In this document: positions 1 to 64,000 of the stretch, piece by piece
Layout: the number at the start of each line of letters is the position of its first letter
How positions within the stretch are numbered: the first letter of the stretch is position 1
Origin: an uncultured Acetobacteraceae bacterium
GTDB taxonomy: Bacteria > Pseudomonadota > Alphaproteobacteria > Acetobacterales > Acetobacteraceae
NCBI GenBank assembly: GCA_903907955.1
Contig: CAIVPZ010000122.1
Location: forward strand, 1 to 64,000
DNA length: 64,000 nt
Direction: 5' to 3'
Position numbers and translations under genes: made by a program
Notes under the pieces: model-generated
Databases searched by the model: none
The model's input: the letters and a program-made list of their open reading frames with translations, nothing else
What the model was told of the DNA's origin: nothing

Positions 1-250
1 ATCAGCTCATAGAGCATGCATCCCTGCCGGAACAGCGAGTGGGTGCGCGTCTTCGACGTGTTGGACTTGAGGTGTCGGTCCATTCCCAGACTTTCTCCGG
101 CGGCCCCAAGCATGGTGAGCAACACCATGGCGAAGGCGTTGATCAGCAGCAGCCGATCCCGCCGCTCCGGCTCGGCGATGCGGAGCTCGGCCATTCCCAT
201 GCCGAAACGCAGATCCTTTGTATCTCGGAAGCTGGGCTCGATGGTCCAGC
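1..250 (-). pseudogene. IS4-type transposase fragment, cut at both ends
   Basis: Read on the minus strand, this translates without a stop to the C-terminal part of a DDE transposase. It contains a segment reading W-T-I-E-P-S-F-R-D-T-K, in which Glu and Lys are spaced as in the E-(6)-K part of the IS4 signature, followed by the stretch HSLFRQGCMLYEL. The gene runs off the left edge. Its 5' part stops at about base 250, where the GTAG-hairpin next to the REP-associated transposase begins. The missing upstream half is not seen beyond that element. I infer an insertion into, or a deletion next to, an old IS copy. Family assignment is from remembered motifs. Confidence 0.6.
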
Positions 251-252
251 AA

Positions 253-274
253 GTAGGGTGGGCTTCAGCCCACC
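253..274 (+). repeat. GTAG-hairpin (REP-like), left copy
   Basis: The tetranucleotide GTAG (253-256) is followed by a perfect 8-bp stem, GGTGGGCT/AGCCCACC, with a two-base loop (257-274). The 22 bases recur exactly, inverted, at 906-927 on the other side of the transposase gene. GTAG at the foot of a hairpin is the known mark recognised by REP-associated tyrosine transposases. The transposase stop codon (265-267) lies inside this hairpin. Confidence 0.85.
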
Positions 275-816
275 GTCGCGTGTTGCAGCCGCTCGCCGGC
301 GTCAGCCAGTATTGCTCCCCCGATCGCCCAATCGAGCGGATACATACCGAGCTTGACACATCTGGTGAAGCTCGAATACGGCCAGTCGGCGGGATGTGCG
401 GCAAGGTTGTGCTTGACCGGATTGAAATGGATGTAATCCATATGAGCGGTGAAATCCTGGTCGTCGCGGATCGTGTGTTCCCAATACCGGCGTTGCCAGA
501 TGCCGGCTTCGCGTTTGCGGACCAGGGATGCACGGCGGTCTTCCGCCCGTGGGACGGAGCGTGAGAACAGGGCCTTGATCGTCTGCCAGCGAACCGGGAA
601 GTCGCGGTCGCCGGGCGGCAACGTCCATAGGCAATGCATGTGGTCCGGCAGCACCACCCAGGCATCGATGTGAAAAGGATGACGCGCCCGCGCGGCTCGG
701 ACGGCGTTGCGAAGTGTGCCGATTTCGGTAACCAATAAATCTGAGCGGCGATCGTGCAGATTGACGGTGAAGAAATAGGATGCTCCGTCGATCCGGTTGC
801 GGCGATAATTGGGCAT
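265..816 (-). CDS. REP-associated tyrosine transposase (RAYT)
   Basis: This 183-residue protein is a single-domain Y1 transposase of the IS200/IS605-like TnpA-REP group. Members nick single-stranded REP DNA at a conserved tetranucleotide next to a hairpin. The HuH metal motif is His-Met-His at residues 59-61, and the catalytic tyrosine is expected in DYIHFNPVKH (Tyr128). The downstream W-Q-R-R-Y-W-E-H segment is also typical. The length is normal and the frame is intact. Matching GTAG-hairpins lie on both sides as inverted copies. A TATAAT-like box on the minus strand at 935-930 could serve its promoter. RAYTs are usually resident single-copy genes rather than true IS elements. Confidence 0.9.
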   Translation of the reverse strand: MPNYRRNRIDGASYFFTVNLHDRRSDLLVTEIGTLRNAVRAARARHPFHIDAWVVLPDHMHCLWTLPPGDRDFPVRWQTIKALFSRSVPRAEDRRASLVRKREAGIWQRRYWEHTIRDDQDFTAHMDYIHFNPVKHNLAAHPADWPYSSFTRCVKLGMYPLDWAIGGAILADAGERLQHATVG

Positions 817-905
817 CGACTCAACAGCCTCGCTTTTCCTTGCGGAGACACCGGCCTTGCGGGCGGAGCCGGTTGACGTGCAGGCACGCGCGACGGGTTT
901 GCGTT

Positions 906-927
906 GGTGGGCTGAAGCCCACCCTAC
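906..927 (-). repeat. GTAG-hairpin (REP-like), right copy
   Basis: This is an exact inverted copy of 253-274. On the minus strand it begins with GTAG and continues into the same 8-bp stem with loop GA on the plus-strand reading. Together with the left copy it brackets the RAYT gene in head-to-head orientation, like the paired palindromes of REPINs. Confidence 0.85.
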
Positions 928-1045
928 GGATTATATTACGGAATATACAGGATCAGGTTCGGCTTTGAAGCTCTTGCGTTCCGAAGCGGCGATTCCGTTC
1001 TTCGGCCAACGCCGGACCTCTGGCCGGCAGCAGCGTTGGCCTCGG

Positions 1046-1098
1046 ATGGGGTCAAGGGGGCCACTGCCCCCTTGCGGGTCCAGGGCAGCGCCCTGGCC
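1046..1098 (-). repeat. GC-rich double-hairpin repeat, copy 1
   Basis: Two hairpins stand in tandem. The first has a 9-bp stem CAAGGGGGC/GCCCCCTTG with loop CACT (1053-1074). The second has a 7-bp stem CCAGGGC/GCCCTGG with loop AGC (1080-1096). The same unit recurs at 9040, 28276, 51978 and 55440. Read on the minus strand it has the orientation of the 28276 copy. Confidence 0.8.
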
Positions 1099-1221
1099 TT
1101 TCTTGCCTTCCTCCCCCGATCCTCCGCCCCACATCACGCAGGCACGACTCGACAAACCCGGTGCCACGGGCAATGAACCGCGCCCACTGACTGGCCTGAC
1201 GAACCCCGAGGAGCCGTTCCC

Positions 1222-3387
1222 ATGAACCACCTGCCGGAAGCCGGCCTGCGTATCGCGCCGGTCCTGAAGCAGTTCATCGACACCGAGGCGCTGCCCGGCA
1301 CCGGGGTGGAGGCCGCCGGCTTCTGGTCCGGGCTGGCCGGGCTGGTGGCCGCCTTCGCGCCGCGCAACCGGGCGCTGCTGGAGCGGCGCGATGCGCTGCA
1401 GGCGCAGATCGACGCCTGGCACCTGGCCAACCCGGCCCGGCCGCTCGACCAGCCGGCCTACACCGCCTTCCTGCGCGAGATCGGCTATCTGGCGCCCGAG
1501 CCGCCGGACTTCGCCGTCAGCACCGCCAATGTGGACCCGGAGATCACCAGCATCGCCGGGCCGCAGCTGGTGGTGCCGGTGAACAATGCCCGCTATGCGC
1601 TGAACGCCGGCAATGCGCGCTGGGGCAGCCTGTACGATGCGCTGTACGGCACCGACGCGGTCGGCGACGAGGACGGCATGGAGCGCGGCCGGGGCTACAA
1701 CCCGGTGCGCGGCGCGGCGGTGGTGGCGCGCGGGCGGGCGTTCCTGGACGGCGCCGCGCCGCTGGTGCATGCCAGCCACGCCGACGTGGTGGAATATGCG
1801 GTGCGCGGCGGCGCGCTGGCAGCGACGCTGAGTTCCGGCGCCGTCGTGCCGCTGGTCGATCCCGGCAAGCTGGCGGGCACCCTGGGTGACCCGGCCACCC
1901 CGACCGCGGTGCTGCTGCGCAACCATGGCCTGCACATCGAGCTGGTGCTCGATCGCAGCCACCCGATCGGCCGCACCGACCCGGCCGGGCTGGCCGACAT
2001 CGTGCTGGAATCCGCCATCACCACCATTGCCGATTGCGAGGATTCGGTGGCGGCGGTGGATGCCGATGACAAGGTGGAGGTGTATCGCAACTGGCTCGGG
2101 CTGATGCGCGGCGACCTCGCGGCCAGCTTCGAAAAGGGCGGGCGGACGCTGGAGCGGCGGCTGAACCCGGACCGCGTTTACGACACGCCGGATGGCGGCA
2201 CGCTCACCCTGCCCGGCCGCAGCCTGATGCTGGTGCGCAATGTCGGCCACCATATGTACACCAGCGCGGTGACCGACAGCGACGGTGGCGAAATTCCCGA
2301 GACCATCCTCGATGCGGCGATTACCGCGCTGATCGCGCTGCATGATCTGCGCGGCGGCGGGGCACTGCGCAACTCCCGCACCGGCTCGATCTACATCGTC
2401 AAGCCGAAGATGCACGGGCCGGACGAGGTGGCCTATGCCTGCGATCTGTTCGCCGCCATCGAGGACGTGCTCGGCCTGCCGCGCAACACGCTGAAGATGG
2501 GCATCATGGACGAGGAGCGGCGCACCACGGTGAACCTGCGCGCCTGCATCCATGCCGCCCGCGCGCGGGTGGTGTTCATCAACACCGGCTTCCTCGACCG
2601 CACCGGCGACGAAATCCACACCGCGATGGAAGCCGGCGCGGTGGTGCGCAAGAACGACATGCGCGCCGCCACCTGGATCGGCGCCTACGAGAACAACAAC
2701 GTCGATGTCGGGCTGGCCTGCGGGCTGCGCGGGCGGGCGCAGATCGGCAAGGGCATGTGGGCGGCGCCGGACCGGATGGCCGACATGCTGGCGCAGAAGA
2801 TCGGCCACCCGCGCGCCGGCGCCAACACCGCCTGGGTGCCCTCCCCCACCGCGGCGACGCTGCACGCGCTGCACTACCACCAGGTCGATGTGGCGGCGCG
2901 GCAGGAGGAACTCGCGCGCCGCGCGCCGGCGAAGCTGGCCGATATCCTGACGCTGCCGCTGGCCGACCGGCCGAACTGGTCGCCCGAGGAGGTGCAGCAG
3001 GAACTGGACAACAACTGCCAGGGCATCCTGGGCTACGTGGTGCGCTGGATCGACCAGGGCGTGGGCTGCTCGAAAGTGCCCGATATCCATGACATCGGCC
3101 TGATGGAGGACCGCGCGACGCTGCGAATCTCCAGCCAGCACATCGCCAACTGGCTGCATCACGGGGTGACCACCGAGCCGCAGGTGCGGGCGACGCTGCG
3201 CCGGATGGCCGCGGTGGTGGACCGGCAGAACGCCGATGATCCGGCCTATACGCCGATGGCGCCGGGATTCGATGGGATGGCGTTCAAGGCGGCCTGCGAT
3301 CTGGTTTTCACCGGCCGGGTGCAGCCGAACGGATATACCGAGTTCGTGCTGCATGCGCGGCGGCGGGAGGCAAAGGCAGGCAGGTAA
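1222..3387 (+). CDS. glcB: Malate synthase G
   Basis: Condenses glyoxylate with acetyl-CoA to malate in the glyoxylate and glycolate pathways; a soluble monomer. Its 721 residues match the G isoform (about 720) and not the shorter A isoform (about 530). Landmarks are [15 protein letters not shown] near residue 271, [18 protein letters not shown] near 388, and [13 protein letters not shown] near 425, which carry catalytic and metal-binding residues in the family. The ATG at 1222 follows a purine-rich stretch (CCCGAGGAGC), giving a plausible ribosome site. No isocitrate lyase gene is nearby. The gene stands alone, with a GC hairpin repeat on each side. Confidence 0.96.
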
Positions 3388-3490
3388 AGGCCAGGGCGCT
3401 GCCCGCCCCAGCGCGCAGCGCGCCTTCGGCACGACGGGGCGGTGGCCCGTTGGAACCCATTCCTTAAGGCAGCACGCTGGCCTTCCTTGC
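3386..3490 (+). repeat. Divergent GC-rich repeat after glcB
   Basis: The first 16 bases match the start of the double-hairpin family (AAGGCCAGGGCGCTGCCC), and a later GGGCGGTGGCCCGTTGGAACCCATTCC matches its second half loosely. AAGGCCAG at the left end pairs with CTGGCCTT at the right end, so the whole 105 bases could fold as one arm. It begins at the glcB stop codon and may act as its transcription end. Confidence 0.55.
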
Positions 3491-3549
3491 TATTCCCCCC
3501 ATAATGGCGCGCGGCCGGCGACGGCCCGCCAACCGGGAGGAGGAAACGC

Positions 3550-5217
3550 ATGCTCGGCCTGATGCAGGACCAGCCGCTGCTGATCTCGCACATCATCACC
3601 CACGCCGCGCGCCACCATGGCGCGGCCGAAGTGGTGTCCAAGACCGTCGAGGGCGGTATCCACCGCTATGCCTATACCGATGTCGAACGGCGGTCACGGC
3701 GGCTGGCGCGGGCGTTGCAGGCTTTGGACGTGCGCGCCGGCGACCGGGTGGCGACGCTGGCCTGGAACGGCTACCGCCACCTGGAGCTGTATTACGGCGT
3801 CTCCGGCATGGCGGCGGTCTGCCACACCATCAACCCGCGCCTCTCGGCGGACGATATCGTCTTCATCATGCGCGACGCCGGCGACGTGCTGCTGTTCGCC
3901 GAAACCAGCTTTGCCGGCCTGGTGGAGGCGGTGGCGGAGCGGCTGGCGGGCCAGGTCCGCGCGGTGGTGATGATGGCCGACCGCGACCGGATGCCGAGCC
4001 TGGCGCTGCCGTCCGGCATGGCGTTGCTGTGCTACGAGGAACTGATCGCGGCGGCCGACGAGGAATACGTCTGGCCGGGTTTCGACGAGCGCATGGCGGC
4101 TTCGCTGTGCTACACTTCCGGCACCACCGGGCGGCCGAAGGGCGTGCTGTACAGCCACCGTTCGTCGTTGCTGCACGCGTACGCCATCAGCATGGCCGAC
4201 GTGATCGGGCTGCGCGCGGTCGACCGGTTCCTGCCAGTGGTGCCGATGTTCCATGTCAATGCCTGGGGCACGCCCTATGCGGGGCCGATGTGCGGGGCGA
4301 CGCTGGTGATGCCGGGGCGGCATCTGGACGGCGCCTCGCTGGCCGGGCTGATGAACGACGAGCGGGTGAGCATGTCGGCCGGCGTGCCGACCGTGTGGCT
4401 CGGCCTGCTGCAGCACCTGCGCGCCAGCGGCCAGCTTCTGCACACGGTGCAGCGCATCACCGTCGGCGGCTCGGCCTGCCCGCGCATGCTGTTCGAGGCG
4501 TTCGCCACCGAGTACGGCGTGCGCGTCGAGCACGCCTGGGGCATGACGGAAACCTCGCCGGTCGGCGCCTACAACGCCCCCAGGCCCAGCAACGCGCAGC
4601 TTACCGGCGAGGCGGCGATGGCGGTGCGGGTGAAGCAGGGCAGGGTGCCCTATGGCATCGACATGCGCATCGTCGATGATACGGGCGCGACGCTGCCGCA
4701 TGACGGCATGCGGTCGGGCCATCTGCAGGTGCGCGGCGCCTGGGTGTGCAGCGCCTATTTCGGCGAAGCACCAGGCAGCGCGCTGGATGCCGAGGGCTGG
4801 TTCGCCACCGGCGACGTCGCCAGCATCGATGCCGACGGCTATATGGAAATCACCGACCGCAGCAAGGACGTGATCAAGTCGGGCGGCGAGTGGATCAGCT
4901 CGATTCAGTTGGAGAACATCGCGGTGTCGCATCCCGATGTGGCGGAAGCGGCAATCGTGGCGGCGAAGCACCCGAAATGGGACGAGCGTCCGTTGCTGCT
5001 GGTGGTGGCGCGACCGGGGCGCAGCATCGACAAGGACGCTGTGCTGCGCGTGTATGAGGGCCGGGTGCCGAAATGGTGGCTGCCGGACGCTGTGGTGGTG
5101 GTGGACGAACTGCCGCACACGGCCACGGGAAAGTTGCAGAAGGCGGCGTTGCGCGCCCGTTTCCGCGACTATCTGATCGAGCAGGAACTGCTGAACGGGA
5201 ATTCCGGCAAGGAATGA
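3550..5217 (+). CDS. AMP-forming acyl-CoA ligase (medium/long-chain type)
   Basis: Activates a carboxylic acid through an acyl-adenylate and transfers it to CoA. The 555 residues contain the P-loop motif [11 protein letters not shown] (about 188-198), WGMTET (about 330), the hinge segment [16 protein letters not shown] followed by [13 protein letters not shown] (about 417-450), and the C-terminal catalytic lysine in [12 protein letters not shown] (about 526). The sequence resembles AlkK-type fatty-acid ligases, but the chain length cannot be read from sequence. A strong ribosome site, GGGAGGAGG, lies 7 bases before the ATG. No beta-oxidation genes flank it. One copy of the 105-base palindromic element follows its stop codon. 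Confidence 0.88.
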
Positions 5218-5240
5218 TCTGCCGATGCCGGTGTGTCTCG

Positions 5241-5320
5241 CCTGAGAGTTTGCGAATGAATGCCCGCGACGCTCGGATCCTGCTGGAGACGCGCAATGAT
5301 ATCAGCGGGCGTTCATGCAT
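5241..5320 (+). repeat. 105-base palindromic element, copy 1 (3' part diverged)
   Basis: Starts with CCTGAGAGTTTG like the other two copies. Stem arms TGAATGCCCGC (5257-5267) and GCGGGCGTTCA (5305-5315) pair over 11 positions. The outermost pair is T-A here, A-T at 43643 and G-C at 13742. The downstream TTTTTC/CTCTGAG end seen in the other copies is missing. In frame it reads ESLRMNAR...NDISGRS, matching the peptide frame of the other copies. Confidence 0.8.
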
Positions 5321-5472
5321 CCACCGCAGGGCGGCCTCGGGATCGACGGTTCGACCGATTCGTTCAAGGCGGCCAGGCCGCGAACAACCGGCGGATTGCT
5401 GAACGGCACCTTCATTGCAATGCCATTCCGTTACCGTTTCGGAAAACAAGGAACGCGCGCATTGCAGCATAC
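5321..5472. other. Short gap with no recognised feature
   Basis: Lies between the palindromic element and the convergent glycosyltransferase stop codon. I see no gene, promoter or strong hairpin here. Confidence 0.5.
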
Positions 5473-6705
5473 TCAATAGTTTTCCTGGAACGCCAACAGA
5501 CTGGCAACCATGTTGCCGACACCCATCGTGGCGTTCCACTGTGCGGCGGCCCCCGCAGCGCGTTCCGCGAGTGCGTTGAAATCGGCCAGGGCCTCCCGTG
5601 TCGCCGCAACGATCGATTCCGCGGTCCAGCTTTCGAAACAGGTTCCCGGATTGCCGAAACGCTGCAGCAGGACCGCGAGGGATGTCCGGGCCGGCACCAC
5701 CAACGGAATGCCGTTTGCCACCGCTTCCGTTGCAACCGCGGAGTAGGATGCGAGAAACCGTGCCGGATCGTACGGACACAGAATGAGATCGGACGCCGAC
5801 AGCAGCGAATCCCACATCTCCGCGCCTGCGGTTTGCTCATTCAGGATCAGTCGCGTCTGGACATCAGCCTGCGTGCGCAGTTCCTGCTGCGGCTGCGGCA
5901 TTTCGTTCGGCGCACCGTTATGCACCAGCAGGCGGATATCCGGTTCCTGCGCCAGCAGCAGCCGGGCAATCAGCGGCACCAGGTGGAAGCCCTTATCGGC
6001 GCGCTGATGTCCCAGCACTGAAACGGTGAGCGGACGATGACCAGCGCGGCTGATGACGGTGCCGCGGGTAAATTGCGGCAAGGGCAGCACGCCGACCGGC
6101 TTGCCCAAGACATGTGAATATATCTGCGAGGAGATGCCATCGAACGTCACCATGTGGAATCGTGCCAGATCGGACGCGGCCAGATGGGAAGCGGCAAAAC
6201 GATAGAACATCGCGCGCGGGTCCTGGCGATAGTCGCGAACGTTGATCAGGATTTCATTCGGTTTCGCTGCGGGAAGGATATCGACACCCGGGTCGGTGCC
6301 GAATTCGACCACGAAATGCGGCCGGCGCTCCGCCGGAATCGAAATGAACCAATTGACGAAGGCCATCAACTGCGCCGGCTGGGCCGAATTCAGATAGACA
6401 AGGTCGTTCGCGTCCATCCCCTGGATCCGGCCCATATCCTCGGCCGTGATGCGCGCCGATCGGTCGAAAACGTTGAGCCAACCGCAGTATGGGTCGTTGT
6501 CACGCTGCCAGTAGGTGAAGGCCCGGAACAACGGGACGGCCCGCAACGCGTCCTGCAGCTCCGGAATAACCGAGTCCAGCCCGAACACGGCGACTGCCAC
6601 GCCCCGCCGCTCCAGCTCGCGCCTGATCGCCCGACAGGAATTCGCATGGTGGCCGAGATTGTCGCGCAGCCCGGGATCCACATAGATCACCCGCATTGCC
6701 GTCAT
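5473..6705 (-). CDS. GT-B type glycosyltransferase, GT4-like
   Basis: A 410-residue protein, probably cytoplasmic. The N-terminal half begins MTAMRVIYVDPGLRDNLGHH, with an early nucleotide-fold strand and a GHH motif in place of the usual GG loop. The C-terminal half (from about 200) has the GT4-like pattern VSVLGHQRADKGFHLVP, then SDLILCPYDPARFLASYS and EAVANGIPLVVP, where the sugar-nucleotide donor is normally bound. The start at 6705 is chosen because its ATG overlaps the upstream epimerase stop as ATGA and follows a G-rich ribosome site. It is the last gene of a three-gene operon with two sugar-nucleotide epimerases, so a role in surface polysaccharide or glycan decoration is inferred. 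Donor and acceptor are unknown. Confidence 0.75.
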   Translation of the reverse strand: MTAMRVIYVDPGLRDNLGHHANSCRAIRRELERRGVAVAVFGLDSVIPELQDALRAVPLFRAFTYWQRDNDPYCGWLNVFDRSARITAEDMGRIQGMDANDLVYLNSAQPAQLMAFVNWFISIPAERRPHFVVEFGTDPGVDILPAAKPNEILINVRDYRQDPRAMFYRFAASHLAASDLARFHMVTFDGISSQIYSHVLGKPVGVLPLPQFTRGTVISRAGHRPLTVSVLGHQRADKGFHLVPLIARLLLAQEPDIRLLVHNGAPNEMPQPQQELRTQADVQTRLILNEQTAGAEMWDSLLSASDLILCPYDPARFLASYSAVATEAVANGIPLVVPARTSLAVLLQRFGNPGTCFESWTAESIVAATREALADFNALAERAAGAAAQWNATMGVGNMVASLLAFQENY

Positions 6706-7775
6706 CCCCCCAGGATCGGTGCGAGCCGGCAGCGCTCCGCCATCAGCCAGTGATGGATATCGCCAAGGATCGTGCGGACGTCCCGCTCCGGCCGCCATCC
6801 GGTCGCGCGGCACACCGCGGCATTGTCGGTCACGTACCAGGGAATATCGGCCGGCCGGGTTGCCGGATCGCCGGCGATATCCAGCCGCCGGCCCGTCAGA
6901 TCGGCACAAAGCGCGGTCAGCTCCCGCAGCGAGACACTGACCTCCGGCCCGCCGCCCGCGTTGAACACGGCGCCATCCAGGCGGGACAGATCGGCAGCCT
7001 GACGGGTCAGCAGCGCGAACAGGTCATCGACATGCAGGATGTCGCGCACCTGCACCCCCTGCCCGCCGAAACCGCTATACGACAGCGATCCGCCGAACAT
7101 GTGCCGCGCCATCCACAGCACGACAAAGCCCTGATCCACCTTGCCCATCTGCCATGGCCCGGCGATGACGCCACAACGGTCGATCACCGCCCGCAGCCCG
7201 TACATCGCCCGGTATTCCTCGACCAGCAGTTCCGCCGCCAGCTTCGTCGCGCCATACAGCGACCGCGCGCCGCCAAGCGGAAAATCTTCGCCAATACCGG
7301 CCGCCGACCAGCCGGGGCGGACAGCGTCCGCCTCGGCCACCAGGCGGTCTCCCTGCCGCACCAGCGGCAGCGCCCGGAGCGGGGCAATCGGATAGACCCG
7401 GCTGCTCGACAGGAAGATCAGGTCGCCGCCAGTGCGGCGAAGGTGCTCGAGGCAGTGGATCAGGCCGGTCAGGTTGGTGTTGATCAGATAGCCCGGGCTT
7501 TGCCCGTAGCCAGCATGCACGCTGGGTTCCGCCGAACACTCGATCATCAGATCGACCGGCCCGGCGGCTTCCAGATCTTCCGGCGTCCGGACGTCGCCAT
7601 GCTGAAAGCTGACGCCGCCGGACCTCAGGCGTGGCAGTGCCAGTTCGCTGCCCCGGCGCTTCAGGTTGTCGAGTGCAATAACCTCGCTTTCCGGGAACAC
7701 CCGTTTCCAGTTCAGCGCCAGGTTCGAGCCGATGAAGCCAGCGCCGCCGGTGATCAGGATTCGCCGGTGGGTCAT
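6702..7775 (-). CDS. NAD-dependent sugar-nucleotide epimerase/dehydratase
   Basis: A 357-residue extended short-chain dehydrogenase. The Rossmann motif TGGAGFIG is at residues 9-16 and the catalytic YxxxK is at Tyr174/Lys178 in SLYGATK. DNLKRRGSE after the second strand and the segment VQVRDILHVDDL are typical of CDP-tyvelose/paratose 2-epimerase relatives. It follows a paralogue of the same length (stop to start gap 3 bases) and overlaps the glycosyltransferase by ATGA. The two epimerases probably act on the same sugar pathway. Substrate assignment is inferred. Confidence 0.82.
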   Translation of the reverse strand: MTHRRILITGGAGFIGSNLALNWKRVFPESEVIALDNLKRRGSELALPRLRSGGVSFQHGDVRTPEDLEAAGPVDLMIECSAEPSVHAGYGQSPGYLINTNLTGLIHCLEHLRRTGGDLIFLSSSRVYPIAPLRALPLVRQGDRLVAEADAVRPGWSAAGIGEDFPLGGARSLYGATKLAAELLVEEYRAMYGLRAVIDRCGVIAGPWQMGKVDQGFVVLWMARHMFGGSLSYSGFGGQGVQVRDILHVDDLFALLTRQAADLSRLDGAVFNAGGGPEVSVSLRELTALCADLTGRRLDIAGDPATRPADIPWYVTDNAAVCRATGWRPERDVRTILGDIHHWLMAERCRLAPILGG

Positions 7776-7778
7776 GGC

Positions 7779-8852
7779 TCAGTTCGCCGCCGCTTCGCAG
7801 CGGCGGCTGACGCCGGCATGAATGTCCGCCATCAGGCTGCCGATATCGTAGCGGTACCGCCATTCCGGATAATGGGCCTGGAACCTGCTGGTATCGCTGA
7901 TCCACCAGATATGGTCGCCGATCCGGTTTTCCTCGACATAGTGGTGGTCCATGGGCCGCCCGGTCAGTGCCTCGGCAATACCAATTGCCTCCGTCATCGA
8001 GCAATTGGAGTGCCGGCCGCCACCAAGATTGTACACCTCGCCTGACCGAGGGTGCTGGAAGAAGGCCCAGAACGCTGAAGCCACATCGCTGACATGAATG
8101 TTGTCGCGAACCTGCTTGCCCTTGTAGCCGAACACCGTATAGGGCAGCCCGGTGACGGCACAGCGCATCAGATAGGCCAGGAACCCGTGCAACTGGGCGC
8201 CGGAATGCCCTGGCCCGGTCAGGCAGCCGCCGCGGAAACAGGCCGTCTTCATGCCGAAATAGCGCCCGTATTCCTGCACCAGCACGTCCGCAGCCACCTT
8301 CGAGGCGCCGAACAGACTGTGCAGGCAGCGGTCGATCGGCATGTCCTCGGGGAAGCCGCGCGCCGCCCATTCGTGGCTGGGGTCCAGTTCCCAGCGCGTC
8401 TCCAGTTCAACCAGCGGCAGATGATTGGGCCGGTCGCCATAGACCTTGTTGGTGCTGACGAAGATGAAGGTCGCGTCGGGTGCGTTCCTGCGCGTCGCTT
8501 CCAGGAGGGTCTGGGTGCCGTTGGCATTGATGGTGAAATCCGCCACCGGATCCTTCACCGCCCAGTCGTGTGACGGCTGCGCCGCGCAATGCACGATGAT
8601 GGCAACATCCCGCCCATGGCGACGGAAGATGCCCTCGATGGCAGCGGTATCGCGAATATCGGTGGTGTAATGCGTGTAGCCGGAGCGGCGCTGCAACAAC
8701 GCCACCTGCCAGGACGTGCTGGCGCCCGCCCCGAAAAACACACTGCGCATATCGTTGTCGATGCCGACAACATCCAGGCCGTTTTCCAGAAACAATCTCG
8801 CGGTTTCCGACCCCACAAGGCCACCCGAGCCGGTTACAATGGCGACAGTCAC
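7779..8852 (-). CDS. CDP-paratose 2-epimerase-like protein with Phe in place of catalytic Tyr
   Basis: First gene of the operon, 357 residues. The NAD-binding motif TGSGGLVG starts at residue 7. The segments [18 protein letters not shown] and [15 protein letters not shown] match the CDP-paratose 2-epimerase/RfbE-like branch of extended SDRs. At the position of the YxxxK pair the sequence is SLFGASK, with Phe181 instead of Tyr and Lys185 kept. The Thr/Ser site STNKVYGD (about 133-140) is present. I have seen the same SLFGASK in relatives, so this is probably a subfamily trait rather than damage. It implies a different acid/base residue or a binding role. An AT-rich block upstream (8908-8985) likely holds the operon promoter. 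Confidence 0.78.
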
Positions 8853-8907
8853 TGATCGGCCTTCCTTCCTCCGCGCCCCCTTTGGGGATCAATCCTGACG
8901 GCTCCGT

Positions 8908-8985
8908 TCATTTTTTTTCTATTATATTTCAATACATTAAGAAATATAGATCCGGTAGAGAAATAATTCTGGACTATTCGATGGC
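8908..8985 (-). promoter_or_regulatory. AT-rich operon promoter region
   Basis: A sharply AT-rich island in very GC-rich DNA. On the minus strand it contains TATAAT (8926-8921) and an A8 run just downstream. The predicted start of transcription is about 60 bases before the first epimerase codon. No good -35 box sits 16-18 bases upstream, so an activator or UP-type contact may be used. AT-rich tracts before polysaccharide genes are also common H-NS/MucR-type silencing targets, which is inference only here. Confidence 0.45.
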
Positions 8986-9039
8986 TTCCAGACCAGGTGC
9001 ATTCGGCAACATCTCTTGCGAGGCTTTGCCTCGCGCTCC

Positions 9040-9096
9040 ACCAGGGCGCCGCCCTGGACCCGCAAGGGGGCGGTGGCCCCCTTGACCCCATTCCCT
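9040..9096 (+). repeat. GC-rich double-hairpin repeat, copy 2
   Basis: Hairpin CCAGGGC/GCCCTGG with loop GCC (9041-9057), then CAAGGGGGC/GCCCCCTTG with loop GGTG (9063-9084), then ACCCCATTCCCTG. It lies 3' of the minus-strand rseP gene and before the epimerase operon promoter. Confidence 0.8.
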
Positions 9097-9112
9097 GAAG
9101 TTTCTTCGGGTT

Positions 9113-9127
9113 CGGGGCAAAGCCCCG
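9113..9127 (-). terminator. Hairpin after rseP
   Basis: CGGGGC/GCCCCG with a 3-base loop sits 10 bases beyond the rseP stop. There is no U-run, so it is a weak or factor-dependent end at best. A similar GGGGC..GCCCCGAACCCC motif occurs at 19137. Confidence 0.4.
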
Positions 9128-9136
9128 ATGGATCAC

Positions 9137-10249
9137 CTAACCGATCAACCCCGCCACCCAGCGGAAGATGCCGATATGGGTCAGGTCGTTCCAGGTCGCG
9201 AACACGAACAGCCCCACGATCAGCGCCAGCCCGGCACGGAACCCGTATTCCTGGGCGCGTTGCGGCAACGGACGGCCACGCACAACCTCGGCCAGGTAGA
9301 ACAGCAGGTGGCCACCGTCGAGCACCGGGATCGGGAACAGGTTGATCAGCCCCAGATTCACCGACAGCAGGGCGATGAACGACACCAGACTGGCCGCGCC
9401 AAGCTGGGCCACCTGGCCGGACAACTGGGCGATGCGCAGCGGCCCGCCGAGTTCATCGGTGTTCTGGTTGTGGGCGATCATGCCCCAGACCCCGGCCAGG
9501 GTCTGCACGCTGACGTCCCAGGTCTGCTCCACGCCGGCCGGCACCGCCGCCCATGGCGAGAGCCGTTCATATTCCACGGCGCCGCCGCGGACACCCAGCA
9601 CGCCCACCGTACGCCCGCCCGACTGGCGGGAATCGGGGGTCACCGTCACCTCATGGCTCACGCCGCCGCTGGCCACCACAAGGCGCAGCGCCCGCCCCGG
9701 ATTGGCGGCAACCGTGTGCTGGAGTTCCTCGAACCGGCGGATCGGCACACCGTCGATCGACTCGACGCGGTCGCCCGGCTGCAGGCCGGCACGGGAAGCC
9801 GCCGAACCGGCGACCACCTCATGCGCCTCGGGCAGCGCGATGGTGCGGCCAACGGTTGCGAACAGGGCGGCGAACAGCACGGCGGCAAGCAGGAAATTGG
9901 CGACCGGCCCGGCGGCGATGACGATCGCCCGTGCCCCCACCCGCTTCTCGTGGAAGGTGCGGCCGGGCTGCCACAGCGCCCGATCCTCGTCGGTGACGTC
10001 CTCCGGCCGCTCCTGGCCGTGCAGCTTCACGTAGCCGCCGAGCGGAATCCAGGCGATCTTCCACACGGTTCCGACCCGGTCGGTCCAGGAAACCAGGGCG
10101 CGTCCGAAGCCGATGGAAAAGGTTTCGACATGCACGCCGCACCAGCGCGCCGCCAGGTAATGGCCAAGCTCGTGGATGAACACCAGCACGCCCAGCACGA
10201 TGCCAAAGGCAACCGGTGTGCGCAGGAACTCGGGCAGGAAATCGAACAT
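9137..10249 (-). CDS. rseP: RseP-type site-2 zinc metalloprotease
   Basis: An inner-membrane protease that cuts transmembrane segments such as anti-sigma factors and remnant signal peptides. Of its 370 residues, HELGH is at 26-30 in the first membrane helix. The second active-site motif NLFPIPVLDGGH is near 305-316, where Asp is the third zinc ligand. A single PDZ domain lies between them (about 125-210, AGLQPGDRVESIDG), where E. coli RseP has two. The start follows GAGGGGAT at the end of dxr, 8 bases after its stop. It is the last gene of the rpsB-to-rseP run. bamA, which usually follows in this group, is absent. Confidence 0.94.
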   Translation of the reverse strand: MFDFLPEFLRTPVAFGIVLGVLVFIHELGHYLAARWCGVHVETFSIGFGRALVSWTDRVGTVWKIAWIPLGGYVKLHGQERPEDVTDEDRALWQPGRTFHEKRVGARAIVIAAGPVANFLLAAVLFAALFATVGRTIALPEAHEVVAGSAASRAGLQPGDRVESIDGVPIRRFEELQHTVAANPGRALRLVVASGGVSHEVTVTPDSRQSGGRTVGVLGVRGGAVEYERLSPWAAVPAGVEQTWDVSVQTLAGVWGMIAHNQNTDELGGPLRIAQLSGQVAQLGAASLVSFIALLSVNLGLINLFPIPVLDGGHLLFYLAEVVRGRPLPQRAQEYGFRAGLALIVGLFVFATWNDLTHIGIFRWVAGLIG

Positions 10250-10257
10250 TTATCCCC

Positions 10258-11421
10258 TCAGGCGGCCGACGCCAGAATTGCGCAGAAGCGGCCGGCCGCA
10301 GCGCGGGCGCGGACGTCGAGATCGACCACCTCGTCCAGCGTATCCGCCGGCAGGGAGCCCATCTCGTCGAGCACGCGCGCAACAGTGCCGGCGATGTCGA
10401 GGAAGCCGATCCGGCGGGACAGAAAAGCTTCCACCGCGACCTCGTTGGCCGCGCTCAGGATGGTGGGGGCGCCCCCGCCCGCCTGCAAGGCATCGCGCGC
10501 GAGAATGAGGGCGGGAAAGCGGTCGAGGTCGGGCTCGGAGAACTCCAGCCGGCCCACCGCGCCCAGGTCGAGCCGCCGCGCCGCCGTGGCGATGCGGGCG
10601 GGCCAGGCCAGCGTGTGGGCGATCGGCACCCGCATGTCGGGGCTGCCGAGCTGCGCCAGCACGCTGCCGTCGCTGTAGTAGACCAGCCCGTGCACCACCG
10701 ATTGCGGATGAATGAGCACGCCGATCTGCGCCGAGGGCAGCGCGAACAGACGGGCCGCCTCGATCAGCTCAAGCCCCTTGTTCATCATGGTGGCGCTGTC
10801 GATGGAGATCTTGGCGCCCATCGACCAGACCGGATGCTTCAGCGCCGCTTCCGGGCCGGCCACCCGCATTTCCTCCAGGCTGGCGGTGCGGAACGGCCCG
10901 CCGGACGCGGTGAGCACGATTTTCTCCACCGCCCCGCGATTGCCGTCGGCCATCGACTGGAAGATGGCGTTGTGCTCGGAATCCACCGGCAGCAGGGTGG
11001 CGCCATGGTCGCGGACGGCGCGCAGCATGACCTCGCCGGCGCAGACCAGCGCCTCCTTGTTGGCCAGCGCCACCGAACGGCCGCGGCGGATGGCGGCGAG
11101 CGTCGAGGGCAGGCCGGCCGCGCCGGTGATGGCGGCCATGGTCCACTCGGCGTCGAGCGCCGCCGCCTCAACCACCGCTTCGGCGCCGCTGGCGACCTCG
11201 ATGCCGGTGCCGGCCAGCGCCTCCGCCAGGGCGGCATGGCAGGCGGAGTCGGCTATGACGGCGCGCCGGGCGCGCAGCGCGCGGGCCTGCCGGGCCAGCA
11301 CGGCGACGTTGCGCCCGCCCACCAGCGCCACCACGCGATAGCAGTCCGGGGCCGCTTCAAGCAGCTCGACGGTCTGCGTGCCGATGCTGCCGGTGCTGCC
11401 CAATACCGTAATGGTCTTCAT
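10258..11421 (-). CDS. dxr: 1-deoxy-D-xylulose 5-phosphate reductoisomerase
   Basis: Catalyses the NADPH-dependent step that forms MEP in the non-mevalonate isoprenoid pathway. The 387-residue protein starts MKTITVLGSTGSIG (NADPH motif at 8-14). It carries LPVDSEHNAIFQ near 142-153, SIDSATMMNKGLE and the loop HPQSVVHGLV, which line the active site. The ATG at 11421 overlaps the cdsA stop as ATGA, which fixes the start even though the frame is open further upstream. It feeds the product path used by UppS two genes upstream. Confidence 0.95.
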   Translation of the reverse strand: MKTITVLGSTGSIGTQTVELLEAAPDCYRVVALVGGRNVAVLARQARALRARRAVIADSACHAALAEALAGTGIEVASGAEAVVEAAALDAEWTMAAITGAAGLPSTLAAIRRGRSVALANKEALVCAGEVMLRAVRDHGATLLPVDSEHNAIFQSMADGNRGAVEKIVLTASGGPFRTASLEEMRVAGPEAALKHPVWSMGAKISIDSATMMNKGLELIEAARLFALPSAQIGVLIHPQSVVHGLVYYSDGSVLAQLGSPDMRVPIAHTLAWPARIATAARRLDLGAVGRLEFSEPDLDRFPALILARDALQAGGGAPTILSAANEVAVEAFLSRRIGFLDIAGTVARVLDEMGSLPADTLDEVVDLDVRARAAAGRFCAILASAA

Positions 11422-12284
11422 CGCCACAACTCCACACCGCGGCCGGCGAGCACCGCCAGCAATGCCGCCGTCGGGGCGGCGGTCAGCACACCGTCGAGGC
11501 GGTCGAGCAGGCCGCCATGGCCGGGGATCAGCCAGCCCGAATCCTTCACGCCGTAATGCCGTTTCACCGCGCTCTCCAGGAGATCGCCGAACTGCGCGGC
11601 GAGGCCGATGCCGGCAGCCACCGGCAGGATGTGCGGCACCACGCCGCCGTTCAGGGCCAGCGCCGCCGCGGCGCCGACCGCCATTGCGGCAATCAGGCCC
11701 CCCACCGCGCCCGCCCAGGTCTTCGACGGCGAGATGCGGGGCGCCAGCTTCGGCCCCCCGACCAACCGCCCCGCCAGATAGGCGCCGATGTCGCTGGCCC
11801 AGACCACCAGCAGCAGGAACAGCACGTTGGCACGGCCGGCATCGCCGTCGTCGCGCAGCCAGGCAAGCGCCACCATGGCCAGACCGAGATACGGAACGCC
11901 GGCAGCCAGACTGGCGCGCCCGCCGAGGCCCCAGGCCAGCAGGAAGCCCGCCGCGACCACGCCAACGCCGAGCATCTCCCCGTCGGCCACCGCGGCGGCG
12001 CCGGCGGCGAGCACGGCCAGCGGAACAACGGCGCCTGCCGGGCTGGCCAGCCGGCCACCGCACAGCTGCACCCATTCCACCGCGAGCCCGGCAGCGGCCA
12101 CCGCCAGCAGCGCCGTCCACCACCAGGCGCCGAACCACAGACAGGCCAGCACCGCCGGCGCCAGCAAGACTGCCGACAGCACGCGCATGCGCAGGTCCCC
12201 CCACCGGAAGCCCGGGGCGGCCGGCGCAGGCGGGCGGATGGGCTCAGGCCGGCCGGGCACCGAACCGACGCTCGCGGCGGGCAT
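11418..12284 (-). CDS. cdsA: Phosphatidate cytidylyltransferase
   Basis: Makes CDP-diacylglycerol from CTP and phosphatidate at the inner membrane. Several hydrophobic helices precede the signature block SPSKTWAGAVGG (about 186-197) and GDLLESAVKRHYGVKDSG followed by PGHGGLLDRLD near the C-terminus, which carries the metal and CTP ligands. With the start at 12284 (288 residues) the gene overlaps uppS by 41 bases. A second ATG at 12188 (MRVLSAVLLAP) would give a tidier 256-residue protein beginning at the first helix. The first 30 residues are Pro/Ala-rich and may not be translated. Confidence 0.92.
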   Translation of the reverse strand: MPAASVGSVPGRPEPIRPPAPAAPGFRWGDLRMRVLSAVLLAPAVLACLWFGAWWWTALLAVAAAGLAVEWVQLCGGRLASPAGAVVPLAVLAAGAAAVADGEMLGVGVVAAGFLLAWGLGGRASLAAGVPYLGLAMVALAWLRDDGDAGRANVLFLLLVVWASDIGAYLAGRLVGGPKLAPRISPSKTWAGAVGGLIAAMAVGAAAALALNGGVVPHILPVAAGIGLAAQFGDLLESAVKRHYGVKDSGWLIPGHGGLLDRLDGVLTAAPTAALLAVLAGRGVELWR

Positions 12285-13086
12285 AGTCGGCGATCGCCTC
12301 GGCGAAATGCGCCGGACCGAAATCGGGCCAGAGCACGTCGAGGAACATCAGTTCGGCGTAGGCGGACTGCCAGAGCAGGAAGTTCGACAGCCGCTGCTCG
12401 CCGCTGGTGCGGATGATCAGGTCAGGGTCGGGCATCGGCGAACTGGACAGCAGGGCGGCAAAGCTCTGCTCGTCGATCGCCTCGGGATCGAGCGTGCCCT
12501 CCCGGACGGCCAGGGCGGCGGCGCGAACCGCGGCGACGATCTCGGCACGGGCGCCATAGGACAGCGCGAGGGTGAGATTGAGGCGGGAATTGCCGGCGGT
12601 CACACGCTCCGCGGCAGCAAGGTCGGCAACGATGTCCGCCTCGAAACGGCTGCGGTCGCCAATGAAGCGCAGCCGCACGCCCTCCCGCTTCAGCTCGGCC
12701 ACCTCGTTGCGCAGGTAGTGGCGCAGCAGGCCGGTGAGATCAAGCACCTCGCCGGCCGGCCGGCGCCAGTTCTCGCTGCTGAAGGCATAGAGCGTGATCC
12801 AGCCGACGCCATGGCGGATGGCGGATTCGACGATGCGGCGAACGGCCTGCGCACCGGCGCGATGGCCGGCGACGCGCGGCAGGCTGCGGCTCGCGGCCCA
12901 GCGGCCGTTGCCATCCATGATGATGGCGATGTGGTTCGGCGGCGGCGGCTCGCCGGGCGCGGTCGCCGCGGGCAGCCCCGCGGCAGTCGCCGGGCGCACC
13001 TCGACCGCCGCAGCCGGCGGCGCGCCGGCCCCCGTTGCGGCGGCCATTTCGGCCGCCTGCCGTGCGGTCTGCGTCCTGGCTGACAC
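12244..13086 (-). CDS. uppS: Undecaprenyl diphosphate synthase
   Basis: A cis-prenyltransferase that makes the C55 carrier lipid for peptidoglycan and O-antigen. Of its 280 residues, the first 50 are a low-complexity Ala/Pro extension. The conserved core starts HIAIIMDGNGRWA with catalytic Asp58. SSENW (about 103-107) and RTSGEQRLSNFLLWQSAYAE are the substrate-binding blocks. It lies 20 bases after frr and overlaps cdsA. The N-terminal extension is longer than in E. coli (about 253 residues total), so an internal start is possible, although no other ATG is well placed. Confidence 0.94.
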   Translation of the reverse strand: MSARTQTARQAAEMAAATGAGAPPAAAVEVRPATAAGLPAATAPGEPPPPNHIAIIMDGNGRWAASRSLPRVAGHRAGAQAVRRIVESAIRHGVGWITLYAFSSENWRRPAGEVLDLTGLLRHYLRNEVAELKREGVRLRFIGDRSRFEADIVADLAAAERVTAGNSRLNLTLALSYGARAEIVAAVRAAALAVREGTLDPEAIDEQSFAALLSSSPMPDPDLIIRTSGEQRLSNFLLWQSAYAELMFLDVLWPDFGPAHFAEAIADYARRERRFGARPA

Positions 13087-13106
13087 CTTGCTTGCGCCCC
13101 GATCCC

Positions 13107-13673
13107 TCAGACCTGCTTGATTTCCTTGTCCTTCTCGACAAGCGCGTCGTCAATACGCTTAATGTAAGAGTCGGTCAGCTTCTGCACCTCCTCGGCCCAG
13201 TGCTTCTCCTCGTCCTGGCCGATGGTGCCCTTCTTCTCGAGCGCCTTGCACTGGTCCATGCCGTCGCGGCGGACGCCGCGCACCGCCACCTTGGCACCCT
13301 CGGCATAGCGGTGGGCGGCCTTGGACAGCTCAAGGCGACGCTCGCCGGTAAGCTGGGGAATGGGCACGCGCACCAACTGCCCGTCAGCGGCAGGGTTGAG
13401 GCCAAGGCCGCAATCGCGGATGGCGACCACCACCGCATTGACCAGGCTGCGGTCCCAGACCTGCACGGTGAGCATGCGCGGCTCCGGCACCGCGATGGTG
13501 CCGACCTGCGGCAGCGGCATCTCGCTGCCATAGGCGTTGACGCGCACCGGCTCCAGCAGGCCGGGGCTGGCGCGACCGGTGCGCAGGCCGGCGAATTCGC
13601 GCCTGAGCGTCTCCACCGCGCCGTCCATGCGGCGCGTGAGATCCTGCTTCAGGCTGTTCAGTTCGGTCACCAC
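13107..13673 (-). CDS. frr: Ribosome recycling factor
   Basis: Splits post-termination ribosomes with EF-G and IF3. The 188 residues are the normal size. [25 protein letters not shown] in the N-terminal half and [23 protein letters not shown] at the C-terminus are family hallmarks, the latter in the long helix. The start is GTG at 13673 or the next GTG at 13670. GGAGGTT lies just upstream on the minus strand. A copy of the 105-base palindromic element lies between pyrH and frr, so it is transcribed inside this operon. Confidence 0.95.
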
Positions 13674-13741
13674 CGCAACCTCCTCCGTGGTTTAGCCGCC
13701 CGGGGCTTGACGCCCGGGGCTTCGCGCGCGTCATGCGCCGT

Positions 13742-13850
13742 GGTCAGAGCCTGAAAAACAACCGAACTCGAAAAGGAATACCCGCTGCTGTCATTGAACT
13801 TCATTTCATCGTCGGGCGGCTTGCGGACATTCCTTTTCAAACTCTCAGGG
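13742..13850 (-). repeat. 105-base palindromic element, copy 2
   Basis: On the minus strand this starts CCTGAGAGTTTGAAAAGG and ends TTTTTCAGGCTCTGAC. The 15-base arms 13771-13785 and 13823-13837 pair throughout, with two G-U wobbles. Compared with the 43643 copy, an A-U pair has become G-C, so both sides changed. The pyrH stop codon lies within its first bases. The frame continuing past that position would read [19 protein letters not shown] then SSGYSFSSSVVFQAL. Confidence 0.85.
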
Positions 13851-14570
13851 CGGCTCGACAATGGTGGTGAACCGCCCCTCGCCACGCATGACCTGCGCGA
13901 AGGCGCCGGGCGCGTTGATGTTGAAGACGATGATTGGCAGGCGGTTCTCGCGCGCCAGGCTGATGGCGGATGCGTCCATCACCCCGAGGTCGCGCGACAG
14001 CACGTCGAGATAACCGAGCTGGTCGTAACGTTCGGCGCCCGGGTGCTTGCGCGGGTCGGCCGAGTAGACCCCGTCCACCTGGGTGCCCTTCAGCAGGGCG
14101 TCGCAGCCCATCTCGGCGGCACGCAGGGCGGCGGCGGTATCGGTGGTGAAGAACGGGTTGCCGGTGCCGGCGGCGAATATCACCACCCGCCCCTTCTCCA
14201 TATGCCGCTCCGCGCGACGGCGGATATAGGGTTCGCAGACGGTGGCCATCGGAATGGCGGATTGCACCCGTGTGGGTATGCCCCGCTTCTCCAACGCGTT
14301 CTGCGTGGCCAGGGCGTTCATCACGGTGGCGATCATGCCCATGTAATCAGCCTGCGCCCGGTCCATGCCGGAAGCGGCGGCCGAAACCCCACGGAAGATG
14401 TTGCCACCGCCGATCACCAGGCAGACCTGCACGCCCATCCCCACCACATCGGCGACATCGGTGGCGATACGCACCACCGTCTCGTTGTCGAGCCCGTAGT
14501 CACGCCGCCCCATCAGGGCCTCGCCTGACACCTTCAGCAGGACGCGCTTGTAGGTGGTGGTCGGGCTCAT
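13845..14570 (-). CDS. pyrH: UMP kinase
   Basis: Phosphorylates UMP to UDP; a hexameric amino-acid-kinase-fold enzyme. The 241 residues include [14 protein letters not shown] (ATP-binding Lys), [27 protein letters not shown] and the C-terminal [11 protein letters not shown]. The gene follows tsf after a 148-base gap with a strong hairpin. Its stop codon falls inside the start of a palindromic element that separates it from frr. Confidence 0.96.
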
Positions 14571-14659
14571 CGTTCCGATTTTTTGGGTGGGTGTTGGGTG
14601 CAGGGAACCAGCGCGGCGCGCACGCTACAGAAGCGTCTCGCGCCGGACAAGCGAGGGTT

Positions 14660-14696
14660 GCGCCCGGCACACGTGCAACCTGTGCGTGCCGGGCGC
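14660..14696 (-). terminator. Strong hairpin between tsf and pyrH
   Basis: An 11-bp perfect stem GCGCCCGGCAC/GTGCCGGGCGC with an inner GCACA/TGTGC alternative. There is no U-run on the minus strand. It may dampen read-through from rpsB-tsf into pyrH or protect the tsf 3' end. Confidence 0.5.
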
Positions 14697-14718
14697 GTTC
14701 CGAAGTTCAGACCCGGGA

Positions 14719-15648
14719 TCAGCCGGCAGGCGGCCTGGGGGCGATGCCGGCGGCGGCGGCCACTTCGGCGGCGAAGTCGCCGGTCTGGCGGTCGATGCCC
14801 TCGCCGAGCTGGAAGCGCGCGAAGCCGTTGAGCGTGGCACCGGCCTTCTTGACCACCGCGCGCACCCGGCTTTCGCCGTCATGCACCCAGACCTGCTCCA
14901 GCAGCACCACTTCCTCGTAGTACTTGCGGATACGGCCCTCGACCATCTTCTCGATGATCGCCTCGGGCTTGCCGGAGGCGCGCGCCTGTTCGGACAGCAC
15001 GGCCTTCTCGCGCTCCAGGGCGGCGGCATCGACCGAGTCGACATCCAGCGCCTCGGGGCGGGCGGCGGCGACGTGCATGCCGATCTGCCGGCCGAGCGTT
15101 TCCAGCGCGGCCGGTTCCGAACTGCCGGCCACCGCGGCCAGCACGCCGATCTTGCCCAGCCCGGGCCTGATCGCGGCGTGCACGTAGGTGGCGACCACCC
15201 CCTGCGGCACCGTCAGCACACGGGCGCGGCGGATGTTCATGTTCTCGCCGATGGTGGCGACCAGCTGGGTGAGTTCCTCGGCGACCGTCCGGCCGGTGCC
15301 CGGATAGGGCGCCGCCTTGATGGCCTCGATGTCCTCACCGACGGCGAGCGCGATCTTCGCGACCTGTGCCACGAAACCCTGGAAGGTCTCGTTGCGGGCG
15401 ACGAAGTCGGTCTCGGCGTTGACTTCCACCATGGCGGCCGCGTTGGGCGCCGAGGCGACCCCGACCAGACCCTCGGCGGCGACCCGGCCCGACTTCTTGG
15501 CGGCGGCGGAAAGCCCCTTCTTCCGCAGCCAGTCGATCGCCGCCTCCATGTTGCCTTCGGCCTCGATGAGGGCCTTCTTGCAGTCCATCATGCCTGCGCC
15601 GGTCCGCTCGCGCAGATCCTTCACCAAGGCGGCCGTGATCTCGGCCAT
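14719..15648 (-). CDS. tsf: Elongation factor Ts
   Basis: Nucleotide exchange factor for EF-Tu. The 309 residues open with [19 protein letters not shown], and [18 protein letters not shown] follows at once. The TDFVARNE motif (about 80-87) that contacts EF-Tu is present. A clean ribosome site, AGGAGAGAAG, precedes the ATG. It lies 22 bases after rpsB, the universal pairing. Confidence 0.97.
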
Positions 15649-15670
15649 GTCTTCTCTCCTGTCTGTCTGC

Positions 15671-16450
15671 TCAGGCGGCGGCGGTGGAGGCCGGCTCGAT
15701 CTCGGGCAGCGCTTCGGGGGGCAGATCCTCGGCGCCGCCGATATCGCGGCCGGAGGCGATCATCTCGGCCGAAATGCCGTCCAGCACCGCACCGGCGATC
15801 AGGTCGCAGTACATCGTGATGGCGCGGATGGCATCGTCGTTGCCGGGGATCGGGTAGGTGACGCCGACCGGGTCGGAGTTGCTGTCGAGCACGGCGACCA
15901 CCGGGATGCCGAGCTTGTTGGCCTCCTCGACCGCCAGCTTTTCCTTGTTGGTGTCGATGATGAACAGGATGTCGGGCAGCCCGCCCATGTCCTTGATGCC
16001 ACCCAGCGCGCGTTCCAGCTTCTCGCGGTCGCGGGTGATGTCCAGCACCTCTTTCTTGGTCAGGCCCTGGGTGCCGTTGGACAGCATCTCGTCGATCTGG
16101 CGCAGCCGCTTGATGCTGCCGGTGATCGTCTTCCAGTTGGTCAGCATGCCGCCGAGCCAGCGGTGGTTGACGTAATACTGGCCGCAGCGCTTGGCGCTGT
16201 CGGCGACGTATTCGGCGGCGGCCCGCTTGGTGCCGACGAACAGCACGCGCCCGCCGGCGGCGACCACGTCGCGCACCGCGCGCAGCGAGCGGTCGAGCAT
16301 CGGCACGGTCTGCTGCAGGTCGATGATGTGGACCTGGTTGCGCACGCCGAACAGGTACGGCGCCATGCGCGGATTCCAGCGGCGGGTGTGGTGGCCAAAG
16401 TGAACACCGGCTTCGAGCAGTTGGCGCAGGGTAAATTCGGGCATCGCCAT
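15671..16450 (-). CDS. rpsB: 30S ribosomal protein S2
   Basis: A 259-residue small-subunit protein. The start at 16450 ([21 protein letters not shown]) is preferred over the longer open frame to 16546, because GGAAAGG sits 9 bases upstream and homologues begin at [29 protein letters not shown] and [19 protein letters not shown] are diagnostic. It is the first gene of the rpsB-tsf-pyrH-frr run. Confidence 0.97.
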
Positions 16451-16834
16451 GGGCGTGACCTTTCCTTCCGTCCGGTTGAACCTCCGCAGGGCCAGCATGC
16501 CGATACGGCACCGGATCCGGGCCTGATCTAACAGGCCGGAAGGCACCCTGCGTGTGAATTACCGGCGGCAGCGCGCCGCCAGCGGGCGGGGTATGGCGCA
16601 GGGCCGGACGGGATGCAAGCGCGGCGTCGCCGCCGGCGGGATGGCCGGTGTCGGGCGAAAAGGGCGTTCACGGCGGTTCAGTCACAGGACGCGGCGGGAA
16701 AGCGGAGCGCATCCTGCCGCTTGCATGCAGCCGCCGCTTCCCCGCCGAAACCGGCTCTGCAACGGCGGCGGCGGAATAGGCCACATGCGCGAGAGAACTT
16801 TGATTTTCGCCCCGGGTGAGGCCACATCGGCAGC
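16451..16834. other. Divergent promoter gap, rpsB / LolA-like gene
   Basis: This 384-base gap lies between two divergently read genes. It must hold the rpsB promoter and leader on the minus strand. I see only a weak pair on that strand, TTGCAT and CATACC 17 bases apart, near 16618-16590. A GC-rich inverted repeat occurs around 16560-16585. No small gene is convincing. Confidence 0.4.
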
Positions 16835-17449
16835 ATGAACCGACGCACCCTTGTCCTGCTGCCGCTGCTGGCGCCCCTGCCCCTCCTGGCGCGGGCAGCC
16901 GGGGCCGCCGCCCCCACCACCGCGCTCTCGCCCCGCGACCAGGCCGATCTGGCCCGCATCGAGGCCAGCCTGAACGCGATCCGCACCCTGAAGGCGCGCT
17001 TCCTGCAGGTGGCGCCGAACGGCAGCGTCGCCGAGGGGGTGGCCTGGATGGAACGGCCCGGCCGCATGCGCTTCGAATACGACCCGCCGACGCCGCTGCT
17101 GCTGGTTGCCGGGCATGGGCTGTTCTTCTTCCACGACAGCCAGCTCAACCAGACCACCAACCTGCCGCTCAGCGCCACCCCGCTCGGGCTGCTGCTGCGC
17201 GACAATCTGCACCTCAGCGGCGACGTCACGGTCACCGGCATCCAGCGGCTGCCCGGGCAGATCCAGGTCACCATGGTGCGCACCGCATCGCCCGACGAAG
17301 GCAGCCTCACGCTGGTGTTCGCCGACGAGTCGCTGGCGCTTCAGCAATGGTCGGTGGTGGACGCGCAGCGGCAGGAAACCCGGGTGCGGCTGTTCCGGAT
17401 CGAACTCGGCGGCAGCTTCGACCCCAAGCTGTTCATCTTCAACCCCTGA
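16835..17449 (+). CDS. LolA-like outer-membrane lipoprotein carrier family protein
   Basis: A 204-residue exported protein. The start MNRRTLVLLPLLAPLPLLARAAGA is a typical signal peptide with probable cleavage near residues 21-25. The mature part has the LolA/LppX pattern: LNAIRTLKARFLQVAPNGSVAEG, then WMERPGRMRFEYDPP and LLVAGHGLFFFHDSQLNQTT. LolA shuttles lipoproteins from LolCDE to LolB across the periplasm. Some alphaproteobacterial relatives are LolA-type proteins of other lipid paths, so I leave the symbol open. It is divergent from rpsB, with no operon partner. Confidence 0.85.
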   Translation: MNRRTLVLLPLLAPLPLLARAAGAAAPTTALSPRDQADLARIEASLNAIRTLKARFLQVAPNGSVAEGVAWMERPGRMRFEYDPPTPLLLVAGHGLFFFHDSQLNQTTNLPLSATPLGLLLRDNLHLSGDVTVTGIQRLPGQIQVTMVRTASPDEGSLTLVFADESLALQQWSVVDAQRQETRVRLFRIELGGSFDPKLFIFNP

Positions 17450-17567
17450 ACAGGCAGCCGGCAGCGTGGCGCCGCGGCCACACCTGGCGCCGACATGGCC
17501 GTCAGGCGGCGCGTCCTGCCGCAATTGCTTCATTTTATCGCCATCTTCATGGATGATGATCAGCAAC

Positions 17568-18335
17568 ATGAAACCGCTGATTGGTATCTCCTGCTGCACC
17601 AAGCTGTTCGGCACCTACGGCACGCCGAACCACGCGGCATCCGATACCTACGTGCGCGTCACCGATCTGGTGGTGGGCGGCGTGCCGGTGCTGATCCCGG
17701 CCAATGGCACCCACGCCGATGTCGCCACCCTGCTGGCGCGGCTGGATGGCATCATCCTCACCGGCAGCCGCTCCAACGTGCATCCCGACCAGTACCAGGG
17801 TCCGCCGCACGCCGAAGGCACGCCCGAGGACGCCATGCGGGATGCGGTCACCCTGCCGCTGGTGCGCGGCGCCGTGGCCGCCGGCATCCCGCTGCTGGCG
17901 ATCTGCCGCGGCATGCAGGAATTCAACGTCGCCCTGGGCGGCAGCCTGCACCAGTGGCTGCAGGACCTGCCCGACCGGCTGGACCACTCCACCCCGTTGC
18001 AGGCCAACCCGCTGGTGCGCACCGGCAAGGCCCACAGCCTGCGCATCGTCCGGGGAAGCTGGCTGCACCGCATCGCCGGCGCCACGGAGATCGCGGTGAA
18101 CTCGCTGCACAACCAGGGCATCGACGGCCTTGCACCGGGGCTGGTGGCCGAGGCCGTGGCACCGGACGGCACCATCGAGGCGATCCGCGCCCCCGCCGCC
18201 CCCGCACTGGCGGTCGGCGTGCAGTGGCATCCGGAATACGACTGGGAGCACGACCCGGTGTCGCGCCGCATTTTCGAGGCGTTCGGCGCGGCGGTGCGCA
18301 GCCGTGACATGCCACAGGCGGCAGCGGCGGATTGA
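17568..18335 (+). CDS. Class I glutamine amidotransferase-like gamma-glutamyl hydrolase (PuuD type)
   Basis: A 255-residue protein with the PuuD/peptidase C26 pattern. MKPLIGISCC at the start, GIILTGSRSNVHPDQY in the middle, nucleophile Cys113 in LAICRGMQEFN, and His221/Glu223 in GVQWHPEYD make a complete triad. Relatives hydrolyse gamma-glutamyl-GABA in putrescine breakdown or related gamma-glutamyl amides. The ATG at 17568 matches the usual family start. ATGs at 17553 and 17556 are in frame and lack a better ribosome site. No other putrescine genes are visible, so the substrate is open. Confidence 0.88.
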   Translation: MKPLIGISCCTKLFGTYGTPNHAASDTYVRVTDLVVGGVPVLIPANGTHADVATLLARLDGIILTGSRSNVHPDQYQGPPHAEGTPEDAMRDAVTLPLVRGAVAAGIPLLAICRGMQEFNVALGGSLHQWLQDLPDRLDHSTPLQANPLVRTGKAHSLRIVRGSWLHRIAGATEIAVNSLHNQGIDGLAPGLVAEAVAPDGTIEAIRAPAAPALAVGVQWHPEYDWEHDPVSRRIFEAFGAAVRSRDMPQAAAAD

Positions 18336-18368
18336 AGGCAGGCCAGCCCAGGCCCACAGGAAGCCAGC

Positions 18369-19127
18369 ATGATGCACCGCGGCGCCTTGTCACTGTTCTC
18401 CGTCATTGCAATGTTCGGCCCGGCCGCCCTGCACGCCGAGGACAGCGTGAGCCGCGAGGCCGCCCTGTTCGACCGTCCGGCTGCCGTCCGCAGCGTCCCT
18501 CCGAAGACGGACAACGACCCGGCCGGGGAAATCCGCTGTACTTATTATGGCGACTTCATGGTCCGCGAGACCGGAACCGACTCGCCCGCGCCAGGTCCCG
18601 CCGCCATCATCCCGGCGCCCGATGCCGGGCGGCGGCCCGCCTGCAACGCGGCCCCCGCTGCCCGCACGGTGCCGCTGAAAACCGAGGAACATGCGCTGCT
18701 CGGCCGGAAGGGGCCCTTCCTGGTGTTCGAGGCAGCCGACCCCTATGGCGCGGTGCCGTTCATCGTCCTGGACGCGAACACCGGGCGGCTCATCTACAGC
18801 GACGGCAAGCACACCGACGGCCTGCGATCGGTCGCGCTCGAAGGCGGCGCGCTGCGCATCCGCTATCCGCGGGCCTTCAACGGCGCCTGCTCGATCATCA
18901 AGGACGAGGCTGGCTGCTGGTCGAAGATCGCCCTGGCGGCGAATGTTCCGCCGGCGTTGGCACAGTCGCCGCCCCCGGTGCCGGCCTGCACGACCGCCTA
19001 CCGCCGCGCCGAGGCCCCGGCCGATGGTCCCAGCATGATCATCTATGACCTGGACGTGACGCTCGACATCTCGGGCAGGACGCAGGTCAATTCGTTCGGG
19101 ACGGTCGGGTGCGAGCCGATGCCGTAG
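18369..19127 (+). CDS. Exported protein of unknown function, cysteine-containing
   Basis: A 252-residue protein I do not recognise. MMHRGALSLFSVIAMFGPAALHAED is a signal peptide with likely cleavage after ALHA. Mature cysteines are spread evenly (IRCTYYGDF, ACNAAP, GACSIIKDEAGCW, PACTTAY, VGCEP), suggesting periplasmic disulfides. A PLKTEEHALLGRKGPFLVFE segment and a C-terminal beta-rich IIYDLDVTLDISGRTQVNSFG stretch are visible. It starts 33 bases after the amidotransferase gene and may be cotranscribed with it. Confidence 0.7.
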   Translation: MMHRGALSLFSVIAMFGPAALHAEDSVSREAALFDRPAAVRSVPPKTDNDPAGEIRCTYYGDFMVRETGTDSPAPGPAAIIPAPDAGRRPACNAAPAARTVPLKTEEHALLGRKGPFLVFEAADPYGAVPFIVLDANTGRLIYSDGKHTDGLRSVALEGGALRIRYPRAFNGACSIIKDEAGCWSKIALAANVPPALAQSPPPVPACTTAYRRAEAPADGPSMIIYDLDVTLDISGRTQVNSFGTVGCEPMP

Positions 19128-19129
19128 GA

Positions 19130-19177
19130 CCCCGAGGGGCGTTGCCCCGAACCCCGCCAGGGGCCACAGGCCCCTGG
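19130..19177. repeat. GC hairpin pair between convergent genes
   Basis: GGGGC/GCCCC with loop GTT (19136-19148) is followed by a 9-bp stem CCAGGGGCC/GGCCCCTGG with loop ACA (19157-19177) and AACCCAT. This is a distant member of the double-hairpin family, positioned to end both the plus-strand unknown gene and minus-strand parC. Confidence 0.6.
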
Positions 19178-19187
19178 AACCCATCAT

Positions 19188-21407
19188 TCAGACGAACTTG
19201 CCGTTCTTCGGAAACCCGTGCGGCGGCGTGCGGCCGACCTGGGCGCGCTCGCCCAGCCACTGGCGCAGATCGGTCTCGGTGCGGGTGCGCTCGCCCTGCC
19301 GCCAGCTCAGCCCGTCGGCCAGGCGGAACACCAGCACATCGCTCAGCGCGCCATCGCCGGCGTATTTCTGCAGGATCACCCCCGCCCCGCGCGCCAATTC
19401 CGGCACCTGATCCAGCGGAAACACCAGCAGTTTGTGGTTGCTGCCGATGACGGCGACGTGGTCGCCCTCGGCCGCGGCGCAGACCGTCGCCTCCTCGCCC
19501 GGGCGCAGGTTCAGCAGCTGCCTGCCGGTGCGCTTCTCGGCCGCAAGTTCCTCGGCCTTGACCAGAAAACCGCGGCCGCCGCTGGACGCAAGCAGATAAC
19601 GGATGCCCTCGCGCGGCAGGAACAGGGCGGACACATCATCCTCGTTGGTCATTTCCACCAGCAGCCGCACCGCCTGCCCGTCGCCGCGCCCGCGCGGCAG
19701 GTCGCCGGCCTTGAGCGTGTAGGCGCGGCCGTTGGTGGCGAACAGGCACAGCCGGTCGGTGGTCTCGCAGGGCACCAGCAGGCGCAGCCGGTCGCCTTCC
19801 TTGAACTTGATCTCCCGCGGATCGGCGATCTGGCCCTTCACCGCCCGTATCCAGCCCTTGTCGGACAGGATCACGGTGATCGGCTCGCGTTCCATCAGGG
19901 CTTCCGGGGTGACGTCGATCACCGGACCGGCCGCGGCGAACACGCTGCGGCGGTCGCCCAGCGGACCGGCGCCGAATTTCCTGCGGGTTTCCTCCAGCTC
20001 GCCGGCAATATGGTCCCAGCGCAGGTTCTCGGAATTCAGCAGGGTCTGCAGGTCCTTCCGCTCCTTGCTGAGCCCCTTGTGCTCCTTGCGGATTTCCATT
20101 TCCTCCAGCTTGCGCAGGCTGCGCAGCCGCATGTTGAGGATGGCTTCCGCCTGCACATCCGACAGCTCGAAGGCCCGCATCAGCACCGGCTTCGGCTCAT
20201 CCTCGCTGCGGATGATGCGGATCACCTCGTCGAGGTTGAGATAGACCCTGATGAAGCCGTCGAGAATCTCCAGCCGCCGCTCGATGGCGGCCAGCCGGTG
20301 CTTCGACCGGCGGACCAGCACCACGTGGCGATGGTCGAGCCAGGCGCGCAGCACGTCGCGCAGCCCCAGCACGCGCGGCGTGCGGTCGGCGGTGAGCACG
20401 TTCATGTTGAGCGGGAAGCGGCTTTCCAGGGCGGTGGCGCGGAACAGGCTCGCCATCAGCACCTCCGCCTCGACGCCGCGGGTCTTCGGCTCCAGCACCA
20501 GGCGGACCAGCTCCGTGCTCTCGTCGCGCACGTCGCCGAGCAGGGGGAGCTTCTTCTCCTCCATCAGCTGGGCGATCTGTTCGATCAGTTTCGACTTCTG
20601 CACCTGGTAGGGAATCTCGGTGACCACGATGCTCCAGGTGCCGAACCGGCCCTGCTCGACCGCCCATTTCGCCCGCAGGCGAAACCCGCCGCGGCCGGTC
20701 TCGTAGGCGGCCAGGATGGAGGCCGGCTCCTCGACGATGGTGCCGCCGGTGGGAAAATCGGGGCCGGGCATGTGCGCCAGCAGTCCGGCGGTGGTGATGG
20801 CGGGGTTGCGCACCAGGGCGATGGCGGCGGCGCAGACCTCGCCGGCATTGTGCGGCGGGATCGAGGTGGCCATGCCGACCGCAATGCCCGCCGAGCCGTT
20901 CGCCAGCAGGTTGGGAAAGCCGCCCGGCAGCACCACCGGCTCGCTTTCCTCGCCGTCATAGGTGGGCCGGAAATCGACCGCATCATCGTCGATGCCGGCC
21001 AGCAGCGCCTTGGCGACCTCGGTCAGCCGCGCCTCGGTGTAGCGCATGGCCGCGGCGTTATCGCCGTCGATGTTGCCGAAATTGCCCTGCCCCTCGACCA
21101 GCGGGAAGCGCGCGGCGAATTCCTGCGCCAGCCGCACCAGCGCCTCGTACACCGAGGCATCGCCATGCGGATGGTATTTGCCGATGACGTCGCCGACCAC
21201 GCGGGCGCATTTCTTGAAGCCGGCGGTCGGATCGAGGCGAAGCTGGTGCATGGCGTAGACCAGCCGCCGGTGCACCGGCTTGAGCCCGTCGCGCACATCG
21301 GGCAGCGAGCGCGACATGATGGTGGACAGCGCATAGGCGAGGTAGCGCTCGCTCAGCGCATCCGCCAGCTTGGTGTCCTCGATGTTTCCGGCCAGAACGT
21401 CAGGCAT
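19188..21407 (-). CDS. parC: DNA topoisomerase IV subunit A
   Basis: The A2B2 topoisomerase IV subunit that decatenates daughter chromosomes. The 739-residue length fits ParC and is short for GyrA. The catalytic tyrosine is Tyr123 in [10 protein letters not shown]. The breakage-region helix reads [14 protein letters not shown] (80-93). Where E. coli ParC has Ser80 this protein has Ala84, while the acidic Glu88 is retained. The C-terminal six-bladed domain has degenerate repeats and no GyrA-box. It overlaps recO by 8 bases (ATGCCTGA). Confidence 0.94.
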
Positions 21408-22140
21408 CCGACTCCGTCTCCGTCATGCGCGCCACCCGGTCGTACAGTGCCTGACGGGCCAGGGGCAACGCCATGTGGCGCAGGCCGAACACGTCCCGGG
21501 CGAGAAAATGCCCGGTCAGCCGCAGCCCGTCGCGCCACTGCACCGGATCGCCCGCGCCGGCGCCGAGCAGGAAGGCCGGCAGGGGAAGCATCCGCGGCGC
21601 CCATTTGCCCGCCCCTGCGGCGGTCAGCGCCCGGCCGGATTTCGGGCTGACATGCACCAGCCCTTCGGTGGCACCGGTCACCGGGCACGCCGACAGGTCA
21701 AGCCCGTAGCCGAGATCGGCCAGCACCAGCGCCTCCCAGCGCACCTGCCCGGCGAGCATGCCGGGGCCGGCCGGGAGGCGGGCAATCAGGTGCAGCAGCC
21801 CGTCGAACACGCGCGGATGGGCCTCGCGCTCGGGCAGCGCGCCCTCGGCCACCGCGCAGGCGGCGGAGAGCATGGCGAGCTGCAGCGGATCGTCCATGGC
21901 CAGCGCGGCGGCGGGGTGGATGAGTTCGGCGCTGAAGCTGCCGAGCTGGTCGGCCAGCCGCCCGACCCAGCGCAGCTGCGCCAGATTGCCCGGCTGCCAG
22001 GTGGCCGCCCGGCCCCGGCTGGCGCCGCCGCGGGCAAGGCCGCGATGGGCGCCGTGCGCCTCGGTCATGACGGTGGCGATGGCGTCGCCTTCGCCGAACG
22101 GGCGGACGTCCAGGATGATGGCGGGGGCGTCCCACTCCAT
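21400..22140 (-). CDS. recO: DNA repair protein RecO
   Basis: Loads RecA with RecR and RecF at single-strand gaps. The start [21 protein letters not shown] is the OB-fold found in Rec[21 protein letters not shown] and [12 protein letters not shown] are typical core segments. The C-terminal part lacks an obvious zinc CxxC site. A second ATG at 22161 ([10 protein letters not shown]) would add 7 residues. Translational coupling to parC is likely because the stop and next start overlap. Confidence 0.88.
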
Positions 22141-22405
22141 GCGGCGCTCCAGGGCGGACATGCGGCCGGGGATGGCCGCGCCCACCCGACATGGCGCAGC
22201 CGCGGGGCCACCGCAACCGGCGGAGGCCGGCATGACGCGATGGGGGGAATCGTTCCGCTGGCTGGCGGCACAGGCCGGTGGCGCTGCCAGAAGCCGCGAA
22301 GATGCCTTGCCAAACCCCTGCACCATAACCACGATCAGCCACGCAGGTGCGTGCAGGCGGAAAGTTTCGGAATACGCGACAAGCAAGCCGCGAGGGGAGA
22401 ATGCG

Positions 22406-23494
22406 ATGGCCGACCCGGACACCGGTATGCCGAAAGCCGACATGAAGCGGCTGCTGAACATGGCGAAGAAGGACCCGGTCAGCTGCGCCATCGGGCTGGG
22501 TTCCGATACCAAGCTGGCCCTGCTGATGCTCGACAGGAGCAAGGCGCCACGCGCGGTTTCGACTCTGCTGACCGCCGCCATCCCGGGGGCCAAGAACCTC
22601 CGCTGGGGCACCGCCGCCGTCGATGCGGACGCCGATCCGAAGCTGGTGAAGCTGACCCTGAACAGCAGCATCAGCGGCATGGCCTCAAAAGTGGTCAAGA
22701 CGCTGCGGGGCACCGGGATCACCAAGGTGGTCATCGTGCTGGAGGACGGCACCGAGATCGACCGGCATGCCGGGGAGGAAGCGGAGGAGGAGGGCGGGCA
22801 GCAGGAGAACGAACACGAGGGAGAAGGGAAGCCGCAGGGAACGCAGCCCGGGGAAGCGCCGCCCGACCTCGGCCAGCTGCACCTGGCACTGACCGAACTG
22901 GTGAAGCGCATGATGCCGGTGATCGCCGCCGAGCCGGCACGCAAGGATGTGCTCGCCGGGCTGGCCGGCCGGGCGCAGACGCACATCAAGGCGGGCAACG
23001 CCGCCGATGCCGCTGCCGCCATCGGGCAATTGAAGCAGGCGCTGGAGGCCGGCGGGGCACCGCCGCCGCCGACCGACACCGCTGCTGCCGCGAGCGCCGA
23101 GACCTATGACAAGTCCTGGCAGGCGTGGCTGGCGGTGCGCAGGAAGATTGAAACCGATCTGGAAAAGCTGCGCGTCCAAATCGTTGCCACCTATCAGGAC
23201 CAGCCCGACAATATCAGGGCGGAGTTGGAAACAAGCTACCGGACGAAGACCGCGCCGGTGCTGGCGACGCTGGACGAAAGCCTGGCCAACCGGCTGAAGG
23301 ATGCAATCCAGGAGACCGATCCGGCGCGGCGGCAGGCACTGGTCGCGGCGGCGCAGGAAGCCATTGCCCGCTATCAGGCCTTCGCGACGCAGGGCAGCCT
23401 GATCGCCGACCTGGACGGCAATCCGTTCGTTCCATTGACGATCGGGGCAGTCCTGGGCGCAACATTGAAGACGCTCGCCGCGGCGGTGCGTTAG
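22406..23494 (+). CDS. Three-part protein of unknown function
   Basis: A 362-residue soluble protein without signal peptide or membrane segments. Residues 1-115 form a compact alpha/beta region (KRLLNMAKKDPVSCAIGLG, then TLRGTGITKVVIVLEDGTEI). Residues about 118-150 are a strongly acidic Glu/Gly/Gln linker. The rest is helical: DLGQLHLALTELVKRMMPVI, SWQAWLAVRRKIETDLEKLR, and a C-terminal SLIADLDGNPFVPLTIGAVL. The last segment resembles helical tails I have seen on diverse uncharacterised proteins. The start is supported by GAGGGGA 8 bases upstream. It faces trmJ convergently, across a hairpin. No function is assigned. Confidence 0.72.
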   Translation: MADPDTGMPKADMKRLLNMAKKDPVSCAIGLGSDTKLALLMLDRSKAPRAVSTLLTAAIPGAKNLRWGTAAVDADADPKLVKLTLNSSISGMASKVVKTLRGTGITKVVIVLEDGTEIDRHAGEEAEEEGGQQENEHEGEGKPQGTQPGEAPPDLGQLHLALTELVKRMMPVIAAEPARKDVLAGLAGRAQTHIKAGNAADAAAAIGQLKQALEAGGAPPPPTDTAAAASAETYDKSWQAWLAVRRKIETDLEKLRVQIVATYQDQPDNIRAELETSYRTKTAPVLATLDESLANRLKDAIQETDPARRQALVAAAQEAIARYQAFATQGSLIADLDGNPFVPLTIGAVLGATLKTLAAAVR

Positions 23495-23561
23495 CCTGGG
23501 GCCGCGCACCGGCCGGCTGCCCAGGCTGCCGAGCCCGGAACGGTCCGGCATTCCGGTCGGA

Positions 23562-23587
23562 CTGGCGCCAGCCCTCACTGGCGCCAG
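23562..23587. terminator. Hairpin between convergent genes
   Basis: Two copies of the palindrome CTGGCGCCAG, 6 bases apart, fold into a 10-bp stem with loop CCCTCA. It lies between the plus-strand unknown gene and minus-strand trmJ, and could end both. No U-run is present. Confidence 0.5.
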
Positions 23588-23599
23588 CACTCACCGGGT

Positions 23600-24391
23600 T
23601 CAGGCCTCGCCTTCCTCCCGCCCCCGCATCCGCCGCCCCAGCGCCAGCTCGGTAACCACGCCGTGCAAAGTACGCAACTCCTGCTCGGTCACCTCGCCGC
23701 GCCCGAAGAAGTGGCGGATGTTGCGCACCATGCCGGGGCGCTTCGGCGGATTGCGCAGGAAGCCGCAGGCATCCAGCTCGCCCACCAGATGGGCGAGGAA
23801 ATTCTCCAGCTCGGCCTTGGTGGCCACCCGCGACTCGTTGGTCATCAGCCGGCGCGGAACCACGGATTCCTCGGCGGTCCACCATTCATACGCCATCACC
23901 ATCACCGCCTGCGCGAGGTTGAGCGACATGAAGGCGGGGTTGAGCGGGTAGCGCACCAGCGCGTCGGCCTGCGCCATGTCGTCGTTGTCGAGTCCGGCCC
24001 GTTCGGGGCCGAACAGCAGGCCGGCGCGCAGGTCGCGGGCGCAGACGGCGCGCAGTTCGGCCGCGGCGCCGCGGGCGGTCAGCACCTGCTTGACGATGTG
24101 GCGCGGCCGCGGACAGGTGGCGAACACCCGGTGCAGGTCGGCAACCGCCTCGGCGACGGTTTCATGCACGGTCAGCGCGTCCAGGATGCGGTCGGCGCCG
24201 GAAGCGTTGCGCCACGCCTTCTCCTGCGGCCAGCCGTCACGCGGGGCGACCAGGCGCAGGTGGAACAGCCCGCCATTCCCCATGGCCCGGGCGACCGCAC
24301 CGATATTGTCGGCCAGTTGCGGGCGCACCAGGATCACCACCGGGCTGTTGCCGATCGGCCCGATATCGGCGCCGCCATCGCGGCCGGTCAT
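23600..24391 (-). CDS. trmJ: tRNA 2'-O-methyltransferase, TrmJ/TrmH (SPOUT) family
   Basis: A SPOUT-fold, SAM-dependent 2'-O-methyltransferase that in E. coli modifies position 32 of tRNAs. The 263 residues contain the knot motifs VVILVRPQLADNIGAVARAMGN near the start, LLFGPERAGLDNDDM in the middle and FMSLNLAQAVMVMAYEW. The C-terminal helical tail (HFFGRGEVTEQELRTLHGVV) is typical of TrmJ rather than TrmL. It lies 30 bases after cysS, so they may be cotranscribed. Confidence 0.9.
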   Translation of the reverse strand: MTGRDGGADIGPIGNSPVVILVRPQLADNIGAVARAMGNGGLFHLRLVAPRDGWPQEKAWRNASGADRILDALTVHETVAEAVADLHRVFATCPRPRHIVKQVLTARGAAAELRAVCARDLRAGLLFGPERAGLDNDDMAQADALVRYPLNPAFMSLNLAQAVMVMAYEWWTAEESVVPRRLMTNESRVATKAELENFLAHLVGELDACGFLRNPPKRPGMVRNIRHFFGRGEVTEQELRTLHGVVTELALGRRMRGREEGEA

Positions 24392-24421
24392 GCCCGGCGC
24401 CCGGTCATGCCCGACGCCCGG

Positions 24422-25765
24422 TCATGCCCGCCGCCACGTGGTGCCGGCCGGGCCATCCTCGAGCACGATGCCTTCCTGTTCCAGCGCCTGCCGGACGGCG
24501 TCGGCATGGACAAAATCGCGGGCGCGGCGGGCGGCCTGGCGCTCGGCGATGCGCGCCTCGATGGCGGCGGCGTCGGGCCCGCCGCGGAACCAGGCGGACG
24601 GGTCCTGCTGGAGAATACCCAGCATCCCGCCGCCGGCCCGCAGCGCCGCGCTGGCCGGCGCGTCGCCGGCCAGCGCGGCATCGGCCAGTTCGTGCAGCCG
24701 GGCGATGGCGAGCGGCGTGTTGAGGTCGTCACACAGCGCCTCAAGCACGGATTCGGGCACCGTATCCGCCGGCGGCGCCGGCCTGCGCTCCAGCGCGCGG
24801 TAGAAGCGATCAAGCTCGCGGCGCGCCTCGGCAAAGGCGAAATCGGAAAAATCCAGGCTGGCGCGGTAATGGGTGCGCAGCAGCAGCAGTCGCGCCGCCT
24901 CGGCCGGACCGCGCGCCAGCACATCGCGCACGGTGAGGAAATTGCCGAGGCTCTTCGACATCTTCTCGCCGTTCACCAGCAGCATGCCGTTATGCACCCA
25001 GACGCGCGCGAAACCGCTGCCCGGGAAGGCGCAGACGGACTGGGCCAGCTCGTTCTCGTGGTGCGGGAAGATCAGGTCGGCGCCGCCGCCATGGATGTCG
25101 AAGCTCTCGCCAAGGTAACGCCAGGACATCGCGCTGCACTCGATATGCCAGCCCGGCCGGCCGCGGCCCCAGGGGCTGTCCCAGCCCGGCAGATCGTCCG
25201 AAGACGGCTTCCACAGCACGAAATCGCCGGCATCGCGCTTGTACGGGGCGATTTCGATCCGCGCGCCGGCCAGCATCTCGTCCGGCGGGCGGCCGGACAA
25301 TGCGCCGTAGCGGGGGAAACTGCCGACCGCGAACAGCACGTGGCCCTCGGCGGCATAGGCGTGGCCGCTGGCGATCAGCCGCTCGATGATGGCGATCATG
25401 TCGGCGATGTGGGCGGTCGCACGCGGCTCCACGTCGGGCGGCAGGGCGCCGAGGGCGGCCATGTCGGCGTGGTAGTCGGCCAGCGTGCGGGCGGTGATGG
25501 CGCCGATCGGCTCGCCGCTCTGCTGCGCCCGGGCGTTGATCTTGTCGTCCACGTCGGTGACGTTGCGGACATAGGTGACGCGCGGATACAGCCGGCGCAG
25601 CAGCCGGGACAGCACGTCGAACACCACCACCGGGCGCGCGTTGCCGATATGCGCCAGGTCGTAGACCGTCGGGCCGCACACATACAGCCGCACGTGGGCG
25701 GGATCGAGCGGCTCGAATCGCTCCTTCTGGCGGGTGAGGCTGTTATGCAGTCTCAGGTCAGGCAT
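24422..25765 (-). CDS. cysS: Cysteinyl-tRNA synthetase
   Basis: A class I synthetase of 447 residues. The start [20 protein letters not shown] is preferred over an upstream open frame, because homologues begin here. Zinc ligand Cys30 in [10 protein letters not shown], the HIGH site as HIGN (39-42) and KMSKS (267-271) are intact. GWHIECSAM and [15 protein letters not shown] hold the remaining zinc ligands and amino-acid pocket. No Shine-Dalgarno is obvious. It is divergent from feoA, sharing the gap that holds the FNR- and Fur-type sites. Confidence 0.96.
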
Positions 25766-25869
25766 AGGGGGGTGGCGCTCCGACGGAGCCGGCACGCGGC
25801 CGGCAGAGGCGCTGTTTCTCCGCCAGCGCGGGCGGCAAATCAATGATCGGCGATCGGCGCCGGGCGATG

Positions 25870-25883
25870 TTGATCCAGGTCAA
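25870..25883 (+). promoter_or_regulatory. FNR/FixK-type operator candidate upstream of feoAB
   Basis: TTGATCCAGGTCAA matches the FNR consensus TTGAT-N4-ATCAA at 9 of 10 defined positions. Its centre is 40.5 bases before the centre of the Fur-like box. This is what an activator at -41.5 would show if transcription starts near 25918. feoAB activation by FNR under low oxygen is known in E. coli. Confidence 0.6.
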
Positions 25884-25908
25884 TGCGCAGCGGGCACGAA
25901 CCGTCCAA

Positions 25909-25925
25909 TTGCGACTGACTTGCAA
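25909..25925 (+). promoter_or_regulatory. Fur-type operator candidate upstream of feoA
   Basis: TTGCGACTGACTTGCAA is an imperfect 17-base palindrome (TTGC...GCAA ends, inner A/T positions symmetric), similar in style to alphaproteobacterial Fur boxes. It lies 23 bases before the feoA start and would cover the transcription start. It is called from pattern only. Confidence 0.45.
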
Positions 25926-25948
25926 ACGCTGTTCTGGAGAGCCAAGCC

Positions 25949-26344
25949 ATGAGCGCCATCACCCTGCCTGTTCCGTCCGCCCGGCCGCGCAGTACCGGTG
26001 TCGCTTGCAATTGCGAGCCGCTCGCATTAGACCCGGTTTCACACCCGGGAGAGTCCGTGTCCGCATCCCTCGCCGCCGCCAGCCGGCTCGGCACCGCCCC
26101 GCTCGGCTTCCGCGGCCGCATCCGCGCGGTTGACGCCACCGGCTGCGGACGTTCGCTGCCGCCCGCCGAACTGGAGCGCCGGCTGCTGGAAATGGGCTTC
26201 GTCGAGGGCGCGATGGTCGAAATCCGCAATCAGGGCCTGTTCGGCCGCGACCCGATCGCCATCCGGGTGGACCACGCCACCGTGGCCCTGCGCCGCGCCG
26301 AGGCCAACGCCATCCACGTCGACGCCGTGGACGGCGCGCGGTGA
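25949..26344 (+). CDS. feoA: Ferrous iron transport protein A
   Basis: A small SH3-like cytosolic partner of FeoB. The FeoA domain covers about residues 50-128 (LGFRGRIRAVDATGC, then LERRLLEMGFVEGAMVEIRNQG and DPIAIRVDHATVALRRAEANAI). The first 50 residues are an extra Ser/Ala-rich tail containing Cys20 and Cys22, unusual against the normal 75-85-residue FeoA. A shorter start inside is possible but not obvious. The stop overlaps the feoB GTG start (GTGA). Confidence 0.9.
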   Translation: MSAITLPVPSARPRSTGVACNCEPLALDPVSHPGESVSASLAAASRLGTAPLGFRGRIRAVDATGCGRSLPPAELERRLLEMGFVEGAMVEIRNQGLFGRDPIAIRVDHATVALRRAEANAIHVDAVDGAR

Positions 26345-28272
26345 ACGAACTCACCGCACCGGAGCTTGCCCGAATCCCCGCCCCGCCGCCGCCCCTCCCC
26401 CTCGCCGCCCCGCTGCTGCATGTCGCGCTGGTCGGCAACCCGAACTGCGGCAAGACCGCCCTGTTCAACGCCCTGACCGGCAGCCGCCAGAAGGTCGCCA
26501 ACTACCCCGGCGTCACGGTGGAACGGAAGGAAGGCAGCTTCGTCACCCCCGCCGGCCGCCCGGTGAAGCTGCTCGACCTGCCCGGCACCTATTCGCTGCG
26601 CGCCCGCAGCCCGGACGAGGAAGTCACCCGCGAAATCGTGCTCGGCCACCTGCCCGGCGAGAAGCGGCCGGAGCTGCTGCTCTGCGTGGCGGATGCCACC
26701 AACCTGCGCCTCGCGCTGCGCCTGGTGCTGGAACTGCGCCATGTCGGCCGGCCGATGCTGCTGGCGCTGAACATGTTCGACATCGCCCGCCACCGCGGCT
26801 TCGGCATCGACACCGACCGCCTCGCCGCCGAACTCGGCGTGCCGGTGGTGCCCTCGGTCGCGGTGCGCCGCGGCGGCACCCAGGCGCTGCTGGAGCAGCT
26901 GGACACGCTGGCCGACTCCGCCCCCGCCACCACCCCCGACGACTGGGCGCCGAGCGGGCGGGCCGGCACCCGCGCGCTGCAGCGCGAGGCCGACCGCATC
27001 ATCGCCGCCTGCGTCACCCAGCCCGCCAAGCCCGACACCGTCACCAGCCGGCTCGATTCGGTGCTGCTGCACCCGGTGCTGGGGCTGGCGATCCTGCTCG
27101 CCGTGCTGTTCCTGATGTTCCAGGCAGTGTTCTCCTGGGCACAGCCGCCGATGGGCGCGATCAAGGCCGGGTTCGACTGGCTCGGCACGATGGCCGGCAC
27201 GCTGCTGCCGGACGGGCTGCTGCGCAGCTTCGTGCGCGACGGACTGATCGGCGGCGTCGGCGCCGTGCTGGTGTTCCTGCCGCAGATCCTGGTGCTGTTC
27301 CTGTTCATCCTGGTGCTGGAGGATTTCGGCTACATGGCGCGGGCGGCGTTCCTGATGGACCGCATCATGGGCGGCGCCGGGCTGCACGGGCGCGCCTTCA
27401 TTCCGCTGCTGTCGAGCTTCGCCTGCGCCATCCCCGGCATCATGGCCACCCGCGTCATCGACAGCCGGCGCGACCGGCTGGCCACCATCATGGTGGCGCC
27501 GCTGATGACCTGCTCGGCGCGCATTCCGGTCTACACCCTGGTCATCGCCGCCTTCATCCCCGACCGCACCGTGTGGGGCGTGCTGTCGCTGCAGGGGCTG
27601 GTGATGTTCGCGCTGTATGCGGTGGGCATCGGCAGCGCGCTCGGGGTGTCATTCATCTTCAAGCGGCTGGTCTGGCGCAACACCCCCGCCGAGCCGTTCA
27701 TGCTGGAACTGCCCGACTACAAGCGGCCCAGCCCGCGCAGCATCTTCTTCGGCCTGACCCAGCGCGCCCGCATCTTCCTGCGCCGCGCCGGCACCACCAT
27801 CCTGGCGATGATGGTGATCATCTGGTTCCTCGCCTCGGTGCCGCGCCCGCCGGCGGACGCCGACCAGGCCGCCATCAACTACAGCTTCGCCGCCAGCATC
27901 GGCCACTTCATGGAGCCGGTGCTGGCGCCGGTCGGCTTCAACTGGCAGATCAACGTGGCGCTGCTGCCCGGCATGGCGGCACGCGAGGTGGCGGTGGCCT
28001 CGCTGGGCACGGTGTATTCCATCGCCGCCGAGGACGACCTGGGCGCCAACAGGCTGGGCCGCACCCTGGCGGGCAAATGGAGCCTGGCCACCGCGCTGGC
28101 GCTGCTGGCGTGGTACGTGTTCGCGCCGCAATGCGCATCCACCCTCGCTACCGTGCGGCGGGAGACCGGGTCCTGGGCGTGGATGGGGCTGCTGTTCGGC
28201 TATATGCTGGCGCTGGCTTATGCCGCCGCGTTTGTCACTTACCAGACGGCGGTGGCGTTGGGGGCGGGGTAG
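26341..28272 (+). CDS. feoB: Ferrous iron transporter FeoB
   Basis: An inner-membrane Fe(II) permease with a cytosolic GTPase. The 643 residues begin with a GTG codon coupled to feoA. G1 is GNPNCGKT (32-39), the switch is YPGVTVERKEG, G3 is DLPG (79-82) and G4 is NMFD. Two Gate segments in the membrane part contain conserved Cys (FACAIPGIMATR and LMTCSARIPVY). The protein is shorter than E. coli FeoB (773) and lacks the long C-terminal cysteine tail. No feoC follows. A GC double-hairpin repeat begins just after the stop. Confidence 0.95.
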   Translation: MNELTAPELARIPAPPPPLPLAAPLLHVALVGNPNCGKTALFNALTGSRQKVANYPGVTVERKEGSFVTPAGRPVKLLDLPGTYSLRARSPDEEVTREIVLGHLPGEKRPELLLCVADATNLRLALRLVLELRHVGRPMLLALNMFDIARHRGFGIDTDRLAAELGVPVVPSVAVRRGGTQALLEQLDTLADSAPATTPDDWAPSGRAGTRALQREADRIIAACVTQPAKPDTVTSRLDSVLLHPVLGLAILLAVLFLMFQAVFSWAQPPMGAIKAGFDWLGTMAGTLLPDGLLRSFVRDGLIGGVGAVLVFLPQILVLFLFILVLEDFGYMARAAFLMDRIMGGAGLHGRAFIPLLSSFACAIPGIMATRVIDSRRDRLATIMVAPLMTCSARIPVYTLVIAAFIPDRTVWGVLSLQGLVMFALYAVGIGSALGVSFIFKRLVWRNTPAEPFMLELPDYKRPSPRSIFFGLTQRARIFLRRAGTTILAMMVIIWFLASVPRPPADADQAAINYSFAASIGHFMEPVLAPVGFNWQINVALLPGMAAREVAVASLGTVYSIAAEDDLGANRLGRTLAGKWSLATALALLAWYVFAPQCASTLATVRRETGSWAWMGLLFGYMLALAYAAAFVTYQTAVALGAG

Positions 28273-28275
28273 GGA

Positions 28276-28335
28276 AGGCCAGGGCGCTGCCCTGGACCCG
28301 CAAGGGGGCAGTGGCCCCCTTGACCCCATTCCCTG
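28276..28335 (+). repeat. GC-rich double-hairpin repeat, copy 3
   Basis: CCAGGGC/GCCCTGG with loop GCT (28279-28295), then CAAGGGGGC/GCCCCCTTG with loop AGTG (28301-28322), then ACCCCATTCCCTGG. It lies 4 bases past the feoB stop, in an otherwise empty 262-base gap before motA (convergent). Confidence 0.8.
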
Positions 28336-28534
28336 GGACAATGTTTCCGAGCCGCCGATCATAGGTGACGGTTCACCGGCCGATGGGCGCTTCTGACCCT
28401 AAGCGGTCGCAAACTGCACGTGATAAACCCATGCCCCGCGCCACCCGCCGCCCCGCGCCCATCAACCCCTTGATCCGCCGTGCACAATCCCCCCAAATCC
28501 CACCCCATCCCAGATTTCCAACACTCAGTGTCGG

Positions 28535-29404
28535 TCAACAGCCTATCTGCAGGCTCTGCACCGCCGTTTCCAGCTCGAAGAATGTCGGCATGTGCTGGTT
28601 CGGCGCCATCTTGCGGCCGGTCTCCACGCTGATCTGCGGCGCGTTGCCGTGCAGATGCGCCACCAGCACGGCACGGATCACTTCGAAATACTTGCTCTCC
28701 TCCTCCACCACCCCCTTCAGCCGGCTGGCAGAGGGACCGGCCAGGCCATAGGCCAGCAGCACCCCCAGAAACGTGCCGACCAGGGCGCCGCCGATCATCG
28801 CCCCCAGCACCGCCGGCGGCTCGTTGATGTGCGACATGGTCTTGATCACGCCCAGCACCGCCGCGACGATGCCCAGCGCCGGCAGCGCATCGGCGAGGGT
28901 TTGCAACGCGTGCGCCGGATGCAGTTCCTCGGCGAGCATCTTCTTCAACTCCCGCGCCATCACGTCCTCGATCTGGTGCGGATCGTCGGCATTCATGCCC
29001 ACCATGCGCAGATAGTCGCAGATCATCGCGCAGGCATGATGATTGGCCAGGATTTTCGGGAACTTCCTGAAGGCGGGACTGTCCGCCGGCTTCTCGATAT
29101 GCGGCTCCAGCGCCATCGATCCCTTGGTGCTGGCCAGGCGCGCGAAGAAGAACAACAGGCTCAGCAGATCGATGTAGTCGGCTTTCTTGTACGACGCGCC
29201 CTTGATGACCTTCCCAAGTCCGGCGAACGTGTGCTTCACGTCGTACAGGCTGTTGGCCATGACGAAGGAGCCGATCGCGGCGCCGCCGATGGTCAGCAAT
29301 TCGAACGGCAGCGCCTCCATCAGCGCCGGCATGCTGCCGCCCGAAATGGCGTAGGTGCCGAACACGCAGACGCACAGCAGGACCAGTCCGCCAATCGTCA
29401 GCAT
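28535..29404 (-). CDS. motA: Flagellar motor stator protein MotA
   Basis: A proton-channel stator subunit with four membrane helices. The 289 residues include LTIGGAAIGSFVMANS (helix 2) and GIVAAVLGVIKTMSHINEPPAVLG followed by a second pair of helices (about 175-235), where conserved Pro residues contact the rotor machinery. The large cytoplasmic loop (about 60-170) is present. The ribosome site GAGGGG overlaps the motB stop. It follows motB, the reverse of the usual motA-motB order. No other flagellar genes are in the window. Confidence 0.94.
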   Translation of the reverse strand: MLTIGGLVLLCVCVFGTYAISGGSMPALMEALPFELLTIGGAAIGSFVMANSLYDVKHTFAGLGKVIKGASYKKADYIDLLSLLFFFARLASTKGSMALEPHIEKPADSPAFRKFPKILANHHACAMICDYLRMVGMNADDPHQIEDVMARELKKMLAEELHPAHALQTLADALPALGIVAAVLGVIKTMSHINEPPAVLGAMIGGALVGTFLGVLLAYGLAGPSASRLKGVVEEESKYFEVIRAVLVAHLHGNAPQISVETGRKMAPNQHMPTFFELETAVQSLQIGC

Positions 29405-29415
29405 GGTGTCGCCCC

Positions 29416-30456
29416 TCAGGGCCCCGGTGCCATCCGCAGCACCACGATCGCGATCCGCCGGTTCGCCGCGGCCAGCGGATCGGCCGGCAGCAACGGATCG
29501 CGGTCGGCATTGCCGGTGACGCTGCGGATGCGCGTCTCCTGCAACCCCGCCTCGATCAGCAGGCGGCGGGTGGCATTGGCGCGCTCGGCGGAAAGCTCCC
29601 AGTTCGACTTGTCGCCGCCGCGATAGGGCGCCGCATCGGTATGGCCGGCGATCGAGATGGGTTCCGACAGCTTCGCCAGCACCGGCCCGACCTTCGCCAG
29701 CAGCAGGCGCGCGCGCTCCTGCAGCACCGATGAACCGGTGGCGAACATCGGCTGGCGCTCCTCGTCCAGAATCTGGATGCGCAGCCCCTCCGGCGTCTGG
29801 TCGATGGCAAGCTGCCGCCCGAGTTCGGCCAGTTGCGGGTCGGCATGAACCGCCTCGCGGATCTGCTCGGCGGCCCGGTCGAACGCGGCACGCTCCTGCC
29901 GCTCCTGCTCGGCGCGCAGCAGTTCGGCGGTCTGCGCCTGCGACTGCGGCGCCGCCGCCGCGGTCAGCGCCGCGCCGCCGCCGGGTGCCCGGGTGCCCGA
30001 TTGCGGCCCGGTGGTTGCCGCATTGCCGCTGGCGGTGCCGTGCTCAAGCCCGGCGTTGCGCGCGCGGTTCGGAGCCATCGGGCGCTGGGAAGCGTCGGCA
30101 TCGTCCTCATCCGGGTCGGGCGGCGCGATGGCGCGCGCCTGCACGACGCTCATGGCGCCGCGGTCGGACACCAGCGACCCCTGGTCGAACGGCGTGTGCC
30201 CGCCGAACGGCTGGCCGTTGCCCGAACTGGAGTGGCCGACCGTGGCGGCGGGCGAGAAATAATCGGCGATGCCGCGCTTCTGCTCCTCCGTGGTGGCGTT
30301 GATCAGCCACATGACCAGAAAAAACGCCATCATGGCGGTGACGAAATCGGCGTAGGCCACCTTCCAGGCACCGCTGTGATGCGGTTCTTCCGCCGCGTCC
30401 TCGCGCCTGATCACGATCAGCGCCGTCTTGTCGCCTGATCGTCGCTTGCCGTTCAT
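29416..30456 (-). CDS. motB: Flagellar motor stator protein MotB
   Basis: Anchors the stator to peptidoglycan. The start at 30456 (MNGKRRSGDKTALIVIRRED) is chosen over an ATG 30 bases upstream, as it fits MotB N-termini. A single helix, YADFVTAMMAFFLVMWLINA (about 35-54), carries the expected proton-binding Asp. A long Pro/Ala/Gln-rich linker leads to the OmpA-like domain (about 200-340: SISIAGHTDAAPYRGGDKSNWELSAERA is in this block, read here as SIAGHTDA and NWELSAERANATRR). Total length is 346 residues or close to it. It is likely coupled to motA 11 bases downstream. Confidence 0.93.
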   Translation of the reverse strand: MNGKRRSGDKTALIVIRREDAAEEPHHSGAWKVAYADFVTAMMAFFLVMWLINATTEEQKRGIADYFSPAATVGHSSSGNGQPFGGHTPFDQGSLVSDRGAMSVVQARAIAPPDPDEDDADASQRPMAPNRARNAGLEHGTASGNAATTGPQSGTRAPGGGAALTAAAAPQSQAQTAELLRAEQERQERAAFDRAAEQIREAVHADPQLAELGRQLAIDQTPEGLRIQILDEERQPMFATGSSVLQERARLLLAKVGPVLAKLSEPISIAGHTDAAPYRGGDKSNWELSAERANATRRLLIEAGLQETRIRSVTGNADRDPLLPADPLAAANRRIAIVVLRMAPGP

Positions 30457-30575
30457 TGTCGTCCACCGTCCCAGGCCGGCCGGCATACTGCCGTGGGCGC
30501 GGTTAAGGAGCCCTTATCCGAGGCACCGCCGGACGGTTGCGGCCGGCGCGCTCCGGCGGTCCGGATGAACCCCGT

Positions 30576-31949
30576 TCACCCGCCGTCCCGCAGCACCAGG
30601 TTCAGGGTGGGGTCCACCTGCGCCGTCATGCCGGGCAGGATGACGGTGGTGCCGTCCATCTGCTCGACGATGGCCGGACCGGCGATGCGGTTGCCGGCAT
30701 CCAGCCGGTCACGGTCATACACCGGGCACGCCGCCCAGCCGCCGGCTTCCGGCAGCCACACCGCGCGGCTGCCGGTGCGCGCCGCCGTGGCGTCCGGCCC
30801 GGCATCGGGGCGCGGCGCAAAGCCGGGCCTGGCCAGCAGCCCCGCCGCGGCGACGCGGACGGTGACAAGCTGCACCGTCGCGCCCTCGGCGGTATCGCCG
30901 TGGATCAGCCGGTGCGCGGCGGCAAATACCTTTGCCGCCGCGGCCAGCATCGCGACGGTCACCGGTCCGTCCGGCAGCGGCACCGGCAGTTCATCCGCCC
31001 GGCCGGCATAGCGCAGTTCCAGGCTGCGGCTGATGCAGCGCGCCTGCGCCGGGATCTTCTGTCCGGCGAACCACATCGCGGCGCGGTGGCGCAGCAGGCC
31101 GGCCGCCTCGGCAATGGCGGGCAGCGCGTCGGCGCTGAGATCCATCGGCAGGTTGGTGGAGAAATCGGCCCGCAGGTCGGCCAGCAGCAGCCCCAGCGCG
31201 CCCAACGTGCCGGCGTGGCGCGGCACCAGGATGCGGGCGATGTCCAGTTCGCGCGCCAGCCGCGCCGCATGCAGCGGCCCGGCGCCGCCGAACGCCACCA
31301 GCGTGCTGCCGCGCGGCGGCGCAACCGCACGGATCGCCTGCGCCAGGGTCGCGGTGACGGCGGACAGAATGCCCTGCGCGGCCGACAGCAGGTCGGTTCC
31401 CATCGTCCCGGCCAGCGCCCCGACCGCCGCGCGGGCGAGGGCCGCGCGCCCGCCCGGCAGCCGGTCCGGGCTCAGCGTCTGCAGCACCAGATTGGCGTCG
31501 GTCACCGTCGGCCCGGGGCCGGAGTTGCCCGGCCCCACGGTCAACCGGCCTTTGGGGTCCAGGCATGCGATCGAATCGCCGCCGGCGTCCACCAGGCGGA
31601 TACCGTCCCCCGGCACCTCGCCGGCTCGCAGCAGCGCGACGGCGGTACGGGTGCCGCCCATGTCGAAGCTGATCAGGCCATCGAACCCGGCCAGCCTGGC
31701 CATTTCCTGCGCGGCAAGCAGGCCGGCGACAGGGTCGGACACCGCGCTGCGCACCGGCAGCCGGGCCGCCGCGGCGTCATCGGCCAGCCCGGTGCGGCGG
31801 ATGGCTGCCTCGATGCCCTGGGCGATGCCGCGCGCAGGGTCATCCGGCGTGGACGCGACCTTCCAAAGCTCGACGCGGCCCGTGCTGTCGTCGAACAGGC
31901 ACACATCGGTGAATGTACCACCGGCATCCACGCCGATCCGCCAGGCCAT
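30576..31949 (-). CDS. Shrunken hydantoinase A/oxoprolinase-family protein
   Basis: 457 residues with a HyuA-like C-terminal half (TLVAFGGAGPLHAARLARELD, ILVPRHAGTLGALGLLLADLR, GPAIVEQMDGTTVILPG). The N-terminal ATPase start VDAGGTFTDVCLFD is present. However, about 130 residues of the usual N-terminal domain are missing between residues 55 and 65. The second phosphate motif reads FDMGGTRTAVAL where relatives have GGTSTDVA. Another block normally present after VGP.. (the PGPACYG region) is gone. Intact HyuA proteins are near 690 residues. No HyuB gene follows. I infer a decaying gene or a non-catalytic remnant, although the frame is still open. Confidence 0.7.
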   Translation of the reverse strand: MAWRIGVDAGGTFTDVCLFDDSTGRVELWKVASTPDDPARGIAQGIEAAIRRTGLADDAAAARLPVRSAVSDPVAGLLAAQEMARLAGFDGLISFDMGGTRTAVALLRAGEVPGDGIRLVDAGGDSIACLDPKGRLTVGPGNSGPGPTVTDANLVLQTLSPDRLPGGRAALARAAVGALAGTMGTDLLSAAQGILSAVTATLAQAIRAVAPPRGSTLVAFGGAGPLHAARLARELDIARILVPRHAGTLGALGLLLADLRADFSTNLPMDLSADALPAIAEAAGLLRHRAAMWFAGQKIPAQARCISRSLELRYAGRADELPVPLPDGPVTVAMLAAAAKVFAAAHRLIHGDTAEGATVQLVTVRVAAAGLLARPGFAPRPDAGPDATAARTGSRAVWLPEAGGWAACPVYDRDRLDAGNRIAGPAIVEQMDGTTVILPGMTAQVDPTLNLVLRDGG

Positions 31950-32129
31950 CGGTTGGTCTTCCCTAGCTGCCCCGGCACCGCTTGTCCCGTTGACCAGGGC
32001 CGGGGAGCCGAGACTGCCAGAACTTTGCCACCCGGCCCAGCCCGGCAGCGGGCAGGCCAGACGCATCGCCGCTTCCTCCCAGGCCGCGGCCGGGTTGAAA
32101 CCGCCCCCGCGCCGCCCAACCCTCATTGC

Positions 32130-32813
32130 ATGTGCGGACGCTTTGCGGTCTTCCGGTCGCTCGACGAAATCCGGCGCAGCTTCGGCACGGTCAATCCGCC
32201 GCCGGATTTCGCGCCGACCTGGAACATGGCCCCCACCAGGCCGGCCCCGGTGGTGCGCCTGCATCCGCAAACCCACGCGCGACACCTCGACCTGCTGCGC
32301 TGGGGCCTGGTGCCGCACTGGGCGCGCGACCCGGCCGCCACCCGCCAGCCGATCAACGCGCGCGCGGAGACCGCCGCCACCGCGCCGATGTTCCGCGACG
32401 CCTTCGCCCGCCGCCGCTGCATCGTGCCGGTCGATGCGTTCTATGAGTGGCAGGCGCGCGGCGGCGGCAAGCTGCCGCACGCCGTCGCCCGCGCCGACGC
32501 CGCGCCGATGGCGCTGGCCGGGCTGTGGGAAGGCTGGCGCGGCCCGGACGGCGCGGTGCTGCGCAGCTTCACCGTGCTGACCACGCCTGCCTGCCCGGCG
32601 CTGCAGGCGCTGCACGAACGCATGCCGGTGGTGCTGGAACCGCCGGACTGGCCGCTCTGGCTCGGCGAGCCGGCAGGCGAAAATGCGGGGACCATCGCCG
32701 CCCTGCTGCGTCCCTCCGCCGCCGCCTTCCGGGTCTGGCCGGTCGCCACCCTGGTCAACAATACGCGCAACGACGGCCCGCATCTGCTCGACCCGGCGCC
32801 TTCGCGGGTCTGA
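32130..32813 (+). CDS. SOS response-associated peptidase (YedK/HMCES family)
   Basis: A 227-residue SRAP protein that crosslinks to abasic sites in single-stranded DNA and shields them. After Met removal Cys2 (MCGRFAV) forms the thiazolidine link. NARAET near 72, the acidic VDAFYEW near 105, and the His in LHERMPVVL near 160 complete the active site. Its length matches the family. It is divergent from the HyuA-like gene with 180 bases between them. No LexA box was recognised. Confidence 0.93.
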   Translation: MCGRFAVFRSLDEIRRSFGTVNPPPDFAPTWNMAPTRPAPVVRLHPQTHARHLDLLRWGLVPHWARDPAATRQPINARAETAATAPMFRDAFARRRCIVPVDAFYEWQARGGGKLPHAVARADAAPMALAGLWEGWRGPDGAVLRSFTVLTTPACPALQALHERMPVVLEPPDWPLWLGEPAGENAGTIAALLRPSAAAFRVWPVATLVNNTRNDGPHLLDPAPSRV

Positions 32814-32845
32814 ACACCGTGTGTTCGCACCAGGATTTCCCTGAC

Positions 32846-32874
32846 TTGCGCCCGATCGGAACGGATGGTAGTTT
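32846..32874 (+). promoter_or_regulatory. Weak sigma-70 promoter candidate
   Basis: TTGCGC and TAGTTT are separated by exactly 17 bases, 30 bases before the small membrane protein start at 32904. The match to consensus is moderate. Confidence 0.35.
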
Positions 32875-32903
32875 CATTCGTACTGACAATAGGGTTGGAA
32901 ATC

Positions 32904-33086
32904 ATGCAAGCTTTTGTCTGCGAACTGCTCAAGACCGGCTCGGGCAAGATCCTGGTCGGGATCGCGGGCGCGGTCGTGTTCAGCGGCATCTACTGGCATT
33001 TCGTGCCGGAAGGCTTCGGCACCAAGCTGTTCTTTGGCCTGGTACTGCTCGCCGGCGCCTACAAGCTTTACGAACTGAAGGCCTGA
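32904..33086 (+). CDS. Small two-helix membrane protein
   Basis: 60 residues beginning MQAFVCELLKTGSGKILVGI. One hydrophobic helix spans about 15-32 and a second about 42-55, with a short charged tail (YKLYELKA). The ATG at 32904 has GGAA 5-8 bases upstream. An ATG at 32865 would add 13 hydrophobic residues. No family is recognised. It is placed between the SRAP gene and the convergent GluQRS gene, with its own promoter candidate. Confidence 0.6.
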   Translation: MQAFVCELLKTGSGKILVGIAGAVVFSGIYWHFVPEGFGTKLFFGLVLLAGAYKLYELKA

Positions 33087-33104
33087 TTCCGGACCGGCCT
33101 TCCA

Positions 33105-33953
33105 TCATCCGGCCGGGCTGAGGCGCGCCCTCAGCTCGGCCGGCGCCATTCCTGCCGCCCGCAGCTCCCGCAACGTCGCCGCCTGGTCGCGTTTGGCCAG
33201 CCGCCGCCCGGCGGCATCGGTCAGCAGCGCATGGTGGGCGTAGCGCGGCGTCGGCCAGCCCAGCAGCGCCTGCAACAGCCGGTGCAGATCGGTCGCCGGC
33301 CTGAGATCGACGCCCCTGGTCACCAGCGTCACCCCCTGCACCGCGTCGTCATGGGTCACGCAGAGGTGATAGCTGGCCGGCGCATCCTTGCGCGCCAGCA
33401 CCGCGTCGCCGAAGCGCGCGGGATCGCAGTGCACCCGCCCCTCGCCGGCCTCCTCGCAGCTCAGCGGCGCCGGCACCGCCGCCAGCGCGCGCGCCATGTC
33501 CAGCCGCAACGCATGCGGCGCGCCGGCCGCCAGCCGCGCCGCCCGCACCGCAGCCGGCAGGCGCCGGCAGGTGCCCGGATAGAGCGGCGCGCCATCCGGA
33601 CCGTGCGGCGCCGCCGCCGACGCCGCCACCTCGCGGGCAATGTCGGCCCTGGTGCAGAAGCAAGGATAGACCAGCCCGCGCCCCGCCAGCCCGTCCAGCA
33701 CCGCGCGGTAGTCCGGCAGGTGCGCGGATTGCACCCGCACTGCGCCGTCCCAGTCCAGCCCGAGCCAGGCCAGGTCCTCCTCGATCGCCGCGGCGAATTC
33801 CGCCCGGCAGCGGCCGGGGTCGATGTCCTCCAGCCGCAGCAGGAACCGCCCCCCCGCCTCCCGCGCCCGCCGCCAGGCGGTCAGCGCCGCGAAGGCGTGG
33901 CCGAGATGCAGATAGCCGGTCGGGCTGGGGGCGAAGCGGGTGACGATCTCCAT
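33105..33953 (-). CDS. gluQ: Glutamyl-queuosine tRNA(Asp) synthetase
   Basis: A truncated GluRS paralogue that attaches glutamate to queuosine-34 of tRNA(Asp), with no anticodon-binding domain. The 282 residues fit this family. The HIGH motif is HLGH (16-19). Zinc ligands appear in YPCFCTRADI and YPGTCRRL. The KMSKS equivalent is RRLAKRDQAATL. The start at 33953 (MEIVTRFAPSPTGYLHLGH) is fixed by homology. It is divergent from the esterase gene, with 47 bases between starts. Confidence 0.93.
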   Translation of the reverse strand: MEIVTRFAPSPTGYLHLGHAFAALTAWRRAREAGGRFLLRLEDIDPGRCRAEFAAAIEEDLAWLGLDWDGAVRVQSAHLPDYRAVLDGLAGRGLVYPCFCTRADIAREVAASAAAPHGPDGAPLYPGTCRRLPAAVRAARLAAGAPHALRLDMARALAAVPAPLSCEEAGEGRVHCDPARFGDAVLARKDAPASYHLCVTHDDAVQGVTLVTRGVDLRPATDLHRLLQALLGWPTPRYAHHALLTDAAGRRLAKRDQAATLRELRAAGMAPAELRARLSPAG

Positions 33954-34000
33954 GCCAGACCCGATATACCGGCGGAAACCACCGGACGGGAGCGCATGCG

Positions 34001-34645
34001 ATGCTGGACGGACCACGCTGGGGGCCAAAGCAGGGACCGGCAGAGCAACTGGTGGTGTTGTGCCACGGCGTCGGCGCCGACGGCCACGACCTGATCGACC
34101 TCGCCCCCTGGTGGGCGGCGGCGCTGCCGCAGGCGGCCTTCGTCGCCCCCGACGCGCCCGAGCCGTATGACGCTGCGCCGATGGGCCGGCAATGGTTCAC
34201 CCTGTGGGACCGCGCGCCGGCGCAACTGGCCGCCGGCGCCGATGCGGCTTCGCTGCGGCTCGGCGCCTTCATCGATGCCGAACTCGCGCGCCTGCATCTG
34301 CCCGACGACGCCTATGCGTTGATGGGCTTCAGCCAGGGCGCGATGACGGTGCTGCATGCCGGCCCGCGCCGGGCGGTGCCGCCGCGCGCCATCCTGGCGT
34401 TTTCCGGCGCCCTGCTCGCCCCCGGCAGCCTGGCGGAGACGGTTTCGCGCCCGCCGGTTCTGCTGGCGCATGGCGAGGCCGACGCGGTGGTGCCCGCCGC
34501 CCGCTCACGCGAAGCGGAGCAGGCGCTGCGCGACGCCGGCTTTGCCGTTGAGAGCGTGTACTCGCCGCGGCTCGGCCACGGCATCGACGAGGCGGGCCTG
34601 TCCACCGGCGCGATGTTCCTGCAGCGCGCCTTCGCCGCACGATAG
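34001..34645 (+). CDS. Alpha/beta-hydrolase, phospholipase/carboxylesterase (YpfH) type
   Basis: A 214-residue serine hydrolase. HGVGADGHDLIDLAPWW is the oxyanion region, the nucleophile is Ser111 in GFSQGA, Asp is in HGEADAVVP (about 160) and His in LGHGID (about 191). This pattern is shared by bacterial carboxylesterases and acyl-protein thioesterase-like enzymes. Substrate is unknown and there is no signal peptide. The ATG at 34001 has only a weak ribosome site. Confidence 0.88.
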   Translation: MLDGPRWGPKQGPAEQLVVLCHGVGADGHDLIDLAPWWAAALPQAAFVAPDAPEPYDAAPMGRQWFTLWDRAPAQLAAGADAASLRLGAFIDAELARLHLPDDAYALMGFSQGAMTVLHAGPRRAVPPRAILAFSGALLAPGSLAETVSRPPVLLAHGEADAVVPAARSREAEQALRDAGFAVESVYSPRLGHGIDEAGLSTGAMFLQRAFAAR

Positions 34646-34753
34646 CGGCCACCGGTATGACAGCGGCGCGAAACCTCCCGCGGCCGGCTTGCGGCACGGC
34701 CGGGGCAATGCGATAAGTTCAGCCGTTAGAAGGTGGCGTACAATATCCGGCGA

Positions 34754-34789
34754 GGCGCCTGGGTGAACGACCCCCAGCTATAGGGCGCC
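34754..34789 (+). promoter_or_regulatory. Leader hairpin before the HNH gene
   Basis: GGCGCC (34754-34759) pairs with GGCGCC (34784-34789). An inner CTGGG/CCCAG stem closes an 8-base loop. It ends 13 bases before the HNH start codon, so it could affect translation. A possible -10 (TACAAT) lies just upstream near 34740. Confidence 0.4.
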
Positions 34790-34802
34790 GCGCGACGGGG
34801 AG

Positions 34803-35369
34803 TTGGTTTTGCCCGACGGCGGACAACACTTTCCTGCGCTTGTGCTGAATGCGGACTTCCGCCCGCTTTCGTATTTTCCGTTGTCCGTATGGTGCTGGCA
34901 GGACGCGGTAAAGGCGGTGTTCCTCGACCGCGTCAGCGTGCTGAGCGAGTATGAGGCCGAGGTCCATTCGCCGAGCGTGTCGATGCGCCTGCCCAGCGTG
35001 ATCGCGCTGAAGGACTACATCCCGGCCGCCCGCCGCCCGGCCTTCACGCGGTTCAACGTGTTCCTGCGCGATGCGTTCGCGTGCCAGTATTGCGGCTGGC
35101 GGCAACCGACCCAGGACCTGACCTTCGACCACGTCATTCCGCGTTGCCGGGGCGGCCGCACCACCTGGGAGAACGTTGTTACCGCGTGCGGCCCGTGCAA
35201 TTTGCGCAAGGGCAGCCGGCTGCCCCGGGAATGCCAGATGTTTCCGCGCGCTGCGCCGCGCCAGCCATCGACCTGGGAGTTGCAGGACAATGGCCGCGCC
35301 TTCCCGCCGAATTTCCTGCACGAGAGCTGGCGGGATTTCCTCTACTGGGACAGCGAACTGGAGAACTGA
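34803..35369 (+). CDS. HNH endonuclease family protein
   Basis: About 188 residues. The zinc-ribbon HNH core is FACQYCGW, then LTFDHVIPRCRGGRTTWENVVTACGPCNLRKGS, with two CxxC pairs and the DHV His/Asp plus the Asn of the betabetaalpha metal finger. This stand-alone type, starting ALVLNADFRPLSYFPLSVW, is widespread in alphaproteobacteria as a core gene, and its DNA target is unknown. No ATG is available. The start is TTG at 34803, or more likely TTG at 34809, which has GGGGAG 6 bases upstream. Confidence 0.85.
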   Translation: MVLPDGGQHFPALVLNADFRPLSYFPLSVWCWQDAVKAVFLDRVSVLSEYEAEVHSPSVSMRLPSVIALKDYIPAARRPAFTRFNVFLRDAFACQYCGWRQPTQDLTFDHVIPRCRGGRTTWENVVTACGPCNLRKGSRLPRECQMFPRAAPRQPSTWELQDNGRAFPPNFLHESWRDFLYWDSELEN

Positions 35370-35405
35370 CCGGCGCGCATGCCGCGTGGGTCCGGCACCG
35401 CCGGC

Positions 35406-35591
35406 TCAGCCCCCCAGTGCCAGCCGGGCGAGTTGCCAGATGCCCAGCCAGAGCCCGAACGAGAGCACGCCGATCAGCGGCGTCGCCAGCGGCCAGGGCA
35501 GGCGCTCCTGCGCCCAGATCGTGCCCGGTTGGGCTGCATGCGGGTGGATTGCGTGCGAGTCCATTGTCGCCGTCGTGCCAGCAGCAATCAT
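35406..35591 (-). CDS. Small single-helix membrane protein
   Basis: 61 residues with a perfect ribosome site (AAGGAGG, 6 bases before the ATG), which is the main support for reality. The N-terminal half is polar and His-rich (MDSHAIHPHAAQPG inside). The C-terminal half is one membrane helix, PLATPLIGVLSFGLWLGIWQ. No family is recognised. It is convergent with the HNH gene (stop codons 37 bases apart). Confidence 0.65.
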   Translation of the reverse strand: MIAAGTTATMDSHAIHPHAAQPGTIWAQERLPWPLATPLIGVLSFGLWLGIWQLARLALGG

Positions 35592-35812
35592 GTCCTGCCT
35601 CCTTGTTCCCGGGGATACGGGCCGCGACTGGCACCACGCCGGTTGCCTCGCGGTCTTGAAAGTGAAGCAGGGGTCGGTTAAGCGAGCGTAAACGCGCAGG
35701 TGTCACGGAAGCGGCATCAGACCGTCACAGGCCCGACTTCACTGCCGGCTAGACACCCATCCTTCGCGGTCGCCACGTCGGCGAACCGTACGATATGACA
35801 ACGGAGACGGTT

Positions 35813-36472
35813 ATGAACGAAGGCGGGCAGGGCATACTCGGACAGGTTGATTTCACCCCCGCCGATTCTCCGCCGCAGGGCGTCCGCCAGCCCACCCGCC
35901 AGGACGCCCGCCGCGTCGCCAACCCGCTGCTTTTCCTGCGCGCCTGGCTGGCCCATCCGCTGCGCATGGGCTCGGTGATCCCCTCCTCGGAGTCGCTGTG
36001 CCGGCGCGTCGTGCGCCAGGGCTGGCCCGAGCCTGGCCGGGCGGTGCTGGAACTCGGCACCGGCACCGGCGTGGTGGCCCGCGCCTTCGTCGCCGCCGGG
36101 CTGAGCCCGGAGCGGCTGATCCTGGTCGAGATCGACCCGCAGATGGCAGCCCATCTGCGCGAGGAGTTCCCCGGCGCCACCGTCATCGAAGGCGACGCCC
36201 GCCAACTGCCCGCATTGATCCCCGAGCGCTGGCAGGGCCGCATCGGCAGCGTGGTGTGCGGCATCCCGCTGGTGCTGCTGCCCGACGCCGAGCAGCGCCG
36301 CTTCATCGACGCCATCACCGCGGTCGCCCCCGGGCGCGGCTTCCTGCATTACAGCTACTGCGTAACGTCGCCGCTGCCGTACCGCCGGCACGGGCTGACC
36401 GCCCGCCGCGAGGCATGGACACCGTTGAACCTGCCGCCGGCGAGCGTCTGGCGCTATCAGCTGGCCGGGTAG
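35813..36472 (+). CDS. SAM-dependent phospholipid N-methyltransferase-like protein
   Basis: About 219 residues of the PmtA/rRNA-adenine-methyltransferase-like group. FLRAWLAHPLRMGSVIPSS precedes the SAM-binding loop VLELGTGTGVVARAF. VEIDPQM and IEGDARQLP follow as motifs II and III. Rhodobacter-type PmtA makes phosphatidylcholine from phosphatidylethanolamine, and that is the best guess. The ATG at 35813 is preferred, as GGAG lies 6 bases upstream. The ATG at 35795 lacks one. A strong hairpin follows the stop codon. Confidence 0.8.
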   Translation: MNEGGQGILGQVDFTPADSPPQGVRQPTRQDARRVANPLLFLRAWLAHPLRMGSVIPSSESLCRRVVRQGWPEPGRAVLELGTGTGVVARAFVAAGLSPERLILVEIDPQMAAHLREEFPGATVIEGDARQLPALIPERWQGRIGSVVCGIPLVLLPDAEQRRFIDAITAVAPGRGFLHYSYCVTSPLPYRRHGLTARREAWTPLNLPPASVWRYQLAG

Positions 36473-36479
36473 CCGGCCC

Positions 36480-36508
36480 GGAAGGCCAGGGTTTCGCTCT
36501 GGCCTTCC
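36480..36508. terminator. Bidirectional hairpin between convergent genes
   Basis: A perfect 10-bp stem GGAAGGCCAG/CTGGCCTTCC with a 9-base loop fills the gap between the methyltransferase stop and the minus-strand HpnL-like stop. Its arms equal the outer ends of the GC repeat family (AAGGCCAG), suggesting a shared origin. Confidence 0.65.
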
Positions 36509-37474
36509 CTACCCCGCCCGTCGCAGCAGCCGCTTTCCCTCCGCCCACTGCCAGGCCACCAGCCCCGGCAGACCGACCGCCAGTTCACGCGCGCGCTTGA
36601 CCATCGACAGCGCGATCCCGGTATCGGGATGGATGCCGAACAGGCCGCACACCAGGATAAACCCGGCCTCCTGCACCCCAAGCGCGCCCGGCACCGCGAA
36701 ACCGGCGCTGCGGGCGGCCTGGCCCAGGCTCTCGATGACGAACGCCTGTTCCCAGCCAACCGGCGCGCCCATCGCATAGAGCGCGAGCCAGGTTTCGATC
36801 GTGCCAAGCAGCCAGGCCAGCAGGTGCAGGGAAGCGGCCTTGCCGATCGCCCGCCGGTTGCCCTGCAGCCGCATCAGCTCGGTATGCAGCCCCTCCACCA
36901 CCTGCACGGGAAGCCTGGGAAACCAGCGCTGCAGCAACCCCGCGGCGCCCTCGACCAGACGCATCAACCCGGCCCGCTGCGCCACGATGAAACCGCCGAT
37001 GCCCAGCACGCCGGTGACGATGCCGCCGCTCACCCACGCCATCCAGTCGGTATCGGACCGCATCGTTGCCAGCACGATGAAGCCGGCAATGGTGAACAGC
37101 AACTGCGTCACCGCCTCGATGGTGAGGTCCAGCGTGGTGCCGGCGCCGGCCTGCGGCCCCGGCACCCCGCGCAGCATCAGCAGCCGGATGCCGACGATGT
37201 TGCCGCCAAGCTGTGCCACCGGCAGCATCGAATTCACCGCCTCGCGGATCCAGCGGATACGGAACCAGCGCCCCAGCCGCGGCTGTTCCGCCCCGACCGC
37301 GAGCCGCCAGGCGATCGATGACAGCCAAAGCTGCAGGAACAGCAGCGCGGTGGTGACCGGCACCGCCCAGCCCGCCCGCATGACCTCGACGCCGATGGTC
37401 CGGGCGCCGAAGAAAGCGACCAGCGCAATGACCGCGAAGCCGCCGAGGGCGACCGCGATCAGCCCGAAGCGCAC
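36509..37474 (-). CDS. HpnL-like / LPG-synthase-domain membrane protein
   Basis: An integral membrane protein of about 321 residues with some seven to eight helices. The pattern IREAVNSMLPVAQLGGNIVGIRLL and GQAARSAGFAVPGALGVQEAGFILVC is that of the UPF0104/lysylphosphatidylglycerol-synthase transmembrane family, to which HpnL belongs. HpnL is tied to hopanoid or glycolipid handling. No other hopanoid genes are nearby, so the role is uncertain. There is no ATG. The GTG at 37474 (VRFGLIAVALGG) is the most sensible start, without a clear ribosome site. It is divergent from msrB. Confidence 0.75.
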   Translation of the reverse strand: MRFGLIAVALGGFAVIALVAFFGARTIGVEVMRAGWAVPVTTALLFLQLWLSSIAWRLAVGAEQPRLGRWFRIRWIREAVNSMLPVAQLGGNIVGIRLLMLRGVPGPQAGAGTTLDLTIEAVTQLLFTIAGFIVLATMRSDTDWMAWVSGGIVTGVLGIGGFIVAQRAGLMRLVEGAAGLLQRWFPRLPVQVVEGLHTELMRLQGNRRAIGKAASLHLLAWLLGTIETWLALYAMGAPVGWEQAFVIESLGQAARSAGFAVPGALGVQEAGFILVCGLFGIHPDTGIALSMVKRARELAVGLPGLVAWQWAEGKRLLRRAG

Positions 37475-37621
37475 GGTGAAAAGAACGGAAACATCATCAG
37501 TGGACCAGTGACGCCCGCCCCCCAGCCTGTCAACCCGCGGCCCGGGAAACGCACGACCGCCGCCGCCCCCTGGTCTTCTTCCCGTGCCGCGCCACATCAG
37601 CGGCAGATGGAGGGAAGCCGC

Positions 37622-38026
37622 ATGGACAGCGACACAACCGGCCGCAGCGAGGCCGAATGGGAACAGGCGCTTACGCCTGAACAGTTCCGCGTGCTGCGCA
37701 AGCACGGCACCGAGCGCGCCGGCAGCAGTCCGCTGAACGCCGAAAAGCGCGCCGGCGCCTTCGTCTGCGCGGGTTGCGGCCAGAAGCTGTTTGCCAGCGG
37801 GACCAAGTTCGACAGTGGCACCGGCTGGCCGAGCTTCTGGGCGCCGATCGAAGGCGCGGTGGACACCAGCACGGACAAATCCTGGTTCGCCACCCGCACC
37901 GAGGTGCATTGCGCCCGCTGCCAGGGCCATCTGGGCCACGTGTTCCCGGACGGGCCGCAGCCGACCGGGCTGCGCTACTGCATGAACGGGGTGGCGATGG
38001 GATTCAGGCCGGACGGCAAGGACTGA
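37622..38026 (+). CDS. msrB: Peptide methionine-R-sulfoxide reductase
   Basis: Repairs methionine-R-sulfoxide in proteins. The 134 residues have zinc ligands Cys49/Cys52 (FVCAGCG) and Cys97/Cys100 (HCARCQG). The catalytic Cys120 is in RYCMNG, and GTGWPSFW and GHLGHVFPDGP are standard. The ribosome site GGAGGGAAG precedes the ATG. Its stop TGA abuts the stop of the convergent monooxygenase in a shared TGATCA palindrome, so there is no spacer at all. Confidence 0.96.
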   Translation: MDSDTTGRSEAEWEQALTPEQFRVLRKHGTERAGSSPLNAEKRAGAFVCAGCGQKLFASGTKFDSGTGWPSFWAPIEGAVDTSTDKSWFATRTEVHCARCQGHLGHVFPDGPQPTGLRYCMNGVAMGFRPDGKD

Positions 38027-38977
38027 TCAGAGGCCGAGGCGGGCGCGGGCGGCCTGGTATTCGCGGGTGAGCCGCGCCACCAGTTCCGCCGCCGGAACCA
38101 CCGCCTGGATCGCCCCGATCCCCTGCCCCGAGCCCCAGACATCCTTCCACGCCTTGGTCGCGCCGCCGGAGAAATCCAGCTTCGACGGGTCGGAACTGGG
38201 CAGGTTCTCCGGGTCGAGCCCGGCGCTGCGGAGGCTCGGCTTGAGGTAGTTGCCGTGCACCCCGGTGATCAGGTTGGTGTAGACGATGTCCGATGCGGCG
38301 GACTCCACGATCATGCGTTTGTAGTCCGCCGCGGCATTCGCCTCCTCGGTGGCGATGAAGGCCGAGCCGATATAGGCGAGGTCGGCCCCCATGGCCTGCG
38401 CCGCCAGCACCGCGCCGCCGGTGGCGATGGCGCCGGACAGGGCAATCGGGCCGTCGAACCAGGCGCGGATTTCCTGCACGAGCGCAAACGGCGACGTGGT
38501 GCCGGCATGGCCGCCGGCACCGGCGGCCACGGCGATCAGCCCGTCGGCGCCCTTCTGGATCGCCTTGCGGGCGAAGGCATCGCTGATCACGTCATGCAGC
38601 ACCAGCCCGCCATAGGAATGCACCGCCGCAGTGACATCCTCCCGCGCGCCGAGCGAGGTGATCACGATCGGCACACGGTGGCGCACGCAGGTCTCCAGGT
38701 CGTGCTGCAGCCGCGCGTTGGAGCGGTGCACGATCTGGTTCACCGCGAACGGGGCGGCCGGGCGGTCGGGATATCTGGCGGTGTGCTCGCCCAGTTCGCC
38801 GGCGATGCGGCGCAGCCATTCGTCGAGCAACTCCGCCGGGCGGGCATTCAGCGCCGGGAAGCTGCCGACGATGCCGGCCTTGCACTGGGCGATCACCAGG
38901 TCCGGTGTCGAGACAATGAACATCGGCGCGCCGATCACCGGCAACGCCAGGCCCTGCAGCACGGGGGGGAGCGACAT
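38027..38977 (-). CDS. Nitronate monooxygenase family flavoprotein
   Basis: 316 residues, an FMN TIM-barrel of the class I/II nitronate monooxygenase group (2-nitropropane dioxygenase-like). GAPMFIVSTPDLVIAQCKAGIVG, then the FMN-phosphate region ADGLIAVAAGAGGHAGTTSPF with the catalytic-type His, and SGAIATGGAVLAAQAMGADLAYIGSAFIAT are visible. These enzymes oxidise propionate-3-nitronate and similar compounds. Many family members act on unknown substrates. The start at 38977 is chosen over the ATG at 39019, because MSLPPVLQGLALPVIGAPM fits homologues. Confidence 0.88.
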   Translation of the reverse strand: MSLPPVLQGLALPVIGAPMFIVSTPDLVIAQCKAGIVGSFPALNARPAELLDEWLRRIAGELGEHTARYPDRPAAPFAVNQIVHRSNARLQHDLETCVRHRVPIVITSLGAREDVTAAVHSYGGLVLHDVISDAFARKAIQKGADGLIAVAAGAGGHAGTTSPFALVQEIRAWFDGPIALSGAIATGGAVLAAQAMGADLAYIGSAFIATEEANAAADYKRMIVESAASDIVYTNLITGVHGNYLKPSLRSAGLDPENLPSSDPSKLDFSGGATKAWKDVWGSGQGIGAIQAVVPAAELVARLTREYQAARARLGL

Positions 38978-39033
38978 CGGCAATGATCCCTCAAACAATG
39001 GCGGAGGTTGCCGGCGCATCCGCCCGACCGCAA

Positions 39034-39055
39034 GCCCCGGATCAAACGCCGGGGC
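39034..39055 (-). terminator. Hairpin upstream of the monooxygenase gene
   Basis: GCCCCGG/CCGGGGC with an 8-base loop lies 104 bases beyond the stop of the micro-gene at 39159 on the minus strand. There is no U-run. Confidence 0.35.
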
Positions 39056-39158
39056 TGCGCATCAACCGGTCCGCTGCGGAGCGCCGCGGCGGCGGCGCCC
39101 GCAGGTTCACCTGCCGCCTCACCGACGCGATCAACCGGCGACACGGTTTGCCGCCGGA

Positions 39159-39288
39159 TTACAGCCCCCCGCGTGCGCGGAAACCAGCGAGATCGCCCCC
39201 CGGGCGGGGCATACCAGCCGCCGGCGCGCCGGCGGGCACCGAGGCGCAGCGCGACCACCTTGTTGCCGAACCGTATGCGCAGCGGCAT
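39159..39288 (-). pseudogene. Frameshifted micro-gene of about 42 codons
   Basis: A strong ribosome site (GAGAGGGAGGG) precedes ATG at 39288. The reading starts MPLRIRFGNKVVALRLGARR and continues RAGGWYAPPGG. At a run of six G (plus-strand C6, 39196-39201) the frame is lost. Removing one G restores DLAGFRARGGL and a TAA at 39161. The frame-restored end resembles short tails of the type GGWYVPPG.DLAPFRARGWL that I associate with small Acetobacteraceae proteins. It is either a true one-base insertion or a homopolymer error. Function is unknown. Confidence 0.55.
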
Positions 39289-39576
39289 GGTAAAGCCCTC
39301 CCTCTCCAGATCATCTGGGAAAGCTGCCACCGCTTCAAATCGGCACCAGCAACGAACGGAAGAAAAAGCCGCCTCATCAGGAAACCACGGCATTTTCCTG
39401 TTCAAGGATGCCTGCCGCGCAAGCCGGAAGGAAAGCAGGCCCTGCCTGCCCGCCTCAACCAGCGCCATCAACGCCGACGCAGCGCGACCGCATCTCGCTT
39501 CCCTGCCCGGCAACACGCCACACCAACATGAGCAGCAGGAATACCGGCGCGTGTGACTCGGTCAAAGCAGACTGTT
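39289..39576. other. Gap without a recognised gene
   Basis: 288 bases between the frameshifted micro-gene and the 77-residue gene. Only the ribosome site of the micro-gene is evident. Open frames here have poor codon use. Confidence 0.4.
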
Positions 39577-39810
39577 TCAAGCCAGCGGCGTGGTGGCGAC
39601 GCTGGCTTTGGTGCCGGTGACGAACAGCACCCGACCGCCCTCGGCGGCAGAAACCAACACCATGTCGCCGGCCGCAAACATATCGGCCGCGTCGTTGAAA
39701 AACCCGCCTTCGGCCACCCGGTCCAGCCGTGCTGCGGCCGCACGATAGTGCCAAAGGGTAAATCCCTGGGCATAGGCGAGCACCGAAAGGTTGCGGATGG
39801 CGAAATCCAT
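39577..39810 (-). CDS. 77-residue phage-like protein of unknown function
   Basis: Begins MDFAIRNLSVLAYAQGFTLW and contains FFNDAADMFAAGDMVLVSA and a C-terminal GRVLFVTGTKAS. Short proteins with LAYA.GFTLWHY and a GDM.LVS strand occur in alphaproteobacterial prophages and gene-transfer regions; I recall them without a named function. GGAG lies 9 bases before the ATG. An intrinsic terminator ends just 15 bases upstream of the start, inside the transcript leader, and a good promoter lies about 110 bases upstream. Expression may therefore depend on terminator read-through. Confidence 0.65.
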   Translation of the reverse strand: MDFAIRNLSVLAYAQGFTLWHYRAAAARLDRVAEGGFFNDAADMFAAGDMVLVSAAEGGRVLFVTGTKASVATTPLA

Positions 39811-39825
39811 GGCTGCGCTCCGAGC

Positions 39826-39857
39826 AAAAAAAAGGCCGCTCCCCGGAAGGGGGCGGC
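39826..39857 (-). terminator. Intrinsic terminator inside a gene leader (attenuator candidate)
   Basis: On the minus strand, GCCGCCCCC/GGGG-A-GCGGC forms a 9-bp stem with one bulge and a TTCC loop, followed directly by C and T8. This is the only textbook rho-independent terminator I find in the window. It stands before, not after, a gene: the start codon is at 39810. An upstream GCGGCG in the leader (near 39890) could pair with CGCCGC of the terminator arm and act as an antiterminator. Confidence 0.75.
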
Positions 39858-39918
39858 GTTGCAAGTTTGGAGGGAGGAGGGTCGGCGCCGCAGGCACAAC
39901 TCGGACACCGACGGGGAA

Positions 39919-39947
39919 AAATTAGGGCAGGGGACGGGCGGAGTCAA
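39919..39947 (-). promoter_or_regulatory. Sigma-70 promoter for the leader and 77-residue gene
   Basis: TTGACT (39947-39942) and TAATTT (39924-39919) are exactly 17 bases apart on the minus strand. Transcription would begin near 39912, giving a leader of about 100 bases. The -35 box overlaps the stop codon of the recombinase relic. Confidence 0.7.
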
Positions 39948-40459
39948 GGAATATTTTCCTGAATCGGCGGCTTATCCCGGCCGGCGATGGACGTGGCGCG
40001 CGCCGCCGCCTGCACCACGCAGTGCAGTTGGCGGGTGGTGATCGGGTTGTCAGGGTGCTGCCCGGGAAACAACCAGCCGCCGGGCCGCATCACGCCCTGC
40101 CGGTGCCCCTCCTGCCACCACGCCCGCAGCAGACCGAGCAGATCGGGCGACGGCACCGCCTGGCGCGACGGGCCGCCCTTGCCGCGCTCGAGCCGGATCA
40201 GCATGCGCTGGCTGTCGATGTCGCCGACCGTCAGAGCCTGTGAAGCAATCGTCGGCGCCGCGCGGTGGTTGAGGCAGGCCGTCGCCGCCAGCAGCCGGGC
40301 GACCTCCTCGGCGCTGAGCACCGTCGGCAGTTTGCGGGGACAGGCAAGGCGGACCAGCGTGCGTGACAGCTCCGGGCGGTCGAGGGTGAAGCAGACGCGC
40401 CGGGCCACCACGGCGCTGTTGAACGCCGGCGGGTTCGCCCCCCGGTGCCGCGCCGGCAT
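39944..40459 (-). pseudogene. Tyrosine recombinase relic (IS91-associated type)
   Basis: The frame shows RKLPTVLSAEEVARLLAAT, then LTVGDIDSQRMLIRLERGKG and LLGLLRAWWQEGHRQGVMRPGGWLFPGQ, then LHCVVQAAARA. This is the core of the phage-type integrase found next to IS91-like transposases. The first arm of the catalytic domain (the region with G-LR-SE) is deleted between ACLNHRAA and ALTVGD. The C-terminal HTLRHSFATHL block and catalytic Tyr are missing. It ends at a new stop, QENIP. It is a dead remnant marking an old integration. Confidence 0.75.
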
Positions 40460-40520
40460 GGGCCTCTCGGTCAGCCACGACGGCGGATTGCCGGGCGTGA
40501 TGCTTTCGGGGCTGCCCCCT

Positions 40521-41705
40521 TCAGGGGGATGCCGGGCTGCCCGGCCGGCTCCGGCGAAAGCCGGTGGCACAGTACGCCAGCGCGATCAGCGGCAGGGCGA
40601 GGCCGGTCCAGCAGGCCAGAGACCAGCCGCCCTGGGCATAGGCCCAGCCGCCGACAGCCGAACTGATCGCGCCGCCGGCGAAGAAGGTCGCCATGTAGAG
40701 GCCATTCAGGCGGCTGCGATAGGCCCCGCCGAGCGCGTAGATGGCGCGCTGGCCGAGCACGAGATGGGTGGTCACCCCGAAATCCAGCAGGATCGCCGCG
40801 GCCACCAGCCCCCCGAGTGACCAGGCCGTGCCGCTCTGGCCGGCGCGTGCCAGCAGGAAAGCCCCGCCGGCAGCCAGGATGGCCAGCACGGTGCCGGCAC
40901 GGCTCCAGCCGCGATCGGCCGCCCGGCCGGCGATCGGTGCAGCGATGGCGCCCGACACGCCGGCCAGCGCGAACAGGGCGATGCCGCGTTGCGACAGGTG
41001 GAACGTGTCGGCCAGCAGCAGCGGCACCGTGGTCCAGAACACGCTGAACGCGCCGAACAGACATGCCTGGGTGAAGGCGCGCCGCCGCAGCACCGGGGTG
41101 GTACGCACCAGTGCGACCATCGACGCCAGCAACGTGCCGTAGCCCAGGCCCGGATCGGGCCGGCGCGGCGGCATCACCGCCCGCAGCAGCAGCGCCAGCC
41201 CGACCATCGCCGCGGCCGAACCAACGAACACCGCATGCCAGGAGAAGGCGTCGGCGATGAAGCTGGCGATCGGCCGCGCCAGCATGATGCCGAGGATCAG
41301 GCCGCTCATGATGTTGCCCACCACGCGGCCGCGCGTCTCGGCGGGGGCGAGGTGGGCGGCATAGGGAACCAGCACCTGCACCGCGACCGAGCCGAGCCCG
41401 ATCAGGAAAGCGGCGGCCAGGAACGCGGCGGTACCGGTCGCTGCCGCCGCGCCGGCCAGGGCCAGGGCCGCGCCACCGATCAGGCCGACGGCCAGTCGCC
41501 GGTTCTCGACGATGTCGCCGAGCGGCACCACCAGCAACAGGCCGAGGCCGTAGCCGATCTGGGTCAGCGTCACGATCAGTCCGGCCGCATGCAGCGGCAG
41601 GCCGAGGCTGGCGCTGATCGGCCCGGCCAGCGGCTGGGCGTAGTAGATGTTGGCGACGATGAGGCCGCAGGACGCCGCCAGCAGCCAACGCAGGCGTGCC
41701 GGCAT
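40521..41705 (-). CDS. MFS transporter, drug/sugar efflux type
   Basis: About 394 residues with 12 predicted helices. N-terminal RLRWLLAASCGLIVANIYYAQPLAGPI resembles the AraJ/YgaY-like DHA1 exporters. The loop 2-3 motif appears as VVPLGDIVENRRLAVG (G-D-x3-RR) and the middle loop has LAPAETRGRVVG. The substrate is not predictable. The start at 41705 (MPARLRWLL) sits right before helix 1. An ATG at 41795 would add 30 polar residues. The stop codon lies in a tight hairpin (CCCCCT/AGGGGG), which may end transcription. Confidence 0.82.
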   Translation of the reverse strand: MPARLRWLLAASCGLIVANIYYAQPLAGPISASLGLPLHAAGLIVTLTQIGYGLGLLLVVPLGDIVENRRLAVGLIGGAALALAGAAAATGTAAFLAAAFLIGLGSVAVQVLVPYAAHLAPAETRGRVVGNIMSGLILGIMLARPIASFIADAFSWHAVFVGSAAAMVGLALLLRAVMPPRRPDPGLGYGTLLASMVALVRTTPVLRRRAFTQACLFGAFSVFWTTVPLLLADTFHLSQRGIALFALAGVSGAIAAPIAGRAADRGWSRAGTVLAILAAGGAFLLARAGQSGTAWSLGGLVAAAILLDFGVTTHLVLGQRAIYALGGAYRSRLNGLYMATFFAGGAISSAVGGWAYAQGGWSLACWTGLALPLIALAYCATGFRRSRPGSPASP

Positions 41706-42088
41706 CACCGCCGTACTGGACGCCGCCGCGATCGGCGCATTGGAGATTCCGGGCAACTGGTTGTGCTCCTGGACGATCGTCCGTCGTGCAGGCATGCCGC
41801 CGGCACCGGCCTTGGAAAAACCCGGCGACGGGACCGGGGTCCTTATCCGCGACCGGGCTGAATGCCTGGCCGTGCTCACCCCGCTCCTGCTTGTGCCGCG
41901 AAGATGCTGCTCGGCGATCGCCACCATCGCCGGCCTCGGCCGTGATCGGACCTCGACCAGCGTCCGGATCGGCGTGTCTCCGCCAGCCGAACAACCCTAC
42001 CGCAGCGGGACAAGGCCGTCGCGATAGCGAATCGCCAGTGTGTCGGCTAGACAGGGTCATCCACGTTCCCGCTGCTCACTCACCTGCG
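41706..42088. other. Divergent gap between MFS and winged-helix genes
   Basis: 383 bases with no gene I can support, unless the MFS protein starts at 41795. It should hold both promoters. I see no strong boxes or palindromes, and composition is ordinary. Confidence 0.35.
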
Positions 42089-43075
42089 ATGCTGAAACCT
42101 GTCTCGCTCACCCCTGATGAAGCGGCCTGCCTGGAAGCCCTTCGCGCCGGCGCCGACCGAAAGATTGCGGTTGCCCTCCAGGTGAGCCTGAACCTCGGGC
42201 AGACCCAGCGGGCGCTGGAAAAGCTGGCTGCGCTGGGGCTTGCCGCCCCCAGCGGCCGTCGTGGTGCCTGGCATCCGACCAGACGGGGAAAAGTGGTGGA
42301 CATGGCAATAGCAATCGTTCCCGCCGCCCGCAGACGCGGCCGAAAGCCGATGGAGAAGCTGGTCCCGGGTCCGTCAGCGGCCCGCCTGCTGGCGTTGCTC
42401 CAGCGCCCCCGACGCGGTGCGGAACTGCCGGCGCTGCTGGGCGTGACGCGACAGCGTGTCCACCAGTTGGTTGCCGAGCTATCGGCACTCGGCCTGATAC
42501 GCTCCGCCGACCCGAATTTCCCGGCCTTGGTGATCGCCCTCAGGGACGACCCGTCGGTGTTGCTTCGCCAGGCCGAGGAACGCGCGCTGTCCGCGTTTCC
42601 GCAGACCGAGGCGACGACCCTGGCGAAGGTCGCCGCTGCGGCCAGGATGCCTGCCGGCAGGACCGCCGCACTCGCGGACTTTCTGTGCAGGCTGAACCTC
42701 ATCGAGAGGATGTCCGCCGCAGCGAGCAGCGATCTGTACCGCTTGACGGCGGCGGGAGCGGCGCATTGGCAGCGATCGGCGACGGCCCGCCGCGCCGAAG
42801 CGCCCCCACCGCCGTTTCGCTCCGACCGGGTTCACGGCGTGCTATCCTGTTTGGCAACCCAGGGGCCGACGCGCACGCGGGACGTGGCCATTGTGCTGAA
42901 GGCTCCACAACAGTCGGTCAATGCGCTTATGCAATACCTCAAGCGCAAGAACGCCGTTCGTCCCCAGACCGATGCGCGGCATGCCCCGTACATCCTGACG
43001 CCTGACGGACACGACATGCTGTCGGCCATGAAGGCGGCAAGAATCGGCCATGACGGCGAGCGGTCGCGTTGCTGA
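42089..43075 (+). CDS. Winged-helix DNA-binding protein (MarR-like), double HTH
   Basis: 328 residues with three helix-turn-helix-like stretches: [22 protein letters not shown] (about 30-52), [25 protein letters not shown] (about 115-139) and [25 protein letters not shown] near the C-terminus. A basic RRRGRKP segment separates the first two. MarR-type proteins of this form occur on mobile or accessory DNA in related genomes, as far as I recall. Target and effector are unknown. A 68-base gap leads to an IHF-alpha-like gene on the same strand. Confidence 0.75.
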
Positions 43076-43142
43076 AACCAGCCAGCTTTCCGCGGGAGCC
43101 GTCGGGCTTGACGGCGCCGGCGGGGATTTCTGGCGTCCGCGC

Positions 43143-43460
43143 ATGAACACGGTTTCGCGCGCCCAACTCACCGAGCACCTCTGCACGGCGGTCGGCCTGT
43201 CACGGAACGATTCGGCGGACCTGCTGGAGTCGGTGCTGGATATCATGTCGAGCGCGCTGGAGGCGGGCGAGCCTGTGAAGATCAGCGGCTTCGGCACCTT
43301 CATAGTGCGCGAAAAAGGCCGCCGGGTCGGCCGCAACCCCAAGACCGGCGTCGAAGTGCCGATCCTGGCACGGCGGGTGCTCACGTTCCGCCCCAGCCTC
43401 GTGTTGAAGGCCCATGTCAACCACGCCGTGGCGCCGGAGTTGGCCGAAGACGACGAATGA
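43143..43460 (+). CDS. ihfA: Integration host factor alpha-like protein
   Basis: A DNA-bending HU/IHF-family subunit. Starting [20 protein letters not shown], it has 105 residues, normal for Ihf[26 protein letters not shown] contains the beta-arm and the RNPKTG/Pro kink signature, and [15 protein letters not shown] is the C-terminal helix. A longer open frame to 43050 is not needed. It is located in the accessory stretch behind the winged-helix gene rather than next to pheT or a MerR gene. It could be the main ihfA or a second copy, and the window cannot tell. Confidence 0.85.
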
Positions 43461-43642
43461 ACCAGATGATGCCGGCCTCGCGCGTCCTGCGGAAAGCCCG
43501 GCCAGGAACGGAAGCCGGGCATGACGGCAGACAGGTGTTCGCCCAAATCGGCCATTCTGTGGTTCGCTCTATGGTGAACGTGGTGCACGCCGGTTTGGAC
43601 GCTGAACCGTGGTTCGGGCACGAGGGCGCTTTCCGCAGTGAA

Positions 43643-43747
43643 CTGAGAGTTTGAAAAAGAATGCCCGCAAGCCGCCGAACGATGGCGGAAAACTCAATGA
43701 TGTCAGCGGGCGTTCTTTTTCAAGTTCGATTGTTTTTCAAGCTCTGA
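43643..43747 (+). repeat. 105-base palindromic element, copy 3
   Basis: The fullest copy. Terminal repeats CTGAGAGTTTGAAAAA and TTTTTCAAGCTCTGAG match as inverted repeats at 14 of 16 positions. Inside, arms 43653-43668 and 43706-43721 form a 16-bp stem (GAAAAAGAATGCCCGC/GCGGGCGTTCTTTTTC, one G-U). A small inner hairpin CCGCC/GGCGG sits in the loop. The frame reads ESLKKNARKPPNDGG, then [19 protein letters not shown]. It ends 7 bases before the SEC-C gene start. Confidence 0.88.
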
Positions 43748-43754
43748 GGCTGCC

Positions 43755-44663
43755 ATGACGATCGACGAGACGCTGACCACCGATGATATCCTGAATGCCT
43801 TTGGGACCGTCGGCAATGTTCTGCCGCGCACCGCACTGAAGCAGGCGGCAGACCGCTGGCACGAGGTCGGTCCCGCCCTGCTCGCATTGCTGCAGGAGGC
43901 TGCCGAGGGGAGCGACCGTTCCGAACGCGCCGATTCGATCCTGTTCTTCGCCATATTTCTGATGGCGCAGATGCGCGAGACACAAGCGTTCCGGCCGCTC
44001 TGCACCATTGCCGCCGACGGCGAACGGATGTTTGACCTGATCGGCGACGGATCCACTGAGGACCTGCCCGGTATTCTCGCGCGCACGTATAACGGCGATC
44101 CGGCGCCGCTGCGGCGGTTGATCGAGGCGGAAACTGCCGATCCGTTCGTTCGCGATGCCGCCTTCGAAACACTCGCCTGGCTGACGGCGACGGGACAGCT
44201 CGACCGTGAGGAGACGGCGCGCTATCTGCGTGATCTGTATTCGACACTTCAGCCGCAGGCGGAGTCTTTTGCCTGGGTGGGTTGGCAGTATGCTGTTGCC
44301 CGGCTCGGAGTTGTCGACCTCGTGCCGCTGGTCGAGACGGCATTCCGCGATGGGAGGGTCGATCAATTCGTCCTGAGTCTCAACGATTTTCATGAGGACC
44401 TGCGCGCTGCCCAGCAGGCGACCGAGCCGACGGCGGGGTTCGACCTGCATGTCAAGGACATCGGCCGCTTCGATGATGTTGCCACCCATCTGTCCACCTG
44501 GGCGTCCTTCCAGCCGGAAAAAAAACGGAAGCCGAAATATGGGCAGGCAACGAGCGGACCACGGAGCGACCAGGCCACGCGCAACCCGTTTCCCAAGGTC
44601 GGCCGCAATGACCCGTGCCCGTGCGGCAGCGGGAAGAAATATAAGAAATGCTGCCTGCAATAG
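43755..44663 (+). CDS. DUF1186-like protein with C-terminal SEC-C zinc motif
   Basis: 302 residues. The long helical body ([25 protein letters not shown], then [22 protein letters not shown]) matches DUF1186, a HEAT-like repeat family. The tail [26 protein letters not shown] is the SecA-type zinc motif, which in SecA binds SecB and ribosomes. The start at 43755 lies within 10 bases of the palindromic element, so the element forms its leader and no clear ribosome site other than GAGG is present. Function is unknown. Confidence 0.85.
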
Positions 44664-44777
44664 GCAGGGAACCGGCAGAACTTTATCGCCAGTTCCCCTC
44701 TGCCATCGTCGGGATCGGGATGAAGCGGGGGGCAAACCTATGTTACGATGGATGCCGAGCCGCAGGAGGTAACCATC

Positions 44778-45335
44778 ATGGCCGCAACCCCGCCGCCTTT
44801 CGCGCAAGATGCGTCCGCCATCAACTTCCGGCTTCCTGGCACGGATGGGCGGATTTATGCGCTCGATGACATCGCCGGCACGAACGGCACGGTGATCGTC
44901 TTCATCTGCAATCATTGTCCTTACGTCAAGGCGGTGATCGACCGCCTCGTCACCGATGCACGAACGCTCAATGCAGAGGGTATCGGGTTCGCTGCCATTT
45001 GCTCCAACGACGCTGATGCCTATCCCGAGGACTCCTTCGAGGCCATGCAACGCTTCGCGCAGGCGCACGCGCTTGCGTTTCCCTACCTGCACGACAAAGA
45101 CCAGGCGGTGGCACGGGCCTATGGTGCCGTCTGCACGCCCGATTACTTCGGCTACGACGCGAATCGCCGGCTCAAATACCGTGGTCGCCTTGATGAAGGC
45201 CGCACCAGCCCGCCTCCGGCCGGCGTGCGCCGGGAGTTGGTGGAGGCCATGCGCGCAATCGCGGCGACCGGTATCGCGCCGCCCGGGCAAATGCCATCGA
45301 TCGGCTGTTCCATCAAATGGAAGCCGGGGGCGTGA
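44778..45335 (+). CDS. Thioredoxin-fold protein, AhpC/TSA-like
   Basis: 185 residues. The redox pair is Cys44/Cys47 in VFICNHCPYVKA at the usual N-end of helix 1. ICSNDADAYPEDSFEAMQRFA and YGAVCTPDYFGYD, with a further Cys before the cis-Pro-like TP, match the thioredoxin-family group often annotated as AhpC/TSA-like redoxins. No signal peptide is present, so a cytoplasmic thiol-peroxidase or reductase role is inferred. The ribosome site AGGAGGT sits 8 bases before the ATG. The phage relic begins right after its stop. Confidence 0.85.
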   Translation: MAATPPPFAQDASAINFRLPGTDGRIYALDDIAGTNGTVIVFICNHCPYVKAVIDRLVTDARTLNAEGIGFAAICSNDADAYPEDSFEAMQRFAQAHALAFPYLHDKDQAVARAYGAVCTPDYFGYDANRRLKYRGRLDEGRTSPPPAGVRRELVEAMRAIAATGIAPPGQMPSIGCSIKWKPGA

Positions 45336-45348
45336 AACCTGCCCATCC

Positions 45349-45604
45349 CTCCGGAAAGGGTAAGGATGTGGTCGCTGGTCGGCCGCATCGTCGCCTTCAG
45401 CGCCGCATATGGCTCGATCAGCCCGTCCCACGGCCGCCCCCACGGATCGGTCTGCGTCTCGAACCGCTCATCCGCCGCGGCCACCAGCCCCATGCCGATC
45501 TGCTTCAGCAGCGGCGCTGGATTGGCCATCAGCCGGTTCAGCCGCCGCAGGCTGGATTGCAGCGCCTGGTCGCCCAGGGTGGCGGTAAGCGTGATGCCGA
45601 TCAT
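45349..45604 (-). pseudogene. Phage virion morphogenesis protein, 3' truncated
   Basis: MIGITLTATLGDQALQSSLR and DERFETQTDPWGRPWDGLIEPY, ending ...DHILTLSG, match the N-terminal half of Mu-like virion morphogenesis proteins (gpG family), where the sequence should continue into RDSI. The match stops about 14 bases from the thioredoxin gene's stop codon. Beyond it the frame reads antisense to that gene. The ATG overlaps the upstream stop as ATGA, so the phage operon layout is preserved. Confidence 0.7.
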
Positions 45605-45789
45605 GCCGGCGCGGTGGCCTCCGGCGTCACCGGGCCGAGATACTTCATGTCGCCGTCGTATTCGCCCTCGGCCAGATCGGCGTCGCGGCCCTTCGCCACC
45701 ACGGAATAGGAAACCACACCATCGGCGATGGCGATGAGCCGCTTCCGGCCCTGCGCGTCTTTCGTGACCAGATAGCCGGTGCGGATCAT
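45601..45789 (-). CDS. Small phage-type protein
   Basis: 62 residues (MIRTGYLVTKDAQGRKRLIA start, GEYDGDMKYLGPV near the end). It sits between two phage relic frames with ATGA overlaps on both sides, so it belongs to the same late-gene run. I do not recognise a named family. It is probably not functional on its own. Confidence 0.55.
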   Translation of the reverse strand: MIRTGYLVTKDAQGRKRLIAIADGVVSYSVVAKGRDADLAEGEYDGDMKYLGPVTPEATAPA

Positions 45790-46049
45790 AACCCTGCCTC
45801 TCGCAATGCCCCGCGGATCGCGGCGATCGACGCGGGGAAAGCGTCGATGACCTGCTGTCGCTCGAAGCCGTTGAAGAAACCGTTCTGGAATGGACGGTCC
45901 AAAGCATACATGGCGGCATAGAGTTCCGCAAAGGTCTCACGGGGATCGCCCAGAAGGTAAGCGCCTACCGACTTGATGTCGTCCGCCAATGCGGCCTTGT
46001 CCTTGTCGAACCTGTTGATCCTGCCTTCCGACTGGCTGCCGGTGATATG
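45786..46049 (-). pseudogene. Phage gene 3' fragment
   Basis: An open frame without its own good start reads GSQSEGRINRFDKDKAALADD, then IKSVGAYLLGDPRETFAELY and FFNGFERQQVIDAFPASIAAI. It is closed upstream by a stop at 46052, which coincides with a change of content, so I infer the 5' end was lost at the right border of the relic. A TTG at 45989 is the only start-like codon. Family is unknown, most likely a Mu-type tail-region gene. Confidence 0.45.
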
Positions 46050-46083
46050 TCACACCAAAGCGGACGCCCCGCCGCCGCCAAGC

Positions 46084-47229
46084 TCAACCACCCGGCGGCC
46101 GCAGCACGTCGAAGGTGCGCACCGCCACCTCCGGCGGCGCCGGCTCCAGCCAGGGCTCGGCGTCGAGCGCGGCCCGCGCGTCGCTCTGCCCCTGCTGCCA
46201 GCGCTCCAGCATGGTGGCGCGGGCAAACTCGATGTCCTTCTGCGCGCCCTGAAAATCGTGCGAGCGGTAGATCAGTTCGACAATGTCCATCCGGGTCTGG
46301 CAGGCGACGGCGCGCAGCGCCTCCACATCGGGGCCGCCCTCGAAACCCTCCGGCAGCCGGGCAAGCAGGCGCGATATGTGCCGCCGCACCGTGTGCATGG
46401 CGCGGAAGCTCTCGACCCCCATCCGGGTGCGGCTGGAATAGGTGATGTCCTTGCGCCGCTCCTCCACCGCCTCCATGTCGCCGGGCAGGGCGCCGCGGGC
46501 GGGAAACAGATCGACCTGGAAGGTCAGCGTGCTGTGCCGCGGCACCGCGTCCAGCACGTATTGCAGCGGGGTGTTGGAAACCAGCCCGCCATCCCAGTAG
46601 CGCTCGCCCTCGATCTCCACCGCGGGGAAGCCGGGCGGCAGGGCGCCGCTGGCCATGATGTGGTCGGGGCCGATCTTCTGGGTTGCGGTATCGAAATAGG
46701 CGAAATTGCCGGTGCGCACATTCACCGCGCCGACGCTGAGCCGCACCGGGCCGGCATTGATGCGGTCGAAATCCACCAGCCGCTCCAGCGTCGCCCGCAG
46801 CCCGGCGGTGTCGTAGAAGCTGGTGGGTGGCTGGCCGGTGCGCCAGGATTCCAGCAGGTTCGGCCGGAAGAAGCCGGGCTGGCCGAACAGCAGCGCCGCC
46901 AGCGCGCCGCCCTGGCGCACCGCCTGCTGCCAGGGGGCGAAGGGAAGATCGGGCCAGGCGGCGGTCGGCGCGGAAACCTGGTCCCAGAAGCTGCGCAGCT
47001 TCGCCACCCGGTCCGCCGGCGCATTGCCGGCGATCAGGGCGGCGTTGATGGCGCCGATCGAAATCCCGGCCACCCAGTCCGGGTCATAGCCGGCGCCCGC
47101 CAGCGCCGCATACACACCGGCCTGGTAGGAGCCGAGGGCGCCGCCCCCCTGCAGCACCAGCGCGATCTGGCGCGTCTCGCGGCGTTGGGCGATCCCCGGA
47201 ACGGGTGGTTCGGCCGGTGTCCTGGACAT
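46084..47229 (-). CDS. Patatin-like phospholipase
   Basis: 381 residues. The oxyanion loop is LVLQGGGALGSYQAGVY, nucleophile Ser57 is in GISIG and the catalytic Asp213 is in YWDGGLVSNTP, so the Ser-Asp dyad is complete. The C-terminal part (about 280-370, SRTRMGVESFRAMHTVRRHI) matches the DUF3734 extension seen with patatins in bacteria making polyhydroxyalkanoates or cyclic lipids. There is no signal peptide. It lies 48 bases after the YiiX-like gene on the same strand, so an operon is likely. Confidence 0.92.
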   Translation of the reverse strand: MSRTPAEPPVPGIAQRRETRQIALVLQGGGALGSYQAGVYAALAGAGYDPDWVAGISIGAINAALIAGNAPADRVAKLRSFWDQVSAPTAAWPDLPFAPWQQAVRQGGALAALLFGQPGFFRPNLLESWRTGQPPTSFYDTAGLRATLERLVDFDRINAGPVRLSVGAVNVRTGNFAYFDTATQKIGPDHIMASGALPPGFPAVEIEGERYWDGGLVSNTPLQYVLDAVPRHSTLTFQVDLFPARGALPGDMEAVEERRKDITYSSRTRMGVESFRAMHTVRRHISRLLARLPEGFEGGPDVEALRAVACQTRMDIVELIYRSHDFQGAQKDIEFARATMLERWQQGQSDARAALDAEPWLEPAPPEVAVRTFDVLRPPGG

Positions 47230-47277
47230 GTCCGTTCTCCCTGTATGCGCAGGCGGCAGTGCTGATCGCGCGACGAT

Positions 47278-48069
47278 CTATTCCGCGATCTGCGCATCCT
47301 GCAACGGCGGCGTGGAGGCATGCCAGGTCAGCGTGCGGAAATCGAAGCCGCCCTCGATGGTGGGTTTGACGATCCGGAAATACGGCGAGACATCGAAGTC
47401 GCGTGGCGCATACAGCGAGTGGTGGCGGATGCGCAGCACCTCGTCGACGCAGTCCGGACAGTCCTCGGTTGCCGCCGGTTGATACTCCACCAGCGGCAGC
47501 ACCGGATAGCGGATCTCCTGGAACGCCTGCGCGATCAGCGTCGAGCAGATCGCCCGGGTCGGATCGCCGCTGCCGAGGGCGATCATGCGCCGGCGCAGCC
47601 GCGTCGGCACCGGCGGCATCGGCATCAGGTAGCGCGCCAGATCGATCAGGTTGCGCAGATCATACTGGTAGCCGATGCGCTCGATCGCAAAGCCGGTGAC
47701 CGCACGGCGCTCCGCCTCGGTCAGCCCGACCGGGCGGCAGATGCGGGTGTGGCAGCCCTCGAACTCCTCGATGCCGACGCTGCGCACGCCATGCACCAGA
47801 TCAGCCTCGATGAAGCAATGATCGCCGGCGGCCAGCCGCCCGGCGCCGTGCGTGCCCAGATAAAGCGCCGAATGCGACCAGGTGGACTGGGTCAGATACT
47901 TGATCGCGGTGGCGATGCGATTGTTGCCCTCCACCAGCAGCACGTCGCCCGGCTGCAGGGTGGCGAGCAGGCGCTCGCGCGGCGTGGGCACCCCGAGGCC
48001 GAGGCCCGGCCGCGGCTCGGTGAGGAACCGGGCCAGACGGCGGCCGATCATTCCCGTCATGATGTTCAT
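47278..48069 (-). CDS. YiiX/YebB-like permuted papain amidase
   Basis: 263 residues from the ATG at 48069 (MNIMTGMIGRRLARFLTEPR). In the permuted NlpC/P60 fold the His comes first: His66 in QSTWSHSALYLG and Cys175 in RAICSTLIAQAF, with LQPGDVLLVEGNNRIATAIKYLT upstream. Relatives cleave acyl or peptide amide bonds and some are lipid-modifying. The pairing with a patatin suggests work on lipids or lipopeptides, which is inference. Upstream in-frame codons (CHSRGHSRGHSRG) are a 12-base tandem repeat and probably untranslated. Confidence 0.82.
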   Translation of the reverse strand: MNIMTGMIGRRLARFLTEPRPGLGLGVPTPRERLLATLQPGDVLLVEGNNRIATAIKYLTQSTWSHSALYLGTHGAGRLAAGDHCFIEADLVHGVRSVGIEEFEGCHTRICRPVGLTEAERRAVTGFAIERIGYQYDLRNLIDLARYLMPMPPVPTRLRRRMIALGSGDPTRAICSTLIAQAFQEIRYPVLPLVEYQPAATEDCPDCVDEVLRIRHHSLYAPRDFDVSPYFRIVKPTIEGGFDFRTLTWHASTPPLQDAQIAE

Positions 48070-48085
48070 CGCACCGAATGGCTGG

Positions 48086-48121
48086 CCCCTGCTGTGGCCC
48101 CTGCTGTGGCCCCTGCTGTGG
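48086..48121. repeat. Three exact 12-base tandem repeats
   Basis: CCCCTGCTGTGG repeats three times without change, 17 bases upstream of the YiiX-like start codon (minus strand). The length could vary by slippage and would move any promoter or ribosome element by 12 bases per unit. Confidence 0.8.
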
Positions 48122-48240
48122 CATTGTCCGGTGTGTGGCGAGTCGCCGCAACCGTTGCGGGACAAATGGGGTGCAATCGCCTGCCTGCATCGCTTTGCGG
48201 GCGTTCAGCCGCTGCGCCTGCGGCGCATCCCTCCGCCCGG

Positions 48241-49659
48241 CTACGGCTCGCGCATGGCCTCGGAACCGGCGGGAATCAGCCGTGATATCAGGTCGCGCAG
48301 CACAGTGCGCCGACCGATGCGGATATCCGCCATCACCGGCATGCCCGGCACGATCCGCCCGCCTTCGGGCAGGTCGTGCAGCTGCAGCTCGTCGATCGAC
48401 ATCCGCGCCCGGAAATACAGCACCCCCATCGCCGTTTCCGCCCGCGTCTCATTCTTCGCCGGCTCCTGCTGCGGTTGTTGGAAACTGTCCGGACTCACCG
48501 ACCGCACCGTCCCCATCGCCATCCCGTACAGCGAATACGGGAACGTCTCGAACTTGATCGAAACCGGGTCGCCAACCCGCACGAACCCGATGTCCTTGGC
48601 CTCCACCACCGCCTCGATCTGCAGCGGCGCATCCAGCGGCACCAGCTCGATGAACTCCTGCCCGGCCTGCATCACCGTGCCGACATTCACCGGTGCCACC
48701 CGCAGCACGACCGCATCCCGCTCCGCCCGCAATTGCACCAGCTGGCGCCGCAGGCTCGCCTTGCTCAGTTGCTCGCGCGCGTCCGCCAGCAGGCGCCCCT
48801 GGTTGGTCAGCTGCTGCGACGTCTCGGCCATCCAGTGCTGCGCGTCATCGTTGCGCTCTGCCTGCAGTGCGTCCAGTTCCCGCTGCGCCGTGATCACCTG
48901 CGACCGCGCCGCCGCCAGCTGCGAATCGATATCCACCCGGGTATCGGTCGCCTGCAGCCGGTTCAGCTGGCTGCCCACCTTCAGGCGCTCCAGTTGGCGG
49001 CGCTTGTCCTCCAGCACGTTGGCCAGCGTCCGGCGCTGGACAAGCGACGCCGCGTCGGCGCGTGCCTGCGCGATCTTCACCTGCACCAGCTTGATCTTCT
49101 GCGCATAGTTCTCCGCCTTGAAGCTGCGCTCGGCGTGCCGCTGGGCGTACATCATCGCCTGCAGCCTGCTGGCGGCGCTGCCGTCCGGCAGGTAGGGGCG
49201 GTTCTGCGTTTCCGCCGTCAGCCGGTCCACCTCGGCCTGCAGGCTGTCCACCTGGCTGTCCAGCGCCGCGGCGTTGGCCAGCGCAAAGGTCGGGTCGAGT
49301 TCGGCCAGCACGTCGCCGGCATGCACCAGCTGGCCTTCCCGCACGTTGATCGAGCGCACCAGCACCCCGGCCCAATCGGGCGAGCCAAGCGGCTGCACCA
49401 TCAGGTTGCCGCCGGTCGCCGTCACTTTGCCGGCCGTGTTGACCACCCGGTCGATCGGTATCAGCCCCAGCACCGCCAGCAGCGACGCGAACGCCGCCAT
49501 GATCATCAAATGGGGGTGGCGCGAGGCCGCCGGCACCGGGCCGGCGATCACCGCCGCGGTCGGCGACTGGTACTCCAGCAGCGCCGGCCCCACCGCACCC
49601 TGCGGCCCTGCGACCGCCGGGCCGCCCGGCTTCGTTATCAGAGCGGGAGGACCGGTCAT
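48241..49659 (-). CDS. Type I secretion membrane fusion protein (HlyD family)
   Basis: 472 residues. One N-terminal helix (LMIMAAFASLLAVLGLIPI, about 51-70) anchors it. A lipoyl-type half follows (VNTAGKVTATGGN and GQLVHAGDVLAELDP), then a long coiled coil (about 140-300) and the second lipoyl/beta-barrel half (VNVGTVMQAGQEFIELVPLDAPLQIEAVVEAKDIGFV in this block), closing GMPVMADIRIGRRTVLRDLI. It bridges the ABC exporter to an outer-membrane TolC. The start lies 13 bases after the ABC gene's stop. No TolC and no RTX substrate gene is in the window. Confidence 0.92.
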   Translation of the reverse strand: MTGPPALITKPGGPAVAGPQGAVGPALLEYQSPTAAVIAGPVPAASRHPHLMIMAAFASLLAVLGLIPIDRVVNTAGKVTATGGNLMVQPLGSPDWAGVLVRSINVREGQLVHAGDVLAELDPTFALANAAALDSQVDSLQAEVDRLTAETQNRPYLPDGSAASRLQAMMYAQRHAERSFKAENYAQKIKLVQVKIAQARADAASLVQRRTLANVLEDKRRQLERLKVGSQLNRLQATDTRVDIDSQLAAARSQVITAQRELDALQAERNDDAQHWMAETSQQLTNQGRLLADAREQLSKASLRRQLVQLRAERDAVVLRVAPVNVGTVMQAGQEFIELVPLDAPLQIEAVVEAKDIGFVRVGDPVSIKFETFPYSLYGMAMGTVRSVSPDSFQQPQQEPAKNETRAETAMGVLYFRARMSIDELQLHDLPEGGRIVPGMPVMADIRIGRRTVLRDLISRLIPAGSEAMREP

Positions 49660-49672
49660 GCCCGCCCGCGCC

Positions 49673-51883
49673 TCATCGGCCCTGCGCCAGCACGGGCGCC
49701 GCCGCCGGCTGGCTTTCCATGTGGCGCGTCTGCTGCAGCCAGAGCTGGCGGTAGACCGGGCAGCGATCCACCAGGTCGCGATGCGGCCCGACATCCATCA
49801 CACGGCCGCGGTCGAGCACGATGATCTGGTCCATCTCGGTCAGCGACGACAGCCGGTGCGACACCACCAGCATCGTCCGCCCCTGCGCGATGCGCGCGAT
49901 GTTGGCGTTCACCAGCGCTTCGCTCTCCGGGTCCAGCGCCGAGGTCGCCTCGTCCAGGATCAGGATGCGCGGATCGTGGATCAGCGCCCGCGCAATCGCC
50001 AGCCGCTGCCGCTGGCCGCCCGAGAGATTGGGCGAGCCTTCCTCAACGACCGTCTCGAAGCCCTCCGGCATACGCTCGACGAACTCCTCGGCGCCGGCCA
50101 GACGCGCGGCATGGAGCGCATCGGCCAGGGTCAGCCCGGGGCGCCCGGCGATGATGTTGTCGGTGATGCTGCCGCGGAACAGGAAGTTGTCCTGCAGCAC
50201 CACGCCGAACTGGCCGCGCAGGTATTCGAGGTTGACGCCGCGGATTTCGTGCCCGTCGATCTCGATGGCGCCCTCGTAGCCGGAGGCGAAGCCCTGCAGC
50301 AGGCGGGCAATGGTGGACTTGCCGGACCCCGAGCGCCCCACCAGCCCGGTCGAACAGCCGACCGGAATGAAGAAACTCGTGTTCTGGAGCGCCAGCGCAC
50401 GGGTGCCGGGATAGCCGAAATCGACGCTGTCGAAACGAATTGCGCCGCGGATCTCGGGCCGCGCGCCAAGGTTCGGCGCCGCCACTTCCTGGCGGCTGTC
50501 GACGACGTCGGCCGCAATCCCGATGGCGCCGCGCACTTCCTCAAGATCCTCGATCAGACGGGCCATGTTGGCCAGCGGACGGGCCAGCCGGCCGCCGAGC
50601 ATCATGAAGGCGAACAGCACGCCCATGTTGCCGCGGCCTTCCACCAGCGCCATCAGCGCCCCGGCCATGATCACGCCCCGGCTCATCAGCGCCTCGAGAA
50701 TGGTGGCCAGCGTGTCCGGCCAGTTGCTGATGTTGCCCATGCGTTCCTTGGCCACGGTGACTTCGGCGGTGACCTTGTCGAACAGCTCACGCTGCTGGCG
50801 CTCAAGCGCCAGCGACTTCACGGTGCGAATGCCGTGCACCGTCTCCAGCATGACCGTGGAGCGCCGTATCTCGGCTGCCATCCATGCCCCATAGGCGCGG
50901 CGCACCGGGTTCAGGAAGATCAGGATCATCGTGCCGCACAGGCCGGCCAACGCGATGATCATCCAGGTGAGCGTGGCATCCAGGTAGAACAGCACCGGCA
51001 GCATCACCGCCACCGTCACCAGGTCCAGCATGGTGGCGAGCATCTTGCCGGTCAGGAAATCGCGGACCTTCTGAATCTCGCCGACCTGTTGCAGGATCGC
51101 GCCGGTCTGCCGCCGCTCGAAAAAATCGAGCGGCAGGCCGATCACGCGGGCGAACACCAGGGAATTCAGCCTGACATCGACCCGGACCCCCACCGCGTTG
51201 ATCAGCCGCCGCCGGGCGTAGTTGAGCAGCGTTTCCCAGATCGTCATCACCACGATCATGGCGATGACCATGTTGAGGGTGGCGACGTTGCGGTAGATCA
51301 TCACCTTGCCGAGCACGACCATCACGGCCAGCGCCGGCAGCAGGGCCAGGAAGCTCAGCACCAGCGAGGCGATGAACACATCGCGGATCAGCCGCCCTTC
51401 GTCCTTCACCAGGTGGAAGATCAAGCCGAAGCCGAGCCGGAAGTCCCGGGGATTGGTAAGGTGCGGCTGGATGAGCAGCGCCTCGCCCGACCAGACCTGA
51501 CGCAACCGCAGTTCGTCGACCGGAACGCCATCCTGCTCGCGGGCGATCGAGGGGTCGCGCAGCCAGACGATGTTGCGGACGCGGTCGGCCCGCACCATCA
51601 GGGCGGCGCCGCCATCCGCCAGCAGCAGCACCGCCGGGCCGGTATCGGACAGCTTCAGCAGGCGGCGCCAGCTCAGCCGCGCCGACTTTGCCAGCAGGCC
51701 GCCACTGCGCGCCCAGGCCAGCAGGTCCCGGGGCGCCGGCGCCACACCTTCGGCATGGTGGAGCATCTCCGGCTTGAGGTTGACGCCGTGGTACTGGGCG
51801 ACGGCGGACACCGCCATGACGCGCACGGCATGCGGGCCGGCCGCACCGGGGCCGTGCTGCGTCGGGTTGTCCGTTTGGGTCAA
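49673..51883 (-). CDS. Type I secretion ABC exporter with cysteine-free C39-like domain
   Basis: 736 residues. Residues 1-130 resemble a C39 peptidase domain, but the Cys position reads HAVRVMAVSAVAQYHG, so it is a non-cleaving docking (CLD) domain as in HlyB/LapB. Six helices follow. The ATPase has Walker A GLVGRSGSGKST (about 512-523), LSGGQRQR (about 620-627), Walker B ILILDEATSALD and VVSHRL. Such exporters move large unfolded RTX or adhesin proteins without leader removal. It is the first gene of the pair with HlyD. Confidence 0.93.
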   Translation of the reverse strand: MTQTDNPTQHGPGAAGPHAVRVMAVSAVAQYHGVNLKPEMLHHAEGVAPAPRDLLAWARSGGLLAKSARLSWRRLLKLSDTGPAVLLLADGGAALMVRADRVRNIVWLRDPSIAREQDGVPVDELRLRQVWSGEALLIQPHLTNPRDFRLGFGLIFHLVKDEGRLIRDVFIASLVLSFLALLPALAVMVVLGKVMIYRNVATLNMVIAMIVVMTIWETLLNYARRRLINAVGVRVDVRLNSLVFARVIGLPLDFFERRQTGAILQQVGEIQKVRDFLTGKMLATMLDLVTVAVMLPVLFYLDATLTWMIIALAGLCGTMILIFLNPVRRAYGAWMAAEIRRSTVMLETVHGIRTVKSLALERQQRELFDKVTAEVTVAKERMGNISNWPDTLATILEALMSRGVIMAGALMALVEGRGNMGVLFAFMMLGGRLARPLANMARLIEDLEEVRGAIGIAADVVDSRQEVAAPNLGARPEIRGAIRFDSVDFGYPGTRALALQNTSFFIPVGCSTGLVGRSGSGKSTIARLLQGFASGYEGAIEIDGHEIRGVNLEYLRGQFGVVLQDNFLFRGSITDNIIAGRPGLTLADALHAARLAGAEEFVERMPEGFETVVEEGSPNLSGGQRQRLAIARALIHDPRILILDEATSALDPESEALVNANIARIAQGRTMLVVSHRLSSLTEMDQIIVLDRGRVMDVGPHRDLVDRCPVYRQLWLQQTRHMESQPAAAPVLAQGR

Positions 51884-51977
51884 GTGCCTCGTTCCCTGGC
51901 CTCAATGCGGCGGATGCGGTTGCGGGCTGACGGGGCCAACCGCTGATTTCTAAGGACACATACTGAAGCACGTTGCG

Positions 51978-52034
51978 GAAGGCCAGGGCGCTGGACCCGC
52001 AAGGGGGCAGTGGCCCCCTTCACCCCATTCCCTG
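51978..52034 (+). repeat. GC-rich double-hairpin repeat, copy 4 (shortened first hairpin)
   Basis: The first hairpin has lost 5 bases yet still closes as CCAG/CTGG with loop GGCG (51983-51994). The second is intact except for its last pair (52000-52021). It lies directly 3' of the amidohydrolase stop (52036) on the minus strand. Confidence 0.75.
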
Positions 52035-52035
52035 G

Positions 52036-53154
52036 TCAGCCGAGCCGATATACCGACCGCGCATTGGCGGAAAACACCATCCGCCTTTCCTCCTCGGACA
52101 GGCGGATCTGAAATGCGTGCTCGGGATCGTCCATGTCGCAGCGCGGATAATCCGACGCGAACAGAATGCGGTCCCAGCCCACCCAGTCGATCACCCGGCG
52201 CAACGCCTCCGGGCGCTCGGGTTCGTCGGCCGGCTGGGTGGTGAACCAGAAATGCCGGCGGATATATTCCGATGGCGGGTCCGTCAGATGCGGCACCTCA
52301 TCGCGCATGCGCGCCCAGGCGTGGTCCATCCGCCAGCACAGCGACGGCACCCAGGCAAACCCCGCCCCGATCATCACCACCCGCAGCGACGGATGCAGCT
52401 CGAACACCCCCTCGATCACCAGGCTGACCACCACCGCCTGCTGCGACAGCGCAACCGCGTGCTGCTCCTCGAGATGGAAGCTCGGCCACCCGACGCCGGA
52501 CACCGCCTGCCCGTTGCAGCCGGACGAATGCAGCCCGACCGGCAGATCGTGCCGCACCGCGGCGTCATAAACCGGCCAGTAACGGCGGCGGCCAAGCGGC
52601 TCGATGCTGTGCGTCACCATGGAAATCTGCGCGAACCCGGGATGCCCGGCCCAGCGCTCGATCTCCTCCACCGCCGCCTCCGGGTCCTCGCCCGGCACCA
52701 TGATCGCGGCCTTCAGGCGTTTCTCCCGGCTGGTCCAGTGCTCGACCACCCATTCATTCAGCGCGCGGCAGATGGCGGCGCCGAGTTCCTGGTTGCGCTG
52801 GTCCATGCCCTGCGGAAACGCCAGATGCAGCAGCCCGTATTCGACATCGTAGCGGTCGAGCAGCTGCGCGCGCATCAGGTCAAGGTTCGACCCCGGCGGC
52901 CCGCCATCGGGCGGCCAGGCATCGGCGCGGGCGGAGGCCGGCGCCGCCTGCAGCGTGGGCGACGAACCCCGGAAGGCCATGGGCTGGCGGCTGCCGTAGG
53001 CATCCAGATGGTCGCGCCAGCGCCTGGATAAATAAGGCGACAAATCCTTCAGCGAGCGCAGCGCGTGGTGGACGTCGCAGTCGATCAGCCGGGCGCGCGG
53101 ACGGGCGCGTTTCTCCCGCCCGGCGGCCGGTGCCAGGACATCGTCAGGGCTCAT
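52036..53154 (-). CDS. Amidohydrolase-2 family protein (ACMSD-like), paralogue A
   Basis: 372 residues. The metal-site start is RLIDCDVHHALR (Asp-x-His at about 25-27). DLPVGLHSSGC gives the next His in the barrel and LFASDYPRCDMD the C-terminal Asp. This matches the amidohydrolase_2 group that includes ACMSD and other decarboxylases or hydrolases of the metallo-TIM-barrel fold. Substrate is unknown. The ATG overlaps the stop of the preceding paralogue (ATGA), so both are made together. Confidence 0.85.
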   Translation of the reverse strand: MSPDDVLAPAAGREKRARPRARLIDCDVHHALRSLKDLSPYLSRRWRDHLDAYGSRQPMAFRGSSPTLQAAPASARADAWPPDGGPPGSNLDLMRAQLLDRYDVEYGLLHLAFPQGMDQRNQELGAAICRALNEWVVEHWTSREKRLKAAIMVPGEDPEAAVEEIERWAGHPGFAQISMVTHSIEPLGRRRYWPVYDAAVRHDLPVGLHSSGCNGQAVSGVGWPSFHLEEQHAVALSQQAVVVSLVIEGVFELHPSLRVVMIGAGFAWVPSLCWRMDHAWARMRDEVPHLTDPPSEYIRRHFWFTTQPADEPERPEALRRVIDWVGWDRILFASDYPRCDMDDPEHAFQIRLSEEERRMVFSANARSVYRLG

Positions 53155-54239
53155 GCGGTCGCCTCCCCTTGCTGCACCGGCCGCAGGCGCGGATAGGTCG
53201 CGCGCGCGTTGTCCACCAGCACGCGGCGGCGCAGCGCGGCCGGAAAACCCGCGGGGAAGGCATCGCACCCCTCGAAATGCCAGTGCGGATAGTCGGTCGA
53301 GAACAGCAGCATCTGCTCGCCGCCAAGCTGGTCGAGCACATGCGCCAGATCGCGCGGCTCAGGCGGCGCGTCGGCCGGCTGCAGGGTGACGCGCACATGC
53401 GCGCGGATGATGTCGGCCGGCGGGCGGTCCACCCAGGGCACTTCCGCCCGCATCGCCCGCCAGGTCTTGTTGGCGCGCCACAGGAAGGCGGGCAGCCAGG
53501 TGAAGCCGGATTCCAGCAGCACCACGGTCAGGCGCGGGTGCCTGTGGAACACCCCCTCGCTGACCAGGCTGAGCAGCTGCGCCTGAAAGGCGTGCGCCGT
53601 GGTGACATAGTCTTCCAGGTGGTACGATGGCCAGCCGTTGCTGGTGGTGGCGTGGTGCGCGGTGGTGCCGGCATGGATGGCGAGCGGCAGACCGTGCCGC
53701 TCGGCCGCCGCCCAGATCGGCCATAGCAGCCGCTTGCCCAGCGGCATGTCGCCCATCGCCAGCACCATCACCTGCACGAAGCGCGGATCGCCGGCGCGCC
53801 GCTCGATCTCCTCCACCGCCAGTTCGGGATTCTGGGTCGGAATGATGATGGAGGCGCGCAACCGCTTGTCGCGGTCGAGCCATTCGGCGGCGATCCAGTC
53901 GTTCAGCGCCCGCGCCAGCGCCACCGCCAGATATTCGTTGCCCAGCCCCTCGATGCCATACAGGCAGTTGAGGATGGCGGTCTGCGTGCCGAACGGGTCG
54001 AGCACATGCGCCTGCAGGTCGGCGAGGCTGGTGCCCGGCCTGCGGCCATCGGCGGAGCGCCAGTCCGCCCGGCCATGCGCCACCGCGCCGGGCGGGAAAC
54101 ACATCAGGTCCAGCCCGTCGATGCCGCGAGCGGTTACCTGCGCGCGCCAGTTGTCGTCCAGATAGGGGAGCAGCGCCGCCATGCCGGGCAGTGCCGGATG
54201 CACGTCGCAGTCGATGCCGCCGAGGGTCGGTGCCCTCAT
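53151..54239 (-). CDS. Amidohydrolase-2 family protein (ACMSD-like), paralogue B
   Basis: 362 residues, clearly homologous to the next gene downstream: GGIDCDVHPALPGM, LNCLYGIEGLGNEYLAVALARALNDW, GLPLAIHAGTTAHHATTSNGWPSYHLED, and LLFSTDYPHWHFEG with the final Asp. Both proteins share the PSYHLED/PSFHLEE segment, suggesting one fold and related substrates. A heteromer or two-step path is possible. No regulator or transporter for them is adjacent. Confidence 0.85.
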   Translation of the reverse strand: MRAPTLGGIDCDVHPALPGMAALLPYLDDNWRAQVTARGIDGLDLMCFPPGAVAHGRADWRSADGRRPGTSLADLQAHVLDPFGTQTAILNCLYGIEGLGNEYLAVALARALNDWIAAEWLDRDKRLRASIIIPTQNPELAVEEIERRAGDPRFVQVMVLAMGDMPLGKRLLWPIWAAAERHGLPLAIHAGTTAHHATTSNGWPSYHLEDYVTTAHAFQAQLLSLVSEGVFHRHPRLTVVLLESGFTWLPAFLWRANKTWRAMRAEVPWVDRPPADIIRAHVRVTLQPADAPPEPRDLAHVLDQLGGEQMLLFSTDYPHWHFEGCDAFPAGFPAALRRRVLVDNARATYPRLRPVQQGEATA

Positions 54240-54344
54240 GTCACCTGATCTCCTGGCCCGGCTGCCCGGACGCAGGACGTTACACCTGCCGGCCGCGCCG
54301 GGTCCATGCCGGGAATTTGTCGCGGCCGGCCCGGTGAGTGCCGG

Positions 54345-55409
54345 TCAGGCGGCGCGCTGGCGCCAGGCGGCCAGCAGGGTGAAGGCGACCGCCAGCAGGC
54401 TCGGACCGATGAACAGCCCCAGAAAGCCAAAGGACAAAAAGCCGCCGAACACGCCGAGGATGACCAGCGCCAGCGGCATCGCCACCCCGAAGCTGATCAG
54501 CACCGGCCGCACCACGTGGTCGGCAACGCTGACCAGCACGCACCAGGCGACCAGGAAGATCGACCAGCCCACCGCCCCGCCATGGAACAGCCACCACGCC
54601 GCCGCCAGACCGATGACATAGATCAGCGGTGCGCCGATCTGGCTGAGCGCCAGCAGCAGGGTGACGAAGCCGAACGTGGCGGCGCCCTTGATGCCGGCCA
54701 GGGCAAGCCCGGCCCCCATCATCACCGCCTGCAACGCGGCGGTGCCGACCACCCCATAAGCCACGCCGCGCACCGAGGCGCCGGCGGTATCCAGCGCGCC
54801 GGCGGCCGCCTCGCCGCCCAGATCGGTCAGCACGGCGCGCAGTTCGCCGGCCAGTTCGCGGCCGTGCACCCAGAACATGGTGGCAACCGCCAGCGCCAGC
54901 ACCAGCTGCAGCAGGCTGTCGGCCAGCCCGGCGGCAACCGAGACCAGGATGTGCCGCAACGACTCGGAATACGGCGCCAGCGTCGCCGCCACATCGAGGT
55001 CGCCGCTGGCGGCATCGGTCCACAGCCCGGCGATCTGCTCGCCGACCAGCGGCACGCCGGCGAGCCAGTCCGGCGGGGTGTGCGGCAGGGTGGCCACGAC
55101 GATGGCGAGGCGCTCGCTGCCATGCGCCACCTGGTTGGCCAGCCCGGGGGCCAGGATCAGCGCCGGCAGCGCCAGCACGCCGAGCGCCAGCAGCAGCAGC
55201 GCCACGGCGGCGCCGCCGCGCGGCAGGCCGGCGCGCACCAGCGCGTCCCGCAGCGGCCAGGCGGCGACCGACAGGATGGCGCCGAACAGAATGGCGGTGA
55301 TGAAAGGCCGCAACACCTCGAACACGCCCAGCAACAGCAGGGCGATGAGCAGCAGCACCAGGGCGCGCTCGATGGTGGCGACAGTGGCGGCACGTTGCTG
55401 ATCGAACAT
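54345..55409 (-). CDS. AI-2E family membrane permease
   Basis: 354 residues from MFDQQRAATVATIERALVLL. About eight helices with the family pattern: an N-terminal pair (LLLIALLLLGVFEVLRPFITAILFG), a soluble middle (LPHTPPDWLAGVPLVGEQIAGLW) and a C-terminal half with GGFLSFGFLGLFIGPSLLAVAF. The family is named for TqsA and AI-2 export, although many members move other solutes or ions. A double-hairpin repeat separates it from leuB. Confidence 0.87.
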   Translation of the reverse strand: MFDQQRAATVATIERALVLLLIALLLLGVFEVLRPFITAILFGAILSVAAWPLRDALVRAGLPRGGAAVALLLLALGVLALPALILAPGLANQVAHGSERLAIVVATLPHTPPDWLAGVPLVGEQIAGLWTDAASGDLDVAATLAPYSESLRHILVSVAAGLADSLLQLVLALAVATMFWVHGRELAGELRAVLTDLGGEAAAGALDTAGASVRGVAYGVVGTAALQAVMMGAGLALAGIKGAATFGFVTLLLALSQIGAPLIYVIGLAAAWWLFHGGAVGWSIFLVAWCVLVSVADHVVRPVLISFGVAMPLALVILGVFGGFLSFGFLGLFIGPSLLAVAFTLLAAWRQRAA

Positions 55410-55439
55410 GGCCAACCCTACCCGCTCCGAAAGCCCTTG

Positions 55440-55502
55440 AGGAATGGGTTCCAAGGGGCCACTGCCCCTTGGCGGGTCCAGGGCAGCGCCCTGGCCTTCC
55501 TT
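55440..55502 (-). repeat. GC-rich double-hairpin repeat, copy 5
   Basis: Opposite orientation. CCAAGGGGC/GCCCCTTGG with loop CACT (55451-55472) replaces CAAGGGGGC/GCCCCCTTG of other copies, a matched change on both arms. The second stem, CCAGGGC/GCCCTGG with loop AGC (55480-55496), is unchanged. It lies immediately 3' of leuB. Confidence 0.8.
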
Positions 55503-55504
55503 CC

Positions 55505-56617
55505 TCAACCCAGCAGCTTATCCAACTCCCGCACCACCGCCTCGCCCATCACCTGGGTGCCGACGCGGGCGCAACCCGGTGCCATGACGTCCGGCGTGCG
55601 CAGCCCGTTCGCCAGCACGGCGACGCAGGCGCGCTCGATCAGCGCCGCATCCTCCGTCATGCCGAAGGAATAGCGCAGCAGCATGGCGAAGCTGAGGATC
55701 TGCGCCAGCGGGTTGGCCACGCCCTTGCCGGTGATGTCCGGCGCGCTGCCGTGGATCGGCTCGTACAGCGCATGCCGGCGGCCGGTCGCATCGGGCTGGC
55801 CGAGCGTGGCGGAAGGCAGCATGCCCAGCGAGCCGGTCAGCATGGAGGCGAGATCGGACAGCAGGTCGCCGAACAGGTTGCCGGTGACGATGACGTCGAA
55901 CTGGCGCGGGTTGCGCACCAGCTGCATGGCGCAGTTGTCGGCATACATGTGGCTGAGCGCGACATCCGGATATTCGGCATCGCCCAGCGCCTGCACGGTC
56001 TGCCGCCACAGCAGGCCACTTTCCATCACGTTGGCCTTCTCGACCGAACACACCCGCTGCTGCCGCTGGCGCGCCAGATCGAAGGCCACGCGCGCCACCC
56101 GCTCGATTTCCGGCGTGGTGTAGACCTCGGTGTTGACGCCGCGCCTGGTGCCGTCCGGCAGCGTCTCGATGCCGCGCGGGGTGCCGAAATAGATGCCACC
56201 GGTGCTCTCGCGCACGATCATCAGGTCGAGACCGCGCACGATTTCGGCCTTCAGCGTGCTGGCATCGATCAGCGGGTCATACACGATCGCCGGGCGCAGA
56301 TTGGCGAACAGGCCAAGCTCGCTGCGCAGCCGCAGGATGGCGATCTCGGGCCGCATGTCGAAGCCGAGCGATTCCCATTTCGGGCCGCCGACCGCACCGA
56401 ACAGCACGGCGTCGGCGTCCTTCGCCCGCTGCAGGGTGGCGTCGCTGATCGGGGTGCCGCGCGCATCGATGGAGGCGCCGCCGACCAGATCCTCGGACAG
56501 ATTGAAGGCGATGCCGCGGCGGCGGCTCATCCAGTCGATGACGCGGCGGACCTCGTGCATGACCTCGGGGCCGATGCCGTCGCCGGGGAGAATGAGGATG
56601 TTCTTGATGGCGGACAT
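55505..56617 (-). CDS. leuB: 3-isopropylmalate dehydrogenase
   Basis: The third step of leucine synthesis, oxidative decarboxylation with NAD. The 370 residues include [18 protein letters not shown] near the start, [29 protein letters not shown] and [25 protein letters not shown] (Asp ligands for Mg), then [14 protein letters not shown]. It is encoded after leuD with a 38-base gap and ends the long ffh-to-leuB run. Confidence 0.97.
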
Positions 56618-56654
56618 GGGCCGGTATCCTTACGGCGTCGGTGCTTGCAGCGAC

Positions 56655-57275
56655 TTAGATGGCGATGCCGGGCTGCCAGGATTTCTCCTGGCGCTGGCGG
56701 GCTTCATAGCTGTCGATTTTCGCCGCGTGCTGCAGGGTCTGGCCGATATCGTCCAGCCCGTTCAGCAGCAGGTGCTTGCGGAACGGGTCGATCTCGAAAT
56801 GCACCTTCGCGCCGTTCGGCCGCACCACCACCTGTGCTGCAAGATCGACCGTCAGCCGCGCGTTGTCGCCCAGCCGCGCATCCTGCATCAGCAGGTCGCA
56901 GAGCTCGCGCGGCAGGCGTATCGGCAGAATGCCGTTCTTGAAGGTGTTGTTGTGGAAGATGTCGGCGAAGTCCGGCGCGATGACGCAGCGGATGCCGAAA
57001 TCCAGCAGCGCCCAGGGCGCATGCTCGCGCGACGAGCCGCAGCCGAAATTCTCATACGCAATGAGAATCTGCGCCCGGCGGTACGGTTCCTGGTTCAGCA
57101 CGAAATCCGGCCGTTCCCGGCCGTCGGCTTCATAGCGCAGGGTGTCGAACAGATTGGCGCCGAGACCGGTGCGCTTGATGGTCTTGAGGAACCTTGCCGG
57201 AATGATCTTATCCGTATCGACATTGGCCATCGGCAACGGGGCGGCGATGGCGGTCAGGGTGGTAAAGGCGTCCAT
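56655..57275 (-). CDS. leuD: 3-isopropylmalate dehydratase small subunit
   Basis: The swivel-domain partner of LeuC. The 206-residue start [20 protein letters not shown] is followed at once by [34 protein letters not shown] and IIRNNTFKNG-like [12 protein letters not shown] form the substrate loop. The ATG shares one base with the leuC stop (TGATG), so the subunits are coupled. Confidence 0.97.
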
Positions 57276-58687
57276 CAAACCAGCTCCCGCACATCGGTGA
57301 GGTGGCCGGTCACCGCGGCGGCGGCGGCCATGGCCGGCGACAGCAGATGGGTGCGCCCGCCCGGACCCTGGCGGCCCTCGAAATTGCGGTTCGACGTGCT
57401 GGCGCAGCGCTGCCCCGGGGTGAGCTTGTCCGGGTTCATGCCGAGACACATCGAGCAACCGGCCTCCCGCCATTCGAAGCCGGCGTCGCGAAGAATGCGG
57501 TCCAGCCCCTCCGCCTCGGCCTGCTGCTTCACCAGGCCGGAGCCCGGCACCACCATGGCGCGCACGCCCGGCGCCACCCGGCGGCCCTGCACCAGTTGCG
57601 CCACCACGCGGATATCCTCGATGCGGCCGTTGGTGCAGGAGCCAACGAACACCACGTCAACCACCAGCTCGGTCAGTTTCTGCCCCGGAATGAGGCCCAT
57701 ATACTCCACCATGCGCTGCAGCTGGGCGCGCCTGGCTTCGTCCGGCTCATCGGCGGGGTTCGGCACCGTGCCGGTGATCGGCAGCACCGCCTCGGGGCTG
57801 GTGCCCCAGGTGACCATCGGCGCGATCTCCGCGGCATCGAGGGTGACGACACGGTCGTAGACGGCATCGGCATCGGATGGCAGCGTGCGCCAGTGCGCCA
57901 CCGCTGCGTCGAACGCCGCGCCGTGCGGCGCGAACGGACGGCCGTCGATATAGGCGAAGGTGGTTTCGTCCGGCGCGATCAGCCCGGCCCGCGCGCCGGC
58001 CTCGATCGCCATGTTGCACACCGTCATCCGGCCGGCCATGTCGAGCGCGCGGATCGTTTCGCCACCAAACTCGATGACGTGGCCGTTGCCGCCGGCGGTG
58101 CCGATGCGGCCGATGATGGCCAGCACGATATCCTTCGCGCTGCAGCCGGGCGGCAGCGTGCCATCGACGCGCACCAGCATGTTCTTCGCCGGCTTCTGCA
58201 GCAGCGTCTGCGTCGCCAGCACGTGCTCGACCTCGGAGGTGCCGATGCCGAATGCCAGCGCGCCCAGCGCCCCATGCGTCGAGGTATGCGAATCGCCGCA
58301 GACGATGGTCATGCCGGGCAGCGAGACGCCCTGCTCCGGGCCGACGATGTGGACGATGCCCTGGCGCGGATCGAGCACCGGAAAATAGGGCACGCCAAAG
58401 GCGGCGACGTTGCTTTCCAGCGTCTCGACCTGGATGCGGCTTTCTTCCTCGGCGATGCCCTGGCTGCGGTCGGAGGTGGGAATGTTGTGGTCCACCACGG
58501 CGAGCGTCGCCTCCGGCCGGCGCACCCGGCGCCCGGCGGTGCGCAACCCGTCGAAAGCCTGCGGGCTGGTCACCTCGTGCACCAGATGGCGGTCGATGTA
58601 CAGCACGCAGGTGCCGTCGGGCAGACGCTCAACGACGTGGCTGTCCCACACCTTGTCGAACAAAGTGCGGGGCTTGTCCTGGGGCAT
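57275..58687 (-). CDS. leuC: 3-isopropylmalate dehydratase large subunit
   Basis: An aconitase-fold [4Fe-4S] enzyme that isomerises 2- to 3-isopropylmalate. The 470 residues carry the cluster cysteines in [13 protein letters not shown] and the CSMCLGMN pair near the end. Substrate motifs [26 protein letters not shown] and [17 protein letters not shown] are present. It starts 31 bases after rplS, so leucine synthesis genes follow a ribosomal-protein gene with no obvious leader peptide or T-box. Confidence 0.97.
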
Positions 58688-58717
58688 GGACGTTCCCTCC
58701 TCCTCGGCAGACCGGCG

Positions 58718-59131
58718 TTATTCGGCGGAGGCCTGCTCCACCGCGACTGCCGGGGCAGTGCTGCTGGGAACCTCGCGGGCGCGTTCGGCGATGCGCGCCG
58801 ACTTGCCGCTGCGGCCACGCAGATAATACAGCTTCGCCCGCCGCACATCGCCGCGACGCACCACCAGGATTTCGGCGATCACCGGCGAATACAGCGGAAA
58901 CACCCGCTCCACGCCTTCGCCGTAGCTGATCTTGCGCACGGTGAAGTTGGAGTTCAGCCCCTTGTTCGAGCGGGCGATGCAGACGCCCTCGAAAGCCTGG
59001 GTGCGGGTGCGCTCGCCCTCGACCACCTTCACCGACACGCGCAGCGAATCGCCGGGGCGGAATTCCGGAATCGGGCGGACGGCGCTGAGGCGGGCGACCT
59101 CTTCCGCCTCGAACTGCTGGATGATGTTCAT
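58718..59131 (-). CDS. rplS: 50S ribosomal protein L19
   Basis: 137 residues with [40 protein letters not shown] and [20 protein letters not shown], the usual L19 core. The last 20 residues ([17 protein letters not shown]) are an acidic-poor tail typical of alphaproteobacteria. The ribosome site AAAGGACAAG precedes the ATG. Confidence 0.97.
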
Positions 59132-59152
59132 GGCTTGTCCTTTCGTATTTTT

Positions 59153-59899
59153 CTACGGCGCGCCGGGCACGGTGGCAACCGGGGCACCCGATATGACGGC
59201 TGGCCGCAGGGCGGATTGGTGTGCGGCCCACAGCTCGGGCCGCCGCTCGCGGGTGATGCGTTCGGATTGCTGCCGCCGCCAGGTGGCGATGGCGGCGTGA
59301 TGGCCGGAGAGCAGCACCTCCGGCACGCGCCGCCCCTGCCACTCCGCCGGGCGGGTGTAGTGCGGGTATTCCAGCAACCCGGCAGCGAAGCTTTCCTCAT
59401 CGGCGCTCTCGGCCGCCCCCATGACGCCGGGCAGCAGCCGCACGCAGGCATCCAGCAGCACCATGGCCGGCAGTTCGCCGCCGGAGAGCACGTAGTCGCC
59501 GATATTGATCTCAACCAGACCGCGCGCCTCGATGACCCGCTGGTCCACCCCTTCGTAGCGGCCGCACAGCAGCACCACACCGGGACCATCGGCCAGCTCG
59601 CGCACCCGCGCCTGGGTGAGCGGGACGCCGCGCGGCGTCAGATAGATGCAGGGTCGCGCGTCGGCGACGGCCGCCAGCGCCGCATCCAGCACGTCGGGGC
59701 GCATGACCATGCCGGCGCCGCCGCCGAACGGCGTGTCATCCACGGTGCGGTGCCGGTCGGTGGCAAAGCCGCGGATGTTCTCCGCCGCCAGCGACCAGAT
59801 GCCGCGCTCCAGGGCACGGCCGGCCAGCGACTGGCCGAGCGGTCCGGGAAACACCTCCGGAAACAGCGTCAGCACGCTGGCGTTCCAGGGCGCCGTCAT
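59153..59899 (-). CDS. trmD: tRNA (guanine-N1)-methyltransferase
   Basis: Methylates G37 of tRNAs. The SPOUT knot is visible as [37 protein letters not shown], and the early [18 protein letters not shown] binds the target. 248 residues is normal. The ATG overlaps the rimM stop as ATGA. Confidence 0.97.
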
Positions 59900-60420
59900 G
59901 CCGCGTCGTCCGCCCGGCCGGGCACCACGATTTCGTCGGGCGGCACCACGGTGATCCGCCCGGCGGCGATATCCACCACCGGAACCGCCGCGCGGGTGAA
60001 CGGCACGAACAGCGCCCCGATCTCCAGGCTGGCGCCGGCGCCATAGTCGTGCACCGCATCGACCTGCCCGAGCGGCGTGCCGTCCGCGCCGACCGCCTGC
60101 AACCCGATCAGATCGGCGAGATAGAACTCATCCCCCCCGGCCGGCGGCAGCCGGTCGCGGTCGGCATAGAGCGACAGATTGACCAGCTTTTCGGCCTGGC
60201 TGCGATCGGCGACCGGCACCGGGCGGCCATCGATGAGTTCGGACAGCTCGGCGATACCCTCGCCCCGCCAGCGCAGCGAGAACCGCCGGCCGCGCCCGTC
60301 CTCGAACGGGCCATAGGCCGGCAGGTCGGCCGGGTCGGCGGTATAGCTGTGCACATGCAACAGCCCCCGCACGCCGTGCGGCCTGCCCACCACGCCCATC
60401 AGGATGCGACGCTGCGGCAC
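59896..60420 (-). CDS. rimM: 16S rRNA processing protein RimM
   Basis: A 30S assembly factor that binds S19. 174 residues with the N-terminal [20 protein letters not shown] and the PRC-barrel part [21 protein letters not shown], then IVPPDEIVV near the end ([11 protein letters not shown] here). It lies 10 bases after rpsP. Confidence 0.95.
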
Positions 60421-60430
60421 TGCTCGCCGG

Positions 60431-60760
60431 TCAGCCGGCGGCCTTGGCGCGTTCCTGCGCCTTCTTCTTCGGCAGCGACTGCTTGGGCTGCTCGACGAAG
60501 GCGGGCATCGGCGCCAGGCCGGCGCGGCCGAGGAAGCGGGCGACCCGGTCGGTTGCCAGCGCGCCCTCGCTGAGCCAGTGGGTGATGCGCTCGTTCACCA
60601 GGCGCACGCGGTCGGCGTGCTCGGCCGGCAGCATCGGGTTGTAGCTGCCCACCCTCTCGATGAATCGGCCGTCACGCGGCGAGCGGCTGTCGGCCACCAC
60701 GATGTGGTAGTACGGCCGCTTCTTGGCGCCGGCGCGGGCAAGTCGGATCTTCAGGCCCAT
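60431..60760 (-). CDS. rpsP: 30S ribosomal protein S16
   Basis: 109 residues: [20 protein letters not shown] and [22 protein letters not shown] are diagnostic. The C-terminal Lys/Ala-rich tail ([17 protein letters not shown]) is common in this class. It sits 42 bases after ffh in the usual order. Confidence 0.97.
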
Positions 60761-60802
60761 GGGGAATCAGGTCTCCGTGGTTCGGGATTCAGGTTGGTTG
60801 GA

Positions 60803-62179
<1,377 letters not shown>

Positions 62180-62244
62180 GCGGACCCCAACACAGTACGC
62201 GCCGGCGCGCGAACACTCGCGGACCGGCGGATCAGAAGGCGGGG

Positions 62245-62273
62245 CTTATCGCGCCGGGCGGACCGGGAGTCAA
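62245..62273 (-). promoter_or_regulatory. Sigma-70 promoter for the ffh operon
   Basis: TTGACT (62273-62268) and GATAAG (62250-62245) are 17 bases apart on the minus strand, about 65 bases before the ffh start. Both boxes are near consensus for alphaproteobacteria. Confidence 0.6.
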
Positions 62274-62362
62274 GCAAGCGACCGCCGCCGGCAGTTCTCA
62301 AATGAAACTTGCATCTGCCGGACCTGGCGCTCTCACTCCGGCCACCAGCGAAGGAGCCGCAC

Positions 62363-63484
62363 ATGTCGCAGAACGAACTGAAGGTGCAGTCGGGACAGGT
62401 GGTGGCGCTGCGCCTGTTCGACGTGGCGTTTGCCATCGACCTGAAGCGGGCCGAGGCGCTGTGGGCGCAGCAGGCGCTGGGCGCCAGCGCGCGCAGCCGG
62501 CTGGTCGGAACGCCGCCGAAGGCGGTGTCGTTCGGCGTGCCACCGCTGGTGCTGGAACTTGCGCCGGTGGCGTTGCAGGTCGATGGCACCGCGGTGCAGG
62601 CGGCGGCGAGTGTCCGCCTGTATGATTTCGGCATCGTCGCCCTGGCGCTCCGCCTGCCGGTGCAGAACCTGCCCTGGAACAGCTTCTCCCGGCTGGTGAA
62701 CCAGACCGATCTCGCGGTCGGCCCGGCCGCCGTGACGCCGGTCTGGGACACGCTGCTGACCCAGTTGCGCGGCCTGCTCGGCGAGGCGCTGGACCGCCCG
62801 ACCACGGCGCTGGTGCAGGAGGATTATCTGATGGCGATGGTGTTCGCCTTCGACCAGCCGGTAACCGCCGAGGCGTTGCAGGAGCGCGCCGATCTGGTGC
62901 CGCTGCTGTCAGGCACCGAGCGTCCGCTGTCCGAGGGCGCCCGGCGCGACCTGCTGCGGCACCGCTACTCCTATCACCCCGACGACCTCGCGGTGATCAC
63001 CTGGGACCGCGCCCTGATCATCGAGCCGCAGCGGGAAACCGACGTCGCCGACGTGCTGGAAATGGCCAACGCCCAGTTGCTGGAAATGCGCGCCTATGAC
63101 GAGATGCTTGACGACGAACTGCCGCGCATGCGCGCCATGGTCGAGGCGGCGCGGCAGCGGGCCAACCTGCTCGCCGCACGCCGCTACGCCAAGCTGGCGC
63201 GGCGGCTGCACACGCTGGTGGCCGAGGTGACGCAACTCACCGAACGGGTGGACAACGCCCTGCAGGTTACCGAGGACGTCTATCTGGCACGGGTCTATGC
63301 GGCGGCGATGGAGCTGTTTCGCGTCCCCAACGTCAGCGCCGCGGTGGACCGCAAGCTCGCCATCATCCGCGACACCTACGCGGCCCTGCACAGCGAGGCG
63401 GCGGGGGCGCGGTCCGAACTGCTGGAAATCATCATCCTGTGGCTGATCGCGGTTGAGATCGTCGTGTCGCTGCTGCCGCATTGA
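62363..63484 (+). CDS. RMD1/DUF155 family membrane-anchored protein
   Basis: 373 residues from the ATG at 62363, preceded by GAAGGAG. The C-terminal half shows the DUF155 pattern: VLEMANAQLLEMRAYDEMLDDELPRM, a coiled-coil stretch to about 320 (LHTLVAEVTQLTERVDNALQVTED), IIRDTYAALHSEAAGARSEL and a final membrane helix LLEIIILWLIAVEIVVSLL. Eukaryotic relatives (RMD1/RMND1) are mitochondrial inner-membrane proteins linked to translation. The bacterial role is unknown. It is divergent from ffh. Confidence 0.8.
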   Translation: MSQNELKVQSGQVVALRLFDVAFAIDLKRAEALWAQQALGASARSRLVGTPPKAVSFGVPPLVLELAPVALQVDGTAVQAAASVRLYDFGIVALALRLPVQNLPWNSFSRLVNQTDLAVGPAAVTPVWDTLLTQLRGLLGEALDRPTTALVQEDYLMAMVFAFDQPVTAEALQERADLVPLLSGTERPLSEGARRDLLRHRYSYHPDDLAVITWDRALIIEPQRETDVADVLEMANAQLLEMRAYDEMLDDELPRMRAMVEAARQRANLLAARRYAKLARRLHTLVAEVTQLTERVDNALQVTEDVYLARVYAAAMELFRVPNVSAAVDRKLAIIRDTYAALHSEAAGARSELLEIIILWLIAVEIVVSLLPH

Positions 63485-63556
63485 AGGCGCCGGTCCCTGT
63501 TCCGGCAATCGGGACAAGGGGGGCAGCGCGCGACGCCTCCCCCGCCCGCAGCACGG

Positions 63557-64000
63557 TCAGAACGAGGCGATCGAGCACCCGCCGCCCTTGGCCTTCACCT
63601 TCTCGCAGAAATCGCGGGCATGCCCGGAATCGGCGAAGCCGCCGGTGCGCAGGCGGAAGAAGGTGTGCCCCTCGTGCTCGGTTTTCGTCACCAAAGGCTG
63701 GTGGCCGCCCAGCACGTCCGGCATCTTCCGGGCCAGCCGCTGCCACTCGGCCAGCGCCGCCTCATGCGAGGGCAGCGCGCCGAGTTGCACCTGGGTGTGC
63801 CCGGCCGCAGCCGCGGTGGGACCGGCGGGCACGGCCGGCGATTTCGGCGCGACCGCCGCCAGGTGCGCCGGCCTCGGCTCGGCGACCGGCGGCGCCGCGG
63901 GGATCGACGGCGCCGGCGCGGCGGTGATAACCGGCGGCGGGGCCGGCGGCGGCGCGGGCCGGGTCTCCTGCGCCTTCAGCGCCTGCGGCGCCGGCACCTC
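63557..64000 (-). CDS. SPOR-domain protein, N-terminus beyond the window
   Basis: Only the C-terminal 147 or so residues are seen. The visible N-part is a Pro/Ala-rich linker ([16 protein letters not shown] type). The SPOR domain covers the last 80 residues: [20 protein letters not shown], then [39 protein letters not shown] domains bind denuded septal glycan. Cys in the last two positions of the fold (FCEK and GGGC) could form a disulfide. The gene continues past the right edge. Confidence 0.88.

Follow-up and report, generated by a model that had tools for sequence, protein, structure and literature searches.

Sequence evidence for a putative oxygen- and iron-controlled feoAB promoter in an Acetobacteraceae genome

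In Escherichia coli, feoA is activated by FNR (in nitrate) and the FNR activation of the feoABC operon is repressed by Fur, according to the passages cited here (PMC3688515). The locus analyzed in this work resembles that system in that FNR and Fur would both act on the operon; the likeness was judged at the level of the regulators, and our locus differs by having a pair of Fur-like boxes at a distance of 102 bases, one of them overlapping the predicted FNR-dependent start. In a fellow alphaproteobacterium, Rhodobacter sphaeroides, an FNR-type box (TTGACgcggATCAA) lies before feoABC and is bound by FnrL in ChIP, as described in excerpts of two studies (PMC2908626, PMC4263372). An FNR-type box before feo is what both loci share, whereas those excerpts do not mention a Fur box and the present locus has both classes of sites.

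Binding of Fur before feo genes has in turn been described in Magnetospirillum (passages of PMC4506495 and PMC3251581). The footprinted core of the M. gryphiswaldense feoAB1 operator matches the first of our Fur-type sites at 14 of 17 positions, and among solved structures MgFur comes nearest to the Fur protein of this genome; one main footprint is described there and the same passages mention no FNR box. Finally, for the feoABC operon of Yersinia pestis an upstream promoter P1 overlapping an FNR-like site and a downstream, Fur-regulated P2 have been proposed (part of PMC5519574). As far as that part goes, P1 was relatively independent of iron and the deletion of fnr had no effect, whereas the P1 considered here also has a strong Fur-like box.

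The window, i.e., the whole stretch of 64,000 nucleotides that was analyzed, contains a putative promoter that belongs to this known type of joint FNR/Fur control of feo, in a layout with two Fur-like boxes that is uncommon among members of the family. Judging from sequence comparisons, it is likely that the stretch before feoA is an oxygen- and iron-controlled feoAB promoter, with predicted activation by FNR at an upstream promoter (P1) and predicted repression by Fur at two sites (site 1 and site 2). This would extend the joint control of ferrous uptake by oxygen and iron to Acetobacteraceae genomes; a limited literature search found no paper combining feoAB, FNR, Fur and Acetobacteraceae, which is not proof of novelty.

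The feoAB locus and the start of feoA

The features discussed below are the following, with coordinates in the window (boxes are given without strand):

24422-25765, minus strand: cysS (cysteine--tRNA ligase), divergent neighbour; TIGR00435, 469.9 bits (cut-off 340)
25870-25883: FNR-type box TTGATCCAGGTCAA, exact pattern, one of 43 in the genome, kept in the relatives L049 and L050
25906-25911, plus strand: candidate P1 -10, CAATTG, 22 bases after the FNR box; weak, 1/6 to TATAAT
25909-25925: Fur-type box, site 1, TTGCGACTGACTTGCAA, rank 1 by both matrices and by the footprinted MgFur operator
25936-26056, plus strand: leader, with a Shine-Dalgarno-like GGAG and an ATG at 25949 in frame with feoA in the window
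26005-26010, plus strand: candidate P2 -35, TTGCAA, 4/6 to TTGACA
26011-26027: probable Fur-type box, site 2, TTGCGAGCCGCTCGCAT, rank 2 of 63984 with the other-genera matrix; absent from the preliminary description
26028-26033, plus strand: candidate P2 -10, TAGACC, weak (3/6), 17 bases after TTGCAA
26057-26344, plus strand: feoA, probable start GTG 26057, 95 amino acids; PF04023, E 7.1e-15
26341-28272, plus strand: feoB, overlapping feoA by 4 bases; TIGR00437, 477.5 bits (cut-off 315.65)

FeoA is followed by FeoB, with PF04023 and TIGR00437 both above their cut-offs, as in a feoAB operon, and the cysS ATG is at 25763-25765 on the minus strand. The matches to PF04023, TIGR00437 and TIGR00435 confirm what the preliminary description had proposed, namely feoAB downstream and a divergent cysS sharing the gap. 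The nearest named FeoB matches are in two metagenome-assembled genomes, L049 (91%) and L050 (83%, best segments in both cases), and judging from these closest named matches the source genome belongs with Acetobacteraceae. The cysS-feoAB arrangement, the FNR box, site 1, the leader ATG and site 2 are all present in both of them.

In the three species the leader ATG lies 23 bases after site 1. The frame that it opens continues into feoA in the window and in L050 and closes after 21 codons in L049, while the place aligned with GTG 26057 is an ATG in both relatives. Given the closure in L049, the most likely start of FeoA is GTG 26057, and 25949-26056 is probably a leader reading frame rather than the true beginning of the gene; the likely feoA start is corrected in this way. 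The ATG at 25949 was rejected as the feoA start on account of the stop in the L049 frame and of the ATG or GTG at the 26057 place in all three species, which is a matter of judgement, the L050 frame being open. A gene caller would give a FeoA of 131 residues from ATG 25949, probably over-extended.

The FNR-type box and the regulators

The FNR-type operator dyad TTGAY-N4-RTCAA is matched exactly at 25870-25883. With one mismatch allowed, the pattern gave two matches in the window (one place, both strands) against 1.64 expected, so that the window alone, being at chance level, cannot decide and the whole-genome count can: the exact pattern TTGAYNNNNRTCAA occurs at 43 sites in the genome, versus 5 for the reversed control pattern. 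Furthermore, a first-order Markov model of the 290-base gap was used to generate 5000 sequences: 4 had the full pattern, 1 reached the Fur score of site 1, and none combined the two. Neither the FNR-type box nor site 1 looks like chance.

The genes adjoining FNR-type sites point in the same direction. They include hemN, bchE, hcp, pntA, an acetoacetyl-CoA reductase, a hydrogenase-4-like membrane subunit and the gene of an FNR homologue itself; hcp, pntA and the other neighbours are usual FNR targets. The gene next to each site was picked by a third-codon-position heuristic, giving 62 candidates, ten of which were scanned with NCBIfam (two of the ten had no match at 1e-10). The cut-offs were passed by hemN, bchE and the acetoacetyl-CoA reductase, and missed by pntA (382.1 vs 383), hcp and the hydrogenase subunit because their sequences were cut short. 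Both hemN and bchE are named as FnrL targets in Rhodobacter in the passages cited above (PMC4263372).

As a side observation, an FNR-type site at position 1501 of locus L147 precedes bchE, and the genome with this locus probably makes bacteriochlorophyll.

Regarding the proteins that could read these sites, three clear Crp/FNR homologues and four weak ones were found among the seven matches listed. Two of the clear homologues have a CxxCx7C motif near the N-terminus and an ETVSR helix; one of these cysteine-bearing proteins, searched against solved structures, matches FixK2 and FNR, and its gene adjoins FNR-type sites, hemN and hcp. The third (L130) lacks N-terminal cysteines; its recognition helix also carries E and R at the key positions. 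It is this diversity that makes room for a different reader of the box, such as the cysteine-less protein, in which case the signal would be something other than oxygen sensed through an iron-sulphur cluster. The context of the FixK2/FNR-like homologue argues against that view, which we regard as unlikely, and for a homologue with an N-terminal iron-sulphur cluster. As to Fur, the genome has a single Fur-family match. The solved structure closest to it is MgFur (4ray, E 3.1e-54), and in an ungapped alignment to 4ray this protein keeps K15, Y56 and R57, described in part of PMC4506495 as DNA contacts of the Magnetospirillum protein.

The Fur-type boxes and the geometry of P1 and P2

The two sites of the preliminary description were located exactly where it had placed them, at 25870-25883 and 25909-25925, with centres (25876.5 and 25917.0) 40.5 bases apart. 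Its two-site layout was nevertheless incomplete: both sites are present, and a second Fur-like box at 26011-26027, between them and feoA, had been missed. A Fur matrix was built from 23 sites upstream of feoA in other genera, chosen by eye and excluding the genus of the window. Over the 63,984 positions of the window, site 1 scored 20.8 (rank 1) and site 2 17.4 (rank 2), the next position scoring 11.3. Because the training sites were picked by eye, a comparison with the published operator was added: site 1 matches the footprinted Magnetospirillum feoAB1 operator at 14 of 17 positions and is the sole position of the 63984 to reach 14. Site 2 falls short in this respect (10 of 17, with 255 positions matching as well or better) and rests on the family matrix. 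Likewise, a second matrix, for which the published MgFur operator and five further sites were taken from outside the family, left site 1 at rank 1 and moved site 2 to rank 19. The 15-base core of site 2 is a perfect palindrome, inside the frame that an annotator would take as the start of feoA, and the corresponding two places are ranks 1 and 2 of their loci in L049 and L050. From these comparisons site 1 is firmly assigned as a Fur-type box, and site 2, resting on its counterparts in relatives, is a probable one.

Genome-wide counts of degenerate patterns do not point to a wide Fur regulon with this motif. One pattern gave 32 matches against 22 for its control, with no clear enrichment, and another gave 5+7 against 6+6 (12 vs 12, both strands), with no enrichment; the only places matching the second pattern without mismatch are sites 1 and 2, from which it was itself written. 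A model scan of the genome for Fur boxes found no match and missed even sites 1 and 2, being thus uninformative.

The geometry of P1 is less clear-cut. In the three species the centres of the FNR box and site 1 are 40.5, 40.5 and 39.5 bases apart, the gap being 25, 25 and 24 bases, and a good -10 is lacking at the matching place, so that the "ideal" spacing of the preliminary description was overstated. CAATTG is identical in all three, at 22, 22 and 21 bases from the FNR box (counted by hand), and TCCAAT, with 4/6 to TATAAT, lies 20 bases after the box, two closer than CAATTG. A scan of 25500-28600 for sigma-70 promoters found none. At the genome level, however, TAnnnT follows the FNR box by 22 bases at 6 of 86 oriented sites, as opposed to 0 to 3 at 22 other offsets, and since this is the spacing of class II promoters, the genome probably makes use of them. 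As to the earlier proposal of class II activation from about -41.5, the window itself has at that place CAATTG, which agrees with the consensus at 1/6; a class II geometry at feoA is plausible.

Downstream, the P2 candidate consists of TTGCAA and TAGACC on either side of site 2, and TTGCRR-17/18-TA is found upstream of feoA in 12 of 48 family loci. It could be argued that site 2 and P2 do all the iron control, site 1 being an AT-rich remnant and the FNR box distant or inactive on feoAB. This arrangement would agree with the usual state of the family (at least one Fur-like box in 35 of 48 loci, two in 1 of 48) and with the weak -10 of P1. Yet site 1 surpasses site 2 as a Fur match by every measure tried, and in the three-way alignment 15 of 21 columns are invariant in the P1 -10 plus site 1, versus 8 of 22 in the stretch between the FNR box and P1 and 26 of 94 in the leader that follows; we consider such a division of roles improbable. 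The same alignment has 12 of 14 invariant columns in the FNR box, 15 of 29 in the P2 region and 63 of 104 in the cysS-side leader. Sites 1 and 2 are separated by 102 bases in the window and L050, and by 118 in L049.

The conservation of the cysS-side leader raises the question of whether the FNR box acts on the divergent cysS and not on feoAB. The box is nearly palindromic and stands 104 bases from the cysS start, with a GATCAT hexamer (4/6) 21 bases from it on the cysS strand. Against this, the conserved cysS-side block lies 24, 15 and 20 bases from the box in the three species, as counted on the alignments, whereas the feoA-side distance hardly changes (25, 25 and 24), and Acidocella has an FNR box before feoA with a different sequence upstream. 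Control of cysS as the main role of the box was rejected on account of the variable distance, and we find it very hard to credit that cysS and not feoAB is its target.

The reading that we favour, joint control of feoAB through P1 and both Fur-type sites, would operate as follows. At low oxygen, 25870-25883 would be bound by an FNR homologue whose N-terminus holds an iron-sulphur cluster, and which would recruit RNA polymerase to P1, with a start near 25918. When iron is sufficient, Fe2+-bound Fur would occupy both Fur-type sites, site 1 covering the P1 start and site 2 the proximal promoter-like P2, and shut both promoters; indeed, since site 1 overlaps CAATTG and the predicted start, Fur placed there would block the polymerase. 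Induction at low oxygen and repression by iron, as anticipated in the preliminary description, are well supported by comparative evidence: the regulon context, the two relatives, the presence of both regulators and the match to a footprinted operator. A more elaborate variant, to which we give very little credence, is that transcripts from P1 made without oxygen would yield a FeoA of 131 residues (with a 36-residue N-terminal extension) or a leader frame tuning feoA translation, whereas P2 would yield only the 95-residue FeoA, the two Fur boxes gating these forms separately.

Distribution of the sites in the family

A sample of 200 family genomes provided 48 feoA loci (46 genomes with FeoA, plus that of the window), L049 and L050 being outside it. 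A Fur-like box scoring at least 14 within 250 bases is present at 35 of these loci and absent from 13, with the proviso that 12 of the 48 supplied Fur training sites and that L033, L040 and L044 are refetched places that did too; in the window, 2 of 255 such stretches have one, and those two contain sites 1 and 2. Two Fur-like boxes occur at a single locus of the 48, that of the window, which is also the only one with the full FNR pattern within 400 bases of feoA (a looser test adds L031). The conservation of both sites, by which the preliminary description proposed to judge its reading, thus holds in the two nearest genomes, but in the family sample the full FNR pattern marks only 1 of 48 feoA loci.

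In a wider set, 130 loci were examined, two of which have no FeoA match (L077, L082), and the Fur training sites were chosen from the upstream sequences of 41 of the remaining 128. The full FNR pattern is found in 5 of the 128 rows, which count loci, some places having been fetched twice (L161 is L049, L162 is L050, L031 is L054, among others): these are the window's locus and the L049 and L050 species twice each. Three more rows, from two Acidocella species, have a near-perfect FNR box, and eight other loci have single weaker matches. A genome of the same genus as the window (G076) has three feoA loci (L010, L038 and L042), with an FNR box at none of them. One of these loci, L038, carries a very good Fur-like box (24.6).

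One Fur-like box being the usual state of the family, the FNR box and its own Fur box, a module supported by three species, are best read as a probable addition in the window's genus. It suggests a route of construction in which an operon usually provided with one Fur-like box would have gained, in one genus, an FNR box together with a further Fur box. In the two Acidocella species the FNR-like box closely precedes their Fur-like box. The hexamers 22 bases past the FNR-like box are there TAAGTC (2/6 to TATAAT) and TGATAT (3/6), so that class II use appears no better shown in Acidocella than in the window.

Moreover, 397 family genomes were searched for the pair, defined as an FNR box with a Fur-like box 2-32 bases downstream. 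It occurs in 11 of them, once each, and the control gave 0 among the matches listed. Five of the pairs precede feoA: three come from the lineage of the window, and two have the same sequence as the Acidocella stretches upstream of feoA. As the pattern was fitted to the window and Acidocella examples, these five are not independent; the other six are. Of the latter, two occupy the interval between hemB and an Nramp transporter gene, and one each precedes a TonB receptor and an OprB porin. The pair is thereby associated with iron genes across the family, four of the pairs away from feoA adjoining metal or transport genes. The remaining two, one close to ccmH but on the opposite strand and the other upstream of a phage-type repressor, look like chance; their genes are unrelated to iron uptake.

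The hemB pairs belong to the Acidocella genus group (L202 and L203, position 1501), where the FNR-plus-Fur pair stands between hemB and the gene of an Nramp-type metal transporter, an arrangement that suggests joint control of haem synthesis or metal uptake by oxygen and iron.

Follow-up and report, generated by a model that had tools for sequence, protein, structure and literature searches.

The window, a stretch of 64,000 nucleotides from an uncultured Acetobacteraceae bacterium, contains three copies of a short palindromic DNA element belonging to a family that is new and well supported, the CTGA-tagged palindromic mobile elements. The family has about 120 copies in the source genome, divided into two subfamilies (A and B). 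The element is inserted exactly on the 3′ side of a CTGA that is already there, usually one containing the stop codon of a gene, and recreates that target at its far end. We take it to be a non-autonomous palindromic transposable element of Acetobacteraceae that moves as a single strand by an HUH/Y1-type reaction at CTGA, and would give this reading a probability of around 0.6.

All three copies proposed in the initial annotation were found, and their boundaries can now be placed at 43643-43747 (+), 13744-13848 (-) and 5242 to approximately 5316 (+). The copy at 43643-43747 is a full-length member of subfamily A, with 105 bp comprising the target CTGA and a 101-bp element that itself ends in CTGA. 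It is 99% identical over 105/105 positions to copies on two other contigs of the assembly (C107 and C41). The left CTGA (43643-43646, +) is the target tetranucleotide, and is intergenic at this locus, lying 186 bp 3′ of an HU-like gene. It is followed by the left arm of a 22-bp stem (43647-43668, +; element columns 5-26), the right arm of which occupies 43706-43727 (+; columns 64-85). The right terminal repeat TTTTCAAGCTC (43734-43744, +) is an inverted copy of the left end GAGTTTGAAAA, and the right CTGA (43744-43747, +) is carried by the element and regenerates the target. Just 5′ of the right end the sequence AGTTCGATT (columns 81-89; 43723-43731 in the window) ranks with the best conserved segments of the element in every genus. 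The ATG of a DUF1186/SEC-C gene (43755-44663, +) lies 8 bases 3′ of this copy.

The second copy (13744-13848, -) is full length, A-like and diverged, and is located between pyrH, encoding UMP kinase (13845-14570, -), and the downstream frr, encoding ribosome recycling factor (13107-13673, -; PF01765). Its left CTGA includes the stop codon of pyrH, so that the TGA of the gene (13845-13847) and that of the element are the same three nucleotides. The best protein matches of this pyrH, with at most 90% identity, are to metagenome-assembled genomes of Acetobacteraceae and Rhodospirillales. The third copy (5242 to about 5316, +) belongs to subfamily B, starts 28 bp 3′ of the stop codon of an acyl-CoA ligase gene and lacks its right side after about column 75. 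The positions at gene borders noted earlier are therefore correct for all three copies.

The wider family was sought by pattern, DNA and covariance-model searches. In the 4.64-Mb source genome (176 contigs) the left-end pattern with up to three mismatches occurs at 118 places among the matches listed, and the right end with up to two mismatches at 101 places among those listed; the reversed control for the left end gave 0, as did the control for the right end. DNA searches using either the 43643 copy or the 5242 copy as query gave at least about 40 scored places each. We extracted and aligned 115 copies, one of them from a congener. Copies of subfamily A (containing ...TTTGAAAAAGAATGCCCGC...) are about 90% identical to each other and those of subfamily B (...TTTGTGAATGAATGCCCGC...) about 85%, compared with 73% between the two subfamilies. 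A few copies are identical letter for letter although they lie at different loci, which indicates recent movement.

Further copies beyond the three had been set as a check of the initial proposal, and a covariance-model search found the element in 13 of 200 Acetobacteraceae genomes, representing 12 of 102 genera. Three of the carrier genomes have at least 19 matches each, and the right end was counted 59 times in G158 and 52 times in G079 among the matches listed. Within the source genus the DNA search gave a single weak match, in G004, that extends to one full-length copy. Such patchy occurrence with genome-specific expansions is as expected of a mobile element. No match was found in plasmid collections, and no description of the family in the open literature searched. 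A pattern scan of a collection of genome contigs, in which the source species is probably not represented, gave no exact match. Two copies in the source genome, at L098 (C82:111910-111994) and L301 (C49:38372-38492), are left-left and right-right chimeras of subfamilies A and B. Such a pair would arise if inverted copies of the element recombined and the DNA between them was inverted, one form at each breakpoint.

The insertion unit is defined by comparison with orthologous loci that lack the element, and precise empty sites were found at four loci, in one to six relatives each. At the pyrH locus the sequence ...GTCGAGCCGTCCTGA of the nearest relative (L161) runs directly into ccgccgcgcatgac..., and in the source genome ...GTCGAGCCGCCCTGA is followed by 101 bp ending in CTCTGA and then by ccacggcgcatgac.... 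The site is empty upstream of purE in six congeners, 3′ of a NifU-like gene in five and upstream of rnhB in five, and at these three loci no relative whose junction could be aligned carries the element. The relatives so compared all have a native CTGA stop at the empty site except G006, which has TTGA at the NifU-like locus. As nearly all empty sites keep CTGA, this tetranucleotide is part of the target; insertion occurs immediately 3′ of it, and the second CTGA is brought in at the right end of the element, giving a net insertion of 101 bp. In other genera the unit is 104-106 bp. The suggestion that this is a small mobile palindrome able to settle at gene borders is thus borne out by the number of copies, the precise empty sites and the patchy distribution.

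The CTGA foot is present in 106 of 113 copies in the source genome and in 63 of 69 copies in other genomes, and the orientation of the element relative to it is fixed. Where copies lie head to tail in tandem arrays, neighboring copies hold one CTGA in common. This is explained by older copies offering their CTGA as a target to new ones. The flanks of the element show no direct repeat other than CTGA, with matches of k = 2-6 occurring at the shuffled expectation. Read relative to the element, the trinucleotide on the left is TGA 109 times out of 115 and never TCA. Insertion is therefore strand-asymmetric, contrary to what a symmetric target duplication of 3 bp would give.

The stem consists of 22 consecutive base pairs, and it is maintained through compensatory change. 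Within the source genome the observed covariation was reached by 0 of 500 shuffles, the double changes mostly separating subfamily A from B. A cross-genus comparison of 42 sequences has 94.5% of the stem cells paired, with changes on both sides at 10 pairs. Double-change cells number 74, against 24 in shuffled alignments and at most 16 in slid controls, the sequences being related and the events non-independent. Examples of compensated segments are GCCCGC/GCGGGC, GCCCTC/GAGGGC and GCCCGT/ACGGGC. Several types of base pair are found at columns 12, 16, 25 and 26, indicating repeated change. Column 16, paired with column 74, is the position previously seen as A-T, G-C or T-A in the three window copies, and the contention that pairing is kept while the sequence drifts now extends across genera. 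Two stem pairs near the foot conserve a G.U-type wobble. Over the whole stem G.T exceeds A.C by 85 to 24 cells, or 33 to 19 when distinct events are counted (p = 0.07), which is weakly suggestive of folding of the CTGA-bearing strand.

The terminal ends, of form GAGYTTGnRAA, also pair with each other (87.6% of cells). Versions of GARYTTGnRAA stand at the left end, in an internal repeat and at the right end. From subfamily A to B they all change in concert, as would be expected of sites bound by a single protein or of alternative pairings. The pair of hairpins that typifies IS200 ends is not clear here. The long stem is supported, and a small hairpin at the right end is good within the source genome and has no support across genera.

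Inverted ends and a TGA on both flanks would also be seen in a miniature inverted-repeat element (MITE) of a DDE insertion sequence of IS5/IS1031-like type, whose inverted ends would read GAGYTTG... and which would duplicate a 3-bp TGA target. The concerted change of the ends, GAGTTTGnRAA or GAGCTTGnRAA according to subfamily, is in keeping with this, and the net insertion of 101 bp is compatible with either reading. IS1031-like elements duplicate TNA. Such a symmetric target predicts TCA about as often as TGA, contrary to the counts given above, and the C before TGA is likewise fixed. Moreover, covariation is stronger in the long internal stem than in the ends, and none of the left-end and right-end matches examined belonged to a parent insertion sequence with these ends. 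We therefore think a DDE origin unlikely. The lack of duplication beyond CTGA together with the fixed orientation looks like single-strand transposition of the REP/IS200 type rather than DDE transposition.

The location of the copies with respect to genes is strongly biased. The left CTGA provides the in-frame TGA stop of the upstream gene in the sense orientation in 77 of 114 copies in the source genome, and in 51 of 69 copies from 12 other genomes. By comparison, 23 of 90 non-coding CTGA sites in the window are stops. With genes assigned by a simple codon-usage caller trained on the window, the odds ratio against other non-coding CTGA sites is about 8 to 16. A further null is given by CTGA sites lying up to 100 nt behind a sense stop, where insertion should be nearly as harmless. 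The ratio of CTGA at the stop to CTGA up to 100 nt behind a sense stop is 77:6 for the copies and 21:12 in the window (p = 3e-4). It is 70:63 in other fetched loci (p = 1e-10), a null that overlaps the loci under study. A CTGA that serves as a stop is thus preferred, by about 7- to 12-fold, to one in the next 100 nt. The interior of a gene is touched by only 2 of 114 copies. Because the gene keeps its TGA, the protein it encodes stays the same, and insertion would be nearly harmless. We infer that the excess at stop codons reflects purifying selection, a targeting preference or both, and selection against disturbing the leader of the next gene could add to it.

A stem that begins directly behind sense stops and is read in the sense orientation might alternatively be retained for its function in RNA. 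A structured 3′-UTR RNA, selected for protection of mRNA 3′ ends, attenuation or termination and spread by incidental mobility, would accord with the strong covariation of the stem, the conserved wobble pairs near the foot and the preference for the stop CTGA over CTGA up to 100 nt downstream in both comparisons. It is harder to reconcile with the empty orthologous loci of congeners, the patchiness between genomes and the unrelated nature of the genes that the element follows. The element matches no Rfam family at gathering score, and subfamily B has no U-tract. We consider this explanation doubtful. Similarly doubtful is a stop-codon-homing transposable element, one that recognizes stop codons themselves with insertion coupled to the termination of transcription or translation, for example through single-stranded DNA or RNA that might be exposed at the terminating codon. 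Given the simple gene caller, the overlapping null and possible selection on leaders, the stop-codon excess is no proof of such recognition.

Returning to single-strand movement by an HUH/Y1-type enzyme, the element would fold as a single strand and be cut and joined at CTGA in the manner of IS200/IS605 relatives and REP sequences. The mobilizing enzyme would act in trans, and might be a class-3 TnpA(Y1). In IS200 and REP systems a target tetranucleotide is combined with a subterminal hairpin (PMC6006769). Class 3 of the Y1 proteins is rare and found partly in Proteobacteria; structures that have CnGA at the foot and occur in high copy number flank its genes (Quentin et al. 2018, PMC6006769). 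By analogy, with CTGA fitting the CnGA foot, a class-3 TnpA(Y1) is the leading candidate as mobilizer.

No mobilizing gene was identified among the genomes and loci searched. Ten genomes carrying the element were searched for Y1 transposases with the PF01797 profile, which also misses some REP-associated tyrosine transposases (RAYTs), and eight gave no match; the negative genomes include G079, with its at least 19 copies of the element. A scan for HUH motifs in the fetched loci found only RAYTs. Inspection of left ends without right ends, and the reverse, revealed no autonomous parent. At L116 (C103:1-257 of the source genome) the element breaks off near column 54, where a gene resembling tyrosine recombinases begins and interrupts it. 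The recombinase DNA occurs once and runs off the end of the contig, and so provides no evidence of a parent. L303 proved to be only a truncated copy.

A true RAYT is present in the window itself (core domain 373-810, -; NF047646, E about 1e-59), and there are three full RAYT genes in the source genome. The window gene appears intact (265-924, -) and is related to RAYTs on contigs C91 and C71 (L282 and L298). A further possibility is that this RAYT mobilizes the element as one of its REPs. The gene is bracketed by a different palindrome with a canonical GTAG foot, at 253-274 (+) and 906-927 (-). This sequence, GTAGGGTGGGCTTCAGCCCACC, is a classical GTAG REP unrelated to the element, and has about 15 copies genome-wide. 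At no RAYT locus examined is the element a neighbor. Congeners in which the element was not detected carry RAYTs, and no RAYT was found in the element-bearing G079, G081, G057, G154 and G214. As the RAYTs examined have no flanking element and their presence does not follow that of the element, we rejected RAYTs as the mobilizer and regard such an origin as very improbable. In a separate observation, a RAYT-like Y1 domain at L160/L290 (G158 C42, around 14004-14327) lies in frame inside a long reading frame resembling a DNA-methyltransferase-type protein.

The initial annotation had also pointed to a peptide frame shared by the three window copies. The frame is indeed present in all three, and is open in 34 of 34 copies of subfamily A, but carries no coding signal. 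Over its whole length it is closed in 40 of 49 copies of subfamily B, and no synonymous excess was detected in any of the three frames within each subfamily (p = 0.15-0.88). In many source-genome copies a reading frame runs open as far as the terminal TGA, again without coding constraint. The common peptide frame is incidental. The proposed fusion into proteins, as in the Rickettsia palindromic elements (RPEs) that add an in-frame peptide to host proteins, is thereby refuted as a general explanation and can be set aside as extremely improbable: besides the frame and synonymy results, the net insertion of 101 bp, not being divisible by 3, shifts the reading frame, the unit is 104-106 bp in other genera, and the element overlaps stop codons rather than gene interiors. 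Isolated protein fusions are possible. At L044 (C71 of the source genome, around 16650) a second, truncated copy apparently contributes the start codon of a gene resembling those for sugar nucleotidyltransferases, with MNAHDAPDHG... fused ahead of IRQCAVLVGGLGTRLG.

The element adopts a tetranucleotide in which a stop codon is embedded, leaves it intact and restores it at the opposite end, a way of colonizing a genome with almost no harm. About 75 or more genes of one species have thereby gained a structured hairpin immediately after the stop, which provides a natural experiment in the evolution of 3′-UTRs. With its many copies and clean empty sites, the lineage is also suited to testing the poorly known class-3 HUH enzymes as movers of CnGA-tagged palindromes.

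Several known systems resemble the element. The Rickettsia RPEs are alphaproteobacterial and of 105-146 bp with a long stem-loop, but lie in frame inside proteins (PMC2229807), which the CTGA element does not. Correia elements, RUP and other bacterial MITEs share with it a length of about 105 bp, inverted ends, some 100 copies and a mostly intergenic location (PMC2229807). It differs from them in the CTGA stop-codon target and fixed orientation, and in that no parent insertion sequence was identified. Mycobacterial interspersed repetitive units (MIRUs) are likewise small mobile repeats at gene borders with minimal effect on expression; they insert at start codons with an ORF coupled to the next gene (PMC12548453), whereas the present element lies behind stops and has no constrained ORF.

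In target use the element matches the IS200/IS605 type, where insertion is 3′ of a fixed tetranucleotide, strand-specific and without target duplication. The foot of the class-3 CnGA structures includes CTGA, and about 600 copies of such structures are reported in Solibacter (Quentin et al. 2018, PMC6006769); the likeness drawn here is to the described foot. As in REP/RAYT systems, the element is a high-copy, extragenic, short palindrome with a fixed foot tetranucleotide, placed mostly at the 3′ ends of genes (PMC3733652, PMC6006769). The foot is CTGA in place of the GTAG, GTGG or CGTC of REPs, and REPs measure 20-65 nt, against 101 bp for the element, which has inverted ends and carries CTGA again at its 3′ terminus. 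REPs are mobilized by RAYT/TnpA_REP, whereas the element does not track RAYT genes. In a survey of GTAG- and CGTC-tagged REPs, GTAG REPs often provide the TAG stop of neighboring ORFs (PMC3733652). By analogy the CTGA family looks like the same principle applied to CTGA, and we place the element among REP- and MITE-like sequences as a new, CTGA-tagged member that is unusual in its placement at stop codons.
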